From assembly GCA_024763075.1 (NCBI GenBank), contig JANTGF010000006.1, positions 1 through 64,000 on the forward strand: a stretch of 64,000 bases of DNA, read 5' to 3'. A program made the position numbers and the translations under genes. Under the pieces are notes generated by a model. It was not told the origin of the DNA, made no database searches, and saw only the letters and a list, made by a program, of their open reading frames with translations. Positions within the stretch are counted from its first letter, which is position 1. Each line of letters begins with the position of its first letter. This DNA comes from Bacteroidales bacterium (GTDB lineage Bacteria; Bacteroidota; Bacteroidia; Bacteroidales; VadinHA17). Shown piece by piece: positions 1 through 64,000 of this stretch.

Positions 1-441
1 TACAGAACCATCTGTTTCCAGAATATTTATATGAAATTTTTGTATGGCTGACTTTTTAAAGTTTGTACTATATATTTTTTCCTTTTTGGTAATAAAATCT
101 AATTCATCCAGAATATTGGGGAAATCTGCCCGGCCTGATTTTACAACGGCAGAATTAAACCATTTTGAGACATTGATTACGGTGATTCCCAGTTTTGCCA
201 GGCTGTCAAGATAATATTCAGAAACCGGTAGATCTGTTTCCTCAATACTGATGTTCTGTCTGTTTCTTCTTTCCAGACTCCGTTTTGAAAGAAATTCTTC
301 AGGCTTTTCAATTCTGTAATTATTATTGGATTTATCACGGAAGCTTATCCGGTATTTGTCCCCGGTCTGAGCTTTAATATCCGGCGATACAGTTTGCATC
401 AAAAGAAGACAGAATATGATGTATGTAAATAACCGTATCAT
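1..441 (-). CDS. S8 (subtilisin-like) family serine peptidase, N-terminal part
   Basis: Partial gene. It starts at an ATG (439-441) and runs open through the left edge, giving 147 codons. The product begins with a signal peptide of about 25 residues. It continues with a pattern I associate with the propeptide of Bacteroidota secreted subtilases: FLSKRSLERRNRQ, then LPVSEYYLDSLAKLGI, then SKWFNSAVV. The catalytic Asp/His/Ser region would lie outside the window, so activity cannot be judged. It follows the YwqK-like gene on the same strand after 35 bp and is probably co-transcribed with it. The family call rests on the propeptide pattern only. Confidence 0.72.
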   Translation of the reverse strand, partial: MIRLFTYIIFCLLLMQTVSPDIKAQTGDKYRISFRDKSNNNYRIEKPEEFLSKRSLERRNRQNISIEETDLPVSEYYLDSLAKLGITVINVSKWFNSAVVKSGRADFPNILDELDFITKKEKIYSTNFKKSAIQKFHINILETDGSV

Positions 442-476
442 TTGGCTTTTATTAGACTGATGATTGAGGAAACCGG

Positions 477-1286
477 CTATTTGATTACTCCTTTCCGGAA
501 ATCCTCAATACTTGGTTCGGTATATTTCTTTTTATTTAGTTCAAAATCTTTCATGCTCTCTTCGAACGATTTATCAATTTCGTCCTGGTTCTCAGGAAGT
601 CCGTCAACATAATTAATGATTTTTGTCTTCTTGGTTTCTTTATCTGTGTAGGTCCATTTTCCAATCCGGATATCATTTTTATAAACACCGGATATCTCAA
701 GGGTTCCATCCGGATAATATGTTTTAAAAGGGCCACTTAGTTTCCCGTTAACATATTGGGTTTCAAGCCTGGTTTTTTTCCCGGGAAACCACATTCTCCA
801 AGAGCCGTCAAGTGTTCCGTTTTTCCATATTTTTTCCTGTGATATGGTGCTGTCAGAATAATATTCTCTGGAATAACCGTCTTTTTTCCCCTTGATGTAT
901 GATTCCTCGTTTGAAAGATGTCCTCCGTAAAAAGAATAATATTTCCAAATACTGTCTTTTTTAGTTCCAAAATATTTCCCTTCCGCAGCTAATTTGCCAT
1001 TTTCATAATAAAAAGTGGCTTTTGCCGATTTTCCATCTTTGCTATAAACCAGTATGGATTGCAGGGTTCCACTTTTGTAAAATCTTCTGAATTCTCCAAC
1101 AGGCTTATTGTTTTTAAAGCTGCCTGTATATCGTATATTTCCGTTATCGTACTTTTTTTCCCAATGGCCCTGTTTCATTCCATTGTTATCGGTATAATTA
1201 ATTGTTTTTCCATACTTAATGTTATTCTGCTGGGCAGCAGAAAGTATTGGAATTAAAAGAAAGAAGAACAATAAAATCTTTTTCAC
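477..1286 (-). CDS. Secreted YwqK-family / MORN-variant repeat protein
   Basis: About 269 residues: a signal peptide (MKKILLFFFLLIPILSAAQ) followed by repeated short units of the type G.w..Yy.nG.l...g.y, the MORN_2/YwqK repeat. About eight units can be recognised between residues 25 and 230, and the tail is charged. YwqK is annotated as an antitoxin in Bacillus, but in Bacteroidota such secreted repeat proteins have no settled role, and no toxin partner is visible here. The start is uncertain. GTG at 1286 gives the typical MKK signal-peptide start, while TTG at 1292 adds two residues. The gene is separated from dnaK by a terminator and lies 35 bp before the S8 peptidase. Confidence 0.75.
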   Translation of the reverse strand: MKKILLFFFLLIPILSAAQQNNIKYGKTINYTDNNGMKQGHWEKKYDNGNIRYTGSFKNNKPVGEFRRFYKSGTLQSILVYSKDGKSAKATFYYENGKLAAEGKYFGTKKDSIWKYYSFYGGHLSNEESYIKGKKDGYSREYYSDSTISQEKIWKNGTLDGSWRMWFPGKKTRLETQYVNGKLSGPFKTYYPDGTLEISGVYKNDIRIGKWTYTDKETKKTKIINYVDGLPENQDEIDKSFEESMKDFELNKKKYTEPSIEDFRKGVIK

Positions 1287-1359
1287 AATCAAAGTTCGTC
1301 GGTTTTTTTATTAAAACGAAGAATACCACATATTGGTATTTGGTAACTTACAAAAATAA

Positions 1360-1389
1360 AAAAGCCCCTTTAATCAGAGGGGCTTTTTT
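1360..1389. terminator. Rho-independent terminator after dnaK
   Basis: Perfect stem AAAAAGCCCCT/AGGGGCTTTTT with an 8-nt loop and poly-A/poly-T on both sides. It lies 17 bp beyond the dnaK stop codon and upstream of the YwqK-like gene, so it should end the dnaK transcript. The structure could work in both directions. Confidence 0.9.
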
Positions 1390-1405
1390 CTTAAAATTCA
1401 AAAAT

Positions 1406-3319
1406 TTATTTTACTTCCTCGAAATCAACATCGGTTACTTCGTCGTCATCTTTCTTATCATCCTGAGGAGCTTCAGCGTTCTGAGGTCCTGTAGTACTTT
1501 CCTGCCCCGGACCTGGCTGACCTGCCTTATACATTTCTTCTGATGCGGCCTGCCACACAGTATTCAATTCGGCAGTAGCTTTTTCAATGGTATCCATATC
1601 CTTGTTTTTATGCGCTGTTTTAAGTGTTTCCAGTGCACTTTCAATAGGACCTTTCTTGTCAGCCGGTAATTTATCACCAAATTCTTTCAGTTGCTTTTCC
1701 GTCTGGAAGATCAGGCTGTCAGCAGCATTTAACTTATCAATTTGCTCTCTGGCTTCCTTATCAGCGGCTTCATTTGCTTTGGCTTCTTCACGCATTTTGT
1801 TTATTTCTTCTTCTGTAAGCCCTGAAGATGCTTCAATTCTGATTTTTTGTTCTTTGCCTGTACCTTTATCTTTAGCTGAAACATTTAATATTCCATTGGC
1901 ATCAATATCAAAAGTAACTTCAATCTGAGGAACCCCGCGTGGTGCAGGTGGTATTCCGTCGAGGTGAAATCTTCCAATGGTTTTGTTCCCTACAGCCATG
2001 GGTCTTTCTCCCTGTAGTACATGGATCTCAACGGAAGGTTGATTATCTGCTGCAGTTGTGAATGTCTCTGACTTTTTCGTTGGTATTGTGGTATTTGCAT
2101 CAATTAGCTTGGTCATTACACCTCCCATTGTTTCAATACCAAGGGACAAAGGAGTTACATCCAGAAGAAGAACATCTTTTACTTCACCGGTAAGAACACC
2201 TCCCTGGATCGCTGCGCCAACAGCCACAACTTCATCCGGATTTACACCTTTTGAAGGGGATTTCCCAAAAATATTTTCCACCTTCTTTTGTATGGCAGGA
2301 ATTCTTGTTGAGCCTCCTACCAATAGCACCTGGTCAATTTCGTTTGCACTTAAACCAGCGTCTTTCAGTGCTATTTTACAAGGTTCTACAACCGATTGGA
2401 CAAGTCCGTCAGCTAATTTTTCAAACTGTGCCCTGGATAATGTCTTTACCAGGTGTTTTGGAATTCCATCCACCGGCATTATATACGGAAGATTAATTTC
2501 TGTACTTGTTCCGCTTGACAATTCAATTTTTGCTTTTTCTGCAGCTTCTTTCAATCTTTGAAGCGCCATCGGATCTTTTCTCAGGTCAATGTTTTCGTCT
2601 TTCAGGAACTCCTCTGCCAGCCAGTCAATGATCATCTGGTCGAAGTCATCTCCTCCAAGGTGGGTGTTACCATTGGTCGATTTTACCTCAAATACGCCTT
2701 CACCCAATTCAAGAATGGAAATATCAAAGGTGCCACCACCCAGATCAAACACTGCCACCTTCATATCCTGACCTTTTTTATCAAGACCATAGGCAAGTGA
2801 GGCAGCGGTAGGCTCGTTAATGATCCTTTTTACCTGCAAACCGGCAATTTCTCCGGCTTCTTTCGTTGCCTGACGTTGTGAATCGTTGAAGTATGCAGGA
2901 ACGGTAATAACAGCTTCTGTAACTTCCTGTCCAAGATAATCCTCAGCTGTTTTTTTCATTTTTTGTAATACCATTGCTGAGATTTCCTGAGGTGAAAACA
3001 TCCGGTCGTCAATTTTAACCCTGGGAGTGTTGTTGTCGCCTTTAACAACAGTATATGGTACTCTTGAGATTTCTTTACTTAAATTATTGAAGTTTTCTCC
3101 CATGAATCTTTTTATGGAGGAAACGGTTTTCTCAGGATTGGTTATTGCCTGTCTTTTAGCAGGGTCGCCAACCTTCCTTTCACCGTTCTCAACAAATGCC
3201 ACCATCGAGGGAGTGGTTCTTTTTCCTTCGCTGTTCGGAATTACAACCGGTTCGCTACCTTCCATGACAGCGACGCAAGAATTCGTGGTTCCTAAGTCTA
3301 TTCCTATTATTTTACCCAT
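1406..3319 (-). CDS. dnaK: Molecular chaperone DnaK (Hsp70)
   Basis: 637 residues, the usual DnaK length. The N-terminal ATPase domain starts with [17 protein letters not shown] and carries the phosphate-binding motifs [17 protein letters not shown] and [12 protein letters not shown]. The hydrophobic interdomain linker [16 protein letters not shown] precedes the substrate-binding domain. The acidic tail ends DVDFEEVK, close to the conserved bacterial EEV end. It is an ATP-dependent cytosolic chaperone working with DnaJ and GrpE, neither of which is in the window, so dnaK stands alone here. I saw no CIRCE inverted repeat in the 270 bp between dnaK and the divergent panB. The ATG at 3317-3319 is the family start. 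Confidence 0.98.
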
Positions 3320-3524
3320 TTTAGTATATTTTTATTTTGTTTTACAATTTGTTTCATTCATAAATTCGAACTTGATTGAACAATCTCTATGCCATTAATA
3401 TTATCTGCCAAATTGAATGTTATTATGACACATACTTTATACCCCTTGCAATTGTTGGTTTTTACAAAAGTGACAAAAAGACAGTGGCCGCTGTTTTAAC
3501 GAGGTTAAAAAAAGTCATGGATTA

Positions 3525-3556
3525 TTGCAGGGTAATAAATCAAATTCGTAGCTTTG
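3525..3556 (+). promoter_or_regulatory. Candidate panB promoter (Bacteroidota type)
   Basis: TTG at 3525-3527 and TAGCTTTG at 3549-3556, separated by 21 nt. This fits the Bacteroidota -33 TTG / -7 TAnnTTTG consensus. It predicts a start of transcription near 3562 and a leader of about 25 nt before the ATG at 3590. Confidence 0.65.
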
Positions 3557-3589
3557 CTTGGAATATTACTTGAATTTAAACAAATAAAT

Positions 3590-4405
3590 ATGTCGGTACA
3601 TAAGCAAGTCAGGAAAGTTACAACTCATGTTTTAAATGAGATGAAATTAAGGGGGGAGAAGATCGCCATGCTAACAGCCTATGATTATTCACTTGCCCGG
3701 ATCCTTGATAAATCTAAAATAGATGCTTTACTGGTAGGTGACTCTGCCTCAAATGTTATGGCAGGGCATGAAACCACCTTACCTATCACACTTAATGAGA
3801 TGATCTATCATGCATCTTCTGTGGTCCGGGGTGTTTCAAGAGCTCTTGTAATTGTTGATCTGCCTTTTGGAACCTACCAGGGAAATTCACGGGAAGCACT
3901 TTCTTCTGCGATCCGAATCATGAAAGAAACCGGAGCTCATGCTGTTAAGCTGGAAGGCGGAGCTGAAGTTATTGAGTCGGTTGACCGAATATTGTCAGCT
4001 GGTATTCCGGTAATGGGGCACCTGGGCTTGATGCCTCAGTCTATTCATAAATTTGGAACCTACGTTGTACGTGCCACAGAAAATGAGGAAGCTGACAAAC
4101 TGGTAAAAGATGCCCATTTGCTGGAGAAATCGGGTTGTTTTGCCCTCGTTCTTGAAAAAATTCCGGCTTTGCTGGCAAAACGGGTATCAAAAGAACTTAC
4201 CATTCCTGTAATTGGAATCGGAGCAGGTCCCCATGTTGATGGTCAGATTCTGGTTACGCATGATATGCTTGGATTAACGCAGGAATTCTCACCCCGGTTT
4301 CTTCGCAGATATTTAAACCTGAATGATGAAATTCAGGGTGCTGTACATGCCTACATTGATGATGTGAGACAACAGGATTTTCCCAATAAAAATGAACAAT
4401 ACTAA
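3590..4405 (+). CDS. panB: 3-methyl-2-oxobutanoate hydroxymethyltransferase (PanB)
   Basis: 271 residues. The enzyme transfers a hydroxymethyl group from 5,10-methylene-THF to 2-oxoisovalerate to give ketopantoate, the first step towards pantothenate and CoA. The sequence shows the TIM-barrel motifs [29 protein letters not shown], the Glu-containing [17 protein letters not shown] and [16 protein letters not shown] start it at the ATG at 3590 ([13 protein letters not shown]). The open frame extends back to 3554, but those codons fall inside the promoter-like TAGCTTTG box. It is divergent from dnaK. No other pantothenate gene is adjacent. Confidence 0.97.
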
Positions 4406-4491
4406 GAGCCAGGTATTAGGGTTCTGTCATGCTGCATTGTATCAGTAATGTCACATACTTTTTCAGTAAAAACTAAATTGATTTGATTTTT

Positions 4492-5178
4492 ATGGACCTT
4501 GATATTTTGTATGAGGATAACCACCTGATTGCAGTAAATAAGAGAGTTTCAGACCTGGTTCAGGGTGATAAAACGGGAGATATATCACTTGATCAACGAA
4601 TTAAAAGTTATTTGAAAAGAAAATACAATAAACCCGGTGAAGTTTTTCTTGGTGTAGTGCATAGGATTGACCGGCCGGTGAGTGGTGTGGTTTTATTTGC
4701 AAGGACGAGTAAGGCATTGAGCCGGTTAAATAAAATTTTCAAGGAAAGACAGCTTACAAAATTGTATTGGGCTATTTTACAGGAAGAGCCCCCGGTTGAA
4801 AAGGATACATTAGACCATTATATCTTAAGAAATCCACGGATTAATAAGTCATTTGCATATGATTATGAGAAGGAAGGTACTAAAAAAGCTCTGCTTAGTT
4901 ATAAATTGAAAGGAAAGTCAAACAGATATTATTTTGTTGAAATTGAACTGCATACCGGAAGACACCATCAAATACGTGCTCAGATGGCTAAAATTGCCTG
5001 CCCCATCAGAGGCGATTTAAAATATGGTTCAAAAAGATCAAATCCGGACGGTGGGATAGATTTACATGCCAGAAAGCTGGAATTGATTCATCCCGTCAAA
5101 AAAGAAAAATTAACGATTATTGCACCACCTCCGGGAGGAGTATTGTGGAAAGAGTTCTTAATTCTGGAAGAAAATTGA
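4492..5178 (+). CDS. RluA-family RNA pseudouridine synthase
   Basis: 228 residues. It has the RluA catalytic signature HRIDRPVSGVVLFA, with the nucleophilic Asp at about residue 60, followed by the RNA-binding segments TKLYWAIL and ELHTGRHHQIRAQM. It lacks an N-terminal S4 domain, so it belongs to the short RluA/RluC-like group. Which rRNA or tRNA uridine it modifies cannot be read from the sequence. The ATG at 4492 (MDLDILYEDNHLIAVNK) matches the normal start; a TTG three codons upstream is open but unlikely. It lies 86 bp after panB and is convergent with cdd, with only 9 bp between their stops. Confidence 0.93.
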   Translation: MDLDILYEDNHLIAVNKRVSDLVQGDKTGDISLDQRIKSYLKRKYNKPGEVFLGVVHRIDRPVSGVVLFARTSKALSRLNKIFKERQLTKLYWAILQEEPPVEKDTLDHYILRNPRINKSFAYDYEKEGTKKALLSYKLKGKSNRYYFVEIELHTGRHHQIRAQMAKIACPIRGDLKYGSKRSNPDGGIDLHARKLELIHPVKKEKLTIIAPPPGGVLWKEFLILEEN

Positions 5179-5187
5179 TATTCTTAA

Positions 5188-5670
5188 TTATGGCAGTAAT
5201 CGTTTATCAAATCCTTGTGGCATTAACTGACTGACATTTTCCAGAATATGCACATGGTCATTCCCAGGAAGTATAAGCTTTATAGGTGACTGAAACCGTG
5301 ATTCAGTTTCAATCATAACCTGCCTGCATGAACCACAGGGATATACAGGTTTATTTGTGATTTTTTCATTGCTTTTGGCGACAACAGCCATACTGATTAT
5401 CCTGCTTTCCGGAAACTGCGCATTTGCGTAAAAGATGGCTACCCGCTCAGCACATAAGCCTGAAGGATATGCAGAATTTTCCTGATTATTTCCGCAAATT
5501 ATTTTACCATTATCAAGAAGAACCGATGCACCAACCCTGAAACCGGAGTAAGGTGAGTATGACTTTGCAGCAGATTCAATGGCTTTTTCCACCAGTTTTA
5601 TGTCATCCTCACCCAGTTCAGATAAATTAGGGTATTCATGTACTAAGGTACAAAATTTTAACGTTTTCAT
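5188..5670 (-). CDS. cdd: Cytidine deaminase
   Basis: 160 residues, within the size of the small tetrameric cytidine deaminases. It converts cytidine or deoxycytidine to uridine or deoxyuridine in pyrimidine salvage. Zinc ligands are visible as CAE (Cys73, catalytic Glu75) and PCGSC (Cys112 and Cys115), and the substrate motif SPYSGFRVGAS is present. The N-terminus is about 20 residues longer than in the shortest family members. It is convergent with the pseudouridine synthase gene. No other pyrimidine gene is adjacent. Confidence 0.96.
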   Translation of the reverse strand: MKTLKFCTLVHEYPNLSELGEDDIKLVEKAIESAAKSYSPYSGFRVGASVLLDNGKIICGNNQENSAYPSGLCAERVAIFYANAQFPESRIISMAVVAKSNEKITNKPVYPCGSCRQVMIETESRFQSPIKLILPGNDHVHILENVSQLMPQGFDKRLLP

Positions 5671-5885
5671 TTATATTTTCATAAATAATGAGACAGTAAA
5701 CTTAACGAAAAAAGGTGAATTCTGGTTTGTTTGTTGGTGTTAGTTTTTAAATGTTACTTTAAGACAGGGAGTTGTACTAATGATATGTTGGGAAAATAAT
5801 GGAGGGTTTTCTTTTTTTCAAAATAGAAAATAGTTTCATCTTTGTGAATTGTAAATAAGAGAGAAACCGGTTCAAGAATTATTCT

Positions 5886-6941
5886 ATGCAATATAAATAT
5901 ATGGGAAGAAGATATAATATATATATAGTAAGCGGGAAGCTTATTATTGCTTTTTTAATTCTTCTCTCAGTGATATCCTGTAAAACCACCAAAAAGCTAC
6001 CCGTAAAAAAATATACAAACAGTACCCGGAAGGGATATATTGAAAATTATAGTGATTTGGCCATACTTGAGATGAAAAGGACAGGTATTCCTGCCAGTAT
6101 TACCCTTGCTCAAGCAGTACTGGAGTCTGGTGATGGTAACAGTACACTGGCCAGGGAAGCAAATAATCATTTTGGAATAAAATGTCATAACGACTGGAAA
6201 GGGAAAACGATAAGACATGATGATGACAAAAGAAATGAGTGTTTCAGGAAGTATAACTCAGTGGAAGAATCCTTCCGTGATCATTCGGATTTCTTAACGG
6301 GTAAAAGAAGGTATGCATTTTTATTTGAATTGAAACCAAATGACTATAAGGCTTGGGCTAAAGGCTTAAAAAAAGCGGGCTATGCAACAAACCCCCATTA
6401 TGCACATCTGCTAATTCAAATTATTGAGGAATATAACCTGACAGAGTATGATAAGGGCAAAAAACCGAAACCAAAAAATGTAGAACCTGAACCTGAACCG
6501 GAGGCTGTTGAAATTTCTGTGGATGAAACGGAAAGCGTATTTGCCGAAGAGAAATCAGTATTGAATGTGGAGGATTTCTCTGTTAAATTAGGTTCAGGCA
6601 GGGTTGGTCAGATCAATAAACTGGATTTTATAGTTATCCAGAAGGGAGATAGTTTTGAGAGTTTGAATAAGCAATTCGGAGTAATGAAATGGGAGGTATT
6701 ACAATTTAATGATCTGAATAAGAAAGCGGTGTTGAAACCCGGTTGGATTATTTTCCTGCAGCCAAAGCATAATCAGGGAGCACCAGAGGTAAAATATCAT
6801 TTGGTTAAGAATGGTGAAACGATGTGGGTGATTTCTCAAAAACACGGAATAAAGCTTTCTAAATTGTATCAGTTAAATGAGATGGAAAAAGGTCAGGAAC
6901 CTGCGCCGGGTGATAAAATATGGCTCAGGCATAAGCATTAA
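5886..6941 (+). CDS. Glucosaminidase (GH73)-LysM lipoprotein
   Basis: 351 residues. An N-terminal hydrophobic stretch ends in the lipobox-like LSVISC (Cys32), suggesting a lipoprotein. Residues about 50-195 form a GH73-type N-acetylglucosaminidase domain, with SITLAQAVLESGDGNSTLA containing the likely catalytic Glu80, then NNHFGIKC and YATNPHYAHLL. After an acidic linker there are two LysM-like peptidoglycan-binding repeats (about 248-295 and 303-350). It probably cleaves cell-wall glycan in the periplasm. The second Met (codon 6, MGRRYN) is an equally plausible start. It is convergent with fmt. Confidence 0.9.
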   Translation: MQYKYMGRRYNIYIVSGKLIIAFLILLSVISCKTTKKLPVKKYTNSTRKGYIENYSDLAILEMKRTGIPASITLAQAVLESGDGNSTLAREANNHFGIKCHNDWKGKTIRHDDDKRNECFRKYNSVEESFRDHSDFLTGKRRYAFLFELKPNDYKAWAKGLKKAGYATNPHYAHLLIQIIEEYNLTEYDKGKKPKPKNVEPEPEPEAVEISVDETESVFAEEKSVLNVEDFSVKLGSGRVGQINKLDFIVIQKGDSFESLNKQFGVMKWEVLQFNDLNKKAVLKPGWIIFLQPKHNQGAPEVKYHLVKNGETMWVISQKHGIKLSKLYQLNEMEKGQEPAPGDKIWLRHKH

Positions 6942-6978
6942 TCTGATTATTTACACCCGGAAAAACGGTAAATAAATA

Positions 6979-7944
6979 CTATTCTACTTTGATTTTCCAG
7001 TCTTCAGTGGAATTTCCTAAAAGGAAATCTTTAATTGACATTCTTCTTTTCCCGGGAACCTGAAGTTCATTGATGATTAGATAGCCTTTATTCACTGCTA
7101 TTTCTAAGGATTTGCCCGAATTAATAAGGGTCCCCACAGGATAGTTGTGTGACCTGGTAGAAATCCCGGCTGCTAATATTTTTACAGTGATCTCTTTTTT
7201 ATCTCCTGTTTCTATTGCAGTCCATGCACCAGGGTAGGGGGATAGACCACGGATGTGATTATAAATAATAATGGCTTCCTTTTTCCAGGGTATTTTACAA
7301 TCAGCCGGATGGATTTTTGGAGCAGTTTTGGGGTTGCTTCTCCCGGATTGGGGTTTAGGTACAACGTTTCCTTTTAGGGTAAGCTCCAATGTTTTGGTGA
7401 GAAGTTTTGCACCCTCAGCCATCAATATATCATGAAGTTCTCCGGCATTCATTTGAAAAGTTACCGGTACTTCTTTTTGAAGAATAATGTTTCCCGTATC
7501 TATTTCTTTTTCAATGAAGAAAGTGCTTACTCCGGTCACTGTTTCTCCATTCATTATAGCCCTGTTCACAGGAGCTGCACCTCGATAATCAGGGAGGAGC
7601 GAAGCATGAAGGTTAATGGTTCCGTTGGGTGGCATTGCCCAAACTGCCTCAGGTAACATCCGGAAAGCAACAACCACGTTTAAATGAGCTTTGTAAGCTT
7701 TAAGCTTATGAAGGAAGTTTTCATCTTTCAGGTTTGCAGGTTGTAAAACAGGAATCTCCTTTGAAACTGCAAATTTTTTGACGGCAGATTCTTTGATTTT
7801 TTTTCCCCTCCCGGCAGGTTTATCCGGAGCTGTAATTACACAGACCACATTGAAACCCTCTAGAATAATCTGCCTCAATGATTCAAGAGCAAATTCGGGA
7901 GTTCCCATAAATACGATCCTGAAATTTTCTTTTTGCATATCCAT
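6979..7944 (-). CDS. fmt: Methionyl-tRNA formyltransferase
   Basis: 321 residues, normal length. It formylates Met-tRNAfMet with 10-formyl-THF for translation initiation. Motifs visible are RIVFMGTPEFA at the N-terminus, APDKPAGRGKK, and the catalytic INLHASLLPDYRGAAPVNRAI region with the conserved Asn/His/Asp set (Asp in IDTGNIILQ). The C-terminal OB-like domain follows. It is the last gene of a minus-strand run and starts 14 bp after the ribBA stop, so co-transcription is likely. Confidence 0.97.
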   Translation of the reverse strand: MDMQKENFRIVFMGTPEFALESLRQIILEGFNVVCVITAPDKPAGRGKKIKESAVKKFAVSKEIPVLQPANLKDENFLHKLKAYKAHLNVVVAFRMLPEAVWAMPPNGTINLHASLLPDYRGAAPVNRAIMNGETVTGVSTFFIEKEIDTGNIILQKEVPVTFQMNAGELHDILMAEGAKLLTKTLELTLKGNVVPKPQSGRSNPKTAPKIHPADCKIPWKKEAIIIYNHIRGLSPYPGAWTAIETGDKKEITVKILAAGISTRSHNYPVGTLINSGKSLEIAVNKGYLIINELQVPGKRRMSIKDFLLGNSTEDWKIKVE

Positions 7945-7958
7945 TAAACCAAATATTG

Positions 7959-9254
7959 TCAGGAATCATCAGTATCCGGCCGGAGAGGTTTTACCAGTTC
8001 CAGAAAGTGTCCCATTTTTGACTTTTTGGTTTGCAGGTAAAATTCATTATGTGGATTTGGTGATGCTTCCAGTCTTACGTTCTCAACAATTTTAAGTCCG
8101 TAGCCTTCCAGTCCGGCTCTTTTTACAGGGTTGTTCGACATTAAACGTATCTTTCCAAGACCCAGCTCCCTTAAAATATTTGCACCCACTCCATAGTCCC
8201 TTTCATCGGCATTAAACCCCAGTTCAATATTGGCCTGAATGGTATCAAGTCCTTCTTCCTGAAGTTTATATGCTTTCATCTTATTGAAAAGTCCGATTCC
8301 TCTTCCTTCCTGATTCATGTAAAGAATTACACCCTGTCCTTCTTGTTCGATTTTTCTCATGGCTTCATGTAACTGAATGCCACAATCACATCGTAAGGAT
8401 CCAAAAATATCACCTGTAACACAGGATGAGTGAACCCTTACCAGTACAGGGTCTTCTTTGTTCCAGGTACCCTTAATTAATGCAATGTGTTCCAGCCCGT
8501 TTGACAGCTGTAGGAAAGGAATAAGGTTAAAATTGCCAAATTCAGTAGGAAGTTTCACTTCTACTCCCTTTTCAATGATGCTTTCCTGGAGTAGATTATA
8601 AGAAATAAGATCCCGGATGGAAATGATCTTCAGATTGAACTTTTTCGCTACATCCAATAATTGCGGCAGGCGCGCCATGGATCCATCTTCATTCATAATT
8701 TCAACAAGGGCACCTCCGGGCTTAAGTCCGGCAAGCCTGGTCAGGTCAACTGCAGCTTCTGTGTGGCCTGCACGCCTGAGAACTCCTTTACTTTTTGCTT
8801 TTAAAGGAAAGATGTGACCGGGTCTTCCTAAATCTTCAGGTTTTGTATTTGGATTGACTAAGGCTTTGATGGTCAGGGCACGGTCACTGGTTGAGATGCC
8901 CGTAGAAATATTTTTATCCAAAAGATCAACTGAAACAGTAAACTGGGTCTCATGGTATGAGGTATTTCTCCCAACCATCAGCTGTAGATCAAGATTATCG
9001 CAGGTTTCCTCCGGTAAGGCAACACAAATTAACCCCCGGCCATAAGTAGCCATGAAATTAACCATTTCCGGGGTGATAAGTTCAGCAGCCACAATAAAGT
9101 CTCCTTCGTTCTCCCTGTTTGCATCATCAACTACAATAACAGCATGGCCTTTTTTTATTTCTTCAATGGCATCTTCTATTCTGTCCAATCCGGGTCCGGG
9201 GTAGTTGTCAGGGAGACGGTTATGACTGATTCCTTCTTGTGGGTTTCCAAACAT
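7959..9254 (-). CDS. ribBA: Bifunctional DHBP synthase / GTP cyclohydrolase II
   Basis: 431 residues with two fused riboflavin-pathway enzymes. RibB (about 23-225) makes 3,4-dihydroxy-2-butanone 4-phosphate and shows [24 protein letters not shown] and [11 protein letters not shown]. RibA (about 230-425) opens GTP and shows the zinc site [16 protein letters not shown] and NQEGRGIGL. The ATG start overlaps the upstream glycosyltransferase gene by 35 bp. An in-frame TTG at codon 23 (9186-9188) would remove the overlap and match the usual [11 protein letters not shown] start, so the true start is open. No FMN-riboswitch-like structure is apparent because coding sequence lies immediately upstream. 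Confidence 0.96.
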
Positions 9255-10389
9255 TTGATTTAATTCCTTTCATATATAGAATGAAACCTGCAAAAATGGC
9301 AAGGTTCATACTTAAAAAATGTGTAATGAAGCGCAAAATTACGATATGTATTTTGATTTTCCTTAAGATAAGATCAATAAATGGAATTAAAAGGAAAATC
9401 ATTTGTAAAAGAAAAGTAGCAGCATAAAAAGTACTCCTGATTAGCAATAAATTACTTATAAAAGCAGCCAGAATAAAGAAAGGTCCCAGCCAGCGTAAAA
9501 ATTTGTGAGAGAAAAAACAAAATCCCAATGGATGAAATATTTTAATCAGCAGGTGAGAAAAGTATTTAATATTCTGGAAATTTCCAGCTGATATTCTGAC
9601 TTTGCGTCGAAATTCTTCGCCGAGATCATTAGAGACATCTTCAAATACTTTCGACCTGGGTTCATTTATCGCTTTTTTTCCTGATTCCAGAACTTTCATA
9701 CAAATATAAAAGTCATCCACCAGAAAATTTTCAGGTACCTTAGAAAAATTCTCTTTCCTTAAGGCATAAAATCCCCCGGAAGGACCCATCATTGTTCCCC
9801 AAATCCGGCCTTCCCTGTTTTTTATTTTTGTTTCTCTTGCAACATATGCACTTTCCTGAAGGGATATACCTGCTTTATTGAGACCAGTATTATACATAAA
9901 TGAGTCCACAAGTCCGATGTTCTCCTCTTTAAAATGGCGGATCAATTTTGCCAGGCTTTCCGGGTCATGCATTGTATTGGCATCTGTAATAGCAATGATT
10001 TCCCCTTTCGATAATTCTGATAATTGGTTAATAATACCGATTTTTCCGGTTCGTTGTGAAAATCTTTTTAATTTAAAAATGGTATTTCCCGGGATAAAAT
10101 CCTCAATTATTGTATCTGTCTTATCTTCAGAAGCGTCTGAAGCGATTAAAATTTCAAGCTTATCTTCAGGATATATCAGGTTACGTAGACTTTTAAGTTT
10201 ATCCAGTATAATTTTTTCTTCATTAAAAATGGATAATAAAATGGTAACTGAAGGAAATTCTTCCGGATTCTTGTAAAAATTATGATTGTTTTTTTTTCCT
10301 TTTGCAAGGAACCATAAAATAGCCGGGTACAAAACATATGTATGGAATACAGAAAATACAGAGATCCAAAAGACGATTTTAAGAATCAT
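9220..10389 (-). CDS. Family 2 glycosyltransferase, membrane-bound
   Basis: 389 residues. One N-terminal membrane segment (about 1-28) precedes a GT-A domain, with [19 protein letters not shown] at the start, a DxD-like [20 protein letters not shown] and [16 protein letters not shown]. Three or four hydrophobic segments close the C-terminus. This resembles processive or membrane GT2 enzymes that build surface polysaccharide or glycolipid. The sugar is unknown. Its ATG overlaps the stop of the GT4 gene by 4 bp (ATGA), and its end overlaps ribBA as annotated, so all are probably one transcript. Confidence 0.88.
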
Positions 10390-11591
10390 GAAGCTAAGGT
10401 CTTAAAAAAATGAATAAGTCCTTCTGAAAGTGCAAAATTATCATAATTTTGTTTAACAAACTGATAACCTTCCCTTCTTAACTTTTCACAAACTTCCGGA
10501 TGATCAATCACTTTACTAATCTGGCCGATGAAATCTTTGGCAGAGTCAGCCGTTAAAAGATGCTTTTCGTTCTTCGCGGGAATACCTTCCATTCCTTTGG
10601 TTGTGGTAATGATGCATTTCCTACGGGCCAGTCCTTCAATAATTTTAACCCTCATTCCACTTCCTGAAAATAGAGGAATTACCATGATTTTGCCATTTTC
10701 CATAAAAGCTTCAACGTCTTCAACTTCTCCAAAATACGTTATTCCCGGGCCATTTATGAAATCAGCATGTTTTATGTCGGGATTCCTGCCTGCTATAATG
10801 AGCTTTAAGGCCGGATAATATTTATGCAAATGTGGCCAGACCTCCTTCAAAAACCATTTGAGGCCTTCAATATTCGGGTTCCAGTCCAAAGCACCGATAT
10901 ATATCAGATCAATTGGGGAAGAATCATTTTCAGGAGTTTGATATGCATCCATCCGGAGGCCGAACGGAACCACATGCAAAGGCCCTTTGTACCCCAGTTT
11001 CAAGATTTGATCTGAATCATTTTGTGAGATAGGAACAACTCCGTCGTACTGTTTTAATTGTTGAATCTCGAAATTTCTAATTCTTGAAGTAAGTATGCTG
11101 AGGTAAATCGTATTAAAAATATTCTTAGAGTTTTTCTTTAAACCTTCCCAAATCATAAATTCAATGTTGTGAGCTCTCATTACGATCCTGGCCGATGAAT
11201 GTTTACGGATAACAGGGATATAAAATGAGAGGCTAAGCCCTTCCAGCAAAACAATATCAAATGATTGTTTTGTCAGTGATTGTATGATCTCATTTGAAAA
11301 ATCTTCTGAGTAGAAACGGGTCAGGTTATAGGGTAATTTGGAAAATAAAAGGTTATTTAAGAGCTTTCTAAATCTGACTTCAGTATTTAAATGAACCACT
11401 TTAAAGCCTAAAATACCGGATAAATTTACCGGAAGTTCAACATCCTCTTTTGGATGTTTTGAGGTTTGCATACTGATGATCTCAAGTGAAACTCCATGTG
11501 ACAACATTCCTGTTGAAAGACTCCAGGTAGCCAGAGAACCACCATCTTTTGGAGGATAGGGAATTTTATTACACAACTGGAGAATGTTCAT
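10386..11591 (-). CDS. Family 4 glycosyltransferase
   Basis: 401 residues with GT-B organisation. The N-terminal domain starts MNILQLCNKIPYPPKDGG. The C-terminal Rossmann domain has IDLIYIGALDWNPNIEGLKWF, the donor-binding stretch VMVIPLFSGSGMRVKIIEGLA-type (about residues 300-325), and GRNPDIK. It probably transfers a nucleotide-activated sugar at the cytoplasmic face for lipopolysaccharide or another surface glycan. The specificity is unknown. It overlaps the LptF/G gene by 23 bp upstream and the GT2 gene by 4 bp downstream. The link with an LPS-export permease supports an envelope-glycan role. Confidence 0.87.
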   Translation of the reverse strand: MNILQLCNKIPYPPKDGGSLATWSLSTGMLSHGVSLEIISMQTSKHPKEDVELPVNLSGILGFKVVHLNTEVRFRKLLNNLLFSKLPYNLTRFYSEDFSNEIIQSLTKQSFDIVLLEGLSLSFYIPVIRKHSSARIVMRAHNIEFMIWEGLKKNSKNIFNTIYLSILTSRIRNFEIQQLKQYDGVVPISQNDSDQILKLGYKGPLHVVPFGLRMDAYQTPENDSSPIDLIYIGALDWNPNIEGLKWFLKEVWPHLHKYYPALKLIIAGRNPDIKHADFINGPGITYFGEVEDVEAFMENGKIMVIPLFSGSGMRVKIIEGLARRKCIITTTKGMEGIPAKNEKHLLTADSAKDFIGQISKVIDHPEVCEKLRREGYQFVKQNYDNFALSEGLIHFFKTLAS

Positions 11592-13113
11592 TTTTTGTTT
11601 TTGATCCGGATTTTATTCTTTTCTTCAACACAGCAAGTAGTTTTTTTGGCCATTTTAAATAAGTCTCAGTATTCATTATGGCAGAATCGTTTGTGGCTTT
11701 ATAGGTGAGGAAAACTCCCATAGGTAGCAAGATGAATGAAGAAAGCCACATTCCTGCAAATGGACCCATAACTTCCTGTCTGACAAATTTCTCGCCCGAT
11801 AATGATACAATATAGTAAAAAACAAAAAATATCACCGAAATTGTAATGGGTAAGCCTAATCCTCCTTTCCGGATGATGGCACCGAGTGGTGCCCCAATGA
11901 AAAAGAAAATCAAACAGGCAAATGACAGCGTGAATTTCCTGTGAAATTCTACCTGGTGCCTTCTGATTAGTTTTCTCCTGGAAATTATGGAGTTTTTAGT
12001 TGTGGTTACAAAATTTTTTGAAGAACGTGCCATCATCAGAGCTTTTTCCACAACAGTTTCCTGTTCGGACTGGCTTAAAGAAGCAAGGATTTCTCGTGGG
12101 TTAAAAGGAAGTGTATCGGTAGCTGATTCCGTTTGCTTGTTTTCAGGCTTTCGGGTTGTGTCAGACTCCATTTTTTTGTGTATTCGTTTTAATGAAGGCA
12201 CATTCGAAAATAATTGATTCTTTTCCAGGGTATTTATAAACAGGGTTTTTCTTCTGTCGAGAAGTCGGTTCATTGAATCAGTTGCTGTTACCAATTGATT
12301 CATGTTGAGCATTGAAAAATTGTTTTTAAAAAGGTTTTCATCAGTTCTGTTAAGTCCGAAACCGGTAAGTTTCAGAACAATACTCTCTTTTTTAAAGTGA
12401 TCCTTACGGAAAGGGTAGGATTTATCTTTTCTGTTTCTCCGCTTTTTTGACCTGTCATATACATCATTATATGAATATCCATTATAAAGTATCAGGTAAA
12501 TATTTTGCTCATCCGGTGTAACTTTCATGTATCCGGAATCAGCATAGGTTACAGAAATATTTCCCATTTTTTCAGATTGGTCATAAATCAGTATCTTTTT
12601 CAAAAGATTTGTTTCATAGTCTTTTTCAAGAATTCTGATGGTATAGCCTTCAATCCCATTGTAAAATTGCCCGGCAGTTATATTAAACTCTGGTCGTTGC
12701 CTTTGGATATCGTAAAGCAAAGATCTTGATTTCAAATTTGTTACAGGTAAGATATTGTTCGAGAAATAAAAAGCAACAATGCTGATGATTGTCACCAACA
12801 CAATAAGAGGTTTCAGAAACCTTTGCAAAGAAACTCCCGCCGCTTTAATAGCGGTCAATTCGAAGTTTTCTCCAAAATTGCCAAAAGTCATTAAAGATGC
12901 CAGTAAAATTGCCAGTGGTAATGCCATGGGTATAAAACTAACACCAAAATAAAACAGAAGCTGACCAACAACCTTTAATTCAAGACCTTTTCCGACAAGG
13001 TCATCAATATATTTCCACAGAAACTGCATAATCATGACAAACAGGGTTATCAGAAATGTGAGGATTAATGGCCCTGAAAATGACTTGATAAGGTATTTAT
13101 GCAAGCGTTTCAT
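11569..13113 (-). CDS. LptF/LptG family permease
   Basis: 514 residues. There are three N-terminal membrane helices (about 15-35, 55-80, 100-125), a long periplasmic jellyroll domain (about 130-390) with a charged insert near 300-345, and three C-terminal helices (about 395-480). This is the YjgP/YjgQ layout of the inner-membrane LPS transport components that work with the LptB ATPase to extract lipopolysaccharide. Bacteroidota usually carry two such paralogs, and I cannot decide between LptF and LptG. It heads the overlapping gene run LptF/G-GT4-GT2-ribBA-fmt. No TAnnTTTG box was seen in the 84 bp upstream. Confidence 0.9.
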   Translation of the reverse strand: MKRLHKYLIKSFSGPLILTFLITLFVMIMQFLWKYIDDLVGKGLELKVVGQLLFYFGVSFIPMALPLAILLASLMTFGNFGENFELTAIKAAGVSLQRFLKPLIVLVTIISIVAFYFSNNILPVTNLKSRSLLYDIQRQRPEFNITAGQFYNGIEGYTIRILEKDYETNLLKKILIYDQSEKMGNISVTYADSGYMKVTPDEQNIYLILYNGYSYNDVYDRSKKRRNRKDKSYPFRKDHFKKESIVLKLTGFGLNRTDENLFKNNFSMLNMNQLVTATDSMNRLLDRRKTLFINTLEKNQLFSNVPSLKRIHKKMESDTTRKPENKQTESATDTLPFNPREILASLSQSEQETVVEKALMMARSSKNFVTTTKNSIISRRKLIRRHQVEFHRKFTLSFACLIFFFIGAPLGAIIRKGGLGLPITISVIFFVFYYIVSLSGEKFVRQEVMGPFAGMWLSSFILLPMGVFLTYKATNDSAIMNTETYLKWPKKLLAVLKKRIKSGSKTKNEHSPVV

Positions 13114-13197
13114 CCGTAGCTAACTTAATGCTTGTTGATTGGTAAATTATTAACGGAAATCCTGAAAGAATATTTTAGCAGTGGTGGTTTAGCTAAT

Positions 13198-13578
13198 TTA
13201 TAACCCAAGTAAATGTTTTAAACTCTGTATTTGTTGATTCCACAAATCTGTTGCATCTTCAACTTCATCCTCTTCTGCAAAATCTGTAACAATTAATGCA
13301 AGGTCATTGGTTAGATCGTCGGTATGTAATCTGAACTCAAAATACGACTTTGGATCTTCATCATCATCCAGCCAGTGAAACCGGACAAATTTCCCATCTT
13401 TTTTTAAGATCATTTCTGCCTCCTGTTCACTTCTTTTCCAGACAAAAGTAAACTTTTTGCCATCTACCTTAACATCATCGGCAAACCATTCGGCCAGGCC
13501 TCCTGCAGTGCTAACTCTGGGGAATAATACTTTGGGTGATGTGTAGAATGTATATTCAAGTTCGTATTTTACTTTCAT
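13198..13578 (-). CDS. START-like domain protein
   Basis: 126 residues, soluble. The pattern KYELEYTFYTSPKVLFPRVST, then GLAEWFADDV and the acidic C-terminal part DFAEEDEVEDATDLW match the small SRPBCC/START-like family typical of Bacteroidota (Pfam START_2). A hydrophobic-ligand pocket is expected from the fold, but ligand and role are not known. It sits alone, 84 bp before the LptF/G gene on the same strand, and could head that transcript. Confidence 0.85.
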   Translation of the reverse strand: MKVKYELEYTFYTSPKVLFPRVSTAGGLAEWFADDVKVDGKKFTFVWKRSEQEAEMILKKDGKFVRFHWLDDDEDPKSYFEFRLHTDDLTNDLALIVTDFAEEDEVEDATDLWNQQIQSLKHLLGL

Positions 13579-13877
13579 ATTTATTTTTTATTAATTATTT
13601 TCTTTTTTAATACCTTACTTTTTTCTTTTTATTTCCAGTATTTCCTCATTGTTTGGAAGGGTAAAAAAAGTCTGTAATAAATAATCCTTTATTTTTGCAA
13701 TATAGTTAAAAATGGGAAAAGAAAAAATTTATTTAATTAAAGACTCTCAGTTAGGGTAAAATATTGGATTGCAATGTGATAAGCTAAAATATGATGGAAG
13801 TGAAGAATTAACTCCTTTTGTGGAAAACATGAAATCAAGAAATTTAAATATGTTTTTTATTATTTAACCGGAAGTTG

Positions 13878-13885
13878 TATATTTG
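13878..13885 (+). promoter_or_regulatory. Candidate promoter -7 box for the tRNA locus
   Basis: TATATTTG fits the TAnnTTTG consensus and lies about 58 nt before the truncated tRNA copy and 220 nt before the intact tRNA. No clear TTG sits at the expected -33 distance. A transcript from here would include the tRNA fragment and both hairpins. Confidence 0.4.
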
Positions 13886-13936
13886 CGTGCTCAAAAATGA
13901 ACAATCTGTTTGCCATCCGGATGAATAGATTTGATT

Positions 13937-13961
13937 TATTTTGGCGAGATAGCTCAGTTGG
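13937..13961 (+). repeat. Truncated 5' tRNA copy (left direct repeat)
   Basis: These 25 nt are identical to 14100-14124, which hold 6 nt of leader plus the first 19 nt of the tRNA gene (GGCGAGATAGCTCAGTTGG: acceptor 5' strand and most of the D arm). No matching anticodon or T arm follows, so it cannot form a tRNA. The two copies flank 138 bp. Confidence 0.85.
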
Positions 13962-14050
13962 CTCCGAAAAAACAGAAATCTGTGATTTCATATTTTTTCG
14001 AGAGTCCTCGGAAATACTCCAAATTAAAATTTGGTAATTTCCGGGATTAG
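13962..14050. other. Two long imperfect hairpins between the tRNA repeats
   Basis: First hairpin, about 13962-14010: CGAAAAAA pairs with TTTTTTCG, with an inner GAAATC/GATTTC stem. Second hairpin, about 14010-14048: CTCGGAAAT pairs with ATTTCCGGG, with an inner CCAAATT/AATTTGG stem. Neither is followed by a U tract, so they are not ordinary terminators. Their function is unknown. Confidence 0.6.
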
Positions 14051-14105
14051 AGCTCTTAGTAGTAAAAGTAAACAGTAAGCTAAGAAGGAGAAATAATTAT
14101 ATTTT

Positions 14106-14179
14106 GGCGAGATAGCTCAGTTGGTTAGAGCGCATGATTCATAATCATGAGGTCCCGAGTTCAAATCTCGGTCTCGCTA
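14106..14179 (+). tRNA. tRNA with CAU anticodon (probably elongator tRNA-Met)
   Basis: A 74-nt cloverleaf can be drawn. The acceptor GGCGAGA pairs with TCTCGCT (one G-U pair). The D arm is GCTC/GAGC, and the anticodon stem CATGA/TCATG has the loop TTCATAA giving anticodon CAU. The T arm is CCGAG/CTCGG with the TTCAAAT loop, followed by discriminator A. CCA is not encoded. The paired first position argues against the initiator. A lysidine-modified tRNA-Ile2 is not excluded. Confidence 0.93.
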
Positions 14180-14191
14180 CATTGATAGACA

Positions 14192-14228
14192 GGCGGTTAC
14201 ATTCATTAAAAGAGTGTAGCCGTTTTTC
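14192..14228 (+). terminator. Rho-independent terminator after the tRNA
   Basis: Stem CGGTTACATTC/GAGTGTAGCCG (11 bp with G-U pairs) with a 7-nt loop, directly followed by TTTTT. It lies about 15 nt after the tRNA end. From here to 14689 there is no gene that I can support. The region holds one weak hairpin near 14334-14366 (GTGCATTATC/GATAATGTAC) and otherwise nothing recognisable. Confidence 0.8.
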
Positions 14229-14689
14229 ATTTACACAGCAATTTGCACAACTTTAGGCCTTTTGTTTATTGCTTTTAGAATTATGAGCTTTACCATCCTG
14301 GTGTACTACCAGGTTAAACTTTAATGTAAGGAAGTGCATTATCCCACCTTTCGAAGATAATGTACTTTTCAACCTGATTTAACTCAAATTCCCCCGATTT
14401 TTAACCTAAATCTAATTTTTATGATCTGTTTTAAGAAATGAATGAGAGGCTATAAATCATTATGAATTGACCTTATAATGTGGAAAAAAATTTTTGAGGT
14501 AAAAGTTGAATAAAATTAATGCAATCGTTTGGGTAAAATATTTCAAAAGCATAATTTAGTAGCCGGAAACTTATTGGATTGGCCGGTAATTTAAAACTTT
14601 GCTGTAAGTAGTATTTGAACCGGTTTTAAAATTGTGTAGTTTCTGTAAGTTTTAATTTTATTTTTCTTAAAATATTAAAATCTAAACGT

Positions 14690-15922
14690 ATGAGATCCAG
14701 TTTGCTTTATTTGATGTTCTTATCAGTTCTTTTCTCATGTAATAATAAAAAAGAATTGAGTTTCAGTGTTGAAAACCCTACCAGCAATACGCGGAAGGAT
14801 GAGCCCGTTATTGTTAAAAGAGCCGAGTTGGTTTCTTTAATTGGTTCTGTAGATGAGATTATGCTGCCGGTATTAAAAACTGCATCAGGAGTTGATATTC
14901 CCTCTCAGGCGGATGACCTGGATAAAGATGGTAACTGGGATGAATTGTTTTTTCTGATTGATCTTAAGCCAAATGAGACAAAAATAGTAAAGGTCTCTTT
15001 TATTGGAATAGATCAGTTTCCAGAATATCCGGTTCGTTCCAATATCCGGTTTGCAAATATGGATCTGCCGGATCATAAGGAGCTTTCCGATGCTCCCAGA
15101 TTAAAATCCACTGTATCTGAGAATTCGCAGAAGTATTTTCAGATGGAAGGCCCTGCGTGGGAGAATGATAAGGTTGCTTTCCGGAATTATTATGATGCCC
15201 GGAATGGTTTTGATATTTTTGGGAAAAAGGTTCCCTATATGGTACTGGATAGTGTAGGAATCATTGCTCATTCCTACCATGTACCCTTGAATTGGGGAAT
15301 GGATATTTTAAAAGTCGGAAATTCACTGGGTGCAGGAGCTATTGCAATTGAAAAAGGAAATCAGTTTTACCGTTTTCACAATCTGGATGAGGGGAGCCTT
15401 GAAATTGTTGCTGATGGTCCGCTTCGAAGTATATTAAAATTGAAATTTAAAGGCTGGAAAGCTGGCGAAGATATTTATTCAATGGTTCATGAGATCTCAA
15501 TCTGGGGCGGTGCTCAGTTTTACCAGAGTAAAGTAACAATTTCGGGTTTGAAAGGGGACGAACATCTTATAACGGGTATTGTAAATATCGATAGTGATTC
15601 TTTAATAGTTAAGGAGCCTAATAGTCAATATGTTATTATGGCTACTCATGATAATCAGGCCTATGATGGGGAAAAACTTGGACTGGGTTTGTTAATTAAA
15701 AAGGATGATTTCGTAAGAACCAATATTGCTCCTGAAAAAGGGGATGGAATTGTTCAAACTTATATGGCTGAACTGAATATTCGAAACGATAAGCCGGTGA
15801 AATTTTATTTTTATTCCGGCTGGGAACTTCAGGATAAACGCTTTGCTGACCCATCCTATTTTCTTAAAGTTATGAAGGAGGATGCAGACAGGTTTGCAAA
15901 TCCTGTTTTTTTGAAAAAATAG
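14690..15922 (+). CDS. DUF4861 family lipoprotein
   Basis: 410 residues. The signal peptide ends in VLFSC (Cys17), giving a probable lipoprotein. The body matches my memory of DUF4861: DDLDKDGNWDELFFLIDL near residue 85, GPAWENDKVAFRNYYDARNGFDIFG near 155 and YHVPLNWGMDILKVG near 205. Some relatives are found in polysaccharide-utilisation loci and are suspected uronate-acting enzymes. This gene stands alone with no SusC/SusD or glycoside hydrolase neighbours, so no substrate can be proposed. A terminator follows. Confidence 0.8.
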   Translation: MRSSLLYLMFLSVLFSCNNKKELSFSVENPTSNTRKDEPVIVKRAELVSLIGSVDEIMLPVLKTASGVDIPSQADDLDKDGNWDELFFLIDLKPNETKIVKVSFIGIDQFPEYPVRSNIRFANMDLPDHKELSDAPRLKSTVSENSQKYFQMEGPAWENDKVAFRNYYDARNGFDIFGKKVPYMVLDSVGIIAHSYHVPLNWGMDILKVGNSLGAGAIAIEKGNQFYRFHNLDEGSLEIVADGPLRSILKLKFKGWKAGEDIYSMVHEISIWGGAQFYQSKVTISGLKGDEHLITGIVNIDSDSLIVKEPNSQYVIMATHDNQAYDGEKLGLGLLIKKDDFVRTNIAPEKGDGIVQTYMAELNIRNDKPVKFYFYSGWELQDKRFADPSYFLKVMKEDADRFANPVFLKK

Positions 15923-15973
15923 TTTGGATTTTGAGAAAATACTGTTTGAGAATTGTAGGATTGTGTTTAATGA

Positions 15974-16002
15974 AAAGGGAGGTGAATTTCCTCCTTTTTT
16001 TT
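15974..16002 (+). terminator. Rho-independent terminator after the DUF4861 gene
   Basis: Stem GGAGG/CCTCC with loop TGAATTT, preceded by AAAAG and followed by eight T. It lies about 50 nt beyond the stop codon and before the ATP-cone gene. Confidence 0.8.
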
Positions 16003-16061
16003 ATTGGAAGATATTGTTTGTATTTTGCGGATAAATAGAGTTTTTTTTAAAATCATTTGAA

Positions 16062-16910
16062 ATGGGAATAAGTATAGTAAAGAAATCGGGCGAGTCCATA
16101 CCCTTCGATCCTGCTAAAATGAAGAATTCACTGGAAAGATCCGGTGCAGGTTCGGATGACATCAGGTTTATTTTGAAGGAGGTTGAAAAAGAGCTGTACG
16201 ATGGTATAACTACCCGGAAAATATATCGCAAGGCTTATGCTTTATTAAAAAAGATTTCCAGTGGAGCTGCGGGCAGATACAGGCTGAAGGAAGCAATAAT
16301 GGAACTTGGGCCTACCGGGTTCCCGTTTGAAAAATTTGTTGGGGAACTATTCCGTTATCAGGGTTACAAGGTAAAAACCGGAGAAATTGTACAGGGGAAA
16401 TGCGTGAGTCATGAGGTAGATGTAGTTGCAGAAAAAGAAAATGAGGTCTTAATGCTGGAATGTAAGTTTCACGCATTGGCAGGTCGGAAAAGTGATGTAA
16501 AGGTATCTCTTTATATTCATTCCCGTTTTGAAGATATCCGGGATGAAAGAAAAAAGAACCCTCAAAACACGGAGGATTGTTCTTTCAAGGGTGGCCTGGT
16601 AACGAATACAAAATTTACCGGGGATGCAATTGACTATGGTATTTGTGCAGGTTTAAAAATGATTAGCTGGGACTTCCCGGGTTCAGGCAGCCTGAAAAAC
16701 AGGATCGATATTTCAGGTTTATTCCCTATTACCTGCCTTTTTAGCCTCAGAAAAGCTGAAAAAAAGCAATTAATTGAACGTGGAGTGGTAATGTGTAAAG
16801 AATTGTGCGAAAAACCTGATCTTATTAAAATTTTGGGAGTAACTCAAACCCGTTTTAATAAAATACAGCAGGAAGTGACAGCAATATGTAATTCTAAAAT
16901 TCATGCTTAG
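16062..16910 (+). CDS. ATP-cone domain fused to a PD-(D/E)XK (Mrr-like) nuclease domain
   Basis: 282 residues. Residues 1-85 read as an ATP-cone, the nucleotide-sensing module of ribonucleotide reductases and NrdR (SIVKKSGESIPFDPAKMKNS, then DGITTRKIYRKAYALLKK). From about 87 a restriction-endonuclease-like core follows: GFPFEKFVGELFRYQGYKV, then HEVDVVAEKENEVLMLECKF, where Asp120, Glu133 and Lys135 fit the D...ExK catalytic triad. The C-terminal 90 residues end in a helical segment. Known family logic suggests a nuclease sensitive to (d)NTP levels, which is inference. The gene stands alone between a terminator and eno, with no methyltransferase nearby, so a classical restriction role is unlikely. 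Confidence 0.78.
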   Translation: MGISIVKKSGESIPFDPAKMKNSLERSGAGSDDIRFILKEVEKELYDGITTRKIYRKAYALLKKISSGAAGRYRLKEAIMELGPTGFPFEKFVGELFRYQGYKVKTGEIVQGKCVSHEVDVVAEKENEVLMLECKFHALAGRKSDVKVSLYIHSRFEDIRDERKKNPQNTEDCSFKGGLVTNTKFTGDAIDYGICAGLKMISWDFPGSGSLKNRIDISGLFPITCLFSLRKAEKKQLIERGVVMCKELCEKPDLIKILGVTQTRFNKIQQEVTAICNSKIHA

Positions 16911-17069
16911 TAGAGGTAATTATACACAGCAGCTGAACTTTAAATGCTTGGTTATGATTTAATTAGTTTAATTTCATAATGAGATTCCGGCAGAATGGAT
17001 GGACCTGGGATTTTATTTGTCGCAAAAAATAACCTGATAAATATCTTAAATAATTTAGCTTTTATTGAT

Positions 17070-17077
17070 TACCTTTG
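17070..17077 (+). promoter_or_regulatory. Candidate eno promoter -7 box
   Basis: TACCTTTG matches TAnnTTTG and implies a leader of roughly 65 nt before the eno ATG at 17150. No TTG lies at the expected -33 spacing. Confidence 0.45.
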
Positions 17078-17137
17078 TTGAAATTTTGTCAAAAATTGTG
17101 CCCTGTGTCAGCAATGGGGTAGAAAAAATAATTTTAA

Positions 17138-18433
<1,296 letters not shown>

Positions 18434-18459
18434 TTTATTTTAATTCGATATTATTAATA

Positions 18460-18488
18460 TGGGGATGTCAACCGGCATCCCTTTTTTA
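18460..18488 (+). terminator. Rho-independent terminator after eno
   Basis: GGGATG (18462-18467) pairs with CATCCC (18476-18481), followed by TTTTTT. It lies 28 nt beyond the eno stop. Confidence 0.8.
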
Positions 18489-18504
18489 TGTTTTTTACGG
18501 AAGC

Positions 18505-18533
18505 TTGAAGTTTCCATAATTTCCTTAGCTTTG
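18505..18533 (+). promoter_or_regulatory. Candidate promoter of the cation antiporter gene
   Basis: TTG at 18505-18507 and TAGCTTTG at 18526-18533 with an 18-nt spacer, close to the Bacteroidota consensus. It lies 27 nt before the ATG at 18561 and directly after the eno terminator. Confidence 0.55.
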
Positions 18534-18560
18534 TAGAAATTTTTATATGCTTTTAAAAAA

Positions 18561-19799
18561 ATGTCAATAGAGATCATTCTGGGACTGATTTTAATTACCG
18601 GCTTTATTTTTGCTGAGGTTTTTAAAAAAATGGGTTTTCCTAAAGTTACCGGTTATATTCTCGCAGGTGTTTTCTTAAATCCGGAATTAACCGGAATTAT
18701 TCCTGCTGACTTTTCAAAAAATTCAGAATTTGTAATTCACATCGCTCTTTCTTTCATAACCTTTTCAGTGGGGGGTGCTTTATTAAAAAGCCGTATAAAA
18801 AGTTTGGGTAAATCAATCCTGACCATTACTTTTTTTGAGGCACAGACTGCCTTATTGTTTGTAGTTTTGGGTTTTTTAGTGTTTCTGCAATTTTACCATA
18901 TGCCTGAATTGGCTTCTTTTCCGGCCATCCTTGCATTTAGTATTCTTATTTCCATCTTTGCTTCACCAACAGATCCTTCGGCAACCCTTGCTGTGCAAAA
19001 AGAATACAATGCCAAGGGAAAAATTACATCAATCATTATGGGTGTTGCAGCATTTGATGATGTGCTGGGGATAATGAATTTCAGCCTGTTTACTGCAGTT
19101 GCACTTTCTGTAATTGGTGATGGAGATATTGATATGGTTAAATCTGTTATGGACCCGGTAATTTCTATTGGAGGTGCAATTTTGCTGGGAATTGCCTCCG
19201 GATTTATATTAAAGCTCGTAACAAAAATGCTGACAGGTGAAACGGATGGTTTGTTAATTGTAGTAATTTCAGGTTTTCTGATTGCCATTTTTGGTATTGC
19301 TGACTGGCTTCATGTCGATGAACTTCTTTCTACCATGACCTTTGGTGCGGTTGTAGTGAATTATAGTTCTTTACAGGAAAAGATCTTCAGGTTACTGGAG
19401 AGATACACAGATGAACTGATCTTCCTGTTATTTTTTACCTTAAGTGGAATGCATTTAAATTTTAGTACCCTTGGACCTTCAATGATACTTATTTTGTTTT
19501 TTGTGATTTTAAGAGCCATGGGGAAATTTACGGGTACTTACATAGGTGGTTCCATTTCACATGAAGATTCAAAAGTGAAGAAACTAACTGCGTTTGGGTT
19601 GATACCCCAGGGTGGAATAGTAATAGGTATGGCGTTACTATTAAAAGGTAAGCCTGCATTTTCTGATATGGCCGATATTATTATCAGTATCGTTATAGGA
19701 GCCACAATTATTCATGAGATAATTGGACCGGTATTTGCAAAATATGCTTTGAAAAAAGCTGGAGAAATTAAGCTTCCCAAAGACAATAGAAAGCAATAA
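18561..19799 (+). CDS. Cation:proton antiporter (CPA2/Kef-type membrane domain)
   Basis: 412 residues with about 11-12 hydrophobic segments. The pattern KKMGFPKVTGYILAGVFLNP at the N-terminus, the discontinuous-helix motif SPTDPSATLAV and the Asp-Asp-containing GVAAFDDVLGIMNF are typical of the CPA superfamily Na+/H+ exchanger fold. No C-terminal TrkA-N/RCK domain is present, so it is the membrane unit only. Ion specificity (Na+ or K+) cannot be read. It has its own promoter-like box and is convergent with the NifX-like gene. Confidence 0.9.
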   Translation: MSIEIILGLILITGFIFAEVFKKMGFPKVTGYILAGVFLNPELTGIIPADFSKNSEFVIHIALSFITFSVGGALLKSRIKSLGKSILTITFFEAQTALLFVVLGFLVFLQFYHMPELASFPAILAFSILISIFASPTDPSATLAVQKEYNAKGKITSIIMGVAAFDDVLGIMNFSLFTAVALSVIGDGDIDMVKSVMDPVISIGGAILLGIASGFILKLVTKMLTGETDGLLIVVISGFLIAIFGIADWLHVDELLSTMTFGAVVVNYSSLQEKIFRLLERYTDELIFLLFFTLSGMHLNFSTLGPSMILILFFVILRAMGKFTGTYIGGSISHEDSKVKKLTAFGLIPQGGIVIGMALLLKGKPAFSDMADIIISIVIGATIIHEIIGPVFAKYALKKAGEIKLPKDNRKQ

Positions 19800-19820
19800 G
19801 AATATAATTTTTTATTAATG

Positions 19821-20234
19821 TTAATGTGTCCTTTGATCCATTAGATTCTCCAGATTTCCCTCTAAATATGCATCAATGGTTTGTTGTATATCCATTTGGT
19901 CCGTGAGAATTACTTCCAGTCCCGCACTGCGGAAGTTTTCGTAAGCTCCCATGCCCATCCCTCCGGCAATCAGTACCTGGCAATCAGATAATTCCTGAAC
20001 CATGGTGGCATGCCGGTTTTGAGCACCCTGGCCATAGCCATGTCCGGCCGAAGTTTCATGGTTGTGCTCTTGGTTATGGTGCATTCCTCCCGGGGCAAAA
20101 TGGCCTGTTCTTCTTTCTCTCAGATAGACATTGTTAACTATATTATCGTCAATTTCAAAAATCTTGTAATAGGGAGCCCTTCCAAAATGCTGGCTGACTG
20201 TGGATCCGTTATTGGTTACTACTGCAATTTTCAT
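19821..20234 (-). CDS. NifB/NifX-type dinitrogenase iron-molybdenum cofactor domain protein
   Basis: 137 residues from the ATG at 20232-20234. The start MKIAVVTNNGSTVSQHFGRAPYYKIFEID is the Nif11/NifX-like cofactor-binding fold (PF02579). A histidine-rich insert (about residues 44-75, including GGMHHNQEHNHETSAGHGYG) lies before the second half VQELSDCQVLIAGGMGMGAYE. Such stand-alone proteins probably carry iron-sulfur or other metal cofactors. No nitrogenase genes are near. The open frame reaches back to 20276, but the shorter start matches the family. It is downstream of the zinc dehydrogenase on the same strand (137 bp gap). Confidence 0.85.
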   Translation of the reverse strand: MKIAVVTNNGSTVSQHFGRAPYYKIFEIDDNIVNNVYLRERRTGHFAPGGMHHNQEHNHETSAGHGYGQGAQNRHATMVQELSDCQVLIAGGMGMGAYENFRSAGLEVILTDQMDIQQTIDAYLEGNLENLMDQRTH

Positions 20235-20371
20235 AAGTTTGTATTTTATTGTTTCTGTATCTATTAGTTTTGTCATTTCCGATAGTCATCGGAACAACCA
20301 AAACAAATTTTATTATCCTATTATCCAGGGATTTACGCACCCGGTTGCAAATATAAAGCTCCTATGGAACA

Positions 20372-21406
20372 TTAAAAATCTATCATTGCTTTCATTACTC
20401 CGTCTGAATAACCTGCAACAAGGTCAAATGCTTTTTTAGTATCAGAAAATGAAAACCGGTGGGTAACCATTTCAGATACATTTGTTTGTCCTGTTTCAAT
20501 CAGGTCAAGAACAGGTTGTACACATTCATTTTGCCTCCTTACATTTACGATGGTTATTTCCTTATGTCGGAGTTTATCAACACTAAATTTCCAGGTATCT
20601 GTCTCGGGAATACCTATGATCATCAATTTCCCTCCGGGCTTTAGCAGATCAATGGCCTGATCCACGGCTTCCTGTTGTCCGCAACATTCATATACCACAT
20701 CCAGCAGGTTTTTGCAATGCTTCCGGATATCCTGAATAATATTTGTTTTTAGGGGGTTTCCGGTATAATCAACACCTGTTTTTTTTGCAAGCTCCAGGCG
20801 ATCATCAATCTTGTCAGTTACCATAAATTCTTTTCCGCCTAAAAACTGGGAACTCAAAAAAACACTCATGCCTATCGGGCCAAATCCCAGAATTCCTATG
20901 GAAGCATTTTTGGAAGGGCTGGCCTGTTTAACAGCGTAATAGCCAATGGATAAGGGCTCAGAAAGGGCACAGTCATCATAGCTGAGTTTGCCGGATACCG
21001 GAAACAAACTCTTTTCCGGCATTACGATATATTCTGACAAACAACCTTCAGCCTGGCCCGGTGTACCCAGAAAACTCAGATTTCTGCAGGTATGTGTTCT
21101 CCCTGCCTTACACTGATCACATTCATAACAGGGCATGGCCGGATCTATGGCAACTTTATCGCCGGGCTTTACTCTGCTAACTGCACTTCCTGTTTTAATT
21201 ACCTGACCGGCACCTTCATGACCTACCGTAAAGGGGTAATTTACCACCTGGGATCCAATTTTACCTGTTGTATAATAGTGAATGTCTGATCCACAGACTC
21301 CTACCGTTTTCATTTTTATCAGAACATCGTGATCCGAAACTATTTTGGGATCGGGAACCGTAACCAATCGCATCTCGCGTATACCGGTAAGTTTAAAAGC
21401 TTTCAT
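20372..21406 (-). CDS. Zinc-dependent MDR-family alcohol/polyol dehydrogenase
   Basis: 344 residues of the medium-chain dehydrogenase family. Catalytic zinc ligands are Cys38 (GVCGSDIHYY) and His63-Glu64 (VGHEGAGQVI). Structural zinc is bound by four cysteines in CYECDQCKAGRTHTC (93-107). The Rossmann motif GILGFGPIGM follows near 170. The layout resembles sorbitol/L-idonate/threonine dehydrogenases. The exact substrate is not readable, and no sugar-uptake or kinase genes are adjacent. A -7-like box on the minus strand (TATTTTTG, 21465-21472) could serve it. Confidence 0.88.
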   Translation of the reverse strand: MKAFKLTGIREMRLVTVPDPKIVSDHDVLIKMKTVGVCGSDIHYYTTGKIGSQVVNYPFTVGHEGAGQVIKTGSAVSRVKPGDKVAIDPAMPCYECDQCKAGRTHTCRNLSFLGTPGQAEGCLSEYIVMPEKSLFPVSGKLSYDDCALSEPLSIGYYAVKQASPSKNASIGILGFGPIGMSVFLSSQFLGGKEFMVTDKIDDRLELAKKTGVDYTGNPLKTNIIQDIRKHCKNLLDVVYECCGQQEAVDQAIDLLKPGGKLMIIGIPETDTWKFSVDKLRHKEITIVNVRRQNECVQPVLDLIETGQTNVSEMVTHRFSFSDTKKAFDLVAGYSDGVMKAMIDF

Positions 21407-21570
21407 AAAAGATAAAAAATAAAAATACCGGATTTCTCAGGTATCTAGGTGACTAATAAGCTTACAAAAATATTAAATAATAATTGAATATTAGTCTGGA
21501 TAGAGCTTTGTTTCGGCTGAAAATTATATCAGACAATATTTTTTTGAAAAAGGGAAGATCTTAAAAGAAA

Positions 21571-21993
21571 CTATTCAGGAGATGATAATTCTTCAACCTC
21601 AATAAATTTAAATGGCAGATTAACCATAGCACTGAAATCCAGGCCGCATTCCTTCATGTCCAGGTCATCTTCTTCGTAATACCAGTTTATTTCAATGTTT
21701 TTATTTCTGGATCTTACTTTTTCCAGAGTTTTAAATAATTTCAGCAGAACTTTTGAAGAGCTGGTATTAAAATATTCAAGCTGTACATCAATAGTTGTTT
21801 CTTCAGGTGGGGTGGTTTTAAATTCCTGAAGCCATTGAATAACCGGTTCAAAAAAAGCATTGTGGTTTTCGGGAATGGATTTGCCTGCAATCCGGAATTT
21901 GTTGCTTTCCGGAGAATATCTGATATCCGGGGTCTTTAATGAACCTCTGATGTTAAGCTCCGGAATTTTACTTTTCTGAGAGGATTTTTTCAC
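21571..21993 (-). CDS. SiaC-family (DUF1987) regulatory phosphoprotein
   Basis: 140 residues. It shows the family pattern TPDIRYSPESNKFRIAGKSIPENHNAFF, then WLQEF, YFNTSSSKVLLKLF and WYYEEDDLDMKECG. In Pseudomonas, SiaC is phosphorylated on a Thr by the SiaB kinase and dephosphorylated by the SiaA PP2C phosphatase to control a cyclase. The equivalent Thr is probably Thr77 in FNTSS. Neither a SiaB-like kinase nor a diguanylate cyclase is adjacent. A PP2C/SpoIIE protein lies 13 kb away and is only a possible partner. A palindrome ACATAC-ATTAC-GTATGT lies 19 bp upstream. Confidence 0.86.
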   Translation of the reverse strand: MKKSSQKSKIPELNIRGSLKTPDIRYSPESNKFRIAGKSIPENHNAFFEPVIQWLQEFKTTPPEETTIDVQLEYFNTSSSKVLLKLFKTLEKVRSRNKNIEINWYYEEDDLDMKECGLDFSAMVNLPFKFIEVEELSSPE

Positions 21994-22011
21994 TTGTATA
22001 ATTTAAGCTTT

Positions 22012-22028
22012 ACATACATTACGTATGT
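22012..22028. promoter_or_regulatory. 17-bp palindrome upstream of the SiaC-like gene
   Basis: ACATAC and GTATGT are perfect inverted arms around a 5-nt spacer, 19 bp upstream of the start codon. It could be an operator for a dimeric regulator. There is no further evidence. Confidence 0.3.
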
Positions 22029-22132
22029 CATATTTTAAATGTTTCAGGTATTTCCTGTTTTTTATGAAGCAAAAAAGATGGGATGTATTTGATTTTCAGA
22101 AATAGCACTATTATATTTAACAAAGATCATAT

Positions 22133-22327
22133 AAAAAAAGGCCTTACATAGTGTCTCTTAGAAAACGCCAAATACTGCATTATTCTTGTTTTGAAAACGG
22201 TCATTTACAAAAGTAAACTCCCTGATTTTCAAAGATTCGAAAGCCTTGTCTTTGGCGTCTTCTAAGAAGCCACTCTAAAAGTTAAGAGTTTTCTTAGAAG
22301 CACTACATAAACCGTAAAGCCTTTTTT
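22133..22327. terminator. Terminator hairpin split by a miniature element
   Basis: The left arm 22133-22147 (A tract plus GGCCTTAC) and right arm 22314-22327 (GTAAAGCC plus T tract) are complementary except for one mismatch. Without the 153-bp insert and one copy of its 6-bp target duplication, they form a compact bidirectional terminator with a 7-nt loop. It would serve the POT transporter gene, which ends at 22344. Confidence 0.7.
22151..22303. mobile_element. 153-bp MITE-like element, copy 1
   Basis: The ends are imperfect inverted repeats: 16 nt at 22151-22166 and 22288-22303, 13 of 16 matching. The element is flanked on both sides by TACATA (22145-22150 and 22304-22309), a 6-bp target duplication. 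An internal 16-nt segment (22251-22266) can also pair with the left end (22157-22172; 15 of 16), so two folds compete. Copy 2 at 46960-47112 is the same length, and 8 mismatches are counted across 157 aligned bases. There is no coding capacity. The parent transposase is not in the window. Confidence 0.88.
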
Positions 22328-22343
22328 ATTCATTTATAAGATT

Positions 22344-24038
22344 TTATTCATCACTTGTAGCACTTTCCAGGGTTTTCATAATACTGAAAATGAAAATGGA
22401 TGAAAGCAGTAACATTACAACCAGCAATAAGAAAAACTGCCACATTTCCCATTTTTGCCAAAACGGGCCGATAAAGCCAGCCAGTAAATTTCCAATGGCA
22501 GTAGATCCAAACCAGGCACCCTGCATAAATCCTGAAAGGCTGGGGGGAGCTACTTTAGAAACAAAGGAGATGCCAATCGGGCTGTAAAACAGTTCTGAAA
22601 TAGTAAGACTAAAATATGTTGCGATCAGCCAATACGGTGTAACCCGCATGGAATCAGCGACTGCTCCTGGTACGAAATCCTTTGGTGAAACAAGTCCGGT
22701 GGCAACCAAAACCATTATTAAAAAACTCATGGCAGCCAGTATCAAACCAATACCAATTTTCCTTGGAGAACTTGGCTCAAGCCCCCTTTTATTCAGCGAT
22801 GTAAAAATTCCAATGATAATGGGAGTCAAAAAAACGATAAAAATCGGATTAAACTGTTGGAAGATCATTGGGTTTATGGGCATTTTATCTGAATAACCCT
22901 GAATCACATAATATGCAAGGGCTCCACCAACTATAATCATCGTAAGCCCGATCATTTTTAAAAGCTTTGTGTTCTTCTTGCCTATCAGGAAAACCAACCC
23001 CATGATAACAGCAATGATAGGCAAAAGAGCCCTCAGATCAAAAATAGCATAAGTTAAGGCACTTACTTCGGTGTAGGTGTAGTCCCTGGCAAAAATAGTA
23101 AGGGTAAACCCGTTTTGATGAAAAGCCATCCAGAAGAAAATATTTACAAGAAAAATAAGACCCAGGGCTACCATTCTTTTTTTATGTTGTTCTGGTGTCA
23201 GCGTAATAATATTTTTTGATTCGTCTTTTATCGCATGTTTGTGCATAATATCCACATGCTTGTATGTTTTTCTAAAACCTGCAAAGATCAACATCGAAAT
23301 AATGATACTAACAGCGGCAATACCGAAACCATAACTATAGGATTTACTTAATGTATCAATGTAATGATGACTGAAGTCTGTCAGGTTGGTAAACTGGTAT
23401 GATGAGCCTTCAATAATAGCAGATTTAGCCATTTCCAAATATTCACCGGTTTTTTCATAGGTACCACCATTACTTATTGCTTTTAAATAGTTGTGGGCAA
23501 ATGCAGGAATATTGGCATTGTAAAGCAGGTCGCCTTTTTTCATAATTATCTTGCTCATGGCCTGCGCAGCCGAAGGAGCAAAAAAGGCTCCGATATTAAT
23601 TCCCATGTAGAATATCCAGAAAGCAGAATCACGCAGTTTATCAAATTTTGCATCGTCATACAGCTTCCCAACTAGCGCCTGAAGGTTTCCTTTGAAAAAT
23701 CCAGTTCCAAAGGAAATAATAGTCAGAGCAATGTAAATAATAAGCTTGGTTGATCCGGGCTGGGCAAGAAGAAAATACCCGCCAATCATAAGGATTATAC
23801 CTAAAGTGATGGTTTTGCTGAAGCCGAAAAGCTTATCAGCAATGATTCCTCCCAACAGAGGGATGAAATAAATACCAAACAAAAAAGTTCCGTAAACACG
23901 TCCGGCTTCCTCGGCATTCATGCCAAATTTGGCCTGCAGAAATAAGATAAAAATGGCGAGCATGGTATAGTAGCCAAACCGCTCTCCCATATTTGCAAAT
24001 AAAAATACATACAGTCCTTTTGGGTGTCCTTTAAACAT
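22344..24038 (-). CDS. POT/PTR-family peptide MFS transporter
   Basis: 564 residues with about 14 hydrophobic segments. The N-terminal motif is NMGERFGYYTMLAIF, corresponding to the ExxERFxYY signature of proton-coupled oligopeptide transporters, but the first Glu is Asn16 here (Glu19 and Arg20 are kept). FGIYFIPLLGGIIAD and GTGFFKGNLQALVG are further POT motifs. A soluble stretch rich in Tyr/Ser lies near 160-225 and a cytoplasmic linker near 260-285. It probably imports di- or tripeptides, and the coupling mode is uncertain given the Asn. A -7-like box (minus strand, 24075-24082) lies 37 bp upstream. Confidence 0.9.
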   Translation of the reverse strand: MFKGHPKGLYVFLFANMGERFGYYTMLAIFILFLQAKFGMNAEEAGRVYGTFLFGIYFIPLLGGIIADKLFGFSKTITLGIILMIGGYFLLAQPGSTKLIIYIALTIISFGTGFFKGNLQALVGKLYDDAKFDKLRDSAFWIFYMGINIGAFFAPSAAQAMSKIIMKKGDLLYNANIPAFAHNYLKAISNGGTYEKTGEYLEMAKSAIIEGSSYQFTNLTDFSHHYIDTLSKSYSYGFGIAAVSIIISMLIFAGFRKTYKHVDIMHKHAIKDESKNIITLTPEQHKKRMVALGLIFLVNIFFWMAFHQNGFTLTIFARDYTYTEVSALTYAIFDLRALLPIIAVIMGLVFLIGKKNTKLLKMIGLTMIIVGGALAYYVIQGYSDKMPINPMIFQQFNPIFIVFLTPIIIGIFTSLNKRGLEPSSPRKIGIGLILAAMSFLIMVLVATGLVSPKDFVPGAVADSMRVTPYWLIATYFSLTISELFYSPIGISFVSKVAPPSLSGFMQGAWFGSTAIGNLLAGFIGPFWQKWEMWQFFLLLVVMLLLSSIFIFSIMKTLESATSDE

Positions 24039-24074
24039 AATAATCGGGCTTTAGTTAAGTTAAAAAATAAGCAA

Positions 24075-24082
24075 CAAATATA
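24075..24082 (-). promoter_or_regulatory. Candidate POT gene promoter -7 box
   Basis: TATATTTG on the minus strand matches TAnnTTTG. A TTG lies 23 nt further upstream (24106-24108), slightly beyond the usual spacing. Confidence 0.4.
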
Positions 24083-24207
24083 TAAATCTTTTTTAATCCC
24101 GACAGCAAGGATGTCAATTCTTAACTGAATTGATTTTTTTAAAAGTCTTGTTCTGGATTACACTCAATTTTACTCTCCAAAATATTTTTTTTAAAGGAAG
24201 AAGAAAC

Positions 24208-24215
24208 TAAATTTG
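24208..24215 (+). promoter_or_regulatory. Candidate promoter -7 box for the NAD(P)HX repair gene
   Basis: TAAATTTG matches TAnnTTTG, 39 nt before the first ATG of the gene. No good -33 TTG was found. Confidence 0.4.
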
Positions 24216-24272
24216 TACTGAGTTGAACCGAACCTGAATAATATACAGAATCTAATGAAGACAGCGGCTCTT

Positions 24273-25787
24273 ATGAAAATATTTCCAACCGGCAGGGTAA
24301 AAGAGATTGATGCTTATACCATAGAGAATGAGCCCATTTCTTCCATTGATTTAATGGAAAGAGCTGCAGGTACTATTCATGAGTGGATATTGCAACATTA
24401 TAGTAAAGAAAGACCTGTGAAAGTTTTTGCCGGAACCGGAAATAACGGTGGAGACGCATTGGCTGTGTCCAGGATGTTGGCAGAGAGCGGTTTTCTGGTA
24501 CGGGTTTTCCTGGTCAGATTTTCTCAGAAGGTTTCTAATGATTGCAGAGTGAATCTTGATCGGCTGAAAGAACAGGATAAAGTATTTATGACGGAGATAC
24601 GAAACGATGAGGAATTTCCTTCCGTTCATAAAAAGGATTTAATTCTTGACGGAATTTTTGGTTCAGGCCTTTCACGACAGGTTACGGGTCTTTATCTGAA
24701 GTTGATTCAACACATCAATAAACCTGGTGCGGAGGTAATTGCCATAGATATCCCTTCAGGTTTAATGGGAGAGGACAATACGGAAAACAATCCTGAGGGA
24801 ATTATTAAGGCTGCATTTACCTTGAGTTTTCAATTCCCCAAGCTGGCTTTTTTATTTGCTGAAAATGAAGTGTTTACAGGAAGCTGGAAAATTCTGTCGA
24901 TCGGGTTGCATCAAAGGTATATTCAGATGACGGAATCAAAATATTATTTTGTAACACGGGAATTTATAAAAGAGAATAAGAAAAAACGAAATAAGTTCAG
25001 TCACAAGGGGAATTTCGGACATGCTTTACTAATTTCCGGTTGTTATGGGAAAATGGGTGCTGCAGTTCTTGCTGCAAAGTCTTGCTTACGAACAGGGGTA
25101 GGGCTGCTTACAACCCATGTTCCGGGAAAGGGAACCGGTATTATCCAGACCTCCGTACCTGAATCCATGTTAAGTATTGATCAATCTGATATTCTGTTTT
25201 CAAAACCACCAGCTAATATTTCAGATTATAGTAGTATTGGTATTGGTCCTGCGATCGGCTGCAGGAGTAACTCGCAGAAAGGGATGCATGAACTTTTAGA
25301 AAAATATGATAAACCTATGGTGATTGATGCAGATGGGATTAATATTCTGAGTCAAAACCCCGACTGGCTGAAAAACCTTCCGAAATACAGTATCCTTACA
25401 CCGCATCCCAAAGAATTTGAACGCCTGACAGGAAAGTGTACATCAGGTTACGAGCGCCATTTAAAGCAGATAGAGTTTGCGGTCACCCATAAAGTCGTAC
25501 TTGTCCTGAAGGGAGCTTATACATCCGTTGCCTGCCCGGACGGAAAGTGCTTTTTTAATTCCACCGGAAATCCGGGGATGGCTACCGCCGGTAGCGGAGA
25601 TGTGCTTACCGGAATTATTTTATCTTTGCTTGGTCAGGACTATGAACCTTGTCTGGCAGCAATATTGGGAGTTTATATCCATGGTGCCGCGGGTGACCTT
25701 TCAAAAAGGGAAGCAGGGGAGGAATCACTTATTGCATCTGATATCATTGATAAGCTTGGAATGGCTTTTCTGGAAACAGATGTATGA
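24273..25787 (+). CDS. nnrD: Bifunctional NAD(P)HX epimerase / ADP-dependent NAD(P)HX dehydratase
   Basis: About 504 residues, fused YjeF_N and YjeF_C domains. The N-terminal epimerase (about 1-210) has VFAGTGNNGGDALAVSRML, GIFGSGLSRQVTG and IDIPSGLMGE. The C-terminal dehydratase (about 230-500) has GKMGAAVLAAKSCLRTGVGL, DADGINIL, LTPHPKEFERLTG and the catalytic NPGMATAGSGDVLTG. It repairs hydrated, inactive NADH and NADPH. I chose the ATG at 24273 because MKIFPT is the usual start; the ATG at 24255 adds six residues and cannot be excluded. The gene precedes a DUF4831 lipoprotein by 99 bp. Confidence 0.95.
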   Translation: MKIFPTGRVKEIDAYTIENEPISSIDLMERAAGTIHEWILQHYSKERPVKVFAGTGNNGGDALAVSRMLAESGFLVRVFLVRFSQKVSNDCRVNLDRLKEQDKVFMTEIRNDEEFPSVHKKDLILDGIFGSGLSRQVTGLYLKLIQHINKPGAEVIAIDIPSGLMGEDNTENNPEGIIKAAFTLSFQFPKLAFLFAENEVFTGSWKILSIGLHQRYIQMTESKYYFVTREFIKENKKKRNKFSHKGNFGHALLISGCYGKMGAAVLAAKSCLRTGVGLLTTHVPGKGTGIIQTSVPESMLSIDQSDILFSKPPANISDYSSIGIGPAIGCRSNSQKGMHELLEKYDKPMVIDADGINILSQNPDWLKNLPKYSILTPHPKEFERLTGKCTSGYERHLKQIEFAVTHKVVLVLKGAYTSVACPDGKCFFNSTGNPGMATAGSGDVLTGIILSLLGQDYEPCLAAILGVYIHGAAGDLSKREAGEESLIASDIIDKLGMAFLETDV

Positions 25788-25886
25788 TGGAATTGTAAGG
25801 TTTCATTTTATTTCATTAATTTTACAGGCTGAATAGAGCCTTTTCAAACAAATAATTGATTAGAAACTTAAGTAATTATATATAAA

Positions 25887-27002
25887 ATGAATAAAATTAA
25901 ATATTTCAGTTTCTTAATTTTAATTGTGTTTTTTTCCGGCTGCCAGACACAGGAGAAAACAGCCCAAACGGTAAGTTCTGTTGATAAGGGAATGGATTTG
26001 CCTTCTGATGCCATAATTTACACCTTGCCAAGGACAATCATTAAGGTTGAGGTGGTAGCGGAAAAAGTTACAATGAAAAAAGGTCCATTATCTGCCTATA
26101 GTAAGAAATATCTTGGACTGGAAAGGGGAATTAAGGAGGACCGTACGGAATGGATTCTTAAAATTGAAAATGTAACCAGTTCTGAAGAGGTAGATCCTGA
26201 CCAGTATTATATGGTCCGGTCTAACGGACTGGTAAGCTCAAACTTTTTACAACTTTCGAAAAACGGACTTGTATTAATGCCGGTATCTCAGGAATCCTCT
26301 TTTATTCGTACCGGTCAACCAGGAATTGAGGAGGAAGAAATAGAATATTTTAAGGATCGCTCCGTAAAACCTAATCTTATTGAAAAGTCGGATACTGTTT
26401 ACAGTCTTCTTGAAACGGACACAGGCTTTGTAAAAGTCCCGCATGTACAATTGAAAAACAGATATAAGACACTGGATGAGAAAGCAGCTGAAGCTGCAGC
26501 TTTTATTATTAAAATACGCAAGAGAAGGTTTAAGTTGCTTTCAGGTCAGTACGATGTGTTTCCTGAGGGAATTGCACTGGAATATGCTGTGAATGAACTT
26601 ACACGGCTGGAAAATGAATATTTATCACTGTTTATTGGCAAAACTGTTACCCAACAGGTCTACCGTACATTTACTTACCTGCCAAAAAATGAAGATAATG
26701 AAGATCTGTCGGAAGTACTGTTCCGGTTTTCATCGACCAAAGGAATTTTACCTGAAAAGGATTTGACGGGAAGCCCCGTAACTATTAAAGTTAATAAACT
26801 GAATCCGGAGGATCCCTTTAAATCATTGGCAGTAAACAATGCATCGGAAGATGTTTCCGATCTGATCTATCGGATTCCGGTTCCCTGTCGGGTGGAATTA
26901 TCTGATGAAATGCGATCACTGGGGACCACAGATTTACTTATTTACCAAATGGGACCATTGGTCCGCCTGCCGGATAATGTGGATTTAAGTCCGGAGAAAT
27001 AA
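25887..27002 (+). CDS. DUF4831 family lipoprotein
   Basis: 371 residues. The signal peptide ends VFFSGC (Cys19), indicating a lipoprotein. The early pattern IIYTLPRTIIKVEVVAEKV, then GPLSAYSKKYLGLE, matches DUF4831, a Bacteroidota family of unknown function. There are no catalytic motifs that I recognise. It is downstream of the NAD(P)HX repair gene on the same strand and convergent with the thioredoxin-like gene. Confidence 0.82.
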   Translation: MNKIKYFSFLILIVFFSGCQTQEKTAQTVSSVDKGMDLPSDAIIYTLPRTIIKVEVVAEKVTMKKGPLSAYSKKYLGLERGIKEDRTEWILKIENVTSSEEVDPDQYYMVRSNGLVSSNFLQLSKNGLVLMPVSQESSFIRTGQPGIEEEEIEYFKDRSVKPNLIEKSDTVYSLLETDTGFVKVPHVQLKNRYKTLDEKAAEAAAFIIKIRKRRFKLLSGQYDVFPEGIALEYAVNELTRLENEYLSLFIGKTVTQQVYRTFTYLPKNEDNEDLSEVLFRFSSTKGILPEKDLTGSPVTIKVNKLNPEDPFKSLAVNNASEDVSDLIYRIPVPCRVELSDEMRSLGTTDLLIYQMGPLVRLPDNVDLSPEK

Positions 27003-27047
27003 CTCTGGAAAAACGCATTAAGATTTTGTCTTCCCGATCAAAGGTTT

Positions 27048-27578
27048 TTACTCCCCTTGCTTTGCTTTTCCTTCAAAGGATTTCAAATAATCCTGGTAAG
27101 AAACCGTTTTATAACTATCCGTTGCAAAGAAATCAAGTATGGGCTCAAGATCTTTGGGGGTCATATAACCTGGAACCGAAGTTAGTAACTGCAAATCTTC
27201 TGTAAGGTATGCAGCCGACGGATAAGACATTTTGCCCTGCAATAAGGCTGCAGCCAGTTGATGAGGATTTCTTCCTCCGCCTTCGTTAACAAAGGTTCTG
27301 CCGGAAAACTCAATTGGTTTTGTTGATTCTGCATTAAATTTTACAGCATAATATTTATTATTGAGAATTTCGGCAATTACAGGGTCAGTGAAAGTGCTTT
27401 TATCCATCTTTTTACACCATCCGCACCAGTCAGTGTAAACATCAATAAATATCTTTCTTGGATTTTCCTTACTTAAAGCAACTGCTTCTTCAAAACTATA
27501 CCATTTTACTTTGTCCTGTGAATAACCGGATAGTATAAAACCAAACAAAATAAAGGCAAGAGCTACAATCTTTTTCAT
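27048..27578 (-). CDS. Secreted thioredoxin-like protein
   Basis: 176 residues from the ATG at 27576-27578. The signal peptide MKKIVALAFILFGFILSGYS is followed by a thioredoxin-fold domain with IDVYTDWCGWCKKMDKSTF, so the redox pair is Cys52/Cys55 (CGWC). A WYSFEEAVALSKENPRK helix precedes it, as in the DUF255/thioredoxin_7 group of periplasmic disulfide reductases. The substrate is unknown. The open frame reaches 27665, but the extra 29 residues lie over a TAnnTTTG box and do not look like a signal peptide. Confidence 0.88.
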   Translation of the reverse strand: MKKIVALAFILFGFILSGYSQDKVKWYSFEEAVALSKENPRKIFIDVYTDWCGWCKKMDKSTFTDPVIAEILNNKYYAVKFNAESTKPIEFSGRTFVNEGGGRNPHQLAAALLQGKMSYPSAAYLTEDLQLLTSVPGYMTPKDLEPILDFFATDSYKTVSYQDYLKSFEGKAKQGE

Positions 27579-27632
27579 AATAATCAATTCTTTTATGTTA
27601 TAAAACATGTTTTCAAAAAACATGCCAAAGTG

Positions 27633-27640
27633 CAAATATA
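27633..27640 (-). promoter_or_regulatory. Candidate promoter -7 box of the thioredoxin-like gene
   Basis: TATATTTG on the minus strand fits TAnnTTTG, with TTG at 27663-27665 (22-nt spacer). It lies 55 nt upstream of the chosen start. Confidence 0.45.
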
Positions 27641-27846
27641 CATATATGTCAATAAATATTCGCAAGATATCCGTTTGTCCGCGAATGTGCTGTCATGTAA
27701 CTGACAGATTCGTGGTTTTTTAAGAATCAGATTTTCACGGTACTTCTTATAAAAAATCAACAGATTGAATTTCCCGGATAATTAAAGAGCTAACTTAATA
27801 ATTTTTCTTATTTTAGGCCCTCAATTGAAATCTTAAAAACTTTAAA

Positions 27847-29289
27847 ATGGAACAACTAAAACAGACATTAAGAGATTCGAAAACAGCCAGGTGGCTTGCA
27901 CTTGCTATTACTGCATTTACAATGTTTACCGGCTATCTTTTTACCGACATTTTATCACCCATCAAAGGGCTGGCAGAGACGACACTTGGATGGACAAGTT
28001 CTGATTTTGGCTTTGTACAGAGTGCTTATGGCTGGTTCAATGTATTTTTTCTGATGTTGATTATCTCAGGAATTTTGTTGGATAAATTGGGAATCAGATT
28101 TAGTGCGCTAAGCTCGGCCGGAATTATGATTATCGGAGCGACAATTCAGTACTGGGCTGTAAGGGCTGATTTTGATCCGGATAAGTTTATTTTTGGTACT
28201 CACATTCAGGTTATGTATGCTGCACTTGGTTATGCCATCTTTGGTGTGGGTGTAGAATATGCAGGTATTACTGTTTCAAAGGTTATTGTGAAATGGTTTA
28301 AAGGAAAGGAGATGGCCCTGGCAATGGGTCTGCAGGTGGCCTTTGCCAGATTGGGTTCTTTTTCTGCTTTGGCTATTTCCCCTTTCATTGCTGACTCATT
28401 TGAATTTTCTACTCCGTTTCTGGTTGGAGTTTTGTTGTTAATTATTGGATTGATCGCATTTGTGGTTTATAATCTGATGGATTCAAAGCTGGATAAGCAA
28501 ATTAAGGCTCAGAATAATCCGGCTGAAGAAGAATTTAAAATTTCTGATATAGGCAGTATCATTACAAACCGCGGGTTCTGGTATCTTGCGTTTTTGTGTG
28601 TTTTGTTTTATTCGGCTGTTTTTCCGTTTTATAAATTCGGCCCTGACCTGATGGTCAATAAATTTGGGGTTTCAGAAAAGTTTTCCGGACTGGTTCCCAG
28701 CCTGGTTCCCTTTGGGACCATTATTTTAACTCCATTTTTTGGAGGCTTGTATGATAAAAAAGGGAAAGGGGCTACCATCATGATCATTGGGGCGGTACTT
28801 CTTATTTTTGTTCACATCATTCTTTGGCTTCCTTTTATGAACAGTATTGTTATTGCTGCCATTGATGTGATTGTTTTGGGTATTGCATTTTCCTTAGTTC
28901 CTTCGGCCATGTGGCCTTCGGTTCCGAAAATTATTCCTGAAAGGCAGCTTGGAACCGCATTTGCTCTGATTTTCTGGATACAGAACTGGGGATTAATGGG
29001 GGTTCCTTTTATTTTAGGGAAGGTGCTTGATGCAACGAATCCGGATGTTTTGGCAAAAGTTGCCGGATATCGTGAGCAATTTGAAGCTGCCGGCCTGTCT
29101 AAAGAAGCAATAGCAGAGAAACTCCAGGGCTTGAAAGCAGTTGGAGATATTCCACCTTACAATTATAATATTACCTGGCTGATTTTTATAACCCTTACTT
29201 TCCTTGCACTTATTTTTGCATTCCTTTTAAAGGCAGAGGATAAAAAGAAAGGCTATGGACTGGAATTGCCTAATATTCAGGATAAATAG
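27847..29289 (+). CDS. MFS transporter, MFSD1-like (putative dipeptide transporter)
   Basis: 480 residues with about 12 membrane helices. KGKEMALAMGLQVAFARLGS after helix 4 and MWPSVPKIIPERQLGTAFAL with IQNWGLMGVPFILG in the second half resemble eukaryotic MFSD1, a lysosomal dipeptide transporter, as I remember that sequence. The next gene, 38 bp downstream on the same strand, is the dipeptidase pepD, which supports dipeptide transport. The extension around residues 395-435 is hydrophilic and outside the membrane. No symbol is assigned, and the substrate is an inference. Confidence 0.85.
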   Translation: MEQLKQTLRDSKTARWLALAITAFTMFTGYLFTDILSPIKGLAETTLGWTSSDFGFVQSAYGWFNVFFLMLIISGILLDKLGIRFSALSSAGIMIIGATIQYWAVRADFDPDKFIFGTHIQVMYAALGYAIFGVGVEYAGITVSKVIVKWFKGKEMALAMGLQVAFARLGSFSALAISPFIADSFEFSTPFLVGVLLLIIGLIAFVVYNLMDSKLDKQIKAQNNPAEEEFKISDIGSIITNRGFWYLAFLCVLFYSAVFPFYKFGPDLMVNKFGVSEKFSGLVPSLVPFGTIILTPFFGGLYDKKGKGATIMIIGAVLLIFVHIILWLPFMNSIVIAAIDVIVLGIAFSLVPSAMWPSVPKIIPERQLGTAFALIFWIQNWGLMGVPFILGKVLDATNPDVLAKVAGYREQFEAAGLSKEAIAEKLQGLKAVGDIPPYNYNITWLIFITLTFLALIFAFLLKAEDKKKGYGLELPNIQDK

Positions 29290-29327
29290 GTACTATCATT
29301 ATTTTTTAACCATTATTAATAAATGTT

Positions 29328-30788
29328 ATGAGCAACGAAATATTAAATCTTGAACCAAAGGATCTCTGGAAAAATTTTTATAAACTGACACAGGTTCCGA
29401 GACCTTCAAAAAAAGAAGGGAAAATCATTGAATTTATGAGAAAATTCGGGGAGGACCTTAGGCTTGAAACCATTGTGGATGAGGTTGGGAATGTAATAAT
29501 CCGTAAACCTGCAACCAATGGTATGGAAAACAGAAAGGGTGTTGTAATGCAGGGCCATCTGGATATGGTACCCCAAAAAAACAGCAATAAGGTGCATGAT
29601 TTTGAAAAGGATCCGATTGAAGCTTATGTAGATGGAGACTGGGTTACTGCCAATGGAACAACGCTGGGAGCTGACAATGGAATGGGGGTGGCTGCTGCCA
29701 TGGCTGTTCTTGAATCCAAAGATTTGAAGCACGGCCCGGTGGAAGTATTATTCACCATTGACGAGGAAACCGGAATGACCGGTGCATTTGGCTTAAAACC
29801 GGGTCTTTTAAAGGGTGATATTTTGCTTAATATGGACTCTGAAGATGAGGGTGAACTTTATGTGGGCTGTGCCGGTGGATCAAATGCCAATATTCAGTTT
29901 TCATATCAGGATGAACCCGTCCCTAAGAATCATGTGGCAATGAAACTTTCCCTGACAGGATTAAAAGGTGGTCACTCCGGTATTGATATTCCTTTGTACC
30001 GGGGGAATTCAAATAAACTGTTGAACCGTTCACTTTGGTATGGTATTAAAAACCATGGAATGCGTATTGCTTCAATCGAGGGAGGTTCTTTGAGAAATGC
30101 TATTCCCAGAGAATCTTTTGCGATAGTTACTGTACCGGCAGATGAAAAAGAAACCGTTTTGGAATGGGTAAAGAAATCAGAAACAATATACAGAAAGGAA
30201 TATGCTGGTCTGGAGCCGGATCTGAAGTTTGTAGCAGAGCTTGTGGACCTTCCTGAAGCAGTGATGGATACAGAAGCTCAGAAAACTGTTGTCTATGGCG
30301 TGTATGCCGCTCCCAATAATGTTATAAGGATGAGTCATGATATGGAAGGACTGGTTGAAACGTCCACAAACCTGGCTGTTGTGAAGTCTCATGATGGAGT
30401 TGTTGATGTATTATGCCTGCTTCGCAGCTCAGTTGATACTGCAATGGATGATCTGAAGAATATGTTTGTTGCAGTTTTTGAACCTCTGGGTGCAAAAATT
30501 AATTTTGAAGGAGATTATCCGGGATGGAAACCAAACATGGATTCACCAATATTGAAAACAATGCAGGATATATATGATAAAAAATTTGGTAAAATACCCG
30601 AGATAAAGGCCATTCATGCTGGTTTGGAATGTGGTTTACTGGGAGGGGTATATCCGAATTGGGATATGATTTCATTCGGACCAACCATTCGGAATCCTCA
30701 TTCACCTGATGAGAAAGTAAATATAGGGACTGTTCAGAAATTCTGGGATTACCTGGTGGAAACACTGGAAAATATACCTGAAAAATAG
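29328..30788 (+). CDS. pepD: Aminoacyl-histidine dipeptidase (M20 family)
   Basis: 486 residues, the usual PepD length. Metal-site motifs are GHLDMVPQKN, TLGADNGMGVAAAMA, IDEETGMTGAFGL with the general-base Glu, and MDSEDEGELYVGCAGG. Near the C-terminus are HAGLECG and FGPTIRNPHSPDE. It hydrolyses Xaa-His and other dipeptides in the cytosol with zinc or cobalt. It is the second gene after the MFSD1-like transporter and is followed by a terminator, making a two-gene dipeptide uptake and cleavage unit. Confidence 0.96.
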   Translation: MSNEILNLEPKDLWKNFYKLTQVPRPSKKEGKIIEFMRKFGEDLRLETIVDEVGNVIIRKPATNGMENRKGVVMQGHLDMVPQKNSNKVHDFEKDPIEAYVDGDWVTANGTTLGADNGMGVAAAMAVLESKDLKHGPVEVLFTIDEETGMTGAFGLKPGLLKGDILLNMDSEDEGELYVGCAGGSNANIQFSYQDEPVPKNHVAMKLSLTGLKGGHSGIDIPLYRGNSNKLLNRSLWYGIKNHGMRIASIEGGSLRNAIPRESFAIVTVPADEKETVLEWVKKSETIYRKEYAGLEPDLKFVAELVDLPEAVMDTEAQKTVVYGVYAAPNNVIRMSHDMEGLVETSTNLAVVKSHDGVVDVLCLLRSSVDTAMDDLKNMFVAVFEPLGAKINFEGDYPGWKPNMDSPILKTMQDIYDKKFGKIPEIKAIHAGLECGLLGGVYPNWDMISFGPTIRNPHSPDEKVNIGTVQKFWDYLVETLENIPEK

Positions 30789-30811
30789 TTACTTCCTGCT
30801 TTGAATAGAGA

Positions 30812-30839
30812 AGGCTGGTCTTATGGATCAGCTTTTTTT
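30812..30839 (+). terminator. Rho-independent terminator after pepD
   Basis: GCTGGTC pairs with GATCAGC (one G-U) over a 5-nt loop, followed by TTTTTTT. It overlaps the stop codon of the convergent K+ channel gene. Confidence 0.75.
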
Positions 30840-31293
30840 ATTCCTTCCTGTTTTGATTCAATGTACTGTATTCGCCAACAAAACTTGCAATAATGGTTGC
30901 GAGATACATTTGTCCCAAAACTGAAAATACTTTTATACCTGGCTGGCCGGGTGGTGTCACAGTTATAATATCACCAAACCCCAGTGTAGTGATGGTTACA
31001 AAACCAAAATAGACAAATGAAAGAAAGGTATAAGGTTCACTGTAACTAAAAACAAATGCATCGGGCCAGATAAGATTAATTACAAGAAGAAAGGTGCCCG
31101 CAATAATTCCATGGATGATAAAGCCATTGATCACACCTATGATTGAATTAAGACTGTTACTCTTTGTGGCAAAGAGTTTTGTCAATGACAGAACAAGTAC
31201 GTAGGTGAAAAAGGATAAGGTAGAAACTATTTTAAGAATTCCTAAATAGACCTGATTCGTGTCATCCATCCAGTTTGATACGATGATTGCCAA
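30838..31293 (-). CDS. Two-TM potassium channel protein (remaining open frame, 5' end cut off by a stop)
   Basis: 151 residues from a TTG at 31293. The pore helix and filter are FGFVTITTLGFGDIIT (TLGFGD, a variant of TVGYGD), flanked by two hydrophobic helices, so this is an ion_trans_2 channel domain. No RCK domain is present. The reading frame continues upstream for 64 codons with convincing membrane-protein sequence but no ATG, GTG or TTG, until an in-frame TAA at 31486-31488. Nine codons before that TAA lies an ATG (31513-31515). The gene is therefore probably interrupted, or starts by an unusual route. It is convergent with pepD. Confidence 0.7.
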   Translation of the reverse strand: MAIIVSNWMDDTNQVYLGILKIVSTLSFFTYVLVLSLTKLFATKSNSLNSIIGVINGFIIHGIIAGTFLLVINLIWPDAFVFSYSEPYTFLSFVYFGFVTITTLGFGDIITVTPPGQPGIKVFSVLGQMYLATIIASFVGEYSTLNQNRKE

Positions 31294-31515
31294 TGCAAGA
31301 AGAATTCCAAAATAGAGATGATGTTTTTTGCTGTAGAATGAATATGTCGCTGTTATGGCAACCAGACTAATTCCAATGTCTTCACGAATTTCATGGGCTT
31401 TCAGATTATAACTGAAAGCTGTGGCTATAAAAAGGAATGTTAATGCGAGAAGTATAAAAATATTTCTATGCTGGTTGTAATTTACTTAATGACGCCGGGT
31501 TTTAATGTTGTCCAT
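31294..31515 (-). pseudogene. 5' part of the K+ channel gene with an in-frame stop at codon 10
   Basis: Reading from the ATG at 31513-31515 gives MDNIKTRRH, then TAA, then VNYNQHRNIFILLALTFLF and further hydrophobic segments, joining in frame with the channel open frame. The post-stop part looks coding, with two further membrane helices. A single-base change would restore a full protein of about 225 residues. From 31516 to 31802 no other gene is seen. Confidence 0.6.
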
Positions 31516-31802
31516 ATTTCTTATAGGTTTTGAACCTTATTTTATGATTATCCATTTCAGATAAAACGTATATTATTATTATCAGAAAGGCGGAAATATT
31601 AATAATTTGATAAAAATCATATATTATTACTTAATCATTTTGTATTTTTGTTTAGATGATTCTGAATATCATACATATTAAAAGTTATAAGAAGTGCTTC
31701 CATGCCCGGCTTTTTGAGTGCTGGATCTGGTGATATTAGCTGCTTTAATTACCCGTATATTTTTTTTCTCTTTAATTTTTCTCTTGTTATTTATTTCTAA
31801 CT

Positions 31803-32600
31803 ATGAAAGGCCTGGTATTTGATATCAAAAGGTTTGCCATACATGATGGTTCTGGCATCAGGGTGACTGTTTTTTTAAAAGGCTGTCCTTTGAGTTGCTG
31901 GTGGTGTCACAATCCGGAAAGCCGGAGTCCGGAAATAGAGACCATGGTCCGTGACCAGAAAGTGAACGGAAAAGTATTTCATACCAGGGAGCAAATAGGG
32001 AAATGGATGACGCCGGCAGAGGTAATGGATGAAATTGAAAGAGAGAGAGTATTTATGGAAGAATCAGGAGGTGGTGTTACTTTTTCAGGAGGTGAGCCTC
32101 TGATGCAACATAAATTCATGGAAGAAATCCTGGAAATGTGTAAAGTCAATTTTTTCCATACAGCACTGGATACAACAGGATTTACTTCACGTGAAGTGTT
32201 GAAATCAATAATGGATAAGGTGGATGTATTTTTATACGATATTAAGCACCTGGATGATAAAGAACATAAAAATTATACAGGAGTATCCAACAAAAAAATA
32301 TTGGATAATCTGAAGTTTCTACATGATAATAATAAGCATATCATTGTTCGTTTTCCTATCATTCCTGGAATAAATGATGATGAAGAACATATTGAGCGGC
32401 TTAACGATTATATTAAAAAAGAACTTCCGGGAATAAAGGAAGTGGACATTTTGCCCTATCACAATATTGCCGAACATAAATATGAAAAGCTGAAAATGCC
32501 CTACCTGATGTCAGGAAACCGGAAACCGGATGCCCTGAATATTAAAAGTATCCAACAAAAATTTGAGAACTCCGGTTTTCTTGTAAAAACAGGAGGGTGA
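31803..32600 (+). CDS. Glycyl radical enzyme activase (HypD-activating radical SAM enzyme)
   Basis: 265 residues. Cys28, Cys32 and Cys35 in GCPLSCWWC bind the radical-SAM [4Fe-4S] cluster, with VTFSGGEPLMQ for SAM. IHDGSGIRVTVFLKG matches the N-terminal activase signature. It lacks the insert with two extra ferredoxin-like clusters that many non-PFL activases carry after CHNPE; only a short cysteine-free linker is present. It installs the glycyl radical on the enzyme encoded 22 bp downstream. The ATG at 31803 gives the normal start. Confidence 0.92.
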   Translation: MKGLVFDIKRFAIHDGSGIRVTVFLKGCPLSCWWCHNPESRSPEIETMVRDQKVNGKVFHTREQIGKWMTPAEVMDEIERERVFMEESGGGVTFSGGEPLMQHKFMEEILEMCKVNFFHTALDTTGFTSREVLKSIMDKVDVFLYDIKHLDDKEHKNYTGVSNKKILDNLKFLHDNNKHIIVRFPIIPGINDDEEHIERLNDYIKKELPGIKEVDILPYHNIAEHKYEKLKMPYLMSGNRKPDALNIKSIQQKFENSGFLVKTGG

Positions 32601-32622
32601 AAGAAAATTAAAAAAAATAATT

Positions 32623-34989
32623 ATGATGACCGAACGTATTGCAAAATTGAGAGAAAAAAGCCTGAATGCCATCAACAGGCTCTCAGCCGAAAGAGCCCTG
32701 TTGGTCACTGAGTTTTATAAGAGAGATGTGGTTCACAAAGTTTCGGTACCGGTTCAAAGAGCTTTGTCGCTGGATTACATATTAAAAAATAAGTTCATTT
32801 GTATTAACGATATGGAACTTATTGTCGGAGAACGTGGCCCTGCCCCAAAAGCTACTCCTACTTATCCTGAGATATCGCTGCATACCATTCAGGATCTGGA
32901 GATTCTGGACGCAAGGGAAAAGGTGTTTTTTAAAGTAGATGAAGAAACAAAAAATGCTTACCGGGATGTGATTATACCCTTCTGGAAAGGAAGGTCAAAT
33001 CGTGATAAGATTATGGAAAGCATGACAAAGGAGTGGCACGCCGCCTATAAAGCAGGTGTGTTTACTGAGTTTCAGGAACAACGGGCTCCCGGACATACTG
33101 TTTTAGGTAGTAAAATATATAGAACAGGAATGCTAGATTTTATTGCTGAGATTGATAAAACCATCAATCAGCTTGATTTCTTTAATGATCCTGCAGCGTA
33201 TGATAAAAAGGAAGAATTAAAGGCAATGCGTATTGCAGCCGGGGCATTGATTAGTTATGCTAAAAGGCACCGGGAAAAACTCCTTGAGCTGGCAGCAAAT
33301 GAAAAGAATAAACAAAGAAAAGATGAACTGGAAAACATGGCAAAAGTTTGTGCCCGGGTTCCGGCTCATGCACCTGAAACTTTTCATGAGGCCCTGCAGT
33401 ATTACTGGTTTATACATTTGGGGGTAATTACCGAGCTTAATCCATGGGATTCCTTTAATCCCGGCAGGCTGGATCAGCACCTGATGCCTTTTTACGAAAA
33501 AGGTTTAAATGATGGTTCATTAACAAAAGATAAGGCCATTGAATTGCTGCAAAGTTTTTGGGTAAAGTTTAATAACCATCCAGCTCCTCCTAAAATGGGG
33601 GTGACTGCCCTCGAAAGCAACACTTACACGGATTTTTCACTGATTAATGTGGGTGGTGTAAAAAAAGATGGTTCTGATGCAGTGAATGAAATGACTTATA
33701 TCCTTCTCGATGTAATTGAAGAAATGCGCATTCTTCAACCATCTTCAATGGTTCAGATTAGCAAGAAGAATCCTGAGAGGCTGGTTCAGCGGGCTGTAAA
33801 GATTGCCAAAACCGGGTTTGGACAGCCTTCTCTTTTTAATACGGATGCAATTGTTCAGGAACTTGTTCGTCAGGGGAAATCGGTGGAAGATGCCCGAAAC
33901 GGTGGGGCCAGCGGATGTGTGGAAAGCGGGGCCTTCGGAACAGAAGCCTATTTTCTTACCGGCTATTTTAATCTTACAAAGGTGCTGGAGCTGACTCTAC
34001 ATAATGGTTGGGACCCACGTACGGAAGAACAAGTGGGTATTAAAACGGGCGATCCGGAGGATTTTAAAAGTTTTGATGATCTGATGAAGGCATTTCATAA
34101 GCAATTGCAATATCTGATTGATATAAAAATCAGGGGAAACAATGTAATTGAAATGATTTTCGCTAGGAACCTTTCTGCTCCGTTTCTATCCATTCTTATT
34201 GATGATTGTATAAAAAATGGTACCGATTATAATGCAGGTGGTGCAAGGTATAATACAAGTTATATACAGGGAGTGGGACTGGGAAGTATTACCGATAATT
34301 TAACAGCTTTGAAATATCATGTGTTTGATCATGCTGACTTTACCATGGAAACTTTTCTGGAAGCTATCGGGTCGGACTTTGCCGGTTTTAAGGGTCTGCA
34401 ACACAAACTGATCTATCTGACTCCGAAGTTTGGAAATGACGATGATTATGCAGATGACCAGGCAGTTCAGGTTTTTCAAATGTTTTATGATGCAGTAGAT
34501 GGCAGACCCACTGCAAGAGGCGGGTATTTCAGGATCAACATGTTGCCCACTACTTCTCATGTCTATTTTGGCAGTGTAATAGGCGCTATGCCGGATGGGA
34601 GAAATGCAGAACAACCCTTATCTGAAGGGATTTCGCCTGTACAGGGTGCAGATAAAAAAGGACCCACTTCGGTTATCCGTTCGGTTTCAAAAATAGATCA
34701 TATTAAAACCGGGGGTACTCTATTGAATCAGAAATTTTCACCTGATTTTTTCAGAGATGAAAACAGCATTGCAAGAGTAGCAAACCTGGTCCGGTCCTAT
34801 TTCAGATTGGATGGTCATCATATTCAGTTTAATGTTGTTAGTGCCAGTACTTTAAAAGATGCAAAGAAACATCCCGAGAAGTATCAGGATTTAATTGTAA
34901 GGGTTGCCGGTTATAGTGATTATTTTAATGATTTGGGAGAGGACCTTCAGGATGAAATTATACGTAGAACGGAACATGAGGAAATCTAA
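32623..34989 (+). CDS. hypD: trans-4-hydroxy-L-proline dehydratase (glycyl radical enzyme)
   Basis: 788 residues. The catalytic motif GGASGCVESG has Cys432 (thiyl) and Glu434. The glycyl loop RVAGYSDYFNDL has Gly763. Long stretches agree with the clostridial HypD sequence as I recall it, for example APTYPEI, GVFTEFQEQRAPGHTV, TELNPWDSFNPGRLDQHL, NNHPAPPKMG and GGARYNTSYIQGVG, which separates it from PFL and from choline lyase. HypD removes water from trans-4-hydroxy-L-proline to give pyrroline-5-carboxylate, which ProC reduces to proline; proC is not in the window. The radical is destroyed by oxygen, so it works anaerobically. Confidence 0.92.
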   Translation: MMTERIAKLREKSLNAINRLSAERALLVTEFYKRDVVHKVSVPVQRALSLDYILKNKFICINDMELIVGERGPAPKATPTYPEISLHTIQDLEILDAREKVFFKVDEETKNAYRDVIIPFWKGRSNRDKIMESMTKEWHAAYKAGVFTEFQEQRAPGHTVLGSKIYRTGMLDFIAEIDKTINQLDFFNDPAAYDKKEELKAMRIAAGALISYAKRHREKLLELAANEKNKQRKDELENMAKVCARVPAHAPETFHEALQYYWFIHLGVITELNPWDSFNPGRLDQHLMPFYEKGLNDGSLTKDKAIELLQSFWVKFNNHPAPPKMGVTALESNTYTDFSLINVGGVKKDGSDAVNEMTYILLDVIEEMRILQPSSMVQISKKNPERLVQRAVKIAKTGFGQPSLFNTDAIVQELVRQGKSVEDARNGGASGCVESGAFGTEAYFLTGYFNLTKVLELTLHNGWDPRTEEQVGIKTGDPEDFKSFDDLMKAFHKQLQYLIDIKIRGNNVIEMIFARNLSAPFLSILIDDCIKNGTDYNAGGARYNTSYIQGVGLGSITDNLTALKYHVFDHADFTMETFLEAIGSDFAGFKGLQHKLIYLTPKFGNDDDYADDQAVQVFQMFYDAVDGRPTARGGYFRINMLPTTSHVYFGSVIGAMPDGRNAEQPLSEGISPVQGADKKGPTSVIRSVSKIDHIKTGGTLLNQKFSPDFFRDENSIARVANLVRSYFRLDGHHIQFNVVSASTLKDAKKHPEKYQDLIVRVAGYSDYFNDLGEDLQDEIIRRTEHEEI

Positions 34990-35216
34990 CCTGCATTATT
35001 CAACGTTTATATTGTGATCTTATCATAAGTTGCTATGATATAGTGTGGTGTGCTGTTTTTTATTGAAAATATTTACACTCAACTTTGGATACACTTGCTT
35101 TTATCTTTGCACATCTGCTTCGTTGCAAACTCCTTGGAATATAAAAATATACCAGCGGAGTTCGGTGCCTTGTATCTGCGCACAAAGCTAAAAGCATGAA
35201 TAATGCAGGCTAACCG
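34990..35216. repeat. Palindromic intergenic repeat B, copy 1
   Basis: Outer 13-bp perfect inverted repeat at 34990-35002 and 35197-35209 (CCTGCATTATTCA). Inner arms are 35096-35112 and 35180-35196, and there is a central imperfect hairpin with CTCC/GGAG arms. Bases 35137-35215 resemble 47168-47244 in the same orientation, roughly two-thirds identical by eye. It fills the space between hypD and the next gene. Its nature (old mobile element or structured RNA) is unknown. Confidence 0.6.
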
Positions 35217-35257
35217 GAAAAACTGAGAATTGCCGGCAAAAAACAATTGCCGGATAC

Positions 35258-38200
35258 TTAAGATTTGGAGATTCCGTTTTCAGGTATGCGGATACCAATG
35301 ATCAGGATATCATCTACCTGTTCATTGCTTCCCATCCAGGTATTTAGTTCTTTGCCAAGTGTTTTCTTTTGTTCTGACATCTTCTTCCGGTGAATTTTCA
35401 GCAATAATTTTCTAAAGGGTACAATTTTGTATTTTTTATTTGACGGCCCCCCGAATTGATCAATGTATCCGTCAGTAAACAAATATAAAACATCACCGGA
35501 TTTTAATTTTATCTTATGGTTTTTAAAAGGGACTTCTTTAATATAATGGATACCTATGGGCATTTTGTCTCCCTTAATGATCTGCAAATTGTTATCCCTG
35601 ATAATATATAAGGGATTATATGCGCCGGCATACTGAAGTGTGCGGTCTTTTTTATCAATGATGCAAAGGCTCAGGTCGATCCCATCTTTGGTGTCGGTGT
35701 CTTTACCTGTTTGGTGTAAAGCCGACTTTAATTTTTTCCGGAGTTTGTTCAGAAAAGAACCCGCTGTAGTGATTGGATAATTGTTTGCAATTTCTCCGAT
35801 CAGGGTATAGCCAAGAATACTCATAAACGCACCAGGCACTCCATGTCCTGTACAATCGGCAACAGCAATGATGATCTTGTTGTTTTTCTCGGATATCCAG
35901 TAAAAATCGCCACTCACGATATCCCTCGGTCTGAAAAGAATAAAATATTCCGGCAATAATTTTCTGAGAATCTCTTTTGGTGGAAAAATTGCCGTTTGGA
36001 TCCTTTTTCCATAAGAAATACTGGAAGTGATTTCCTCTTTTTGATTTCCTAATTCTTCTTTTTGTTTCTGAATCTCTTCTTTTTGCCTTGCAATTTCTTC
36101 GGTTCTGATTCTTACTTTTGATTCAAGAATACTTTTGTCTCTCCAGAGTTTGCGTTCTCTTAATATCATAATTCCATACATGAAAAGGAGCATTCCTATT
36201 CCAATAATAACATAAAACCATGGACTCTTGGTAAAAGGAGGGATAATGGTAAACTTTGATGTAAAATCATTGCTGGTTTTATTGAAAACATTCCGGGCCC
36301 TGACGTGAAGTATATATTCATTTGGTGGCAAATAGGGGATATAGATTTCCCTGTCACCTGACCATTCAGTAGTATCCTGATCCAGGCCTTCAATATAATA
36401 CTGGAATTCAATATATTCGGGTTTTACATAGAATGGAGCCTGGATTTTGAATCTTAAAGGGAAATCGGAACCTGTTAGTTTCATGTGTCCGGGTTCGAAT
36501 CTTTCTCCTTTGGAATTACTGATTTCTTTAACAAAAACACGAATATCTTCCTTTTCCGGAATAGTATCAGCATAAAGGATTTTGCTCAATTGGTTATTTC
36601 CGTATATTACCCATAAATTCCGGTTGGCATCCGGGTACAAATGAATCACATTATCAAATAATTTCAGAAAACCAATTTGTTTTGATTCCTGTTCATTCTT
36701 TTTAATCAGCGGTGTCCAGTTGTTCTTTTTATTTTCCCATATGGTTCCGTCTTTTGAGAATATATAACGCGAGAATCCTTCTCCGGATAATAATGGAGCT
36801 GAAAGTTTTTCTATTTCCGTTTGATCCGGATTGAAAGTATAAATTCCGGATGGCAGGAAAAATGCCGGCTGTCCCTCAATATTCCGGACAATGACTTCTT
36901 CTGAGAGGTTGGTCGGAACTTTATATCTGGTTTTTTCAAGCAAATAATCATTGTTGTCTGTTCTTTTTACTTCCAGAACTCTGGAGTCGGAACCAAGCCA
37001 AATTATATCAGCAATTTCTGTAATAGAATATACCGGCCATTGAGTCCTGATATGCAGTAATTCTTTGGGTTTGGAGTTTTCTATGAAATCAATAATACGA
37101 ACACCGCTCTGGGTACCAATGTAAACCCTGTTTGGAATTTCATCAGATGGTTCAATGGAGTTTATGTATGCATAATCAATAATGAGGTTACTATTGGAAC
37201 CATTAATTTCATACAATCCGGTGTTGGAGGCAACCAGTAAATGATGGTCAAAAGAAACCAGGTGTTTGCATTTTGCATCCAGCCCATCCACCTTTGAAAA
37301 CCTGTAGGAAATAGATTTTAATGTCCGGTAGGTTTTTTGATTATACTTGTTTTCCAGGGGTTTTGGCTTGAAGACTTGTTCTGTTTCAATAATTTCCGAA
37401 TGGATTTTTGGATCTAACAGATCAACTTCTTCATAAGTATTATTGGATTCATTCTTATGTTTTTTTCCGAAAAGCCTTGAGAAAAAATTAGTTTTCTTTT
37501 TATTATGAGTATCTGGTTTTGATTTTGGTTTAACCGGAGTAATCATTTCAACCCGTTCAGTTGGTAAATTATTTTTTTGGGTGGACGAGGCAGGGCTGGT
37601 TTCACTTTTCCTTTCAATAGTTATTTTGGTTTTAGAGAAATTTCTTACTTTTCTCAGATAAAATACTCCTTCAGAGGTGGATACATATAATGTCCCGTTA
37701 AATCCGATTACTTCTGCTAAATTTCCTTCCAAACCGGGAAAAGCATTGAAATTCCGGATAGGAAATGTGAGGTCAATCCGGCTTGCACCCCGTTCATGGG
37801 TTAGCCACAACCCGTCACCCCGGTCCCGGGTAATGGCGTAAATTTCATCATCCGGCAATCCGGATTGATAGTTTATCATGAATTTTGTTTTTCCCGAGTT
37901 TTTATCGATGATAAGGCATCCTCCGGTACGGGTTGAAAGTGCAATCTCATTTCCTGACAACTGTATGGCATCTGATATACGGGCTTTGAATAAGTAATCT
38001 TCATCGGAGATACGGTAATCTTTTAAGGTTTTACCATCAAACAGGTAAAGAAAACTATTATCGGTAGCAAAAAGTATTTTTCTGTTATCAAAGGGAATAA
38101 AAAACTGAATGATATCATTAGAAAAATCAGGATCAGTTTGCAAAGCTACCAGAGTTCCGTTTTGATATTTATAAAGTCCTTTATTTCTGATGTTTGTGTA

Positions 38201-38752
38201 AAGAGTTGTATCATGAATAAAGTAACCTGAAAATGATTCTTCAGGACTTAATCTAATGTTTTCCCTTTCTTCAGGATGGGAGGTGTTTATGACGATAATG
38301 GATTCCTCACTGTAGAAATATGCTTTGCCACTGGAAAAACTAATCCGGGTTATATACAGATTCTTTTCATTTTCGCCGGATAAGGGTTGGTATTCATAGT
38401 CACCAAATTTATCCTTTCCCAGGCAGCCAAATCCATCTTCTGTACCCACATATATTTTTCCGGTTGCGGGATCCTTTGCAATGGAGTAGGGGATAATTGC
38501 CGGTTTTAAGTAATGCCATCCTTCATCAGAACCGTCAAAGCTTAATATACCCCGACTGTTGGCAAAAAGCAACATTCCGTTTTCATCCTGGGTTATGCTC
38601 CAGTTTTGAGGGCTGAAGCCCCCAGGAAGCTGGAAGTTTGTAAGGTAAGGGAGTCCTTCCTGTGTAAAAACCTGTCCGGTGCAGAATAGAAATGAGATGA
38701 AAAACAGTAATATTTTTCTTTTAATAAGAATATTGATGCGACATCTCTTCAT
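35258..38752 (-). CDS. Propeller-Y_Y_Y sensor with SpoIIE/PP2C phosphatase output
   Basis: 1164 residues. A signal peptide (about 1-31) leads into a long two-component-regulator-type beta-propeller (about 40-780) broken by a Lys/Ser/Glu-rich insert near 380-480. Then come a Y_Y_Y domain (about 790-870), one membrane helix (about 882-902), a coiled coil rich in RQKEEIQKQKEEL and a SpoIIE serine phosphatase domain (about 950-1155). The phosphatase shows GDFYW, VADCTGHGVPGAFMS, FTDGYIDQFGG and DDILIIGI. It senses something outside the cytoplasm and dephosphorylates a protein inside. A SiaC-type target at 21571-21993 is possible but unproven. It is monocistronic. Confidence 0.9.
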   Translation of the reverse strand: MKRCRINILIKRKILLFFISFLFCTGQVFTQEGLPYLTNFQLPGGFSPQNWSITQDENGMLLFANSRGILSFDGSDEGWHYLKPAIIPYSIAKDPATGKIYVGTEDGFGCLGKDKFGDYEYQPLSGENEKNLYITRISFSSGKAYFYSEESIIVINTSHPEERENIRLSPEESFSGYFIHDTTLYTNIRNKGLYKYQNGTLVALQTDPDFSNDIIQFFIPFDNRKILFATDNSFLYLFDGKTLKDYRISDEDYLFKARISDAIQLSGNEIALSTRTGGCLIIDKNSGKTKFMINYQSGLPDDEIYAITRDRGDGLWLTHERGASRIDLTFPIRNFNAFPGLEGNLAEVIGFNGTLYVSTSEGVFYLRKVRNFSKTKITIERKSETSPASSTQKNNLPTERVEMITPVKPKSKPDTHNKKKTNFFSRLFGKKHKNESNNTYEEVDLLDPKIHSEIIETEQVFKPKPLENKYNQKTYRTLKSISYRFSKVDGLDAKCKHLVSFDHHLLVASNTGLYEINGSNSNLIIDYAYINSIEPSDEIPNRVYIGTQSGVRIIDFIENSKPKELLHIRTQWPVYSITEIADIIWLGSDSRVLEVKRTDNNDYLLEKTRYKVPTNLSEEVIVRNIEGQPAFFLPSGIYTFNPDQTEIEKLSAPLLSGEGFSRYIFSKDGTIWENKKNNWTPLIKKNEQESKQIGFLKLFDNVIHLYPDANRNLWVIYGNNQLSKILYADTIPEKEDIRVFVKEISNSKGERFEPGHMKLTGSDFPLRFKIQAPFYVKPEYIEFQYYIEGLDQDTTEWSGDREIYIPYLPPNEYILHVRARNVFNKTSNDFTSKFTIIPPFTKSPWFYVIIGIGMLLFMYGIMILRERKLWRDKSILESKVRIRTEEIARQKEEIQKQKEELGNQKEEITSSISYGKRIQTAIFPPKEILRKLLPEYFILFRPRDIVSGDFYWISEKNNKIIIAVADCTGHGVPGAFMSILGYTLIGEIANNYPITTAGSFLNKLRKKLKSALHQTGKDTDTKDGIDLSLCIIDKKDRTLQYAGAYNPLYIIRDNNLQIIKGDKMPIGIHYIKEVPFKNHKIKLKSGDVLYLFTDGYIDQFGGPSNKKYKIVPFRKLLLKIHRKKMSEQKKTLGKELNTWMGSNEQVDDILIIGIRIPENGISKS

Positions 38753-38985
38753 GAAAGGACATTATAAATGTTATTGGCTTAAACATTTAGTAATAATACA
38801 TACGGAATTTTCAGTGTTTTGTTAGGTGTATGCAAGCAGATGCTTGTTCAAATTCCGAATAATTCAGATAATTGGCTGATTGCCATGGCTTTAGATATGA
38901 TCATGGCAGGGTTTGGTTTTTACAGTTCTTAACCCGCTGATTCAGTTACTTAACAAAATAAAGCTTTCCAAAAGTAATAAGTACT

Positions 38986-40896
38986 CTAATGATCTTCGAA
39001 TAATTTCTTTAGTACCTCAATATTTCGCGGATTTGTTATGGTTTTTGCTTCAGGAGTGTACAAATATTCCAGAAGATCTTTGTAGCTTTCCTCAATTTTA
39101 CCTCTTACCATTTTCATTGTAGAATTTAACATCTGATTTTCAGCAGTATAAGGTTCTGGAATGAAGCCTATCGCTGCCGGGAGCCATCTTTGGGGAAACA
39201 TATCAGCAAATTCATTTCCGGTTTTGTATTTGTCAATTTCAGATTTTATCAATAGAGCGATTGCCATCCGACCTTCGTCTGTTTCAGGGTCGATATCATG
39301 ATCTTTTATCCATCTTTTTACTGCTTCCGGATTTGGGTAAATAAAAGCCACAGTATAAGGTTTCTGGTTATTAAAAAGAGTGCAGAATTCTATAAATTTT
39401 GACTGGTCGGTTATGGCCTCCTCAATTCCTTCCGGGCTGTACTTTTCACCATCATCAGATATCAACAGGCTCTTGAATCTGCCGAGAACATACAAGAAAC
39501 CATCCTCGCTCATATAACCCATATCTCCTGTGTAAAGCCATCCGTTTTTAAGGGTTTCTCTTGTGGCTTCTTCGTTACGCCAATATCCCAGCATTACATT
39601 GTCTCCTTTGATTACGATTTCTCCTTTTTCCATGGGACCCAGTTCGTTGCCATCATCGTCCATAATTTTTAATTCAATACCCCTGGCAATATAGCCTGAT
39701 GACCCGAGTTTATGACGTGCTACCGAGTTGGCAGAAATGGTAGGGGCGGCTTCGGTAAGTCCGTACCCCTGAAACATGGGAAGCCCAATGGCATAAAAAA
39801 AACGTTGAAGTTCAATGTCCAGGAGAGCACCTCCGCCAATGAAAAAATCAAGTTCACCCCCAAACCCTTCTCTGATCTTACTGAAAAGAATTTTATCATA
39901 CAATTTAAGAAGGGGTAACTTGAGTTTATGCAAGCCTCCGGCTTTTTTAAACCCGTCGCGATTATATGAATAAGAAAGTTCCAGTGCATGGTTGAACATT
40001 TTTTCAACAAATGGGCCTTTTTCCCGGATTCCTTTTTCAATATTTTTCCTGAAGTTTTTTGCAAAAGCCGGAACACTCATTAACAGGTTCGGTTTTATTT
40101 CTTTGATATTCTTTGGAATATTTTTCAGGGTTTCCAAAGGAGTGGAACCTAATTCAACAGATGCAATACTGGCTCCTTTGCCCATGAAAGCATACAATGC
40201 ATTGGTATGCGCAAACGCATGATCCCAAGGTAAAATAATTAAGGTACGGTAAGTGGGAGGGATTTCTACAAGGCTGTATGCCTGTTGAACATTGGCAACG
40301 TAGTTCAGGTGTGATAGCATAATTCCTTTTGGCTGAGCTGTAGTACCTGAGGTATAGCATATATTCACCATATCATTTTCCCCTGCAGCATCAACTCTTT
40401 CTTTGAACCTGTCAGGCTGATTGGCTAGCAAATCTTTACCCTTATTTAAAATATCATCATAATATATTGAGTTTGCTTCAGGTTCAGACTCTTCATCAAG
40501 ATAAATTATTGTTTCCAGGGAAGGTATTTCTTCAATTAGACCTTTCACTTTAGGTGCCTGTTGTTTTGAAACAATAACCATCCTTGCTCCCGAATGCTCA
40601 ATCCTGAATTGTATTTCTTCACGTGTAAGCCGGACAGACATTGGGATGTTTGCAGCACCCGCATATAAAATTCCCAACTCTGAGATAAGCCAGGCATTCC
40701 GCCCTTCGGCAACCAGGCCTATCCGGTCACCCTTACTGATACCAATGCTTATAAGTCCTGCTCCAAACTGGTGGACTTTTTCTCTGATCTCTTTATAAGT
40801 TGATCCTTCATATTTCCGGTTTTTCTTTTCCCACATAAAAATGTTGTCTCCAAACCGGTTGGTATTGTCCTCAAAAAATTGAATCAATGTCCTCAT
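38986..40896 (-). CDS. Long-chain fatty acid-CoA ligase (AMP-forming)
   Basis: 636 residues of the ANL superfamily. It shows the P-loop-like VNICYTSGTTAQPKGIMLSH, GYGLTEAAPTISAN, and GWLYTGDMGYMSEDGFLYVLG with VLGRFKSLL near the C-terminus. The C-terminal region SPEGIEEAI contains the usual Glu. It activates fatty acids via an acyl-AMP to acyl-CoA for lipid metabolism, and chain-length preference is not readable. No beta-oxidation genes are adjacent. Between 38753 and 38985 I see no gene. Confidence 0.92.
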   Translation of the reverse strand: MRTLIQFFEDNTNRFGDNIFMWEKKNRKYEGSTYKEIREKVHQFGAGLISIGISKGDRIGLVAEGRNAWLISELGILYAGAANIPMSVRLTREEIQFRIEHSGARMVIVSKQQAPKVKGLIEEIPSLETIIYLDEESEPEANSIYYDDILNKGKDLLANQPDRFKERVDAAGENDMVNICYTSGTTAQPKGIMLSHLNYVANVQQAYSLVEIPPTYRTLIILPWDHAFAHTNALYAFMGKGASIASVELGSTPLETLKNIPKNIKEIKPNLLMSVPAFAKNFRKNIEKGIREKGPFVEKMFNHALELSYSYNRDGFKKAGGLHKLKLPLLKLYDKILFSKIREGFGGELDFFIGGGALLDIELQRFFYAIGLPMFQGYGLTEAAPTISANSVARHKLGSSGYIARGIELKIMDDDGNELGPMEKGEIVIKGDNVMLGYWRNEEATRETLKNGWLYTGDMGYMSEDGFLYVLGRFKSLLISDDGEKYSPEGIEEAITDQSKFIEFCTLFNNQKPYTVAFIYPNPEAVKRWIKDHDIDPETDEGRMAIALLIKSEIDKYKTGNEFADMFPQRWLPAAIGFIPEPYTAENQMLNSTMKMVRGKIEESYKDLLEYLYTPEAKTITNPRNIEVLKKLFEDH

Positions 40897-41392
40897 AACT
40901 ACCTTTGTTTTTCAGGGTTTGTTGAAAAATACTTATTTCATACAATTAATTGGATAAAAGCACCTAATCATTTTAAATACAAGGTTTATTATAAGTTTTT
41001 ACTAAAAACCTAGTATTTTTTCCTATTGTTAGCCCGAAACACTCCATCTACTTTATTGCTACGGCTCGCAGTATTATCTATAAAGCTTCACCTTGCAGGT
41101 TTGTAGTTCCGGACTTTTTCCGCAAACCCTATTTATTAAGCGCTTGCAAGATAAATAAAAAATAAAAACTGGCATTAAAGATGAAAAAAAACTTTAAAGT
41201 ACTGTTATAATTCCGCCATACCCCGGAAGAATGCAGAAAACAGACAATTTTACAAATAATGAATGGTTTTGAAGGAATTTTGTTAAATTTGTAAAGTTCT
41301 CAATATTAGTCAATCGGAAGTTAACTTTGCTTAGAATGCTAATATGTGGCAGATTTTAGAATTTCGAAAAATTAACGATAAATAAATAAAAA
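40897..41392. other. 496-bp intergenic region
   Basis: No gene found. It holds an imperfect hairpin near 41095-41155 (GGTTTG pairing with CAAACC, CTTGCA with TGCAAG) and two TAnnTTTG boxes on the plus strand, TAAATTTG at 41284-41291 and TAACTTTG at 41322-41329. Either could drive the SPOR lipoprotein gene. Confidence 0.4.
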
Positions 41393-41845
41393 ATGAGAAA
41401 TCTGATTATTATTTCCCTTACTGTTTTCTTTGTTATTTCGTGTCAAAACAAGAAAAAGCCACCTGTAATTGATTATTCCAGACCTGTAAAAGATAGTGCG
41501 GCCATTGCTGATTCTATAAGACAGGCAGAAGCAGCAGAACAGGCTTATGCACTTGAACAGGCCCGTCTTGATTCTATTGCTCAGGCTGAGGAAGCTGTAA
41601 GGCTGGAGCAGGAAAGAAACAAATATCATATAATTGTAGGAAGTTTTATAACACCTGAGTATGCCTATGAATGCTCTTCATATTACAGCTCATTAGGTTA
41701 CAATACAAATATTTTTCCTGCGGAAAATGGTTTTGATCTGGTTTCAGCCATGGATCTGGATGATTATTCTGAAGCACAAAAGATGCTCGACAGATTTCAG
41801 GATACGGTTAATTACGAATCATGGATTTATATCTATCCTGAGTGA
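41393..41845 (+). CDS. SPOR-domain-like lipoprotein
   Basis: 150 residues. The lipobox is FFVISC (Cys17). An Ala/Glu-rich helical stretch (about 38-78) precedes a C-terminal domain beginning KYHIIVGSFITPEYA and ending SWIYIYPE, which fits a SPOR domain (about 80-150) that binds septal peptidoglycan lacking stem peptides. It is probably a small envelope protein anchored in the outer or inner membrane. It stands alone and is convergent with the kinase-like gene. Confidence 0.8.
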   Translation: MRNLIIISLTVFFVISCQNKKKPPVIDYSRPVKDSAAIADSIRQAEAAEQAYALEQARLDSIAQAEEAVRLEQERNKYHIIVGSFITPEYAYECSSYYSSLGYNTNIFPAENGFDLVSAMDLDDYSEAQKMLDRFQDTVNYESWIYIYPE

Positions 41846-41899
41846 GAGGGCACTAAATATTGGTTCCTCCGGCCGGGTAATCCGATGTTGTAACCGGAA

Positions 41900-42580
41900 T
41901 TAATTTGACAGCATTCCTTTTTCGCGAAGGATGGAATAAATGGAATTTACAATTTCAGCTTTCGATAAACCGGCACAATTGTAAATGATATCAAAAAGCT
42001 TATTCATATCCTCCGCTTTGTAAAAATGCTCCAGGAATTTTCTTCTTTTCTGATCATAGCTCTTAATAAACTCAGTAGCTTTATTTCTGTCTAAGTGATA
42101 AAATTCCATAATTTTTTCTGTTCTCCATTCAAGAGGAGCCAGCAGACGAATATGTAAAGAGTTTTTGATATCATGGCAGATGGCTGCGCCTCCTCTGCCA
42201 ACGATGACAATATTTCCGGAAAATCCAATGGATTTTATAACCTTTCTGACAGCATTGTAAACTTTCTTATCGCTAATGTAAAAATTTGCCAGAGTATTCA
42301 GGATGCCATCAACCATTCCATGCTCAGCATAATTAAAAAAATATTTTATTTCACTTGGAGGAATTCCCAGTTCCCTGGCAGATTCAGATAAGATTTCTTT
42401 ACTTACCCATTTCCACTGACTTTTTTGAGCGCTGTTTATTTTTTGAACCAGCATTTTTGTGATCAGTTTGGAGGGGCAACCAAACTCCCGTGAGATTGTG
42501 ACTACCGGCCCGCCTGTTATTCTTTGCTTTTCTTTTTCTTTAAGCCTTTTACGGGCATATCCTGTTATTGTGATTCCCAT
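41900..42580 (-). CDS. Cytidylate kinase-like family protein
   Basis: 226 residues. The N-terminus VVTISREFGCPSKLITKML matches the cytidylate-kinase-like family (PF13189), but the glycine-rich P-loop expected as GSGG reads GCPS, so ATP binding may be altered. NIVIVGRGGAAICHD and HIRLLAPLEWRTEKIME follow as in the family, with a basic segment DQKRRKFLEHFY. Its function in Bacteroidota is not established, and it is unlikely to replace Cmk. It lies 118 bp downstream of purA on the same strand. Confidence 0.82.
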   Translation of the reverse strand: MGITITGYARKRLKEKEKQRITGGPVVTISREFGCPSKLITKMLVQKINSAQKSQWKWVSKEILSESARELGIPPSEIKYFFNYAEHGMVDGILNTLANFYISDKKVYNAVRKVIKSIGFSGNIVIVGRGGAAICHDIKNSLHIRLLAPLEWRTEKIMEFYHLDRNKATEFIKSYDQKRRKFLEHFYKAEDMNKLFDIIYNCAGLSKAEIVNSIYSILREKGMLSN

Positions 42581-42698
42581 AGCTCTAATATTATCTCTGA
42601 AAAATCAGAGGATTATTTTCGCTATAAGATACAAAATATTTACGGAAAAGTCAAGAAAAATTGATGAATAAATAATAGAAAAGTGACCTTGTACTACA

Positions 42699-43970
42699 TT
42701 AATCTCTAAAAATGGTTTCCTTTCTTTTCGGACCCACCGAAACAATACTTACCGGAACTTCTGTTTCTTCTTCAATAAACCGTATATAGTTCTTAAGTTC
42801 ATCAGGAAGATCCTCATAGTTATCCAGATGTGTAATATCCTCTTTCCAGCCAGGGAAAGTCTTGTAAACGGGTTTAAGTTCGGGTGAAATTTCGAATGGG
42901 AAATAGTCATGGGTCTCAGTTCCTGTTTTGTATGCAGTGCATATCTTTATCTGATCAAAACCTGTCAGAATATCTGCTTTGGTCATGATCAGGTTTGTTA
43001 CCCCATTTAGCATAACTGAATATTTCAGTGCAACGAGATCCATCCATCCGCACCTTCTTGGCCTGCCGGTGGTGGCGCCAAATTCATGTCCTTTTTCCCT
43101 TATTTTATCACCTGTTTCATCATGAAGTTCAGTAGGAAAGGGTCCGCTGCCCACACGGGTACAATATGCTTTAAAAATTCCATGTACTTTCCCGATTTTT
43201 ACCGGGGGAATTCCCAGACCAATACAGGCTCCTGCACAAATGGTATTTGAGGATGTTACATAAGGATAAGAACCAAAATCAATATCCAGTAAGGTACCCT
43301 GGGCTCCCTCTGCAAGTACTTTTTTGTTTTCTTTAATAGAATTATTAATATAATACTCGCTGTTGATCTGTTCGAATTTCTTAAGGTATTCAATACTTTT
43401 AAACCAATTCTCTTCAGCTTTAATGAAGGAATCGTCTATTGTATAATTGAAAAGTGAAATGAGGGAGAAATGCTTGTTTTTTAGAAATTCGTATTTTTCA
43501 ATAAAATCGGGTAAAAGAATATCCCCCATTCTTATTCCGTTACGTCCTGTTTTATCCATGTAAGTAGGTCCGATACCTTTCAGGGTTGATCCGATTTTTG
43601 TGTTCCCTTTGGCTGTTTCGGATGCAGCATCCAGCATCCGGTGGGTTGGGAGAATGATATGAGCTTTTTTTGAAATCAGCAGGTTTTTGGTTGAAGATAA
43701 CCCTCCTTTTTCGAGGTCTGTAATTTCTTTTTCAAAAATAACAGGATCAATGACTACCCCACTGCCAATAACATTCGTTTTTCCAGGATGAAAAATGCCG
43801 GAAGGTATGGTATGTAATACATGTTTTTCATTACCAAACTCAAGAGAATGTCCTGCATTAGGCCCTCCCTGAAATCGTGCTATAACATCATAATATGGAG
43901 TGAGGAAATCCACGATTTTACCTTTTCCTTCATCTCCCCATTGAAGGCCTAATAATACATCCGTCTTCAT
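42699..43970 (-). CDS. purA: Adenylosuccinate synthetase
   Basis: 423 residues, normal length. GTP-dependent ligation of aspartate to IMP, the first committed step to AMP. N-terminal GLQWGDEGKGKIVDFL with catalytic Asp and GNEKHVLHTIPSGIF are visible, along with IGSTLKGIGPTYMDKTGRNGI, LAEGAQGTLLDIDFGSYPYVTSSN and TTGRPRRCGWMDL. It follows the Fur and RSH genes on the same strand, a neighbourhood I recall as recurring in Bacteroidota. Confidence 0.97.
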   Translation of the reverse strand: MKTDVLLGLQWGDEGKGKIVDFLTPYYDVIARFQGGPNAGHSLEFGNEKHVLHTIPSGIFHPGKTNVIGSGVVIDPVIFEKEITDLEKGGLSSTKNLLISKKAHIILPTHRMLDAASETAKGNTKIGSTLKGIGPTYMDKTGRNGIRMGDILLPDFIEKYEFLKNKHFSLISLFNYTIDDSFIKAEENWFKSIEYLKKFEQINSEYYINNSIKENKKVLAEGAQGTLLDIDFGSYPYVTSSNTICAGACIGLGIPPVKIGKVHGIFKAYCTRVGSGPFPTELHDETGDKIREKGHEFGATTGRPRRCGWMDLVALKYSVMLNGVTNLIMTKADILTGFDQIKICTAYKTGTETHDYFPFEISPELKPVYKTFPGWKEDITHLDNYEDLPDELKNYIRFIEEETEVPVSIVSVGPKRKETIFRD

Positions 43971-44100
43971 AAATAACCAAAATAGTTTATGCTGAAAAAA
44001 AACGTCGCAAGTTACAAATCTTTTCAGATAAAAAGGAGTATAAATACGGGATAATTTTTAAAAAAATTTCCTGAAAATACCGGATAGAAAATATTTTTAT

Positions 44101-44550
44101 TTAAGACTTATTTTCATTCTCGCTGATACCGTATATATATAAAGAATGATACAAAGGTTTGAAATTATTCAGTTCACATGCGGTTTTAATGATTTCATGA
44201 ATTCTCGGATCGCAGAATTCAATTACTTTGCCTGATTCAGTATCAATAAGATGGTCATGCTGGCTACATTGGTATGCTTTTTCAAACTGGGCTATATTAT
44301 TTCCAAACTGATGTTTAATTACAAGGTTGCAATCCAGTAAAAGTTCAATGGTATTATACAGTGTCGCCCTGCTCACCCGATAATTTTTATTTTTCATAAA
44401 GATGTACAAAGACTCAATATCGAAATGACCATCACGGGAGTAAATTTCATCAAGAATTGCAAATCGCTCTGGTGTTTTTCTGTGTCCCTTTTTTTCAAGG
44501 TAATCAGTAAAAATCTGTTTTACTGTTTGCTTTGTATTTTCACTTGTCAT
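44101..44550 (-). CDS. Fur-family transcriptional regulator
   Basis: 149 residues. The winged-helix part is [19 protein letters not shown] with [18 protein letters not shown] as recognition helix. The dimer/metal domain has [18 protein letters not shown]. The C-terminal CxxC pair that binds structural zinc in classical Fur is absent. It may respond to metal or peroxide, which cannot be settled by eye. It lies 84 bp after the RSH gene and 130 bp before purA. Confidence 0.9.
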
Positions 44551-44634
44551 AAAAATAGTGTTTTAGAAAAAATTTGAGGCCTTAAATTTAATCAATTTAT
44601 TTAAAAATAAGACACTATTTAGAATTATTTTAAA

Positions 44635-46863
44635 TCAGGAGCCGTGGATCTCTTCTCTTTTGACTTTATCGATCCCTTTGATTTTGCTAAGATTTAGAAT
44701 TAGGGTATTCAGGTCGGAGGTGTTGTGGACATACAGAGATATTTTTCCCTCAAAAATGCCATCATGTACATCAAAGTTAAAAGTGCGGATATTTACGCTT
44801 AATTGTTTGGAAATAACACTCGTAATCTCATTTATCATACCAATTTTATCGATACCCGTCAGGCTGATCTTTGCCAGATATGACAGAATCTTGTGTATTG
44901 TCCATTTTGCAGAAACTATTCGGTCCCCTTTATTTGACATGAGTTTTACGGCTTCAGGGCATTTGGCCTTATGAATAATGAGTTTTCCGTTTTCATCCCA
45001 AAATCCAATTGCATCGTCACCTGGTATAGGGCTGCAACACTCTGCTATTTTATATGGAATATCTTGCTTGTCTGGCTCTTCACGAATAACAAACGGTTTT
45101 TTCAGATCAAATTTATCTTTGGAGGGGGGCTCTTCAGTTTCCGTTTTTCGCTTCCCAAACTGGGGAATCCAATACTGAATCCATTTACTTTTTGAATTTT
45201 TCTTTAATATTTTACTCAGGTTTTCAAGTGAGATGATGCCGCTGGCGATTTTACTGTATAGCTCATCCTTGTTGAATACCTCGTATGCCGGAAGTAATTT
45301 TTTGAAAACTCTTGAAGAAGGGATTACATTTTGAATTTTCAGCTCCTTTTCAAGCATGGACTTTCCCAATTCAATTCGGTTGCTTATTTCTGCTTTCAGG
45401 GCTTTTGTAATGCTGGCTTTAGCTTTGGCTGTGTTCACGTAACTGAGCCATTCTTTATGTGGTTTTTGCTGTTTTGAGGTAATGATTTCAACCTGGTCAC
45501 CACTCTTAAGCTTATAGCTTAGCGGAACAAGTTTGCGGTTTACTTTGGCCCCAATTGCACTATCGCCTACCTCAGAGTGAATTTCATAGGCAAAATCCAG
45601 TGCACTTGAATTCTTGGGCATGGATTTGATATGTCCTTTTGGTGTAAAAACATTGATTTCTGAGGAAAACAGATTCAGTTTGAATTCATCCATGAACTGT
45701 ATGGCATCAGGTGATGAATCCTCCAGGATTTCCCGGATTTTTTTAATCCATAAATCAAGTTCTGATTCCGATGAATGATTCCCTTTGTACTTCCAGTGAG
45801 CTGCATATCCCCGTTCTGCTATTTCATTCATCCGGGTGGAGCGTACCTGTACTTCAACCCACTTTCCGTTCAGGTTCATTACTGTGGCATGAAGTGCTTC
45901 ATATCCATTGGCTTTTGGCTTACTAATCCAGTCTCTAAGCCGGTCAGGTTTTGGAACATAAATGTCTGTGATCATAGAATAGATGTTCCAGCACTGGGCT
46001 TTTTCAGAAGAATTTTTTGATGGTTCAAAAATGATTCTAATTGCCAGAAGATCATATACTTCCTCAAATGATACGTTTTTGGTTTGCATCTTATTCCAGA
46101 TGGAATATATGGATTTTGGCCTCCCATTTATTTCATACTTTATGCCTGCTTCATCAAGTTTATTGATAATTGGAAGAGAAAATCTGCTGATTTCAGTAAC
46201 CCTTTTTTTATCATTTAACTGAATCTTTCTTTCAATTTCACTGTAAACCTTAGGGTATCTGTATTTTAGACTTAAATCTTCCAGTTCGGTTTTTATTGCA
46301 TATAAACCCAGCCTGTGTGCCATGGGAGCAAAAAGCCAGGTGGTTTCCCCGGAGATTTTCATTCGTTTATTGGGAGGCATGGAGGCTAATGTCCTCATGT
46401 TATGCAAGCGGTCTGCCAGTTTGATCAGAATGACCCGTACATCATCGGCAATGGTTAACAGGATCTTTCTGAAATTTACAGCCTGAATGGATGCATCGCT
46501 TTCAAAAACGTTGGTTATTTTAGTAAGCCCGTCAATTATTATTGCAATCTTCTCTCCAAAATTATTCTTGATATCCTCCAGTGTATATTCGGTATCTTCA
46601 ACTACATCATGAAGCAATGCCGAACAAATAGATATTGTGCCCAGTCCCATTTCCTCGGAAACGATCCGGGCAACCGCAATCGGATGGAAAATATAAGGTT
46701 CGCCTGATCTTCTTTTGATGTTCTTATGGGCTTCATTCGCAAAATCGAAAGCTTTTTTCACAAGTTCCTTGTCTGCCTTTTTTGTCACTCTTGGACAATT
46801 CTGAAGTAATTCATTGAATTGCTCCTGAATAAGTTGATTATCATGTTGTACAAGTATCGACAT
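44635..46863 (-). CDS. Bifunctional (p)ppGpp synthetase/hydrolase (RelA/SpoT homolog)
   Basis: 742 residues. The HD hydrolase domain is intact: His60 (YIFHPIAVARIV) and His85-Asp86 (SALLHDVVEDTE). The synthetase domain has NGRPKSIYSIWNKM, VYDLLAIRIIFE and WVEVQVRSTRMNEIAERGYAAH. TGS (INVFTPKGHIKSMPKNSSALD), a linker zinc-finger-like region (AECCSPIPGDDAIGF) and a C-terminal ACT domain follow. It controls the stringent response in both directions. A -7 box (TAACTTTG, minus strand 46905-46912) lies 42 nt upstream. Confidence 0.96.
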   Translation of the reverse strand: MSILVQHDNQLIQEQFNELLQNCPRVTKKADKELVKKAFDFANEAHKNIKRRSGEPYIFHPIAVARIVSEEMGLGTISICSALLHDVVEDTEYTLEDIKNNFGEKIAIIIDGLTKITNVFESDASIQAVNFRKILLTIADDVRVILIKLADRLHNMRTLASMPPNKRMKISGETTWLFAPMAHRLGLYAIKTELEDLSLKYRYPKVYSEIERKIQLNDKKRVTEISRFSLPIINKLDEAGIKYEINGRPKSIYSIWNKMQTKNVSFEEVYDLLAIRIIFEPSKNSSEKAQCWNIYSMITDIYVPKPDRLRDWISKPKANGYEALHATVMNLNGKWVEVQVRSTRMNEIAERGYAAHWKYKGNHSSESELDLWIKKIREILEDSSPDAIQFMDEFKLNLFSSEINVFTPKGHIKSMPKNSSALDFAYEIHSEVGDSAIGAKVNRKLVPLSYKLKSGDQVEIITSKQQKPHKEWLSYVNTAKAKASITKALKAEISNRIELGKSMLEKELKIQNVIPSSRVFKKLLPAYEVFNKDELYSKIASGIISLENLSKILKKNSKSKWIQYWIPQFGKRKTETEEPPSKDKFDLKKPFVIREEPDKQDIPYKIAECCSPIPGDDAIGFWDENGKLIIHKAKCPEAVKLMSNKGDRIVSAKWTIHKILSYLAKISLTGIDKIGMINEITSVISKQLSVNIRTFNFDVHDGIFEGKISLYVHNTSDLNTLILNLSKIKGIDKVKREEIHGS

Positions 46864-46904
46864 TTAAAACCCCTTGAATTCTAGTTTCTTTTTTCTTTCA
46901 ATTA

Positions 46905-46912
46905 CAAAGTTA
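46905..46912 (-). promoter_or_regulatory. Candidate promoter -7 box of the RSH gene
   Basis: TAACTTTG on the minus strand matches TAnnTTTG. No clear TTG lies at -33. Confidence 0.4.
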
Positions 46913-46959
46913 GTTATTTTTCATTGATAATTTTCACCTGAAACAGGGATGTGTATTTA

Positions 46960-47112
46960 GTGTCTCTTAGAAAACGCCAAATACTGCGTTATTCTCGTTT
47001 TGAAAACGGTCATTTACAAAAATAAACTCCCTGGTTTTCAAAGCTTCGAAAGCCTTGTCTTTGGCGTCTTCTAAGAAGCCACTTGAAAAATTAAGAGTTT
47101 TCTTAGAAGCAC
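46960..47112. mobile_element. 153-bp MITE-like element, copy 2
   Basis: Same length and termini as copy 1 (inverted ends 46960-46975 and 47097-47112), with 8 mismatches over 157 aligned bases. It is flanked by TATTTA on both sides (46954-46959 and 47113-47118), a different 6-bp duplication that again fits TAnnTA. It lies upstream of the RSH gene and next to repeat B copy 2. No terminator is disrupted here. Confidence 0.88.
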
Positions 47113-47167
47113 TATTTATTTGCAGTACGAAGAGGTATTTAATACCCGGTTCAGAATGAATATTTAA

Positions 47168-47244
47168 GAAGTATAAATACCAATCCCGCATTTCGGCACC
47201 AAGTATCTGTGTAAAACCAAAAGTATGAATAGTACGGGTTGCCA
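47168..47244. repeat. Intergenic repeat B, copy 2 (degenerate)
   Basis: On the minus strand it reads GGCAACCCGTACTATTCAT and continues in step with copy 1 (35137-35215), including the shared CAGATAC and TGGTAT blocks. The outer inverted-repeat partner seen at copy 1 is absent. Confidence 0.5.
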
Positions 47245-47270
47245 TGAAGACAAAAGCTAAAAAGGCAGAT

Positions 47271-48767
47271 TTAATTTTCCGGGAAGAGTACCATAACCTG
47301 ACCTGATTTTTCCAGTATTTTCTCTTGCTGGTCTTCAGCTTTTACATAATAAACATAAACTCCTTCCGGAACCGGTTTTCCTTTAGAATCCCCTTTCCAC
47401 GGAATTTCCGGATCATCCGTTTCAAACAATGTATTCCCCCAGCGGTTTCTGATAATAAATATATATGATTTTGGCGCAAAAGTTAAAACCGGTTTAAATG
47501 TATCATTCAGATCATCGCCGTTTGGGGTAAAGGCATTGGGCATTAAAATAAAAGATTCAGCATTTACACATACCTGGTTTGATTTGCTGAAACCCGGATT
47601 TTGCAGATCAGTTCCTCCTTCCTTTGCAGTAAGGTAATAGCAGAATTCACTGGCACCCTGTTCCAGGATCAGATTTCCTACCTGGTCGGTAAAAGAAGTG
47701 TCGGAAGGTCCGGGTCCGGCACTTAATAATTCAAATTTATCTCCGTCCACCGAACGGTAAATTTCATAATTTCCAACTCCGCCGGGCCATTCAAAATACG
47801 GGTTCCAGGAAAGGAAATTCCGGTTACCCGTATTGTTTGCATCTAATTGAAGGGTAGTGGTAATATTGGAACGTTTGACTTCAAGCCCGCAATTGTTCAT
47901 TGCCAGTAACTGATAATAATAGGGTTTTGCTTCAGGAAGTTCATCTTCAAATATAAGTATTCCTCCTCCCGGTTGATCCTTAATTTCAATGGTATCAGTT
48001 ATATTATTGATATTCTCTCCCCTGATAAGATAGTAAGTACTAAGCTCAGTTGCCGGATCGACTTCAAAATGTAGCTCAGCCCGGTTATCTGCAATAATTT
48101 CACTTACTTTTGCATAAATATTGGCAGGTGGTTGTGGCATATTACTGGAATCACAAACCATATTGGAAGTGGATTTCCTGCCATCTTTATGGCTGGCTTC
48201 AATAAAATAGCAGTATTTATTATAAGGATTAAGGACATTATCTGAATAAGAAAGCTGACCGTTTTCCACAGATAATGAAGTAAATTCCTCATCGTTTTCC
48301 TTTTTATAAACAGTATAATGGGACAAACTGTCTCCCCAGCCGCCATATGCATTCCAATTCAGTTTCATTGAACCTGTACAGGATTCAAACTCCAGTTCCA
48401 GGAACATGGTGGTATGAGGTTCAGTTAGTTTGCTTTCTTTTCCACCCCCTTCAGTTGGTTTTAAAGAAGATAAACTGTAGGATTCCGAACTGATATTGCC
48501 CCAGGGTTGTTCCCATGTAAAGTTTGTGGTAAATCTTCCTTCTATTGTGTCCACAACACGGGTATCCTCAGGTCCGGTCCAAACATGTATGATATATGCT
48601 ACTACATCAACTGAATCACTGGGTTTCCATGAAAATTTTGTGAAGCCGTTAGCCGGATCAATACTTACAAAGTTTACTCTTGGAGGGTCTGGTATGGTTA
48701 TTGATTGTCCGTAAGTAACAGAGTAAAATAAACTAATAAACAAAAATATGATTAAACGAGGTTTCAA
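47271..48767 (-). CDS. Secreted fibronectin-type protein with gliding-motility-associated C-terminal domain
   Basis: 498 residues. Signal peptide MKPRLIIFLFISLFYSVTYG, then several Fn3-like beta domains (about 30-400), then the CHU_C / gliding-motility-associated C-terminal domain starting PNAFTPNGDDLNDTFKPV and continuing IRNRWGNTLFETDD to GVYVYYVKAED. This domain sends cargo through the type IX secretion system and implies a T9SS in the organism. Its role is probably surface-attached or secreted; no catalytic domain is seen. It is the last gene of an operon, 15 bp after the second M16 peptidase gene. Confidence 0.9.
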   Translation of the reverse strand: MKPRLIIFLFISLFYSVTYGQSITIPDPPRVNFVSIDPANGFTKFSWKPSDSVDVVAYIIHVWTGPEDTRVVDTIEGRFTTNFTWEQPWGNISSESYSLSSLKPTEGGGKESKLTEPHTTMFLELEFESCTGSMKLNWNAYGGWGDSLSHYTVYKKENDEEFTSLSVENGQLSYSDNVLNPYNKYCYFIEASHKDGRKSTSNMVCDSSNMPQPPANIYAKVSEIIADNRAELHFEVDPATELSTYYLIRGENINNITDTIEIKDQPGGGILIFEDELPEAKPYYYQLLAMNNCGLEVKRSNITTTLQLDANNTGNRNFLSWNPYFEWPGGVGNYEIYRSVDGDKFELLSAGPGPSDTSFTDQVGNLILEQGASEFCYYLTAKEGGTDLQNPGFSKSNQVCVNAESFILMPNAFTPNGDDLNDTFKPVLTFAPKSYIFIIRNRWGNTLFETDDPEIPWKGDSKGKPVPEGVYVYYVKAEDQQEKILEKSGQVMVLFPEN

Positions 48768-48782
48768 AATTTTGAAGGTTTC

Positions 48783-50078
48783 TTAACATTTTCCTGCCAC
48801 CACTTCAGTAAAACTGTTTTCATTCAGATAACGGTTGGCCAGTTCGCTTAATTGTACAGGGGTGATATTTTGAATGACATCAATGGATTTCTCCCAATAA
48901 GTTTTGTCATAACCATAATCAACCAGCACTCTGAGCGTTTCCGCAGTGGCCAACGGGCCGTCAAACATTCTTAGCCAGCTCCCCAGGAGATAATTCTTTA
49001 CAAGTGAAAGCTCTTTTTTACCCACCGGGTTCTCTTTAAGTAAGTTTATTTCATGATAGATCTCATCTACGGCTTTTTGACAAACATCGCTGCCTACCTC
49101 CGATCCGATAACAAAATATCCGGCATGTTCATTGGAAACGAGGTAAGATGATATTCCATAGGTATATCCTTTATCCTCCCTGATATTTTTCATTAATCTT
49201 GATCCGAAATAACCACCCAATAAGGTTGAAAGTACTTTTAAGCCGGCATAATCAGGGTGCTTTCTGTTTATGGCTGCCTTTCCAATTCTGACAGATGATT
49301 GCAGGGCATCCGGTTTTTTAACAATTATAATCTCTTTTTCTGTTTTCTCTTTAGTTTCCGGGTGACTTGAAACTTCAGGTACGGATTCATACGTTTTTTC
49401 TCCAAAATGTTGATTCAAAAGAGCAGCCAAATCGAAATCCCAGAAGCCTGAAGCAAGAATATTTAGCTCTTTGTTCAGATAGCAGTTTCTGTAATGGCCG
49501 GTTAATCCGTCTCTGTTGGTTTTATCAAAATCAGAAATGTCTGTTTTTTTCCCGTAAGGATGACCGTTATTGAAAATGGCCTGCATAAATCTTTTGCCGG
49601 ATAAATAGGAAAACTTTGATTGACTGATGAGGAATTCCTGTTTTCTGTTGTTTATAAGTATTTCCAGTTCTTTTTCAGGAAAAGTGCTGTTTTCAAGGAT
49701 GTCTTTCACCAGTATCAGAGAAGCTTCAAGATATTTTGCCAGGGAAAAAAGAACGACACCTGCCCGGTCAGCTTCAGCATAAAAACTTACAAAGGAACCA
49801 TAATAATCAAACATTAAAGCCAGTTCTTTTGATGTATGGTTTTTTGTCCCCTCATTAAGCATGGTATTTGTAAAGGAGGCCATCAGTTTTTTAGTTTCGT
49901 ACCATCTCCCGGCTTTAAAAATAAACTCCAATCGTACAATCTTCTGTGTTCCACTTTTATGCATCCATACCGGTGTGCCGTTTTTCAGGTTAAATTTCTC
50001 AGTATCCGGAAATTTTATTTCCTCAATAGTTTTGAATGCAGGTGTTTTACTTCTGTCTGTTAAGGTCATAATTTTCAT
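48783..50078 (-). CDS. M16-family protein without HxxEH (substrate-binding partner)
   Basis: 431 residues with two inverzincin-like halves. The position where the zinc motif HxxEH should sit reads SFTNTMLNEGTKN, so it cannot bind the catalytic zinc. It keeps the C-terminal RLMKNIREDKGYTYGISS block, the Arg/Tyr substrate-binding signature. This is the pattern of the non-catalytic member of M16B heterodimers. Its ATG directly abuts the stop of the catalytic partner gene. No signal peptide is seen, so it is likely cytosolic or periplasm-facing by an unknown route. Confidence 0.88.
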   Translation of the reverse strand: MKIMTLTDRSKTPAFKTIEEIKFPDTEKFNLKNGTPVWMHKSGTQKIVRLEFIFKAGRWYETKKLMASFTNTMLNEGTKNHTSKELALMFDYYGSFVSFYAEADRAGVVLFSLAKYLEASLILVKDILENSTFPEKELEILINNRKQEFLISQSKFSYLSGKRFMQAIFNNGHPYGKKTDISDFDKTNRDGLTGHYRNCYLNKELNILASGFWDFDLAALLNQHFGEKTYESVPEVSSHPETKEKTEKEIIIVKKPDALQSSVRIGKAAINRKHPDYAGLKVLSTLLGGYFGSRLMKNIREDKGYTYGISSYLVSNEHAGYFVIGSEVGSDVCQKAVDEIYHEINLLKENPVGKKELSLVKNYLLGSWLRMFDGPLATAETLRVLVDYGYDKTYWEKSIDVIQNITPVQLSELANRYLNENSFTEVVAGKC

Positions 50079-51329
50079 TTAATTCTGTTCACTTTGTTGA
50101 GTCAGGTAATAAAGTGTTGACATATTTTCTTCCTTAAAAATTTTGGAGGATACTTCCTGAATGTCTTCTTTAGTTACTTTTCTGTATTGCTCTATGGTAG
50201 AGTTCAGCATATCCGCATTACCCAGAAGTTCATAATAGGCCAGGTTCATCGCTTTATTCAGACCGGAAATATCTGAAAAGATAAGTGAAGATTCAACTTT
50301 GTTTTTCACCTTCTCCAGCTCTTTTTCCATTGGTGGTTCATTCTGCATCTTTTTAAGTTCCCTCAAAATTGCTTTATCGGCCTGTTCCATTGAAACGCCT
50401 TCTGATACTTTACCGGTAATAATAAATAATCCCGGATCAATACTTCCGGAAATGTAGGCATTGATCTCGCTAAAAAGAGGATTTTCCTTAATCAGGTTCT
50501 GGTAAAGCCTGGATGACAGTCCGTTAGAAAGAATGTCAGAGATCAGATCAGTAGCATAGTAATCTTTATCCAGTCTTCCGCACATGTGGAATACTTTATA
50601 GATTGCATTTGATGAGACATCCCTGTAGACGGTCTTCGATTGAGGCAAGGTCTGGGGAGGCTCTTCCGGGATGATTCGTTGTTTTATTTCCCTTTTTTCA
50701 ATATCTCCGAACCATTTTTTTACATATTTTTTAATCTGACCGGGATCTATGTCACCGGTAAGGGATAAAATGGCATTATTTGGAGCATAATGCGAATAAA
50801 AAAAAGATTTCACATCTTCCAGTGTGGCATTTTTTATATGATCGATATCTTTACCAATGGTAGCCCATTGATAGGGATGCTTTTTATATGCCAGGGGCCT
50901 CAGCAAAAGCCAAACATCTCCATAAGGCTGGTTTAAATAGCGTTGCTTAAACTCCTCAATTACTACGCTTTTCTGGATATCCAGACTTGTTTGAGAAAAA
51001 TCAAGAGCTTTCATCCGGTCTGATTCAAGCCAGAAACCGGTTTCGATATTATCTTTGGGTAAACTGAGATAATAGTTGGTTATATCGTTATTGGTGAATG
51101 CATTATTTTCACCTCCGACTTGCTGAAGGGGAGTATCGTAGGCTGGAATATTTGCTGACCCGCCAAACATCAGGTGTTCAAATAAGTGGGCAAAACCAGT
51201 TCTTTCAGTATCCTCATCCCTGGCGCCCACGTTGTAAAGTACATTAATGGTAACGATAGGGGTGGAGGGATCGGGATGAACAATAACCCTGAGTCCGTTA
51301 TCTAAAGTAAATTTACTAAACTGTATCAT
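50079..51329 (-). CDS. M16-family zinc metallopeptidase, catalytic subunit
   Basis: 416 residues. The zinc motif HLFEH (His48, Glu51, His52) in ERTGFAHLFEHLMFGG and the third ligand region VVIEEFKQRYLNQP are present. The C-terminal Arg/Tyr block typical of the partner is missing, so the two genes are complementary and probably form a heterodimer. No signal peptide is apparent. Its start overlaps the stop of the upstream oxidoreductase gene by 4 bp, so translation is probably coupled. Confidence 0.93.
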   Translation of the reverse strand: MIQFSKFTLDNGLRVIVHPDPSTPIVTINVLYNVGARDEDTERTGFAHLFEHLMFGGSANIPAYDTPLQQVGGENNAFTNNDITNYYLSLPKDNIETGFWLESDRMKALDFSQTSLDIQKSVVIEEFKQRYLNQPYGDVWLLLRPLAYKKHPYQWATIGKDIDHIKNATLEDVKSFFYSHYAPNNAILSLTGDIDPGQIKKYVKKWFGDIEKREIKQRIIPEEPPQTLPQSKTVYRDVSSNAIYKVFHMCGRLDKDYYATDLISDILSNGLSSRLYQNLIKENPLFSEINAYISGSIDPGLFIITGKVSEGVSMEQADKAILRELKKMQNEPPMEKELEKVKNKVESSLIFSDISGLNKAMNLAYYELLGNADMLNSTIEQYRKVTKEDIQEVSSKIFKEENMSTLYYLTQQSEQN

Positions 51330-52300
51330 TTATTTGTTTTAAGATCGTGCAAAGTACGTTTTAATTCATTTCCGGCCTCATAAAAATCAAAAATTAGTTC
51401 TTTCATAATTTCATCCACAGGCCTTATTTTATTTATCAGGGAAGAAATCTGTCCGATTTCCAGTTCTCCTTCATCAACATTTCCTTCAAACATGCCTTTT
51501 CTTGCTCTGCCACTACCCAGGATCTCCAGTATTTCTTTTGTTGACCTTCCTTCCTGAATGGCAGCGTTTATTTCCGTGTAAAAATTATTTTTCAGTAATC
51601 TGACCGGGATCAGCTTTTTTAATGTCAGTCTCGTATCGCCTTCACCTGCCCTTATGATTTCCTTTTTAAAGTTTATATGAGCCGAGGACTCTTTCGATGC
51701 AGCAAATACCGAGCCCAGTTGCACACCCTCTGCCCCTAAAGCCAGGGCGGCCAGTATTCCCCTTCCCGTTCCGATTCCTCCGGCAGCAATCACAGGAATT
51801 GAAACTGCTTGTTTTATTGCCGGAATCAGAGAAAAAGTTGTGGTTTCTTCCCGCCCGTTATGACCTCCTGCTTCAAAACCTTCTGCAACTATAGCATCTG
51901 CTCCGGCCTTTTCAGCCTTAACTGCAAAGGAACTGTTGGCTATTACATGAACAACTTTTATACCTTCATCCTTCAGTCTTTTGGTCCATTTATCAGGGTT
52001 TCCTGCAGAAGTAAATACAATTTTAACCTTTTCATCCAGAATAACTTTTAAATTTTCTGCTGACCGTGAATATATCAAAGGTATATTTACACCGAATGGC
52101 TTGTTTGTTGCTTTTTTTGCTTTCTGAATATGTATTTTTAGTATTTCAGGCGTCATTGAACCGGAGCCAATCAGTCCAAGCCCTCCTGAATTACTAACCG
52201 AAGAAGCCAGTTCCCATCCTGAACACCATATCATTCCCCCCTGTATGACAGGATAATCAATATCAAAAATCCTGCTTATTCTGGTTTTTATAGTCTGCAT
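51326..52300 (-). CDS. Nitronate monooxygenase / FabK-like FMN oxidoreductase
   Basis: 324 residues, TIM-barrel flavoprotein. DYPVIQGGMIWCSGWELAS at the N-terminus, AIVAEGFEAGGHNG (flavin phosphate region and active-site His), VIAAGGIGTGRGILAALALGAEGVQLGS and FAASKESSAH are visible. These features are shared by nitronate monooxygenases and by the enoyl-ACP reductase FabK, and I cannot choose between them. It heads the four-gene operon with the M16 pair and the CHU_C protein. Divergent from the first CLC gene. Confidence 0.88.
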   Translation of the reverse strand: MQTIKTRISRIFDIDYPVIQGGMIWCSGWELASSVSNSGGLGLIGSGSMTPEILKIHIQKAKKATNKPFGVNIPLIYSRSAENLKVILDEKVKIVFTSAGNPDKWTKRLKDEGIKVVHVIANSSFAVKAEKAGADAIVAEGFEAGGHNGREETTTFSLIPAIKQAVSIPVIAAGGIGTGRGILAALALGAEGVQLGSVFAASKESSAHINFKKEIIRAGEGDTRLTLKKLIPVRLLKNNFYTEINAAIQEGRSTKEILEILGSGRARKGMFEGNVDEGELEIGQISSLINKIRPVDEIMKELIFDFYEAGNELKRTLHDLKTNK

Positions 52301-52435
52301 CTGTTTAAAAAGTCAATTTTTTGTATCTAATTACTTAACGGACTCGTATTATTACCGATATTACAACAATTTTGGAACGGAGTAAAATTTCTATAAAAAT
52401 AGAAATATTTTTTATGTTCGTTTCATTTGGGATAT

Positions 52436-52443
52436 TATCTTTG
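52436..52443 (+). promoter_or_regulatory. Candidate promoter -7 box, first CLC gene
   Basis: TATCTTTG with exactly six nucleotides to the ATG at 52450. If used, the mRNA would be leaderless or nearly so. The box also lies inside the longer open frame that begins at TTG 52372. Confidence 0.45.
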
Positions 52444-52449
52444 TTGGCC

Positions 52450-54216
52450 ATGCAATCCAGGAGAATTTTATTAAAACTACACAAGTGGAGAGTCAGAAAT
52501 ATCGGAGACCACACTTTTATTATGATAATGAGTGCCGTTGTGGGAATTCTTGCAGGGATGGGTGCTGTTACCATCAAAAACCTGGTGCATCTTATTGAAA
52601 GTTTTTTGAGCAGTAATGTTGAGAACAAGTATTTATACCTGTTAATGCCTTTAACAGGATTGTTGCTGGTGGCTATTTTTGTGAAATATATACTTCGCAG
52701 GAAGGTTGATCATGGTATTCCAACGGTTCTGTATTCAATCTCCAAACGTAACGGCAGGATTCAGCCTCATAATATTTTTTCTTCGGTAATTGCCAGCTCT
52801 TTAACTGTGGGCTTCGGTGGTTCTGTCGGATTGGAGGGTCCTACACTGGCAACCGGTGCAGCTATGGGATCGAATCTTGCACGGTTTCTGAATCTTAATT
52901 ACAGGCAGGTGACATTATTGCTGGGTTGTGCATCGGCCGGAGCAATGGCTGCTATTTTCAAGGCACCCATTGCAGCCATTGTTTTTGCACTGGAAGTGAT
53001 CATGATTAATTTAACCATGACTTCTGTTATCCCGCTCCTTATTTCCTCCGTTAGTGGTGCCATTACATCTTATCTGTTCCTGGGACAGGATACTTTATAT
53101 CCGGTGGAACTCATTGAACGTTTTAATTTATCCGATACTGTTTTTTATATCGGACTCGGAATTGTTACCGGCCTGGCATCCTTGTATTTTATTAAAGTAT
53201 ATATTTTTATTGCGGGTATTTTTGAAAAAATTCCTGCCTGGTACTCCAGAATGCTGGTTGGGGGATCTGTATTGGGTTTGTTGATTTTTCTTTTCCCATC
53301 GCTTTATGGTGAAGGTTATGAAATAATAAACAGTGCCCTTGAGGGAAACCTGTCTTTTCTAAATGAAAGTCCGTTTTTGAATGGCTCCGGGTCATCTTTT
53401 TTCGTGGTAATTGGAGTTTTACTTCTGATAATATTATTGAAAGTGGTTGCTACCTCTGTCACTTTTGGTGCAGGTGGTATCGGAGGGGTATTCGCTCCTT
53501 CTCTTTTTGTAGGTTCGAATATAGGTATGTTCTTTGCCATGATCATGAATTATTTCGGGGCCAACCTCGATGAGAAAAATTTTGCAATGGTAGCAATGGG
53601 AGGCTTAATTTCAGGGGTGATCCATGCTCCGTTAACCGGGATTTTCCTTATAGCTGAAATTACAAGTGGTTATGAACTTCTGACACCATTAATGATTACA
53701 GCAACGATATCGTATGCTACGATCCGTTTATTTCAGCAAACTTCTGTTTATACTTATCAGCTTGCCAAAAGAGGGGAGTTGTTTACTCATGATCAGGATA
53801 AAACGGTACTTTCTCTGATGGAAGTTTCGGATTTGATTGAAATGAATTTTCATACAGTTCCTCCGGATGCCACCCTGGGTGACCTTGTGGAGGTGATTTC
53901 CAGATCACAACGAAATATTTTCCCGGTAGTTGATGAAGATAAGCATTTACTGGGAGTTGTTTGGGTAAATGATATCCGGCATATTGTTTTTAAACCTGAA
54001 CTTTATGATAAGGTTTATGTAAGAGACCTGATGTTCATGCCACAACCATCAATTAATCCAAAGGAATCTATGGAGGATGTGGCACATAAATTTCAGACAT
54101 CCAATCATTATAATCTGCCTGTAATAGATGATAACGGAACGTATATAGGGTTCGTCTCCAGGGCAAATGTCTTTTCAAAATACCGTTTATTAATTAAAGA
54201 GTTCTCAGAGGATTAG
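52450..54216 (+). CDS. CLC-family chloride channel/transporter with CBS domains (paralog 1)
   Basis: 588 residues from the ATG at 52450 (MQSRRILLKLHKW). The CLC membrane domain shows the selectivity motif GSVGLEGPTLATGA with gating Glu, HGIP at the first ion-site helix, IVFALEVI and GGIGGVFAPS. The residue matching the internal proton glutamate of the E. coli exchanger appears to be Val (FALEV). Two CBS domains (about 455-585) close the protein. The frame is open back to TTG 52372 and an ATG at 52414, but a -7 box lies immediately before 52450. It sits in tandem with paralog 2, 89 bp apart. Confidence 0.9.
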   Translation: MQSRRILLKLHKWRVRNIGDHTFIMIMSAVVGILAGMGAVTIKNLVHLIESFLSSNVENKYLYLLMPLTGLLLVAIFVKYILRRKVDHGIPTVLYSISKRNGRIQPHNIFSSVIASSLTVGFGGSVGLEGPTLATGAAMGSNLARFLNLNYRQVTLLLGCASAGAMAAIFKAPIAAIVFALEVIMINLTMTSVIPLLISSVSGAITSYLFLGQDTLYPVELIERFNLSDTVFYIGLGIVTGLASLYFIKVYIFIAGIFEKIPAWYSRMLVGGSVLGLLIFLFPSLYGEGYEIINSALEGNLSFLNESPFLNGSGSSFFVVIGVLLLIILLKVVATSVTFGAGGIGGVFAPSLFVGSNIGMFFAMIMNYFGANLDEKNFAMVAMGGLISGVIHAPLTGIFLIAEITSGYELLTPLMITATISYATIRLFQQTSVYTYQLAKRGELFTHDQDKTVLSLMEVSDLIEMNFHTVPPDATLGDLVEVISRSQRNIFPVVDEDKHLLGVVWVNDIRHIVFKPELYDKVYVRDLMFMPQPSINPKESMEDVAHKFQTSNHYNLPVIDDNGTYIGFVSRANVFSKYRLLIKEFSED

Positions 54217-54291
54217 ACCGGGTAAAGACATGAATCTCATTTTACTGTAAATTTCCGGATAAATTTCAGCACTATTCGCTGAAATAATATT

Positions 54292-54299
54292 TACATTTG
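54292..54299 (+). promoter_or_regulatory. Candidate promoter -7 box, second CLC gene
   Basis: TACATTTG with exactly six nucleotides to the ATG at 54306, the same spacing as in paralog 1. Confidence 0.45.
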
Positions 54300-54305
54300 C
54301 GGCAA

Positions 54306-56075
54306 ATGAAAAAAACCGGGTTTTTTGATAAAATTTATGACTGGAGGGTACATCATATCCCACCCAGGCAATTTTTATTGATCCTGAGTTTTATTGTTGG
54401 AATACTGAGCGGACTGGCAGCAGTTGTACTTAAAACTACCATTCATTATGTAAGCAGATTTCTTACCGGAGATTTTAGTTTTGACGTAAAGCTCTGGCAT
54501 TTTGCTTTTCCTGTTGTCGGGATTGTTCTCACCGTTCTCTTTGCAAAATTTATTATCAAAGATAAACTGGGTCACGGGGTTTCAAGGATTTTATTCTCCA
54601 TTTCCAAAAAGAGCAGCCTTTTAAAGTTTCATAATAATTATTCTTCGATGATTGCCAGTACCCTTACCATAGGTACCGGTGGATCTGTTGGGTCAGAGGC
54701 CCCGATTGTACTGACAGGTGCTTCTCTGGGATCGTCTCTGGGCCGGTGGTTGAAACTGAACTACAAACAACGTACTTTATTGCTGGGTTGTGGAGCTGCC
54801 GGAGCCATTGCCGGAATCTTTCAGGCACCAATTGCTGGAGTGGTTTTTACGCTGGAGGTTTTGATGCTTAATCTTACACTGGCTTCCATTGTTCCTTTGC
54901 TTATTTCTTCGGTCACGGGTGCACTGGTGGCTTTTTTCCTCATGGGGAACAAGGTATTGTTTTCTTTTGTCCTTAAGGAAACATATGTTATGAATGACAT
55001 CCCGTTTTATATTTTCCTGGGAATTTTTTCCGGTATGATTTCCTTTTATTTTACGAGAACCACCATGTTTGTTGAGAGTAGATTCAGTCAGATGAAAAGT
55101 TCTTTCTGGCGTATATTAACCGGTGGAATTGTACTGGGAGGGCTGATATTTCTTTTTCCGGTGCTTTATGGCGAAGGTTATGAAACAATTTCCCTATTAC
55201 TAAATGGTCAGGCTACTGAAATCCTGGAAAAAGGATGGGCTTTTTCATTCAATTCGGACCATAATTATTTGATGATTTATCTGGGGCTGATTATTGTTTT
55301 TAAAGTTATTGCTATGGCAACTACCACCGGTGCAGGCGGGGTGGGAGGGATCTTTGCTCCTTCTTTATTTACGGGTGGTTTTACGGGTTATTTTTTTGCT
55401 GGTGTGATAAATTTCATTCCGGGCATTCATCTTTCAGAAAGCAACTTTACACTTGCCGGAATGGCAGGATTAATGGCCGGTGTAATGCATGCCCCCCTGA
55501 TGGGGATTTTTTTAATTGCAGAAATTACCGGGGGGTATGGATTGTTGATCCCCCTTATCATAACATCTACCGTCTCATATTTAACCATTATGTATTTTGA
55601 ACCCCATTCTATTTATACCAAAAGACTGGCAAGGAGGGGAGAGCTAATCACCCATAATAAAGATGAAGCTGTACAAACTTTAATGAACTGGAGGTCGGAA
55701 ATAGAAAAGGATCTTTCAACTGTTCACCCTGAAGATACATTGGGGGATCTTGTAAAAACAATTTCCAGGTCAAAAAGAAATATTTTTCCGGTAATTGATG
55801 AAGAGAACTCATTGAAAGGAGTTGTACTGCTGGATAATATCAGGGATGTGATTTTTAATCAGGAAATGTATGAAACTACTATTGTCAGTGATCTGATGAT
55901 TATGCCACCGGCAACTATATCAATGAATGATACAATGGGAGGAGTTTTTGAGAAATTTAAAGTGACCGATGCCTGGAATCTTCCGGTTATTAAGGATGGA
56001 AAATATATTGGTTTTCTTTCAAAATCCAGGATTTTTTCTGCTTATAGAAAAATATTAATGGAGGTTTCAGACTGA
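54306..56075 (+). CDS. CLC-family chloride channel/transporter with CBS domains (paralog 2)
   Basis: 589 residues from the ATG at 54306 (MKKTGFFDKIYDWRVHH); the TTG three codons upstream overlaps a -7 box. Same layout as paralog 1: CLC domain then two CBS domains. Key motifs differ: GSVGSEAPIVLTGA (GSEAP in place of GLEGP, gating Glu kept), HGVS in place of HGIP, VVFTLEVL and GGVGGIFAPS. The duplication is old, since similarity is spread and moderate. Anion (Cl- or another) and mode (channel or exchanger) are not decidable from sequence. Paralog 1 lies immediately upstream. Confidence 0.9.
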   Translation: MKKTGFFDKIYDWRVHHIPPRQFLLILSFIVGILSGLAAVVLKTTIHYVSRFLTGDFSFDVKLWHFAFPVVGIVLTVLFAKFIIKDKLGHGVSRILFSISKKSSLLKFHNNYSSMIASTLTIGTGGSVGSEAPIVLTGASLGSSLGRWLKLNYKQRTLLLGCGAAGAIAGIFQAPIAGVVFTLEVLMLNLTLASIVPLLISSVTGALVAFFLMGNKVLFSFVLKETYVMNDIPFYIFLGIFSGMISFYFTRTTMFVESRFSQMKSSFWRILTGGIVLGGLIFLFPVLYGEGYETISLLLNGQATEILEKGWAFSFNSDHNYLMIYLGLIIVFKVIAMATTTGAGGVGGIFAPSLFTGGFTGYFFAGVINFIPGIHLSESNFTLAGMAGLMAGVMHAPLMGIFLIAEITGGYGLLIPLIITSTVSYLTIMYFEPHSIYTKRLARRGELITHNKDEAVQTLMNWRSEIEKDLSTVHPEDTLGDLVKTISRSKRNIFPVIDEENSLKGVVLLDNIRDVIFNQEMYETTIVSDLMIMPPATISMNDTMGGVFEKFKVTDAWNLPVIKDGKYIGFLSKSRIFSAYRKILMEVSD

Positions 56076-56114
56076 GAGGGAAGATATTTTCTTTTTTTCT
56101 GTGTTATTTAAATT

Positions 56115-56122
56115 TATCTTTG
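56115..56122 (+). promoter_or_regulatory. Candidate glyA promoter -7 box
   Basis: TATCTTTG matching TAnnTTTG. It predicts a leader of about 105 nt before the glyA ATG. Confidence 0.45.
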
Positions 56123-56159
56123 CTTTTGTTTTGATGAATCCGGGGAAATGTTTTGGCGG

Positions 56160-56184
56160 GATTTTTGCTTTACTGGCAAAAATC
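56160..56184 (+). other. Stem-loop in the glyA leader
   Basis: GATTTTTGC (56160-56168) and GCAAAAATC (56176-56184) form a perfect 9-bp stem with a 7-nt loop. No U tract follows, so it is not a standard terminator. It lies about 50 nt before the start codon. Confidence 0.5.
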
Positions 56185-56235
56185 ATATCAAAATCAACTT
56201 GCAGAATATCAAATAGATAACTAATTTCTAAACTT

Positions 56236-57516
56236 ATGAAAAGAGACACACAGGCCTTTGCACTTATCGAACAGGAAAATCAACGTCAACTGAATGGAAT
56301 AGAGTTAATCGCTTCTGAGAACTTTGTTAGTCCTCAGGTACTTGAAGCAATGGGCTCTGTGCTGACAAATAAATACGCTGAGGGTTATCCGGGACATCGT
56401 TACTACGGAGGATGTGAAATTGTTGACAAGACGGAACAGCTTGCCATTGACCGTTTAAAACAACTATATGGTGCTGAATTTGCCAATGTACAGCCACATT
56501 CTGGTGCACAGGCTAATGCTGCAGTTTTCCTAACTGTTTTAAATCCGGGGGATACTTTTTTGGGACTGAACCTTTCCCACGGGGGGCATTTGTCTCATGG
56601 ATCTCCGGTAAATTTGTCAGGAATTCTTTACAATCCGGTTCCTTATGGTTTGAATGAAGAAACCGGTTTGATTGATTATGATCAGATGGAGCAAATTGCC
56701 CTCAAAGAAAAACCAAAACTTATTGTGGGAGGTGCCTCTGCATATTCCCGTGACTGGGATTATAAGAGAATGCGTGAAATAGCTGACAGGGTAGGAGCAT
56801 TACTTATGATCGATATGGCTCACCCGGCAGGTTTGATAGCTGCCGGATTGCTGGATAACCCACTGGAATATGCACATATAGTGACGTCAACAACACACAA
56901 AACTTTAAGAGGCCCAAGAGGAGGAATCATCCTTTTAGGCAAAGATTTTGATAATCCATGGGGGAAAGCAACAAAAAAAGGAGTAATCAGAAAAATGTCT
57001 TCTTTACTTAATTCAGGTGTTTTCCCGGGTACACAGGGTGGCCCGCTGGAGCATGTGATTGTTTCAAAAGCGGTGGCTTTTGGTGAGGCTTTACTCCCGG
57101 AGTTCAAAGATTATCAGAAGCAGGTAAGAAAGAATGCACAGGCAATGAGTGATTCCTTTATAAAACGGGGTTATAAAGTAGTTTCCGGTGGAACCGATAA
57201 TCATTCCATGCTGATTGATCTCAGAACAAAAGTGCCTGAAATTACCGGAAAACAGGTCGAAAATGCCCTGGTTAAGGCGCATATAACACTGAATAAAAAT
57301 ATGGTGCCATTCGATAGCAGATCTCCTTTCCAGACTTCCGGTGTGCGTATTGGAACACCTGCAATTACCACAAGAGGAGTGAAAGAGGATTTGATGGATC
57401 CGATAGTTGAATTGATAGACAGGGTAATTCTTGATATAGAAAACGAAAAAACTCTTTCTGAGGTGGGTGCCGAGGTGAATAAATTAATGACCGGGTTTCC
57501 GTTATTTGCATATTAA
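56236..57516 (+). CDS. glyA: Serine hydroxymethyltransferase
   Basis: 426 residues, standard length. It interconverts serine + THF and glycine + 5,10-methylene-THF, the main source of one-carbon units (also used by panB and fmt products here). Motifs visible are [72 protein letters not shown] and the PLP lysine in [15 protein letters not shown]. It has its own promoter-like box. A weak AGTTTT/AAAACT hairpin follows the stop. Confidence 0.97.
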
Positions 57517-57634
57517 AAAAAATAGTTTTTTGAAAACTTTTTGAAGATCTTAGCGTAAATGTATTTAACAGGTTTTCCGGCGTTGCATCGGGGAAGAATT
57601 ATTTTTTCCCGGGCTTGAAAAATTTTAGAAAAAA

Positions 57635-58039
57635 TTGGAACAAAAGAAAAGAAAAATATTTGTTATTGATGATGACCCACTTGTTTTAACCCTGGTTAAA
57701 AAAAGCCTGGAAGAGGATTCAATGGAGGTTATTACCTTTCATTATGGTGAGGAATTGTTGAATCATTTTGATAAACACCCCGACCTGATCATCCTCGACT
57801 ATCTTTTTCATAGTAAGGAGAGGGATAATGTGATGGATGGGAAGGAAATTTTTGAAAGAATCAGGGAAATTAATAATGAGGTTCCGGTTATAATGTTGTC
57901 AGGACAGGAAGATGGAGATGTAGTGCTGGAACTGGCACGTATGGGTATTGTGGATTATGTAATTAAGGATGATATGTTAATCCAAAACCTTAAAGAAGTT
58001 ATAAAAGAGGTATTTGAACCTGATAACAGCCACGACTAA
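57635..58039 (+). CDS. Stand-alone response regulator receiver (REC) protein
   Basis: 134 residues, one REC domain and no output domain. The acidic pocket is IDDDPLVL (residues 11-18), the phosphoacceptor is Asp55 in LIILDYLFHS, the switch Ser is in VIMLSGQEDGD and the conserved Lys is in DYVIKDD. The start is TTG: an in-frame TAG lies two codons upstream and the next Met is deep in the domain. No histidine kinase is adjacent, so it probably acts in a phosphorelay with a distant partner. Confidence 0.88.
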   Translation: MEQKKRKIFVIDDDPLVLTLVKKSLEEDSMEVITFHYGEELLNHFDKHPDLIILDYLFHSKERDNVMDGKEIFERIREINNEVPVIMLSGQEDGDVVLELARMGIVDYVIKDDMLIQNLKEVIKEVFEPDNSHD

Positions 58040-58087
58040 TCTTCGGAGATATTTTCTCGTTTAGCATATTTGTTTTAGCTTTACTTT

Positions 58088-58852
58088 ATGGAATGGTATA
58101 TTTATCCCGCCATTATTGCAGTGGGTATGCTGGCAGGTTTTATTAATACGCTTGCCGGTAGCGGTTCTTTACTTACATTGCCCTTTCTAATGTTTCTGGG
58201 TCTTCCGGCAAATGTAGCGAACGGAACCAACCGGATTGCCATTTTACTGCAAAATGTGGTTGGGGTTAGTAGTTTTCACCAACAAAAGGTTCTTAAGGTT
58301 AATTACGGGATCCGGCTGGGTCTGCCAGCAGTTATTGGTTCACTTATTGGTGCAGTAATTGCAGTGCAGCTGAATAATGATGTAATGAGCTATGTCATTG
58401 GCTTTTTGCTCATTTTCATGTTTTTTATTATAATTCTGAAACCGGATCAATGGATTAAAGCCCAGTCAGATCATGTGCCTGAAAAACCTTCCTGGCTGCA
58501 AATTGTAATTTTTTTCTTCATCGGATTGTATGGTGGATTTATACAGGCAGGAGTCGGGTTTTTTCTTCTTGCGGGCCTGGTAATGGGTGCAGGACTTGAT
58601 CTTGTAAGGGCAAATGCAGTAAAAGTTTTAATCGTACTCCTATATACTCCTTTTGCATTAGTAATTTTTATTTACCATCATCAGGTTGATTATGTACTTG
58701 GGTTGACCCTTGCCGCAGGTAACATGCTGGGTGCCTTCGTAGGTTCCAGAGTTGCTGTAAGCTGGGGACCTAAGTTCGTCAGAATCATATTGCTTCTGGC
58801 AATCCTGGGTTCCTCAATGAAACTACTGGGCGTTTTTGATCTTTTATTTTGA
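58088..58852 (+). CDS. TauE/SafE-family anion exporter-like membrane protein
   Basis: 254 residues, about eight membrane helices arranged as two repeated halves. GMLAGFINTLAGSGSLLTLPFL in the first half and GLYGGFIQAGVGFFLLAGLVM in the second are the paired family motifs. Relatives move sulfite, sulfoacetate or other small organosulfur anions, and the substrate is unknown here. It lies 48 bp after the REC gene on the same strand and is convergent with tonB. Confidence 0.9.
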   Translation: MEWYIYPAIIAVGMLAGFINTLAGSGSLLTLPFLMFLGLPANVANGTNRIAILLQNVVGVSSFHQQKVLKVNYGIRLGLPAVIGSLIGAVIAVQLNNDVMSYVIGFLLIFMFFIIILKPDQWIKAQSDHVPEKPSWLQIVIFFFIGLYGGFIQAGVGFFLLAGLVMGAGLDLVRANAVKVLIVLLYTPFALVIFIYHHQVDYVLGLTLAAGNMLGAFVGSRVAVSWGPKFVRIILLLAILGSSMKLLGVFDLLF

Positions 58853-58861
58853 GTCCGTTGG

Positions 58862-59767
58862 TTATTGCAAAAGGAAATGATAAGTTATGGTTCCCTTTTG
58901 AAATGCCGGTGCATCCGGGTTTTTGTCAAAGCGTGCAGCAAGGGCTGCTTTTCTTGCAGCTTTTAAGAGATTTTCATCCAGAGTAGTGGACCCCTTGATA
59001 CCAGGTGTAGCTTTTGTTACTTTACCGTTCCTGTCAACTGTTACTTCGACAACCACAATCCCTTCTACCTGATAATTGTATTCAGGTTTGGGTAATGACT
59101 GAGGAGTTCTGCCTTTAAGGCTGTATGAAATCCCTTCATTTCCATAACCCTTTCCTGTGTAGTTTTTTGATTCGGTTGAACCGTTTTCTCTTCCCTGATT
59201 TCCATTCCCTGAAGTAATTCCTTCTCCTGTACTTTTGTTGTCAGCAGCACTTTTGCCTGAAGAAAAAGCATTCCGGGTGCGGTTTTTAATCTCATCAATT
59301 CTTTTTTGTTCCTCTTCCCTTTTTTTTCTTTCAATTTCTTCCTGACGTTTTCTTTCCAGCTCCTCCTGTCTCTTTCTTTCAAGTTCCTCCTGCTTTTTTC
59401 TTTCTGCTTCCACTTCTTTGGGGTCCGGCTCTTTGGGTTTTATTTTTTCTTTCTTTGTGGGAATGGCTACAGTTTCTTCTATATCCTGAGTTAATACCTC
59501 TTCTTTTGCGGGTTCAGGTGTTGTTACAACCGGTGCAGAGGGTGGAGGAGTAGATTTTTCCTGAGCTTTTTTTTGTGGGGTTCTGGCTTCCGAAGGTTCT
59601 ATTAAACCGCTGCCTTGTTCTTCTGTTCCAAAATTTATTAAAATACCTTCTTCTTCAGGTAAAGGGAGAGGGGTGGTAAAGCCAAAAAAAATCAAAATTA
59701 TCACCAGAACTAAATGAAATAAAATAGTTCCCAACAATCCTCTTTTATGTTCAATAAAATAATTCAA
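58862..59767 (-). CDS. TonB-family energy transducer
   Basis: 301 residues. One N-terminal membrane helix (about 10-30), a Pro/Glu-rich region, a highly charged Glu/Lys/Arg coiled stretch with a repeated LERKRQEE-type unit (about 118-165), a Ser/Gly-rich segment and a C-terminal TonB domain (about 225-301; VEGIVVVEVTVDRNGKVTKA, then TITYHFLLQ). It spans the periplasm and passes proton-motive energy from ExbB/ExbD to outer-membrane receptors. Its ATG directly abuts the exbD stop. Confidence 0.92.
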   Translation of the reverse strand: MNYFIEHKRGLLGTILFHLVLVIILIFFGFTTPLPLPEEEGILINFGTEEQGSGLIEPSEARTPQKKAQEKSTPPPSAPVVTTPEPAKEEVLTQDIEETVAIPTKKEKIKPKEPDPKEVEAERKKQEELERKRQEELERKRQEEIERKKREEEQKRIDEIKNRTRNAFSSGKSAADNKSTGEGITSGNGNQGRENGSTESKNYTGKGYGNEGISYSLKGRTPQSLPKPEYNYQVEGIVVVEVTVDRNGKVTKATPGIKGSTTLDENLLKAARKAALAARFDKNPDAPAFQKGTITYHFLLQ

Positions 59768-60160
59768 CTAACGGGGGCTTGTAGCCAAAATTAATTTATA
59801 GTTATTACTTTTAGCAATATTCATAATCTTTACAACATATTTTAAAGGAACATTTTCATCTGCATGTAAAGAAATATAGGTCTCGGGGTTATTACCAAGT
59901 TTTTTAACCAGTACGGATTCAATATTATTGAAAGCAACCGGTTGGTCTTCCACATAATAGTTCAGATCCTTTGTTATTGAAACAGTTGTAAGTGGTTTCG
60001 CAGAAGTTTGGTGTTTACTTTGCGGAAGGAGTAACTTTAAAGCTGTCGGATGAATCAATGTGGAAGTGATCATAAAAAAGATAAGCAACAGGAACACGAT
60101 ATCTGTCATCCCCGACATGCTGAAAGCAACACTTACTTTATTTCTTGATTGAATGGCCAT
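59768..60160 (-). CDS. exbD: ExbD/TolR-family biopolymer transport protein
   Basis: 130 residues. One membrane helix carries the essential Asp in FSMSGMTDIVFLLLIFFM, followed by a periplasmic domain (YISLHADENVPLKYVVKIM). It forms the proton-driven motor with ExbB. It sits 31 bp after exbB and is contiguous with tonB. Confidence 0.94.
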   Translation of the reverse strand: MAIQSRNKVSVAFSMSGMTDIVFLLLIFFMITSTLIHPTALKLLLPQSKHQTSAKPLTTVSITKDLNYYVEDQPVAFNNIESVLVKKLGNNPETYISLHADENVPLKYVVKIMNIAKSNNYKLILATSPR

Positions 60161-60191
60161 AGGTTTGAGTTTTAATCAAAGTAAGTTGAAT

Positions 60192-60890
60192 TTAACTGAC
60201 AGGTTCATTTAACAGGTCAATAAACTCTGAAGTCCTTGCCTCCAGTACAAACACTACCTTTTCAACTTTTGCTACCAGGATATTATAGGCAAAATAGGCA
60301 ATTATCCCAACAATGAGACCTGCTACAGTTGTTACCATAGCGGTGTAGATTCCGTTCGAAAGCAGAGAAACATTAATGTTATTTCCGGCAGCTGACATAT
60401 CATAAAAAGCAATGATCATTCCCATTACCGTTCCCAGAAAACCGATCATTGGAGCGCCACCTGCTACGGTTGCCAGGGTTGGCAATCCTTTTTCCAGTTT
60501 ATAGATTTCCAGTCTTCCTACATTTTCAAGTGCAGCATTCACATCCCTTATAGGTCTGCCGATCATTTTGATTCCCTTTTCCATCATTTTCGAAACCGGA
60601 TTATCATGGGAATTACACAAGGCCAGTGCTGCATCAACTTTCCCATCATGGATATAATCTTTGATCCGGTTCATAAATTGTTTGTCTTCTTTCTGGGCTT
60701 GTCTGATTACAAAATAGCGTTCAAAAAAGATATAAACTGCGATAATAGATAAGATTAGGATGGGGATCATTACCCAGCCGCCTTTAAAAGCCAGTTCCCA
60801 GAAACGTAAAGTCACTTCTCCCTGTTCTCCTGCCGCTTCTGCGGTTTGTTCTGCCAATTGGATTTGATTGATGAAAAAGAGTAAGTTCAT
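60192..60890 (-). CDS. exbB: ExbB/TolQ/MotA-family proton channel protein
   Basis: 232 residues, three membrane helices (about 32-52, 130-155, 170-195). The third-helix region GLPTLATVAGGAPMIGFLGTVMGMI and SLLSNGIYTAMVTTVAGLIVGI are family signatures. First gene of exbB-exbD-tonB. A MotA-like motor role is excluded by the TonB neighbour. A strong terminator from nhaD lies just upstream, so the operon has its own promoter, not identified by a TAnnTTTG box. Confidence 0.94.
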   Translation of the reverse strand: MNLLFFINQIQLAEQTAEAAGEQGEVTLRFWELAFKGGWVMIPILILSIIAVYIFFERYFVIRQAQKEDKQFMNRIKDYIHDGKVDAALALCNSHDNPVSKMMEKGIKMIGRPIRDVNAALENVGRLEIYKLEKGLPTLATVAGGAPMIGFLGTVMGMIIAFYDMSAAGNNINVSLLSNGIYTAMVTTVAGLIVGIIAYFAYNILVAKVEKVVFVLEARTSEFIDLLNEPVS

Positions 60891-60925
60891 GTTTAATTTA
60901 TGTTTTATTTATATAATTAACCAAC

Positions 60926-60962
60926 TAAAAAACGGGATATAAAATTAATTATTATATCCCGT
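60926..60962 (-). terminator. Rho-independent terminator after nhaD
   Basis: ACGGGATATAA (60932-60942) and TTATATCCCGT (60952-60962) are perfect 11-bp arms. On the minus strand TTTTTT follows. It lies 15 nt after the nhaD stop and isolates it from exbB. Confidence 0.88.
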
Positions 60963-60976
60963 CCGTAAAAATCATT

Positions 60977-62392
60977 TTAATTTACGAGTCCGAACATCAG
61001 ATAAAAGACAGCGGCACCTCCAAGATAACCTAACAAAGCCAGCAGACTGATCTTTTTCAGGTACCAGATGAAATCAATTTTTTCAAGCCCCATTGCTGCT
61101 ACACCGGCAGCAGAACCAATAATCAGGATACTTCCACCAGTACCGGCGGTATATGCCAGAAACTCCCAGAATGCGCCATCCTGTACAAAGAATTTCCCAT
61201 ATTCCTGGGCAGCCGGGTCAGTAATCATATTAAGAGCTACTTCTGTATGTACAGGATACATACCCATTGCACCCGCAACCAGAGGTACATTATCGACTAC
61301 GGATGATAATACACCTATCGCCAGGTCAATTAAATATATATTATGTAAATGTTCATCAAGATATTCTGCGAGAAGTTGTAAATGCCCGGCTGACTGTAAG
61401 CTGGCAACAGCGGTTAAGATTCCTAAAAAGAAAAGGATGGTTGGAATCTCCACCTTTTTAAGAACTCCTGTAATGGTGAACTTTTGTTTGAAATCATGAG
61501 GCCTATTCTTATGCATCAAATCAGTAATCACCCACATTACACCCAAACCTAAAAGCATGCCCATATAGGGAGGAAGATGAGTAAAAGTTTTGAAAACAGG
61601 CACAAACAATAAAGAACCAACACCCAGGAAAAACATGAAATTCCGGACATTCTTGCTGTGACCATCATCTCCGTTATCAATAACTTCAGGCTTGGTAACA
61701 TGTCCTTTCAGGGTAAAGGTGAGCAAAGTTAAAGGTAATAACATAGTGACCAGACTCGGCAGGAAGACATCAATAACAATACGTGCAGTAGTTACCTGTC
61801 CACCAATCCAGAGCATAATTGTAGTGACGTCACCAATGGGTGACCAGGCGCCTCCTGCATTTGCAGCAATAACTACCATACTTACAAAAAACCAGCGATC
61901 TTTTTGATCGTCAATGAGTTTCCGGAGTAAGGCAATGATAACAATTGTAGTGGTAAGATTATCCAGTGCAGCTGACATGAAAAAAGTAATTATACTTATT
62001 ATCCAAAGAAGCTTAACTCTGTTGGTGGTTTTAATTTTATCGGTGATGACTTTAAAACCTTCATGTGTATCAACATTCTCAACTATGGTCATTGCACCAA
62101 GCAGGAAAAACAAAATCTCAGAAATTTCTCCCAGGTGATGAATAAGTTCATATTCAACAATGAAATGTCTGATTTGCGTAATGGTATCATAATGGGCAGC
62201 TTCGGGAGTGTTTTTTAAATACTCGTGAAAAGACTCCAGTCCCGGGACAATTTCATGGGCACCAAAAATATACAATACCCAGATTAAAGTGCCCAGAATC
62301 AGGGCTGAAGCTGCTTTATCAACTTTAAGCGGATGTTCAAGAGCAATTGCAGTGTACCCAAGAACAAAAATTACAATCATTGCAATAAACAT
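60977..62392 (-). CDS. nhaD: Sodium:proton antiporter NhaD
   Basis: 471 residues with about 12 membrane helices, the usual NhaD size. SAALDNLTTTIVIIALLRKLI, AANAGGAWSPIGDVTTIMLWI and SVVDNVPLVAGAMGMYPV contain the paired, half-buried Asn/Asp motifs of the IT (ion transporter) superfamily; AGTGGSILIIGSAAGVAAMG is near the C-terminus. It expels Na+ or Li+ in exchange for protons. It is flanked by terminators on both sides and so is monocistronic. Confidence 0.94.
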   Translation of the reverse strand: MFIAMIVIFVLGYTAIALEHPLKVDKAASALILGTLIWVLYIFGAHEIVPGLESFHEYLKNTPEAAHYDTITQIRHFIVEYELIHHLGEISEILFFLLGAMTIVENVDTHEGFKVITDKIKTTNRVKLLWIISIITFFMSAALDNLTTTIVIIALLRKLIDDQKDRWFFVSMVVIAANAGGAWSPIGDVTTIMLWIGGQVTTARIVIDVFLPSLVTMLLPLTLLTFTLKGHVTKPEVIDNGDDGHSKNVRNFMFFLGVGSLLFVPVFKTFTHLPPYMGMLLGLGVMWVITDLMHKNRPHDFKQKFTITGVLKKVEIPTILFFLGILTAVASLQSAGHLQLLAEYLDEHLHNIYLIDLAIGVLSSVVDNVPLVAGAMGMYPVHTEVALNMITDPAAQEYGKFFVQDGAFWEFLAYTAGTGGSILIIGSAAGVAAMGLEKIDFIWYLKKISLLALLGYLGGAAVFYLMFGLVN

Positions 62393-62477
62393 GGGAGTAA
62401 AATTTAATTAGAGTTAGTATTATTAAAATTTTTCGCAAAGAAAGCTATTTTTACTGAAACCCCATCTGTTTAATAAG

Positions 62478-62523
62478 AAAAAAAAAAGCAAACTTATTTG
62501 TTCATTTTATAAGAAAAGTTTGC
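62478..62523 (-). terminator. Rho-independent terminator after the TamB gene
   Basis: GCAAACTTAT (62488-62497) pairs with ATAAGAAAAGTTTGC (62509-62523, with a bulge). On the minus strand a run of about ten T follows. It lies roughly 90 nt after the TamB stop and upstream of nhaD. Confidence 0.8.
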
Positions 62524-62611
62524 ATTATAAGCGATAATATTTTACATAACGCATTAATATTTAGTTGATTTTGTATTTTTCAGCAAGCCCTAACCTAAAC
62601 CCCGGATGAGA

Positions 62612-64000
62612 TTAACTTTTCTTTTTCTTTTTTTTGAAAATCCGGTTCCAGTAGCCTTTCACCAAAGAACCGAACGAATTAAAGTCTTCCCTGAAAAATA
62701 CACCAAGCCCGGTTGTGTAGGGAGCTGTTTCATAAATGAGTTTATCGTTCGGACGTGTAAATGCCTTTACCCGGAATTTCCCCTTTTTATCAATTTTCAC
62801 TTCCACTGAAACATCTCCTACAATATTACTGGACCGGTTAATTGTTTGATTTTGATTTTGTCCGATATCAATGTTACTGTTAATTAAAACCCGGTCATTC
62901 AGAATTTGTGTAGATAAAGCAACCTCAATTTCCTGACTTGAAACCTGATCTCCAGGACGGTAATGAAAACCAATATCAAAGTCGTTACTGATTTGCGAAA
63001 GCCAGTTACTTAACTGGTTGGAAAGTAATTCATAAGTGGTAGCTTCCACAGCTGTACCCGTTCCGGCCTGTGCCACACCTGAGTAGTTGGGGTTTGGCAT
63101 AAAACTATTAAGTACCAAAAGAGATAAAAACTGTTTGTTTAGATCTTCCTCGCTACTTATGGCATTTTTTAATCTTGTTTTTGTGTCTTCATCAGAAGTA
63201 GGAAGGTCAATATTGAAGCTTATATCCGGGCTTTCCAGCTTTCCTGTCAGGTGTACTTCACAATCAACAGGAACTCTTCTTTTATAGGCTTCATCATAAA
63301 AAAGGTTGTATAGGGAAGTCCTGACCTGGTAAATGGCAATTACATCCAGCGTTGCGTTGGCAGGATCGCCATTCCAGATGATTTTACTACCAGGTTTTAC
63401 CTGAAATTTTTTGTTAATTACCTGGCTCAGGCTAAAATTATATGTTCCCTGGTCAATTGCATATTCTCCGGACATGGTGAAATTGCTTTCTTTATCTACG
63501 TTCATTTGTATATTTCCCAGACCTTTACCTGTCAAAGATCCTCCAGCATTCGGATCAAACAGAACGCTTGCTTCTGCATCCGGTGTAATGTTAAGGTTAA
63601 TGTTTAATATAAGGTTGCTGGATAGCTTTGCAACTTCACTGGTTAATCTGCGTGTAAACTTTTTCCTTGGATTTTCCTTAGGTCCTTTGCTTACAAACTT
63701 TATGTAATTCAAATCTTCAAGCGCTTCTCCATTTTCCAGCGGGATGAAGAATTGTGTGTTTGGATCCGTTGTTGCGGAAATATTAATATTGAGGTTTTCT
63801 GTTGGTCCCTTAAGTGACACAGATCCGGTTCCGAATGCAGTTCCGTAAAACAAATCGTTTTGCCAGTCCTCCAGATTCAGCATTAAAAGGTTATCAGCTT
63901 CAAATCTCAGGTCAAAATAAAGATCTTTAAAATGATGCGTTAAAATCTTGCCATTACCGATGGCCTTATTTCCCAAAGTGTCAAAAATTTCAACATTTTT
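62612..64000 (-). CDS. TamB / DUF490 translocation-assembly protein, C-terminal part
   Basis: Partial gene: the stop is at 62612 and the frame stays open through the right edge, giving 463 codons. The sequence is beta-rich with repeats of the type GKLESPDISFNIDLP and LTGKGLGNIQMNVDKESNFTMSGEYAIDQGTYNFSL, the TamB C-terminal (DUF490) signature. TamB-like proteins span the periplasm and help deliver lipid or outer-membrane proteins. The C-terminal 20 residues are very basic (ending RIFKKKKKKS). The N-terminus with its membrane anchor lies outside the window. Confidence 0.88.
   Translation of the reverse strand, partial: KNVEIFDTLGNKAIGNGKILTHHFKDLYFDLRFEADNLLMLNLEDWQNDLFYGTAFGTGSVSLKGPTENLNINISATTDPNTQFFIPLENGEALEDLNYIKFVSKGPKENPRKKFTRRLTSEVAKLSSNLILNINLNITPDAEASVLFDPNAGGSLTGKGLGNIQMNVDKESNFTMSGEYAIDQGTYNFSLSQVINKKFQVKPGSKIIWNGDPANATLDVIAIYQVRTSLYNLFYDEAYKRRVPVDCEVHLTGKLESPDISFNIDLPTSDEDTKTRLKNAISSEEDLNKQFLSLLVLNSFMPNPNYSGVAQAGTGTAVEATTYELLSNQLSNWLSQISNDFDIGFHYRPGDQVSSQEIEVALSTQILNDRVLINSNIDIGQNQNQTINRSSNIVGDVSVEVKIDKKGKFRVKAFTRPNDKLIYETAPYTTGLGVFFREDFNSFGSLVKGYWNRIFKKKKKKS

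Follow-up and report, generated by a model that had tools for sequence, protein, structure and literature searches.

An ATP-cone joined to a PD-(D/E)XK nuclease in Bacteroidales, and a possible role in nucleic-acid turnover under stress

The Nuclease Gene and its Surroundings

We examined a window of 64,000 nucleotides (positions 1 to 64,000 of contig JANTGF010000006.1) from a Bacteroidales genome. At 16062..16910 on the plus strand it holds an open reading frame with an ATG start, whose 282 amino acids join an ATP-cone to a conserved PD-(D/E)XK nuclease core. Three parts can be marked off, all on the plus strand: the ATP-cone at residues 1-79 (16062..16298), from Pfam, fold and residue mapping; the nuclease core at residues 85-206 (16314..16679), from the Mrr_cat match and the match to PDB entry 1Y88; and a helical, AF1548-like C-terminal domain at residues 207-282 (16680..16907), from a Pfam match below cut-off and the structure model. 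In Pfam, PF03477 (ATP-cone) matches residues 4-56 over its curated cut-off (27.8 vs. 25.8 bits) and PF04471 (Mrr_cat) matches residues 86-138 over its own (23.0 vs. 21 bits); PF22357 (AF1548-like_C) falls just below, at residues 221-275 (20.7 vs. 23.9 bits). Among 137 aligned family members the first two match 133 and 131 (E<=1e-3) and the third 83, and the fold of the C-terminal domain agrees with the third assignment. No Mrr_N or modified-base reader domain was found in the protein by Pfam at E<=1, its N-terminus being the ATP-cone. Nor is there an N-terminal CARF domain: the PADLOC CARF_PDDEXK models match only residues 85-142, and residues 1-79 are the ATP-cone.

The upstream gene encodes a DUF4861 protein. 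Between it and the nuclease gene lies a likely intrinsic terminator of the upstream gene (15978..16002, plus strand), with a GGAGG/CCTCC stem around a 7-base loop at 15978-15994, followed by eight T; this stem was read directly from the sequence, and the hairpin listing places it on the minus strand. Downstream, an enolase gene starts 239 bp after the nuclease gene, which from this layout looks transcriptionally isolated in the window. The ten neighboring window proteins include no methyltransferase by Pfam or PADLOC, as had been predicted, and no defense protein by PADLOC (E<=1e-5). Farther along are genes for a SiaC-family regulatory phosphoprotein (PF09345; 21571-21993, minus strand) and for a dinitrogenase iron-molybdenum cofactor family protein (PF02579; 19821-20276, minus strand); the latter adjoins a zinc alcohol dehydrogenase gene, and no nitrogenase genes are among its examined neighbors.

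The host genome (4.59 Mb, 96%-complete) has the window gene as its sole ATP-cone at E<=1e-3, so that the single ribonucleotide reductase large subunit found there is without one by that test.

Structure Model and Residue Conservation

An alignment of family members (A2, 137 rows) served as input both to an AF2 model and to residue counts. The full-length model has mean pLDDT 95.2 and pTM 0.90. Its residues 1-79 superpose on the E. coli NrdR ATP-cone with Z about 10 and rmsd 1.5-1.7, and its residues 85-279 on AF1548 of Archaeoglobus (1Y88) with Z 22.2 over 183 residues. AF1548 is also the single strong phmmer match among solved structures (E 6e-25, residues 92-268). It shares the nuclease core, the C-terminal domain and the catalytic triad with the window protein, yet the chain of the solved structure, at 199 residues, is too short to include an ATP-cone, its residue 23 corresponding to query residue 92. 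Conversely, the fold and the nucleotide-contacting lysines of the window cone recall those of NrdR and ribonucleotide reductase, but here the cone sits on a nuclease rather than on a reductase or zinc ribbon. The C-terminal 76 residues modeled alone (pLDDT 83) again come nearest to AF1548/1Y88 (Z 8.2) and next to RAD51-type helix-hairpin-helix/SAM-like domains (Z about 7); the latter likeness is weak and only suggestive of DNA binding.

D120, E133 and K135 are invariant in the alignment (137/137). The predicted catalytic aspartate D120 lies at 16419..16421 and the E-x-K motif E133-C134-K135 at 16458..16466, both on the plus strand. The phmmer alignment to 1Y88 matches these three to D38, E51 and K53 of AF1548, predicted there to be catalytic (PMC1821046). 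The further columns invariant in 137/137 include E90, an acidic residue in the first helix of the core (16329..16331, plus strand), H117, E118, C134, Y151 and N182. The original prediction, made from the sequence alone, had proposed this fusion and named Asp120, Glu133 and Lys135 as its active site. Both halves are over their Pfam cut-offs and carry the expected folds (Z about 10 and Z 22.2), and the triad had been placed correctly; neither of the two results named as contrary to it, an ATP-cone failing HMM support or a triad varying among homologs, appeared.

For the cone, NrdR and NrdA references were taken from the E. coli K-12 genome. NrdR mutants at K53, V51 and K65 lose nucleotide binding (PMC12176259). 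The corresponding positions are kept in the family: K7 (16080-16082) is lysine in 135/137, I5 is isoleucine or valine in 136/137, and K19 (16116-16118) is lysine in 129/137. T51 (16212-16214; NrdA T55) is threonine in 132/137 and Y55 (NrdA H59) is tyrosine in 132/137; these codons are on the plus strand. The position of NrdR E59 is poorly kept, with glutamate in 41/137 and isoleucine in the window protein. Since the K53, V51 and K65 positions are kept and E59 is not, the sensor looks functional, judged from conservation, yet unlike that of NrdR in detail.

One may ask if the cone is instead a degenerate structural remnant, leaving a nuclease that nucleotides do not gate. Loss of the NrdR E59 position in most members, together with variability at that of NrdA R10, points that way. 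Against it, K7, K19, T51, Y55, R72 and K76 are all kept across 137 diverse sequences, and the cone recurs on a second enzyme encoded in the same genomic island (below). We regard a remnant as quite unlikely.

The nuclease core is shared at Z about 10 by enzymes of differing function: MspJI, AspBHI, EndoMS, Card1, Can2 and Cdn1. MspJI, AspBHI and Mrr, modification-dependent restriction enzymes, resemble the window protein in core fold (Z 10-11), but it has neither a modified-base-binding domain nor the Mrr N-terminal domain by Pfam. The CARF-PD-(D/E)XK proteins Card1, Can2 and Cdn1 likewise couple a nucleotide sensor to a PD-(D/E)XK core (Z 9.6-10), but their CARF domain senses cyclic oligoadenylates in CRISPR defense, whereas here the sensor is an ATP-cone and no CRISPR context was seen. 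EndoMS and a Pyrococcus repair nuclease score Z 10.4-10.9, which, with the ability of ATP-cones to report dATP and the faint helix-hairpin-helix character of the C-terminus, could be read as a DNA-repair endonuclease of the EndoMS/NucS kind, active when dNTP pools are unbalanced. Restriction enzymes give similar Z, however, no repair genes were identified among the recurring neighbors of the family, and the partner described below is a ribonuclease-type beta-CASP protein, so a repair role seems distinctly improbable.

Distribution of the Family

We found family matches in 10 of 60 relatives of the host and in 73 of 395 genomes sampled from the phylum, one of the latter (G400) being counted on a 59-residue match alone; some genomes have two copies or three (as G257 does). 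The phylum is what was surveyed systematically, and members from archaea, Chlamydiota and Bdellovibrionota came as single finds, including a relative carried by a Bacteriovoracaceae metagenome bin (L165). At least 586 stretches of GTDB genomes encode a relative. Two relatives were found in 72,556 plasmids, one from Chlamydiota and one from Bacteroidota, both annotated "ATP cone domain-containing protein." None occurred in 50,697 phage records, and of nine pattern matches in IMG/VR viral contigs none was confirmed as a relative.

A search with the AF1548-like_C family gave no match in the host genome, and likewise none in 14 control genomes.

Gene Neighborhoods

To the window we added 60 fetched stretches (from the survey and from relative hits) and 80 named loci. 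Of these 141, 139 were usable; two (L157 and L162) were dropped since our own ORF caller gave no nuclease ORF below 400 aa in them. The 139 include at least two duplicates (L102 of L042, L103 of L044), and the 80 named loci, being the best 80 of at least 586, are biased to relatives near the window protein. Neighbors within 10 kb were grouped by single linkage, on the output of the same crude ORF caller, and compared with 20 control stretches, a small number, from the same genomes.

A metallo-beta-lactamase (MBL) fold protein of the beta-CASP type is the most frequent of the neighbors counted, at 60/139 loci and 0/20 controls; its gene is always codirectional with the nuclease gene and lies one to three positions downstream. 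P-type cation ATPases follow (53/139 vs. 0/20), then universal stress proteins (43/139, in 91 copies, vs. 0/20) and type II GAPDH (21/139 vs. 0/20). Less common are a 2-hydroxyacid (D-lactate-type) dehydrogenase (18/139), the thymidine/AMP-phosphorylase family and PRPP synthetase (17/139 each) and class I aldolase (15/139). The 60 fetched stretches alone hold beta-CASP in 23, P-type ATPase in 23, universal stress protein in 13, GAPDH in 8, 2-hydroxyacid dehydrogenase in 5, and phosphorylase, PRPP synthetase and aldolase in 2 each. At least one of twelve listed gene kinds is present at 93/139 loci, or 40/60 of the fetched stretches, and at 1/20 controls. Response regulators were dropped as evidence, being near 29/139 nucleases but also in 7/20 controls.

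Two small neighbor genes gave no NCBIfam match at E<=1e-5. One, of about 84-91 aa, is in 15 loci and in 14 immediately follows the nuclease gene (e.g., L130:8873-9148, plus strand). The other, present in 9 loci at a distance of one to three genes after the nuclease, codes for 181 aa that begin with a P-loop-like segment (e.g., L131:8844-9389, plus strand).

Upstream of the 61 nuclease genes preceded by an intergenic gap of at least 60 bases we saw no prominent shared palindrome, of the FNR/FixK type or any other. Most nuclease genes closely follow another gene, so the real operon promoter often lies outside the stretch searched.

Defense genes are not enriched in this setting. For PADLOC we sampled 125 of the 290 neighbor proteins in 60 survey loci and 125 of 321 control proteins; removing two neighbors at contig ends and seven controls close to the ends of their stretches left 123 and 118. 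Among the neighbors 11 families matched, each in one of the 123 sampled proteins, with several of these being housekeeping proteins that resemble defense families; the figure for the 118 controls was 77. Since a type I specificity gene and Fic genes were by chance among the controls, the comparison indicates the absence of an excess and nothing beyond that. This bears on phage defense, which the original prediction had suggested and for which it had proposed just such a neighbor survey. The protein would then be a type IV-like nuclease or an abortive-infection effector that senses nucleotide changes during infection, built like Card1 or Can2 with an ATP-cone in place of CARF. The core's resemblance to MspJI, AspBHI, Can2, Card1 and Cdn1, the contact of PADLOC CARF_PDDEXK models with the nuclease part, the patchy occurrence and the presence on two plasmids are all compatible with that role. 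Yet PADLOC saw no defense genes beside the window gene and no excess of them beside its relatives, the phage records and viral contigs searched gave no relative, and linkage is steadily to stress and metabolic genes instead. Defense therefore appears very unlikely, and the family context suggests controlled nucleic-acid breakdown under stress.

The Beta-CASP Partner

In 44 of the 60 loci with a downstream beta-CASP gene the gap from the nuclease is at most 16 bp, often with overlap, and in the Bacteriovoracaceae bin the two overlap by 4 bp. The partner carries the RNA-specificity domain PF07521. Taking one such protein as query, we found matches in 235 of the 395 phylum genomes at E<=1e-60. 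At 495 bits or more there are 43 places in 41 genomes, and all 41 are nuclease-positive (vs. 73/395 overall, hypergeometric 5e-36); the 495-bit line was set after viewing the list, whose next row (G424, 483 bits) is without the nuclease. Of the 43 places, 41 start within 58 bp of the nuclease end, one is at 324 bp and one on another contig. The 41 genomes belong to 16 genera, with adjacency to the nuclease in 15. A subfamily of beta-CASP ribonuclease is thus the dedicated partner in many relatives.

In a tree built from the 137 nucleases, the state "beta-CASP downstream" needs 17 changes, at least nine of them forced by starred branches, vs. 42 when shuffled; 10 rows on short contigs were left out of the count. 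The pairing has thus often been kept, and repeatedly lost or gained. The window protein belongs to a clade (20 rows, 97*) without beta-CASP, and listed neighbor genes turn up at only 2 of the 19 loci examined from it, each time a P-type ATPase. In the window no beta-CASP gene lies directly downstream, and the host genome has no beta-CASP match at E<=1e-60 and no match to the phosphorylase model NF003338 at E<=1e-100. The original description of a gene standing alone thus holds for the window and its own clade, but this arrangement is untypical of the family, with its 60/139 loci having beta-CASP downstream. The role of the window copy is argued from homology and from its conserved sensor and active site.

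So tight a pairing with a protein bearing PF07521, with universal stress proteins nearby, could also mean RNA processing or decay: beta-CASP and the ATP-cone nuclease would form a two-nuclease stress decay complex, without salvage. Mrr-like cores mostly cut DNA, however, and some of the operons continue with a phosphorylase and PRPP synthetase. We consider a complex devoted to RNA unlikely.

Longer Operons, Plasmids and a Second ATP-Cone

The phosphorylase and PRPP synthetase genes are rare, being found at 2/60 survey loci and 15/78 top-scoring loci. One such phosphorylase (from L124) matches NF003338 and TIGR02645 best, over both cut-offs, and scores well, below cut-off, against the AMP phosphorylase model TIGR03327. 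NF003338 is found in 3 of the 395 phylum genomes, all nuclease-positive (p 0.006).

A full arrangement is on a plasmid (L201) of Criblamydia sequanensis, an environmental chlamydia, which carries a whole energy island including the nuclease operon. Genes for CusA, a P-type ATPase, phosphoketolase and glucan phosphorylase lead to the nuclease, which is followed by MBL, thymidine phosphorylase family, PRPP synthetase and acetate kinase; a glucoamylase-family gene comes next, on the opposite strand. On the Pontibacter plasmid the order is 2-hydroxyacid dehydrogenase, nuclease, MBL, thymidine phosphorylase family and PRPP synthetase.

Related beta-CASP proteins are encoded in 204 plasmid records, mostly proteobacterial, often beside a phosphorylase. 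A Legionella fallonii plasmid has MBL, thymidine phosphorylase, PRPP synthetase and phosphoketolase without the nuclease, and a Pseudorhizobium plasmid is similar; an Aureibacter plasmid has a beta-CASP relative with none of the phosphorylase, PRPP synthetase or phosphoketolase-type neighbors. The three kinds of gene found after the nuclease on both the Criblamydia and the Pontibacter plasmid also make up bll3117-bll3116-bll3115 of Bradyrhizobium (thymidine phosphorylase, PRPP synthetase and MBL), reported as induced by microoxia in dependence on FixK2; the FixK2 list also has phosphoketolase-acetate kinase, a universal stress protein and Hsp20 (PMC6515984, PMC9104804). The Bradyrhizobium operon differs in that the available portions of these reports list no ATP-cone nuclease, and bll3115 is likened to beta-CASP by gene kind only.

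At four loci of one genus, a glucoamylase-like protein encoded two genes downstream of the nuclease has an N-terminal ATP-cone of its own (L051:1241-2776, L052:10351-11886, L056:10317-11852 and L058:10502-12031, all on the plus strand). Its glucoamylase-like part matches PF10091 (E 5e-86 for the L056 copy), and its cones are 49-59% identical to the nuclease cones of the same four loci, as if the domain had been copied within the operon onto the glucoamylase-like enzyme. Sharing of a cone by these two enzymes points to nucleotide state as a common signal of the island. We found no paper joining "ATP-cone" and "glucoamylase."

Proposed Role

Tentatively, and at somewhat less than an even chance, we propose that the family consists of nucleases gated by an ATP-cone, which serve to turn over and salvage nucleic acids in cells stressed for energy or oxygen. 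The protein would be a metal-dependent PD-(D/E)XK nuclease that adenine nucleotides, bound to the N-terminal cone, turn on or off. The core's likeness to Mrr and the weak helix-hairpin-helix resemblance favor DNA as substrate. Gating itself we infer from the conserved sensor, and its direction by analogy with the oligomer behavior of NrdR. With ATP alone, NrdR forms oligomers unable to bind DNA, and with ATP plus dATP or ADP plus dATP it takes a DNA-binding form (PMC12176259, PMC9110341), which the authors of that work interpret as a response to scarce energy and little use of dNTPs. By this analogy ATP alone in the cone would most likely hold the nuclease off; as ATP falls and ADP or dATP replaces it, a change of oligomer like that of NrdR would release the enzyme. 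In many relatives the nuclease would work with the dedicated beta-CASP ribonuclease of its operon. In some, the phosphorylase and PRPP synthetase would join in, with nucleic acids cut to nucleotides and (deoxy)ribose phosphates recovered at times of energy or oxygen shortage. Where phosphorylase, PRPP synthetase and phosphoketolase occur, they would take up the products. The window copy, its sensor and active site unchanged, would be a version that stands alone, presumably sharing the family's catalysis, substrate and stress induction. DNA salvage, the other role originally suggested, agrees with the neighbors that recur elsewhere (beta-CASP, thymidine/AMP-phosphorylase family, PRPP synthetase, phosphoketolase).

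A bolder version, which we consider rather unlikely, is an energy-sensing operon. A drop in ATP would unlock the nuclease through its cone; with beta-CASP, phosphorylase and PRPP synthetase it would break down nucleic acids of the cell itself to pentose phosphates, from which phosphoketolase and acetate kinase would make ATP. Further catabolic enzymes of the island, the glucoamylase for one, would be acquiring the cone.

That no function is established for the family, as originally stated, agrees with the open-licence full text in PMC, where our searches turned up no article dealing with an ATP-cone nuclease; fusions of this kind may be mentioned in the first description of the domain (Aravind, Wolf and Koonin 2000). 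The closest literature is the prediction for AF1548, whose function is given by prediction only in the part of that source available (PMC1821046). The available text of four other papers describes the ATP-cone on ribonucleotide reductases and NrdR only (PMC9110341, PMC5794259, PMC4390871, PMC12176259). A widespread nuclease family (73/395 genomes) with a conserved cone would extend allostery by nucleotide level to the destruction of nucleic acids, and the constant association with a ribonuclease within stress islands offers a direct, testable entry to DNA and RNA recycling in starving or oxygen-limited bacteria.

What the first reader, a model, noticed from the sequence alone, without database searches (positions are those of the whole stretch)
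22145..22309. Two-copy 153-bp miniature element with 6-bp TAnnTA target duplications
Seen directly: 22151-22303 and 46960-47112 are equal in length, without indels, and differ at 8 of 157 aligned bases. Each is bounded by its own 6-bp direct repeat (TACATA in one, TATTTA in the other). The ends are inverted repeats, 13 of 16 matching. Different flanking duplications show two separate insertions, so this is a transposed unit and not a segment duplication. No transposase gene is in the window, which suggests a non-autonomous MITE moved by a partner elsewhere.
Basis: seen in the sequence. Interest (0 to 1): 0.68.

Follow-up and report, generated by a model that had tools for sequence, protein, structure and literature searches.

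The report
Non-autonomous mobile repeat (ISNCY-type MITE)
The 153-base repeat is a real miniature mobile element with about 40 copies or fragments in this genome; it carries no gene, has the ends of a known type of insertion sequence (ISNCY) found complete only in related genomes, and belongs to a family spread across the phylum whose folded core is conserved by paired changes.

Summary
Copies at 22151-22303 and 46960-47112 differ at 8 of 153 bases. They are 2 of 40 BLAST matches in the 4.59-Mb assembly, about 24 of them full length. Nearly all intact copies have identical 6-bp TAnnTA flanks. An orthologous locus lacks the element in two relatives, and removing it with one flank copy restores an intrinsic terminator.

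The MITE reading holds, and I found the partner class. A 1,844-bp element in another family of the order (L293) has family-1 ends (17/18 and 16/18 bases), a TATTTA duplication and a 495-aa transposase of NCBIfam NF033593 (ISNCY). Other ISNCY elements with TAnnTA duplications carry the sister end type. No such transposase was found in the assembly.

Two features were not in the finding. The element has a third, internal copy of its end that pairs with the left end in a long hairpin. This core recurs across Bacteroidota in MITEs with different ends; 94% of pairs are kept, 27 of 43 with double-sided changes, and it matches no Rfam family. It is absent from the autonomous elements tested. Within this genome's copies pairing shows no constraint, so selection is more likely on spreading lineages than on host function. 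That step is inference.

The parts
22145..22150 (.). left target duplication TACATA
22151..22303 (+). MITE copy 1 (153 bp, family 1)
22151..22173 (+). left end L (GTGTCTCTTAGAAAACGCCAAAT); the most conserved part among the genomic copies
22174..22247 (-). hairpin core conserved across Bacteroidota MITEs (strand given reads CAAGGCTTTCGAA...AATAATGCAG)
22248..22273 (-). internal inverted copy of the left end (L'), pairs with L
22286..22303 (-). right end R (GTGCTTCTAAGAAAACTC), 17/18 identical to the right end of the ISNCY element in L293
22304..22309 (.). right target duplication TACATA
22140..22147 (.). one arm (GGCCTTAC) of the intrinsic terminator split by the insertion
   Evidence: the joined site folds with z -3.5
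22314..22321 (.). other arm (GTAAAGCC) of the split terminator
46954..46959 (.). left target duplication TATTTA of copy 2
46960..47112 (+). MITE copy 2 (153 bp, family 1)
47057..47082 (-). internal inverted end copy L' of copy 2
47113..47118 (.). right target duplication TATTTA of copy 2
22344..24038 (-). flanking gene (564 aa, transporter-like); its neighbourhood gives the empty site in relatives
21571..21993 (-). flanking gene (140 aa) on the other side; syntenic in G025 and G026

Best explanation
It is a type II MITE: a non-coding element cut and inserted in trans by a DDE transposase of the ISNCY class modelled by NCBIfam NF033593. The transposase recognises the roughly 18-bp ends (GTG-YYTCTWAGAAAAC), inserts at TAnnTA sites, almost always between genes, and leaves a 6-bp duplication. 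Its interior is not a remnant of the IS. It is a separate hairpin core, built with a third inverted copy of the left end, that this MITE lineage shares with sister families across Bacteroidota. SHOWN: mobile-element anatomy, duplications, an empty site, ends shared with ISNCY elements, absence of an ISNCY transposase from the assembly, and a covarying core. INFERRED: that ISNCY transposase acts on it in trans (no assay), that the partner was lost or lies in unassembled sequence, and that the hairpin is kept because it helps the element spread rather than because the host uses it.
For: Forty matches, about 24 full length, with matched TAnnTA flanks at nearly all intact copies. Across all related elements found, 111 of 113 perfectly duplicated flanks are TAnnTA. 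The syntenic interval in G025 and G026 has no element, and joining the window flanks with one TACATA restores a terminator hairpin. A 1,844-bp IS with family-1 ends, TATTTA duplication and NF033593 transposase (377 bits, cut-off 325) exists in G153. Further IS of that class with TAnnTA duplications: L115 (2,004 bp), L230 (1,639 bp, a genome that also holds such MITEs) and L234 (1,716 bp). Removing L115 and one TAATTA restores the reading frame of the IS30-type gene it sits in (read directly). Core: 94.2% of cells paired against 36-43% for slid partners, 27 of 43 pairs with double-sided changes, 0 of 500 shuffles as high. None of the autonomous elements searched matches the core model at E <= 0.01. 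None of the 37 copies examined clearly interrupts an annotated-size ORF, L016 being the one ambiguous case.
Against: No copy of the partner transposase is in the assembly, so trans-mobilisation in this host is indirect. The closest IS with family-1 ends lies in another family of the order. Three intact copies (L008, L009, L026) have unmatched flanks, probably through recombination or misassembly, not shown. Whether TA belongs to the ends (2-bp duplication nn) or to the target (6-bp duplication) cannot be told from empty sites. Within family-1 copies, paired and unpaired sites vary equally (0.33 and 0.34 singletons per site; 39 broken against 1 compensated pair), which gives no direct sign that the hairpin is needed.
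Confidence: 0.92

Rival explanations
1. The repeat is a functional structured RNA or cis-regulatory element (leader, attenuator or sRNA) spread by transposition and kept for its host function.
For: Strong covariation and a stable fold (z about -5.5 on the minus strand); a mild excess of G-U over A-C on one strand (82 against 39 cells).
Against: No Rfam match; no orientation bias to co-directional genes (6 sense, 11 antisense) and all gene arrangements occur; paired sites are not conserved among resident copies; the strand bias is not significant on an unbiased pair set or per pair (16 against 9 cells; 19 against 10 pairs, p 0.14).
Confidence: 0.08
2. The compensatory changes come from template switching within the palindrome (hairpin correction) rather than from selection.
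For: Base-paired changes between families are mostly Watson-Crick to Watson-Crick with few wobble intermediates.
Against: Among 24 young copies only 1 compensated against 39 broken pairs, so correction is at least not frequent; conserved unpaired motifs are not explained by it.
Confidence: 0.25
3. Segmental or recombinational duplication, not transposition.
For: Some copies have unmatched flanks or are truncated.
Against: Different TAnnTA duplication at each intact copy, unrelated flanks, empty orthologous site.
Confidence: 0.01
4. The element is moved by a transposase other than the ISNCY class, for example one of the three DDE_Tnp_1 proteins in this genome.
For: Those are the DDE_Tnp_1 transposases present in the assembly.
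Against: An inverted-repeat search around those three genes found no ends like GTG-YYTCTWAGAAAAC flanked by TAnnTA, whereas ISNCY elements have both features.
Confidence: 0.04

Closest known systems
ISNCY insertion sequences of the NCBIfam NF033593 type (ISNCY_1)
   Same: Ends GTG-YYTCTWAGAAAAC (L293) or GWGTYTGTCYATAAAGTC (L115, L230) and TAnnTA 6-bp duplications, as in the MITEs
   Different: The MITE has no gene, and its hairpin core and internal third end are absent from the autonomous elements searched
Type II prokaryotic MITEs (review PMC10969869)
   Same: Short, intergenic, TIRs and TSDs, sequence shared with the IS restricted to the ends, stem-loop fold
   Different: Interior conserved with covariation across subfamilies that use different ends; internal inverted copy of one end
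ERIC and similar palindromic repeats (from general knowledge)
   Same: About 120-150 bp, imperfect palindrome, intergenic, many copies
   Different: ERIC duplicates TA only and has no known sequence relation; not compared here by alignment
Porphyromonas gingivalis MITE239, MITE464, BrickBuilt (PMC4596501)
   Same: MITEs of the same phylum sharing ends with an IS
   Different: Ends match IS5-family elements (GAGACC..., ACGTCA...), different or inconsistent duplications

Membership tests
MITE (non-autonomous transposon) | terminal inverted repeats | tested here: met
   13 of 16 bases
MITE (non-autonomous transposon) | target-site duplications differing between copies | tested here: met
MITE (non-autonomous transposon) | no transposase gene inside, multiple dispersed copies | tested here: met
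   153 bp, too short for a transposase; 40 matches
MITE (non-autonomous transposon) | empty orthologous site | tested here: met
   G025 and G026, (one locus)
MITE (non-autonomous transposon) | mobilised in trans by an autonomous partner | not testable with these tools
   partner class inferred from ends and duplications
ISNCY (NF033593)-related MITE | ends shared with an NF033593 element | tested here: met
   L293: 17/18 and 16/18 bases, transposase 377 bits over cut-off 325
ISNCY (NF033593)-related MITE | same duplication rule TAnnTA | tested here: met
   L115, L230, L234, L293
ISNCY (NF033593)-related MITE | partner present in the same genome | tested here: not met
   no match to the L115 protein, and to NF033593 only a 27-position fragment at E 0.0097 in the assembly
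ISDol1 subgroup of ISNCY | transposase falls in the ISDol1 subgroup | not tested
   no ISfinder data here; the NF033593 model name does not say which subgroup
Type I MITE (internal deletion of an IS) | interior homologous to the IS | tested here: not met
   core model R1 finds nothing in L115, L230, L234, L293 at E <= 0.01
Known Rfam RNA family | match to a covariance model | tested here: not met

The most novel reading that the evidence does not exclude
The hairpin core is a distinct, selected structural module of a phylum-wide MITE lineage that has switched between transposase end types while keeping the module: a DNA or RNA structure, including an internal copy of the end, that is required for or enhances mobilisation.
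Probability: 0.35. Interest if true: 0.7.

Novelty: new variant of a known kind. Interest (0 to 1): 0.48.

Why it matters
The finding gives many Bacteroidota intergenic repeats a name, a target rule (TAnnTA) and a testable partner class (ISNCY, for which I found no described MITEs in the papers searched). The covarying core shared by MITEs with different ends raises a concrete question: does a structure inside a gene-less element matter for its spread? In practice, these repeats end contigs in this assembly and could be mistaken for structured RNA genes in comparative screens.

Tried and rejected
Three DDE_Tnp_1 transposases of the own genome were examined as partners; an inverted-repeat scan showed no matching ends. 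A viral-contig scan with family-1 ends hit one conserved stretch in six contigs with no second end or duplication, taken as a chance match. A protein scan of viral contigs with the L115 transposase found no relative. A preference for terminators or hairpins as insertion sites was tested on 45 joined sites against 76 control sites and rejected (p 0.64); the window copy in a terminator is a single case. A strand bias pointing to RNA was tested twice and is inconclusive. A gene-orientation bias was not found. Rfam gave nothing. A search of plasmids with the window region gave nothing. Not resolved: whether the 48-bp and 17-bp forms move or arise by deletion in place.

Full report
OBSERVATION. Both places were read directly. 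The elements are 153 bp, equal in length, differ at 8 positions and are flanked by TACATA/TACATA and TATTTA/TATTTA. A search of the window's own assembly (4.59 Mb, 197 contigs) with the first copy gave 40 matches, about 24 of them full length at 92-100% identity, plus three diverged full-length copies at 73-81%; at least eleven are cut by contig ends. Aligned with their flanks, nearly all intact copies have the same 6 bases on both sides, always of the form TAnnTA with different middle bases. Exceptions are L008, L009 and L026 (unmatched), and L006, L013 and L016 (one base changed).

SHORT FORMS. Scanning for the ends also found nine 48-bp elements (GTGTCTCTTAGAAGCCACTTGAAAAATTAAGAGTTTTCTTAGAAGCAC and close variants) and two 17-bp ones (GTGTCTCTTAGAAGCAC), nearly all with their own TAnnTA duplication. 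The sequence TCTWAGAA occurs in the left end, the internal end copy and the right end, so each short form is explained by a deletion between such repeats at the base of the hairpin. Whether the short forms move or were deleted in place is not resolved.

EMPTY SITE. In G025 and G026 the two genes flanking the first window copy are neighbours, as in the window (about 79% and 62% protein identity), and the interval holds no element. Joining the window flanks with one copy of TACATA (a computed join) restores an intrinsic terminator (GGCTTTAC GGTTTAT GTAAGGCC TTTTTTT on the minus strand, one G-T pair in the stem), and both relatives have a terminator-like hairpin at that position. The element thus landed inside a terminator between two co-directional genes. 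This is one case: 45 joined sites show no more folding than control TAnnTA sites.

PARTNER. A second MITE group in the same genome and in G024 uses the ends GWGTYTGTCYATAAAGTC, again with TAnnTA. Most paired ends are 43-220 bp apart. One, L115 (an Ignavibacteria MAG), is 2,004 bp long with TAATTA on both sides and encodes a 443-aa protein that matches NF033593, ISNCY family transposase (379 bits, cut-off 325). It interrupts an IS30-type gene, and removing it with one TAATTA restores the frame (...N K L I R Q Y I P K...; read). A search for NF033593 in 117 genomes of the family rang in 35, not in G000 or G022. Where ends could be recognised they again flank TAnnTA: L230 in G024 (1,639 bp) and L234 in G092 (1,716 bp, end GTGTCTGCAAGAAAA, as in the G022 MITEs). 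A pattern search over 393 genomes of the order found family-1 ends in 30. In G153 two of them are 1,844 bp apart with TATTTA on both sides: GTGTCTCTAAGAAAACTC and GTGCCTCTAAGAAAACTC, 16/18 and 17/18 identical to the window element's ends. They enclose a 495-aa NF033593 transposase (377 bits). This is the best candidate for the partner type. The own assembly has no such transposase; three other DDE_Tnp_1 transposases there have no matching ends.

TARGET RULE. Over all elements collected, 111 of 113 perfectly matching 6-base flanks are TAnnTA. The set was partly collected with patterns that include TA or TANNTA, so part of it is favoured by construction; the flanks of the copies found by BLAST alone are not. 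Empty sites cannot tell whether the inner TA belongs to the ends.

CORE. The element contains, at 22248-22273, an inverted copy of its left end. The left end and this copy form the base of a long hairpin. Elements from many Bacteroidota MAGs with either end type share this design and the motifs CAAGGCTTKCGAA, GGAGTTTAC, GTAAATGACTG and GAGCGTAACGCAG. An unconstrained alignment of 23 elements gives 43 pairs. Of the cells, 94.2% form standard pairs against 36-43% when partners are slid; 27 pairs have double-sided changes; the covariation score is 0.487 against 0.05-0.10 slid and 0.197 shuffled. A covariance model finds the core in dozens of further elements in Bacteroidales, Vicingaceae, Saprospiraceae and others, and in none of the autonomous elements searched. 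Rfam has no match.

WHAT KEEPS THE CORE. Among 24 copies in this genome (5.6% mean pairwise difference) singleton changes are as common at paired as at unpaired sites (0.33 and 0.34 per site), with 39 broken, 10 one-sided and 1 compensated pair cells. The left end is much more conserved (0.005 changes per site per copy against 0.03 overall). So resident copies show no sign of being maintained by the host, nor of frequent hairpin correction. The reading I favour is that the structure matters over longer times in the lineages that keep transposing. This is inference; repair by template switching is a serious rival. A test for RNA through G-U against A-C asymmetry is inconclusive. Gene orientation shows no bias.

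COMPARISON AND NOVELTY. By the definitions in PMC10969869 this is a type II MITE. The library searched held no paper that I could see describing ISNCY MITEs (of two papers with both terms, one was opened and assigns its MITE to ISL3), and the TAnnTA term found nothing relevant; the library omits most subscription journals. P. gingivalis MITEs are tied to IS5 ends (PMC4596501). I rate it a new variant of a known kind: the kind is known; the conserved covarying core and internal third end shared across end types are the unusual part. Placement within ISNCY (ISDol1 subgroup) is from memory and was not tested.

Noticed in passing
L122 832-951, L159, L164, L179, L217: Treponema and other Spirochaete MITEs with the sister end type have each end doubled as a short terminal hairpin; one 53-bp form (L165) looks like an internal deletion of the 120-bp type.
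   Followed up: partly
L086, L109, L116, L123, L190, L224: A second, related core class (CAAGGCGTGNGA...CCGCAGTCCCGA...) sits between the same ends.
   Followed up: partly
L238, L239: Weaker NF033593 relatives in the same bacterial family also have TAnnTA flanks but other ends (GGGTYTGCTGWTAAAGTA; GTCGACCCTTAA), so the duplication rule may be wider than this group.
   Followed up: no
contigs C4, C10, C63, C84, C89, C94, C110, C120, C138, C144, C168 of G000: Contig ends fall inside family-1 copies, so these repeats fragment the assembly.
   Followed up: no
L052, L062, L063, L098: Elements of different end types sit head to tail sharing one TAnnTA, as if the duplication of one served as target for the next.
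   Followed up: partly
window 22151-22173 and equivalents: The left end varies about six times less among copies than the rest of the element (3 changes against about 17 expected), more conserved than the right end.
   Followed up: partly
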